DNA of 6,417 bases, taken from the NCBI GenBank assembly GCA_947374535.1, contig CANCCJ010000143.1:1-6417 (forward strand), given 5' to 3'. This DNA comes from Comamonadaceae bacterium. GTDB taxonomy: Bacteria > Pseudomonadota > Gammaproteobacteria > Burkholderiales > Burkholderiaceae. The notes under the pieces are model-generated. The model had not been told where the DNA came from, did not search any database, and saw only the letters and a program-made list of their open reading frames with translations. The stretch's first letter is position 1; the number at the start of each line of letters is the position of its first letter. The position numbers and the translations under genes are program-made. Below are positions 1-6,417 of this stretch, piece by piece.

Positions 1-471
1 ATGGCGGCTAAAACAACGTCGGTGATCATGTTCTTGGTGGCTGCTGCGATGGTGTCGGCTTGGTTGATCACCGTGGCCAACTTGCCAGCACAAGTGGTGA
101 GTTTGCTTGAGCCTTTGCTGGGTAACCCCACAATGCTGATGGCAGCCATCATGGTGTTGTGCATGGTCGTCGGTACGGCGATGGACATGACGCCTACCAT
201 TTTGATCTTGACACCTGTGTTGATGCCCATCGTCAAAGCGGCTGGCATTGACCCTGTGTATTTTGGTGTGTTGTTCATCATCAACAACTCGATTGGCTTG
301 GTCACACCGCCAGTGGGCACTGTGCTGAACGTCGTGGCGGGTGTGGGGCGTATGCGCATGGATGATGTGACACGCGGTGTCATGCCTTTCATGGCCGTGC
401 AGTTCATCGTCATGTTCTTGATGGTGCTGTTCCCATCCATCGTGATGGTACCTGCGCGCTGGTTATATTAA
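1..471 (+). CDS. dctM: TRAP transporter large permease DctM, C-terminal part (5' end outside window)
   Basis: This is the C-terminal third or so of the large membrane subunit of a TRAP transporter, an inner-membrane sodium-coupled importer of organic acids. The visible 156 residues are almost all hydrophobic, with likely membrane spans near residues 6-27, 42-62, 66-80, 86-110 and 128-150. The family-typical TPPVG motif (residues 102-106) is present. DctM proteins are usually about 425-430 residues, so most of the protein lies upstream and the ATG at position 1 is almost certainly an internal methionine. The small permease dctQ would be expected just upstream, also outside the window. The solute-binding protein gene follows 87 bases later on the same strand. 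The family call is firm; the substrate is inferred only from the downstream quinate/shikimate-type enzymes. Confidence 0.92.
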   Translation: MAAKTTSVIMFLVAAAMVSAWLITVANLPAQVVSLLEPLLGNPTMLMAAIMVLCMVVGTAMDMTPTILILTPVLMPIVKAAGIDPVYFGVLFIINNSIGLVTPPVGTVLNVVAGVGRMRMDDVTRGVMPFMAVQFIVMFLMVLFPSIVMVPARWLY

Positions 472-479
472 GTTTCTTT

Positions 480-522
480 CCTCCAGTCTGTCCGGGTACG
501 CCAGACAGGGGGACTTTTCTTT
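480..522 (+). terminator. Imperfect hairpin plus T-rich tail between dctM and dctP
   Basis: Arm 480-490 pairs with 502-512: five pairs (GTCTG/CAGAC), one A-A mismatch, then five more pairs including one G-T wobble, around an 11-base loop. A T-rich tail (TTTTCTTT, 515-522) follows closely. This resembles a weak intrinsic terminator or attenuator inside the transporter operon, or an RNA processing or stabilising hairpin that lets permease and binding protein be made in different amounts. The stem imperfection and interrupted T-tract make the efficiency uncertain. Confidence 0.45.
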
Positions 523-558
523 GGCGTACGACCGCAAAGTTCATCAGGAGACACTGAC

Positions 559-1581
559 ATGAAACGTGTATTTATCAAGACCGTGATCGCAGCCGTGGCC
601 ATGGCCGCTATGGGCATCGCCTCGGCACAAGTGAAAACCATCAAGTTTGCCAACCAGAACAGTGCGGGTCACCCCATCGTGCAAGGTATGGAAAAATTCA
701 AAGAGATCGTCGAGAAGAACTCCGGCGGCAAGCTCAAAGTCAACATCTTCCCAGGTGGCACTTTGGGTAGCGACCAAGCCAACGTGTCTGCCATCCAAGG
801 TGGTTCCCTCGAAATGGCTTCCATGAACTCTGGCATCTTCGCGAGCCAAGTCAAAGAATTTGGCGTGTTCGATTTCCCATTCATGTTTGCTACCACCAAA
901 GAAGCCGACGCAGTGGTTGACGGCGCCTTCGGTAAGAAGATGCATGCCAAGTTGGAAGAAAAAGGTTTGATCGGTTTGGCTTACTACGAACTGGGCTTCC
1001 GTCACATCACCAATGGCAAGCGTGCCATCAACAAAGTGTCTGACCTCGAAGGCCTGAAGTTGCGCGTGATTCCTAACCCCATCAACGTGGACTGGGTGAA
1101 AGCTTTGGGTGCCAACCCCACACCACTGCCATTCCCTGAGTTGTATGCCGCTTTGGAACAAGGTGCTGTGGATGGTCAAGAAAACCCCATTCCCACCATC
1201 AACAGCGCTAAGTTGTACGAAGTGCAAAAGCACATGGTGCTGACCGCTCACCAATACAACCCACAGTCCGTGGTGATCAGCAAGAAGTTCTGGGACACCT
1301 TGAGCGCGGCTGAGAAAAAGGTGGTCTCTGATGCCGCCATTGAGTCTGCCAAGTTCCAACGCGACACTGCTCGTAACTTGGAAGCCAGCTTGTTGGCTAA
1401 CTTGAAGAAGAACGGCATGCAAGTGACTCAGTTGCCCGAGTCCGAAATGACTATCTTGCGCGACAAGATGCGTCCTGTGACCGCCAAGCATGGCGTGACT
1501 GTTGGTCAAGACTTGGTCAAAGAGTTGCAAGCTGAAATCGATAAGGCGCGTTCAGCTGCACCTGCTAAGAAGTCCAAGTAA
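559..1581 (+). CDS. dctP: TRAP transporter periplasmic solute-binding protein, DctP family
   Basis: This is a secreted substrate-capture protein that delivers its ligand to the DctQM membrane subunits. The 340-residue length suits the family. Residues 1-23 form a Sec signal peptide: a KR start, a hydrophobic core, and an ASA cleavage site before Q24. The mature part keeps DctP hallmarks: the segment GLKLRV with R169, which in the family forms the salt bridge to the ligand carboxylate; the segment LPFPELYAALEQGAVDG (about 189-206); and the following QENP (207-210). The ATG at 559 is supported by an AGGAG ribosome site at 546-550, eight bases upstream. The C-terminus ends in a short lysine/alanine-rich tail. 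A strong terminator follows. The carboxylate ligand fits quinate, shikimate or a related acid given the downstream genes, but specificity cannot be read from the sequence. Confidence 0.95.
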   Translation: MKRVFIKTVIAAVAMAAMGIASAQVKTIKFANQNSAGHPIVQGMEKFKEIVEKNSGGKLKVNIFPGGTLGSDQANVSAIQGGSLEMASMNSGIFASQVKEFGVFDFPFMFATTKEADAVVDGAFGKKMHAKLEEKGLIGLAYYELGFRHITNGKRAINKVSDLEGLKLRVIPNPINVDWVKALGANPTPLPFPELYAALEQGAVDGQENPIPTINSAKLYEVQKHMVLTAHQYNPQSVVISKKFWDTLSAAEKKVVSDAAIESAKFQRDTARNLEASLLANLKKNGMQVTQLPESEMTILRDKMRPVTAKHGVTVGQDLVKELQAEIDKARSAAPAKKSK

Positions 1582-1594
1582 TTGGCTTCGTGAT

Positions 1595-1627
1595 GCTTCG
1601 CCGCTTGAATGCGGCGAAGCTTTTTTT
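1595..1627 (+). terminator. Strong intrinsic terminator after dctP
   Basis: A perfect 10-bp GC-rich stem (GCTTCGCCGC at 1595-1604, GCGGCGAAGC at 1611-1620) with a 6-base loop is followed directly by seven T residues (1621-1627). It begins 13 bases after the dctP stop codon. The aroQ start is only 37 bases beyond its end, so it either separates two transcription units or acts as a partial terminator that lowers catabolic-gene expression relative to dctP. Confidence 0.92.
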
Positions 1628-1650
1628 GTTGAATGAATCTAAAAATTCTT

Positions 1651-1658
1651 AAGGGAAG
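1651..1658 (+). promoter_or_regulatory. Ribosome binding site that sets the aroQ start
   Basis: The purine-rich AAGGGAAG ends six bases before the ATG at 1665. The alternative in-frame TTG at 1659 abuts this site with no spacing, so the ATG is the better start. Confidence 0.7.
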
Positions 1659-1664
1659 TTGCGT

Positions 1665-2108
1665 ATGAAAGTCTTGATGCTGCACGGCGTGAACCACAAC
1701 ATGTTTGGTAAACGCGATCCCAAGCAATATGGCACCATCACACTCGATGAGATCAATGCCAATTTGCACACGCTTGGCAAAGAATTAGGTGTTGAGGTGA
1801 CGTGCTATCAGACCAACAGTGAAAGCGACATGTGTGAGCGCATTCATCAAGGCTACTTTGATAACGTCGACGCTGTGCTGATCAACGCTGGCGCTTGGAC
1901 CCATTACAGCTATGCCATTCGCGATGCCTTGGCTGTGTTGACTTGCCCAGTGGTCGAGCTGCACATGTCTAACATTCATGCCCGTGAAGAATTTCGTCAC
2001 AAGTCGGTGTTTGCCGAAATTGTGAAAGGCCAAATTTGTGGCTTTGGTGCTGACAGCTATGCGTTGGCTTTGCGTGCTGCTGTGTCTGCCGCTCATTCCT
2101 CTAAATAA
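1665..2108 (+). CDS. aroQ: Type II 3-dehydroquinate dehydratase (AroQ/QuiB-like)
   Basis: This cytoplasmic enzyme interconverts 3-dehydroquinate and 3-dehydroshikimate. The 147-residue length is typical of the small dodecameric type II enzyme. By alignment from memory with the Mycobacterium tuberculosis enzyme, the catalytic set is present: R17 and Y22 on the flexible lid (KRDPKQYG), N74 in INAGAWTH, E98 and H100, and R111 in the signature SNIHAREEFRH (102-112). The N-terminal motif, usually LNGPNLNLLG, reads LHGVNHNMFG here, a marked departure. That divergence and the position between a TRAP transporter and aromatising enzymes point to a catabolic role (quinate to protocatechuate) rather than the housekeeping shikimate pathway. 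The next gene starts three bases after its stop, implying co-translation. The fold is certain; catabolic versus biosynthetic use is inferred from context. Confidence 0.93.
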   Translation: MKVLMLHGVNHNMFGKRDPKQYGTITLDEINANLHTLGKELGVEVTCYQTNSESDMCERIHQGYFDNVDAVLINAGAWTHYSYAIRDALAVLTCPVVELHMSNIHAREEFRHKSVFAEIVKGQICGFGADSYALALRAAVSAAHSSK

Positions 2109-2111
2109 ATC

Positions 2112-2963
2112 ATGAGTACACCGAGTCTGGTCATCAATGGCAACACGCAGTTGATTGCCCATATTGGCTTTCCCACGCACACCTTTAAGTCGCCCATGAT
2201 TTACAACCCGTACTTCGCCAGTGCGGGCATCAATGCGGTGGTAGTGCCGATGGGTTGTCAAACGCCAGACTATCCTGTGTTTTTGAAATCGGTGTTCAAC
2301 CTCACCAATATTTGCGGCGCGCTCATCACTATGCCGCACAAGGTGGTGACGGTGGGTTTGCTCGACGAAGTCACGCCCACCGTGCGCGTCGCCGGTGCAT
2401 GTAACGCCGTGAAAAAGCTGGCGGATGGCCGTTTGGTCGGCGACATGTTTGACGGTGCGGGCTTTGTGCGCGGTGTGCAGCGCAAAGGTGTTGACCTCAA
2501 CGGTAAACGTGTGCTGGTGGTCGGCTCGGGCGGTGTGGGTTGCGCGATTGCAGCATCGCTGGCTGGCACAGGCATTGCCGCCATCAGCTTGTTTGATGTA
2601 AACACTGCCTCTGCCGAAGCTTTGGGCCAACGCTTGAAACAAAACTATCCTCAGATCGATGTGCGCACGGGCTCGAACGACCCCGCTGAACACGACTTGG
2701 TGGTCAACGCCACGCCCATGGGGATGAACGAAGGCGATGCCTTGCCGATGGATGTGTCGCGCATTTCGCCCGACGCATTTGTGGGCGAAGTCGTGATGAA
2801 AACCGAAATGACTGCCTTCTTGCAAGCTGCTAAAAACCGTGGCTGCCGCGTGCAGGTGGGCTCGGACATGTTGTTCGAACAAATCCCTGCTTACCTCGAG
2901 TACTTTGGCTTGCCCACTACCACCGCAGAAGTGCTGCGCGATGTGGCGCAGTTAAGCTACTGA
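2112..2963 (+). CDS. Divergent shikimate/quinate dehydrogenase-family enzyme (AroE-like paralogue)
   Basis: This is a 283-residue two-domain AroE-fold oxidoreductase. The substrate domain keeps the catalytic pair K77 (TMPHK) and D114 (GDMFDGAGF), plus N98 (GACNAV) and Q257 (GSDMLFEQ). Against E. coli AroE, two shikimate contacts differ: the Ser14 position is F25 (in THTFKSP; Ser16 is kept as S27) and Asn59 is L71. The usual NTD is MFD (112-114). The cofactor domain has a glycine-rich GSGGVG loop (138-143) and D162 at the end of the second strand, where NADP-using AroE has the NRT motif, so NAD is the likelier cofactor, as in quinate dehydrogenases. NATPMGM (199-205) is also conserved. No clear ribosome site precedes the ATG; translation is probably coupled to aroQ. 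It likely oxidises quinate, shikimate or an analogue after uptake; the exact substrate is open. Confidence 0.85.
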   Translation: MSTPSLVINGNTQLIAHIGFPTHTFKSPMIYNPYFASAGINAVVVPMGCQTPDYPVFLKSVFNLTNICGALITMPHKVVTVGLLDEVTPTVRVAGACNAVKKLADGRLVGDMFDGAGFVRGVQRKGVDLNGKRVLVVGSGGVGCAIAASLAGTGIAAISLFDVNTASAEALGQRLKQNYPQIDVRTGSNDPAEHDLVVNATPMGMNEGDALPMDVSRISPDAFVGEVVMKTEMTAFLQAAKNRGCRVQVGSDMLFEQIPAYLEYFGLPTTTAEVLRDVAQLSY

Positions 2964-2982
2964 CGTTAGATAGATTTTTCTT

Positions 2983-2986
2983 GGAG
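2983..2986 (+). promoter_or_regulatory. Ribosome binding site that sets the HPPD-like gene start
   Basis: GGAG lies six bases before the ATG at 2993. An upstream in-frame TTG at 2981 would overlap this site and is therefore a poor start. Confidence 0.7.
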
Positions 2987-2992
2987 TTTCAG

Positions 2993-3874
2993 ATGACCTT
3001 GCAATCCATACACCGCGAGTCCGTGCCCGACATGCCCAACCGCTTAGGACTAGAGGGGATTGAGTTCATCGAGTACGCCACCAGCCGCCCACAGGCGCTG
3101 GGCCAAGTGTTAGAGAACATGGGTTTTCGTCCCGTGGCCCGTCACCGTTCGCGTGAGGTGACCTTGTATCGCCAAGGCGGTATGAACTTGGTGGTCAACG
3201 CCAGCCCTGATGACGCCCGTGTGAGTGCCACAACCGATGGGCAGCCTGTCATTTCTGCGGTGGCCTTTCGCGTGCGCGACGCCTTGCAAGCCCACACCCG
3301 TTGCATGGAGCTGGGCGCATGGAATGTGAGCAGCCAAGCACAAGCGATGGAGTTGCACATCCCCGCCATTCACGGCCCGGGCGGCAGTCGCTTTTACTTT
3401 GTGGACCGTTGGCAAGAGTTCTCAATTTACGACATCGATTTCAAACCCATTCCTACCGTGGACCAGCACCCACAAGCCACCGCGGGTATGAGCTACTTTG
3501 GTGTGGTGCAGTACATCGGTGCAGGTCGCAGTGCGGATTGGTTGGCGTACTTTGAACACATGTTTGATTTCAGCTTTGTGCCCGACGAGCAGCGCTTTGG
3601 CATCTTGCCCAAGGGCAAGTTGATGAAGAGCCCGTGCGGCAACTTCTTGTGGCAACTCATCGAGCCCGATCCTTGGATGGACACAGACGACTCGCCCGAG
3701 TGTTTGCAACGCATTGGCTTGGGTGCCGCCGATGTGGGCGCCGCAGTGACTGCACTCAAAGCGCGTGGCGTTGAGTTTGTCGAGTCCACCCAGCTACACC
3801 CAGAAGACCGTGGTGCGCTCACACGCAGTGCCTTGGGCTCGGTGTCGTTTGAGCTGGTTCACAAAGACAACTGA
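2993..3874 (+). CDS. HPPD-like VOC-superfamily protein with degenerate iron site
   Basis: This 293-residue protein has the two-module vicinal-oxygen-chelate layout of 4-hydroxyphenylpyruvate dioxygenase (HPPD). The N-terminal module is strongly HPPD-like: GIEFIEYA (22-29), MGFRPVARHRS (43-53), LYRQGGMNLVVN (58-69), AFRVRDA (91-97) and IYDIDF (145-150). In the C-terminal catalytic module, the first iron-ligand histidine aligns with F169/G170, the second with R240, and only the glutamate survives as E287 (SFELVHKDN). The protein is roughly 60 residues shorter than bacterial HPPD, lacking an insert before the last strands and the C-terminal helix. It is therefore unlikely to be an HPPD. A similar HPPD-like domain is known fused to the C-terminus of QuiC1-type 3-dehydroshikimate dehydratases; here it is a stand-alone gene 14 bases upstream of the matching dehydratase-like gene. 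A structural or regulatory partner role is inferred. Confidence 0.82.
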   Translation: MTLQSIHRESVPDMPNRLGLEGIEFIEYATSRPQALGQVLENMGFRPVARHRSREVTLYRQGGMNLVVNASPDDARVSATTDGQPVISAVAFRVRDALQAHTRCMELGAWNVSSQAQAMELHIPAIHGPGGSRFYFVDRWQEFSIYDIDFKPIPTVDQHPQATAGMSYFGVVQYIGAGRSADWLAYFEHMFDFSFVPDEQRFGILPKGKLMKSPCGNFLWQLIEPDPWMDTDDSPECLQRIGLGAADVGAAVTALKARGVEFVESTQLHPEDRGALTRSALGSVSFELVHKDN

Positions 3875-3888
3875 ATCAAGGCCACTTT

Positions 3889-4782
3889 ATGAACCTACTC
3901 GACGGTTTCGGTATGGACACCATCACGATGGCGGGCTCGTTAGAGGCCAAACTGTCGGCGATGAAAGACGCAGGCTTCTCGCAAGTCATGCTCATGGCGC
4001 GTGACTTGGTCACCCACCCCGGCGGCGTGCCTGCGGCGGTGGCAGCCGTGCAGGCCAGCGGTTTGCGCCCTACAGGTTTTCAGGTGTTGCGCGACTTCGA
4101 AGGTTTGTCAGGTCACTTGCACGGCTACAAAGTGGACATCGCCAAGTCCATGCTCGAAATGTGCGCCGCCACAGGCAGCAAAGTGTTGTTGGCCTGTTCG
4201 TCCACCTCACGCCACGCCACGGATGATCTCGATCACATCGCCCGCGATTTAAAGAAGCTCGCCATGATGGCCTTGCCCTTGGGGATCAAGGTGGCTTATG
4301 AAGGTTTGTCATGGGGCCGCACGGTCAATGAGTTCACTACCTCGTGGGATGTGGTGTGCCGCGCCGATTGCCCCAACCTTGGCATTGGTTTGGACTCGTT
4401 CCATATTTTTGCCGCCAACACCTCGTTGGACGCCATTGAAGACCTCGACCCTGAAAAGATTTTTTTGGTGCAACTGTCGGACTTTATGTGGCACGAAACC
4501 CCCACCTTTGAAGACCGCATGACCACTGCACGCACTTTCCGCGTGTTTCCAGGCGAGGGCGTGCACAGCGAAGCTTTGGCTGACTTGGTGTTGCGCCTAG
4601 ACCGTATTGGCTATCGCGGCGACTACAGTTTCGAAGTCTTCAATGACGATTACCAACAATTGCCACTTGCCACCGTCGCCGAGCGCGCCCGCAAGAGCGC
4701 CACATGGTTGCACGACAACGTGCTGCACCGCTCAGCGCCGTTGCCTGCTTGGACCCGCACACCCACCCACACACACCCATGA
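3889..4782 (+). CDS. Probable 3-dehydroshikimate dehydratase, TIM-barrel (sugar phosphate isomerase/AP endonuclease 2 fold)
   Basis: This 297-residue, metal-dependent TIM barrel of the xylose-isomerase-like superfamily most resembles the N-terminal domain of QuiC1 dehydroshikimate dehydratase, which converts 3-dehydroshikimate to protocatechuate in the cytoplasm. The likely metal ligands appear in order: E138 (AYEGLSWG), D169 (GLDSFHI, with H172 nearby), Q195 (LVQLSD) and E249 (SFEVFND). This spacing closely matches the Glu-Asp-Gln-Glu set recalled for QuiC1. R210 and PGEG (221-224) add to the family pattern. A CAAGG ribosome site at 3877-3881 supports the ATG. The last dozen residues form a low-complexity Pro/Thr/His tail. 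Related barrels include hydroxypyruvate isomerase and inosose dehydratase/isomerase families; the AroQ and AroE-like neighbours and the HPPD-like gene favour the dehydratase. Confidence 0.82.
   Translation: MNLLDGFGMDTITMAGSLEAKLSAMKDAGFSQVMLMARDLVTHPGGVPAAVAAVQASGLRPTGFQVLRDFEGLSGHLHGYKVDIAKSMLEMCAATGSKVLLACSSTSRHATDDLDHIARDLKKLAMMALPLGIKVAYEGLSWGRTVNEFTTSWDVVCRADCPNLGIGLDSFHIFAANTSLDAIEDLDPEKIFLVQLSDFMWHETPTFEDRMTTARTFRVFPGEGVHSEALADLVLRLDRIGYRGDYSFEVFNDDYQQLPLATVAERARKSATWLHDNVLHRSAPLPAWTRTPTHTHP
4758..4778 (+). repeat. A/C-only low-complexity tract before the aldo/keto reductase start
   Basis: Twenty-one bases consist only of A and C in short CA and CCCA units. They encode the Thr-His-Pro tail of the upstream TIM-barrel protein and occupy the place where the next gene's ribosome site should be. 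No Shine-Dalgarno-like purine run is present, so the next gene probably depends on translational coupling through the ATGA overlap at 4779-4782. Confidence 0.6.
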
Positions 4783-5780
4783 AACAACGTCAACTCGGTC
4801 CCTATCAAGTGTCAGCCATTGGCCTAGGCTGCATGAACCTCAGTCACGCTTACGGTGCACCGCCTGCACCTGAAGTGGGTGAGGCCTTGATTCACCGCGC
4901 CTTAGACCTGGGCGTGACGATGTTTGATACCGCTGCTTTGTATGGTTTTGGCACCAACGAGTCGTTAGTGGGCAAGGCGCTCAAAGCGCATCGCAACGAA
5001 ATTACCTTGTGCAGCAAGGGTGGCATGGCCGGTGTGTCATTCCCCGATGGTGTGAAGCGTGTGATTGATGGTCGCCCAGAGACGCTGCGCAAAAACTGCG
5101 AAGACAGCTTGGCCCGTTTGGGTACCGATGTGATTGACCTGTATTACCTGCACCGTTGGGATAAACAAGTGCCCATCGAAGACAGCGTGGGAGCCCTGAG
5201 CGACCTCGTGCGTGCCGGCAAGGTTCGTGAAATTGGCTTGAGCGAAGTCTCTGCCACCACCTTGCGCAAAGCGCATGCCGTGCACCCCATAGCGGCGGTG
5301 CAAACCGAATACTCGCTGTGGACACGTAACCCTGAAATTGCCGTGCTCAAAGCCTGTGAAGAGTTAGGTACGACCTTTGTGGCCTTCAGTCCCGTGGCGC
5401 GTGGTTTCTTGTGCGGTGAATTGCGTGACGTGGGGACTTTGGCTGCCAACGATATTCGCCGTGCCATGCCGCGTTTCAATGCTGATACCTATGTGGCCAA
5501 TTTACCTTTGCTTGATGCCTACCAATCCATTGCCCGCGAAGTGGGTTGCACGCCGGCACAACTGGCCTTGGCTTGGTTGTTGCACAAAGACAGCAAGCTC
5601 ATCCCGATTCCTGGCACGCAAAACATTCGCCATCTCGAAGACAACATCGCTGCTGCGGATGTGGTGCTGTCGGCAGACCAGATGCAGCGCTTAGAAGCGC
5701 TCATCAATCAGCAGACGGTCAAAGGGCCGCGTTACAACTCGCTCAATGCCTCTGAGGTCGATACCGAAGAATTTGTTTGA
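4779..5780 (+). CDS. Aldo/keto reductase
   Basis: This 333-residue NADPH-type aldo/keto reductase has a TIM-barrel fold and acts in the cytoplasm. The catalytic tetrad is complete: D50 and Y55 (FDTAALYG), K80 (CSKGG) and H125 (YYLHRWD). The C-terminal cofactor-binding segment is present (PGTQNIRHLEDN, 278-289). Length and motifs resemble the AKR13-like group of bacterial reductases (YajO/IolS-style relatives). The start was chosen at the ATG overlapping the previous stop (ATGA), which places the usual beta-hairpin sequence RQLGPYQVSAIGLG at residues 4-17; a longer reading from 4704 would add 25 residues that lie inside the upstream gene. As last gene of the operon it probably interconverts an alcohol and a keto group on a hydroaromatic or side substrate. 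Its exact reaction cannot be told from the sequence. Confidence 0.9.
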   Translation: MKQRQLGPYQVSAIGLGCMNLSHAYGAPPAPEVGEALIHRALDLGVTMFDTAALYGFGTNESLVGKALKAHRNEITLCSKGGMAGVSFPDGVKRVIDGRPETLRKNCEDSLARLGTDVIDLYYLHRWDKQVPIEDSVGALSDLVRAGKVREIGLSEVSATTLRKAHAVHPIAAVQTEYSLWTRNPEIAVLKACEELGTTFVAFSPVARGFLCGELRDVGTLAANDIRRAMPRFNADTYVANLPLLDAYQSIAREVGCTPAQLALAWLLHKDSKLIPIPGTQNIRHLEDNIAAADVVLSADQMQRLEALINQQTVKGPRYNSLNASEVDTEEFV

Positions 5781-5796
5781 TTTGGGGTGGGCGGAT

Positions 5797-6183
5797 TCAA
5801 GCCTTCGCGCAACGCTCGGCTTCGGCGCTCATGCCTTCTTTGTCTACCGCAAAGAATCCAGGCATGTTAAATCGGTTCAGGCTAGGGTAGCTAGAGAAAG
5901 CCATCGACCAGTCGCTGAATCGACGTTTCTCCAAAGGACCGCGTGCCAAGAGCTCAATGTCGTAATGACGCGCATCGCGCTGGAGACTGTGCCATAAAGA
6001 CTCAATGGCTTCAGGCTTACCTTCGATGCATTGCACAAACACCTCTTCTGTGTACAGCAAGTGACCAGTAATACCTAGCATGGCATTCTTGGCGCGTGCC
6101 TCACTGAGCATGTTGAAGAGGTGCAAGCTACCTAGGGTATTGGTAGCTTTTGAGCGGTAAAGCAGACGTTCAAGCACGGGCAT
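5797..6183 (-). CDS. BLUF-domain blue-light sensor (short, PixD-like)
   Basis: This 128-residue protein is essentially one BLUF domain, which binds FAD and senses blue light through a hydrogen-bond switch. The key residues are all visible: Y9 (LLYRSKAT), N33 in the NAMLGITGHLLY block, Q51 (FVQCIEG), and W92 and M94 (DWSMAF). They sit at nearly the same positions as in short cyanobacterial PixD-type proteins (Y8, Q50, W91, M93). About 30 residues follow the core, room for the two C-terminal helices and no separate output domain, so it probably signals by protein contact. The ATG at 6183 was preferred over an in-frame TTG at 6201; neither has a clear ribosome site. It faces the operon tail to tail with a 16-base gap and lies 63 bases after a LysR-type gene on the same strand. 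The target is unknown. Confidence 0.93.
   Translation of the reverse strand: MPVLERLLYRSKATNTLGSLHLFNMLSEARAKNAMLGITGHLLYTEEVFVQCIEGKPEAIESLWHSLQRDARHYDIELLARGPLEKRRFSDWSMAFSSYPSLNRFNMPGFFAVDKEGMSAEAERCAKA
6125..6149. repeat. Perfect 8-bp inverted repeat inside the BLUF gene
   Basis: AAGCTACC (6125-6132) and GGTAGCTT (6142-6149) pair perfectly around a 9-base loop. On the plus strand the T run extends to 6151, giving a weak terminator-like shape that could stop antisense read-through from the convergent operon. It lies in early BLUF codons and may be only a coding coincidence. Confidence 0.35.
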
Positions 6184-6202
6184 AAGAAGATGTAAAAACA
6201 AC

Positions 6203-6228
6203 TTAAATCGTACAAAACTGATATTTAA
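6203..6228. promoter_or_regulatory. AT-rich inverted repeat upstream of the BLUF gene
   Basis: TTAAAT (6203-6208) and ATTTAA (6223-6228) form an inverted repeat with a 14-base spacer in the 63-base gap between the LysR-type gene and the BLUF gene. The gap is much richer in A and T than the surroundings, as expected for a promoter or operator, but no convincing -35/-10 pair could be assigned. Function is speculative. Confidence 0.25.
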
Positions 6229-6246
6229 AAAATCTTACGAGCTGGT

Positions 6247-6417
6247 TCAAGACACCGAATGCACAAATAACTGCTCACGCAGCCAAATATGCACAGGGTC
6301 TTGCTGGTGTCGTACATGCCAGATGGCGTACATGGGCATGTCTGGCGTGTCAAAGGGTACGGGTGCATCCGCTAAGCCCCGGAGCAAACCTTGACGCAGC
6401 AAGCCGGGCAGGGTGGC
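6247..6417 (-). CDS. LysR-type transcriptional regulator, C-terminal end (5' part outside window)
   Basis: This open frame enters from the right edge and ends at a TGA at 6247-6249, giving the last 56 residues of a protein. The segment MPMYAIWHVRHQQDPVHIWL (positions 28-47 of the fragment) and the trailing REQLF match the end of the effector-binding domain in LysR-type regulators of the NodD/NahR-like group, which typically end in a W-H-x-R-x(3)-D-P-x(3)-W-L-R pattern. The DNA-binding helix-turn-helix would lie outside the window. It lies upstream of the BLUF gene on the same strand and could share a transcript with it. Whether it regulates the hydroaromatic operon cannot be judged, because its own promoter and the operon's promoter are not in view. 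Confidence 0.82.
   Translation of the reverse strand, partial: ATLPGLLRQGLLRGLADAPVPFDTPDMPMYAIWHVRHQQDPVHIWLREQLFVHSVS

What the first reader, a model, noticed from the sequence alone, without database searches (positions are those of the whole stretch)
2993..4782. Split, order-reversed QuiC1-like dehydratase: separate HPPD-like and TIM-barrel genes
QuiC1-type 3-dehydroshikimate dehydratases are known as fusions with an N-terminal TIM barrel and a C-terminal HPPD-like domain of unclear function. Here two adjacent genes encode one part each, 14 bases apart, with the HPPD-like gene first. This suggests the two parts work together as a complex even when unfused, and offers a natural case for what the HPPD-like domain does. 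The homology of each part is read from the sequence; the functional pairing is inferred.
Basis: partly seen in the sequence, partly recalled or inferred. Interest (0 to 1): 0.7.

Follow-up and report, generated by a model that had tools for sequence, protein, structure and literature searches.

The report
Two-gene dehydroshikimate dehydratase with pseudo-HPPD partner
Limnohabitans and many related bacteria seem to make the enzyme that turns dehydroshikimate into protocatechuate from two neighbouring genes, one for the enzyme barrel and one for an HPPD-shaped protein that has lost its iron site, so the long-puzzling HPPD part can be studied by itself.

Summary
An HPPD-fold gene (2993-3874) and a TIM-barrel gene (3889-4782) lie 14 bases apart, HPPD first, in a quinate/shikimate operon. 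The barrel is very probably a 3-dehydroshikimate dehydratase: nearest solved structure QuiC1, 9 of 10 QuiC1 active-site residues kept. The pair is widespread: HPPD-like gene followed by a barrel in 47 of 47 genomes that have it (150 sampled), and in 78 of 80 named loci, the other two ending at contig ends; none of the 78 is fused. New here: in 109 of 110 split HPPD-like proteins (the other is cut by its contig) both iron-binding histidines are gone and only the glutamate stays, while HPPD homologues keep all three and QuiC1 C-domains nearly always. So here the HPPD part is no iron dioxygenase; a structural or regulatory subunit is the best reading. "Split QuiC1" is not shown: the barrels are sister to QuiC1 barrels, and the origin of the HPPD part is unresolved (p-AU 0.40). 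A physical complex is inferred; a folded read-through chain gave no confident interface (pTM 0.60). Ten of 78 loci pair the HPPD-like gene with a barrel whose ligand columns are changed, which is unexplained.

The parts
1..471 (+). TRAP transporter large permease DctM (C-terminal part; a 425 aa gene on the contig)
   Evidence: Pfam DctM 2.4e-36; full ORF on the contig
559..1581 (+). TRAP transporter solute-binding protein DctP; uptake of quinate/shikimate is inferred
   Evidence: Pfam DctP 3e-90
1665..2108 (+). type II 3-dehydroquinate dehydratase
   Evidence: Pfam DHquinase_II 4.5e-54; TIGR01088 over its cut-off
2112..2963 (+). shikimate/quinate dehydrogenase-family protein
   Evidence: Shikimate_dh_N 2.7e-13; NCBIfam SDH models, all listed ones below cut-off
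2993..3874 (+). HPPD-fold subunit without the HPPD iron ligands (pseudo-HPPD), 293 aa
3889..4782 (+). 3-dehydroshikimate dehydratase TIM barrel, 297 aa
   Evidence: best PDB hit 5HMQ 2.5e-37; 9 of 10 QuiC1 active-site residues kept
4779..5780 (+). aldo/keto reductase, overlapping the barrel gene by 4 bases (ATGA)
   Evidence: Aldo_ket_red 1.3e-74; a relative in 16 of 80 named loci

Best explanation
The two genes encode a two-subunit 3-dehydroshikimate dehydratase (DSD) of a quinate/shikimate catabolic operon. The barrel subunit carries the metal-dependent active site and makes protocatechuate (strongly supported by sequence and context, not assayed). The HPPD-fold subunit is a pseudoenzyme: it keeps the HPPD fold and above all the N-terminal domain, but lost two of the three iron ligands and the C-terminal end of HPPD, so HPPD-type oxygen chemistry is very unlikely (sequence level). 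It most likely binds the barrel and sets its oligomeric state, stability or product inhibition, as proposed for the fused C-domain of QsuB (inferred). Whether it comes from a split and reordered QuiC1 or from an independently recruited HPPD is open.
Against: No interface was predicted with confidence: the read-through chain gave pTM 0.60 with each half well folded. In 10 of 78 named loci with a barrel, at least one of the columns E134/D165/Q191/E239 is changed, and two more such barrels are among the G loci checked, although the HPPD-like gene is there (the loci were found through it), so the partner may not be kept only for DSD catalysis. Barrels of QuiC1 kin without an HPPD-like hit in the fetched stretch exist (L097, L098, L267, L268). 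In another family (L266) an SDH-family gene sits between the two. No activity was measured.
Confidence: 0.62

Rival explanations
1. The HPPD-like protein is an enzyme or binding protein of its own in the same pathway (for example a metal-free VOC enzyme or a ligand-binding protein for dehydroshikimate or protocatechuate) and does not form a complex with the barrel; the genes are neighbours because they share a pathway.
For: HPPD-like genes occur beside barrels with changed ligand columns; no confident interface; an SDH-family gene lies between the two in L266; invariant Q173, R240 and E287 sit at or beside the old active site.
Against: Two of three metal ligands are lost; other operon neighbours vary (a relative of SDH in 52, AroQ in 36, DctP in 40, DctM in 39 of 80 loci, many of them cut short) while the barrel is there in 78 of 80; QuiC1 shows the same two folds joined in one chain.
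Confidence: 0.25
2. The barrel is another sugar-isomerase-like enzyme (IolI or hydroxypyruvate isomerase kind), as the database name 'sugar phosphate isomerase/epimerase' says, and the HPPD-like protein is a true HPPD of tyrosine catabolism.
Against: 9 of 10 QuiC1 active-site residues kept; tree place beside QuiC1 and apart from the clade of L241, which matches the hydroxypyruvate and 2-oxo-tetronate isomerase models; iron ligands lost; 84.1 bits against the HPPD cut-off of 277; quinate operon context.
Confidence: 0.05
3. The pair is a true fission and reordering of a QuiC1 gene (this rival concerns origin and can hold together with the best explanation).
For: Barrels of the two kinds are sister groups; the rooted tree joins split and QuiC1 C-domains weakly, 84/80.
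Against: Long branches meet there; split plus HPPD as one clade is not rejected, p-AU 0.401; shared marker columns are even (4 split=QuiC1 against 4 split=HPPD); the split N-domain is closer to HPPDs (47.5%) than to QuiC1 C-domains (32.6%); the order is reversed.
Confidence: 0.35

Closest known systems
Two-domain bacterial DSD: QuiC1 of Pseudomonas putida (PDB 5HMQ), QsuB of Corynebacterium glutamicum
   Same: Same two folds, same active-site residues in the barrel except S206, quinate/shikimate pathway.
   Different: Two genes, HPPD part first; barrel about 34% identical in the fold alignment; HPPD part shorter, without both iron-binding histidines.
4-hydroxyphenylpyruvate dioxygenase (HPPD), P. 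fluorescens 1CJX and P. putida 9QMF
   Different: Iron ligands H-H-E are G-R-E; the alignment ends at PfHPPD residue 328, so the C-terminal end is missing; score far below the HPPD cut-off.
Single-domain DSDs AsbF (Bacillus) and Qa-4 (fungi)
   Same: One-domain metal-dependent TIM barrel with DSD activity.
   Different: No HPPD-like partner in the passages seen (PMC9324987); not compared here by sequence.
IolI-type sugar isomerases (PDB 1I60)
   Different: Lower sequence score (59 against 132 bits for 5HMQ) and a different pathway context.

Membership tests
Two-domain bacterial DSD (QuiC1/QsuB) | DSD TIM barrel with the QuiC1 active-site residues | tested here: met
   9 of 10 residues identical in the window; S206 is A, as in 10 of 41 fused proteins
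Two-domain bacterial DSD (QuiC1/QsuB) | Barrel and HPPD-like domain in one polypeptide, barrel first | tested here: not met
   Two ORFs, HPPD first; none of the 78 named pairs in one ORF
Two-domain bacterial DSD (QuiC1/QsuB) | HPPD-like part keeps the H-H-E ligand set | tested here: not met
   G/R/E in 50 of 50 split proteins; H, mostly H, E in 41 QuiC1 C-domains
Two-domain bacterial DSD (QuiC1/QsuB) | NCBIfam NF042435 over its cut-off of 1200 bits | tested here: not met
   153.5 and 82.9 bits for the two halves; a split pair could hardly reach it, and most fused proteins do not either
Two-domain bacterial DSD (QuiC1/QsuB) | DSD activity, and oligomer state set by the HPPD-like part | not testable with these tools
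   needs purified proteins
HPPD (TIGR01263) | Facial triad H161/H240/E322 (PfHPPD numbers recalled) | tested here: not met
   G/R/E at the columns that are H/H/E in 21 of 21 HPPD homologues
HPPD (TIGR01263) | Score over the curated cut-off | tested here: not met
   84.1 against 277 bits
HPPD fold (double VOC) | Fold of HPPD | tested here: met
Hydroxypyruvate isomerase / other PF01261 enzymes | Grouping with those paralogues in a tree | tested here: not met
   Split barrels lie with QuiC1 barrels (SH-aLRT 90); the nine-row clade (99) that holds L241, a hydroxypyruvate/2-oxo-tetronate isomerase by model, lies outside; one long-branched paralogue, L253, falls inside
Single-domain DSD (AsbF) | Barrel works without an HPPD-like partner | not testable with these tools
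   46 of 46 close barrels have the partner gene; activity not measured

The most novel reading that the evidence does not exclude
A fifth architecture of dehydroshikimate dehydratase: an obligate two-subunit enzyme whose second subunit is a pseudo-HPPD recruited independently of QuiC1, its iron site replaced by an invariant Arg-Glu pair. HPPD-fold partners would then have been attached to DSD barrels twice, once as a C-terminal domain and once as an upstream gene, and the partner's role would be assembly or allostery, not oxygen chemistry.
Probability: 0.35. Interest if true: 0.7.

Novelty: new variant of a known kind. Interest (0 to 1): 0.52.

Why it matters
The role of the HPPD-like half of QuiC1/QsuB is reported as unknown or proposed to be oligomerisation and stability (PMC7442255, PMC9324987; passages). 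Here nature supplies that half as a separate protein without the iron site in 109 of 110 proteins checked (the other is cut), so an HPPD-type catalytic role is as good as excluded in this lineage and the structural or regulatory role can be tested by adding or omitting one protein, with no need to truncate a fusion. It also suggests that the database labels '4-hydroxyphenylpyruvate dioxygenase' and 'sugar phosphate isomerase/epimerase' are wrong for this pair, which would distort predicted tyrosine and sugar metabolism and hide quinate use in bacteria such as Limnohabitans.

Tried and rejected
Natural HPPD-first fusions: among the 120 listed hits of a joined query, 18 proteins of 329-728 aa hold both parts in HPPD-first order. 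None of the 18 has both parts whole in its profile matches. I read 12 of the 18 in full (with two other hits): P0121 and P0122 lose HPPD similarity at profile columns 272 and 196 and read on in what looks like a shifted frame; P0123 and P0125 jump from inside the HPPD part into the middle of the barrel; P0126 and P0147 keep a whole HPPD part but the barrel match breaks off. I take them for frameshifted or misjoined assemblies and do not count them as fusions.

Complex by structure prediction: one chain at a time can be folded, so I used loci in which the two genes are in one frame, with the stop between them read as a residue. Mean pLDDT 87.0 but pTM 0.60, so the placing of the halves is not informative. 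In the QsuB dimer model the contacts run between subunits (PMC7442255), which one chain cannot show.

Origin of the HPPD part: three trees do not agree, the AU test does not decide, and marker columns are even, 4 against 4.

Changed barrels and a second, QuiC1-like barrel: 5 of the 10 genomes behind the named loci with a changed barrel have a 33-36% identical barrel match in an open frame of 632-767 aa; of two genomes with an unchanged barrel searched beside them, one has such a match (L141) and one not (L184). That these frames are fused QuiC1 was checked for L194 only. In the 150-genome sample changed barrels occur with (G022, G052) and without (G017) a fused protein. The test printed is not used, because one genome counted there as unchanged (G052) turned out changed.

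Paper searches whose listings showed no description of a split DSD: (open-licence PMC only; listings, not full texts). Peek et al. 2017 (Mol Microbiol 103:39), the main QuiC1 paper, was not read; I know it as cited in the two papers and from memory.

Full report
What is there. The window lies on contig C7 (28,805 bases) of a 2.23 Mb, 77% complete genome. Left to right: end of TRAP permease DctM, DctP, type II dehydroquinase, an SDH-family gene, the HPPD-like gene, the barrel gene, an aldo/keto reductase, then on the other strand a BLUF protein and a LysR regulator. The contig begins with a protein over the cut-off of the class III extradiol dioxygenase beta-subunit model (4.1e-173) that also matches protocatechuate 4,5-dioxygenase (1.6e-163, a two-subunit model, under its cut-off), followed by an oxidoreductase with the OxRdtase_C domain; it also holds an IclR-family regulator, a second SDH-family gene and two FAD-dependent oxidoreductases. 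I read this as a quinate/shikimate to protocatechuate region with ring cleavage nearby.

How fixed the pair is. In 150 genomes of the GTDB family the short HPPD-like gene (E below 1e-90) was found in 47 and a close barrel (E below 1e-90) in 46, all 46 within the 47; the 47th (G022) has a diverged barrel. In 47 of 47 the barrel, or its start where the contig ends (G074), follows on the same strand, 13-123 bases between aligned parts. Barrel matches of this kind without the HPPD-like gene: G020 (46% identity) and G148 (a 53-residue piece). Of 13 genomes with a more distant barrel in a long frame, 12 proved to carry a fused QuiC1-type protein. In 80 named loci, the best 80 of 583 confirmed and found through the HPPD-like protein, 78 have the barrel directly downstream, none in the same ORF; L147 and L160 end 1 and 44 bases after the HPPD-like ORF. 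Record titles are nearly all Burkholderiales names; L138 and L168 bear titles of other phyla (binned genomes) and L182 says Gammaproteobacteria. The genes overlap (by 4 or 1 bases) in 11 of the 77 loci with a start called. A relative of the window's SDH is found in 52, DctP in 40, DctM in 39, AroQ in 36 and the aldo/keto reductase in 16 of 80 loci, many of which are cut short. In L266, from another family of the order, an SDH-family gene stands between the two.

Results that do not fit a simple story. Of 78 named barrels, 66 keep E134, D165, Q191 and E239, ten have at least one changed (L142, L146, L167, L173, L177, L194, L196, L200, L202, L204) and two could not be read there (L187, L195). 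The HPPD-like gene is present in all ten by the way the loci were found. Five of the ten genomes also have a QuiC1-like barrel in a long frame. In L194 (Comamonas sp. BIGb0124) a fused QuiC1-type gene stands directly before the split pair. So a whole HPPD-like gene can stand beside a barrel that has probably lost its catalytic site; the pair may have another role there. These alignments are at 36-68% identity, so single columns may be misplaced.

Origin. Quick trees put split proteins and HPPDs on one side of the QuiC1 C-domains. A careful tree rooted on two Gram-positive HPPDs joins split, QuiC1 C-domains and one odd HPPD (L217) at 84/80, with a warning that long branches meet. Holding split and HPPDs together costs 1.55 log units (p-AU 0.401). 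I call this unresolved.

Literature. Two papers were read in passages only. [quoted passage not shown] PMC7442255 reports that QsuB is mainly octamer (60%) and its N-domain alone mainly monomer (80%), that removing the C-domain lowers Km and kcat two- and threefold and changes the inhibition type, and that no activity on 3,4-DHBA was found. It also reports that oligomerisation did not raise activity by itself, and that N-QsuB was slightly more active at physiological pH, which limits the analogy. A two-gene form is in neither set of passages, nor in the listings.

Judgement. Functional coupling is very likely, a physical complex likely but unshown, descent from QuiC1 open. It is a new variant of a known enzyme kind, useful because it isolates the unexplained half and shows that, in this lineage, this half does without its metal site.

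Noticed in passing
G000 contig C7:51-16357 (L272), upstream of the window: Protocatechuate 4,5-dioxygenase-type beta subunit, an OxRdtase_C oxidoreductase, IclR-family regulator, second SDH-family gene, two FAD-dependent oxidoreductases, a second PF01261 barrel and a branched-chain-type ABC transporter share the contig: probably a larger hydroaromatic catabolic region.
   Followed up: partly
L272:10677-11813: 379 aa ORF in that region without a Pfam or NCBIfam match at the limits used.
   Followed up: no
L142, L146, L167, L173, L177, L194, L196, L200, L202, L204: Split pairs whose barrel has changed metal-ligand columns; five of these genomes also have a QuiC1-like barrel in a frame of 632-767 aa.
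   Followed up: partly
L194:5937-9733: Fused QuiC1-type gene directly before a split pair with a changed barrel in Comamonas sp. BIGb0124.
   Followed up: partly
L266:5509-8130: In another family of the order an SDH-family gene lies between the HPPD-like and barrel genes, overlapping the barrel gene by 4 bases and, at its first ATG, the HPPD-like gene: possible three-protein unit.
   Followed up: partly
L290:4476-7612 (reverse-strand ORF coordinates): A fused QuiC1-type gene next to a free-standing 375 aa HPPD homologue that keeps H/H/E; it is the odd long-branched HPPD of the trees.
   Followed up: no
13 same-genus genomes, the window's own included: None of the 13 (57-100% complete) has an HPPD over the TIGR01263 cut-off, although the split protein is named HPPD in databases: probable misannotation.
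   Followed up: partly
P0121, P0122, P0123, P0125, P0126, P0147 and others: Database proteins that look like HPPD-barrel fusions but read like frameshifted or misjoined assemblies.
   Followed up: yes
window 5797-6201 (-): Short BLUF blue-light sensor gene converging on the operon; relative in 1 of 80 loci.
   Followed up: no
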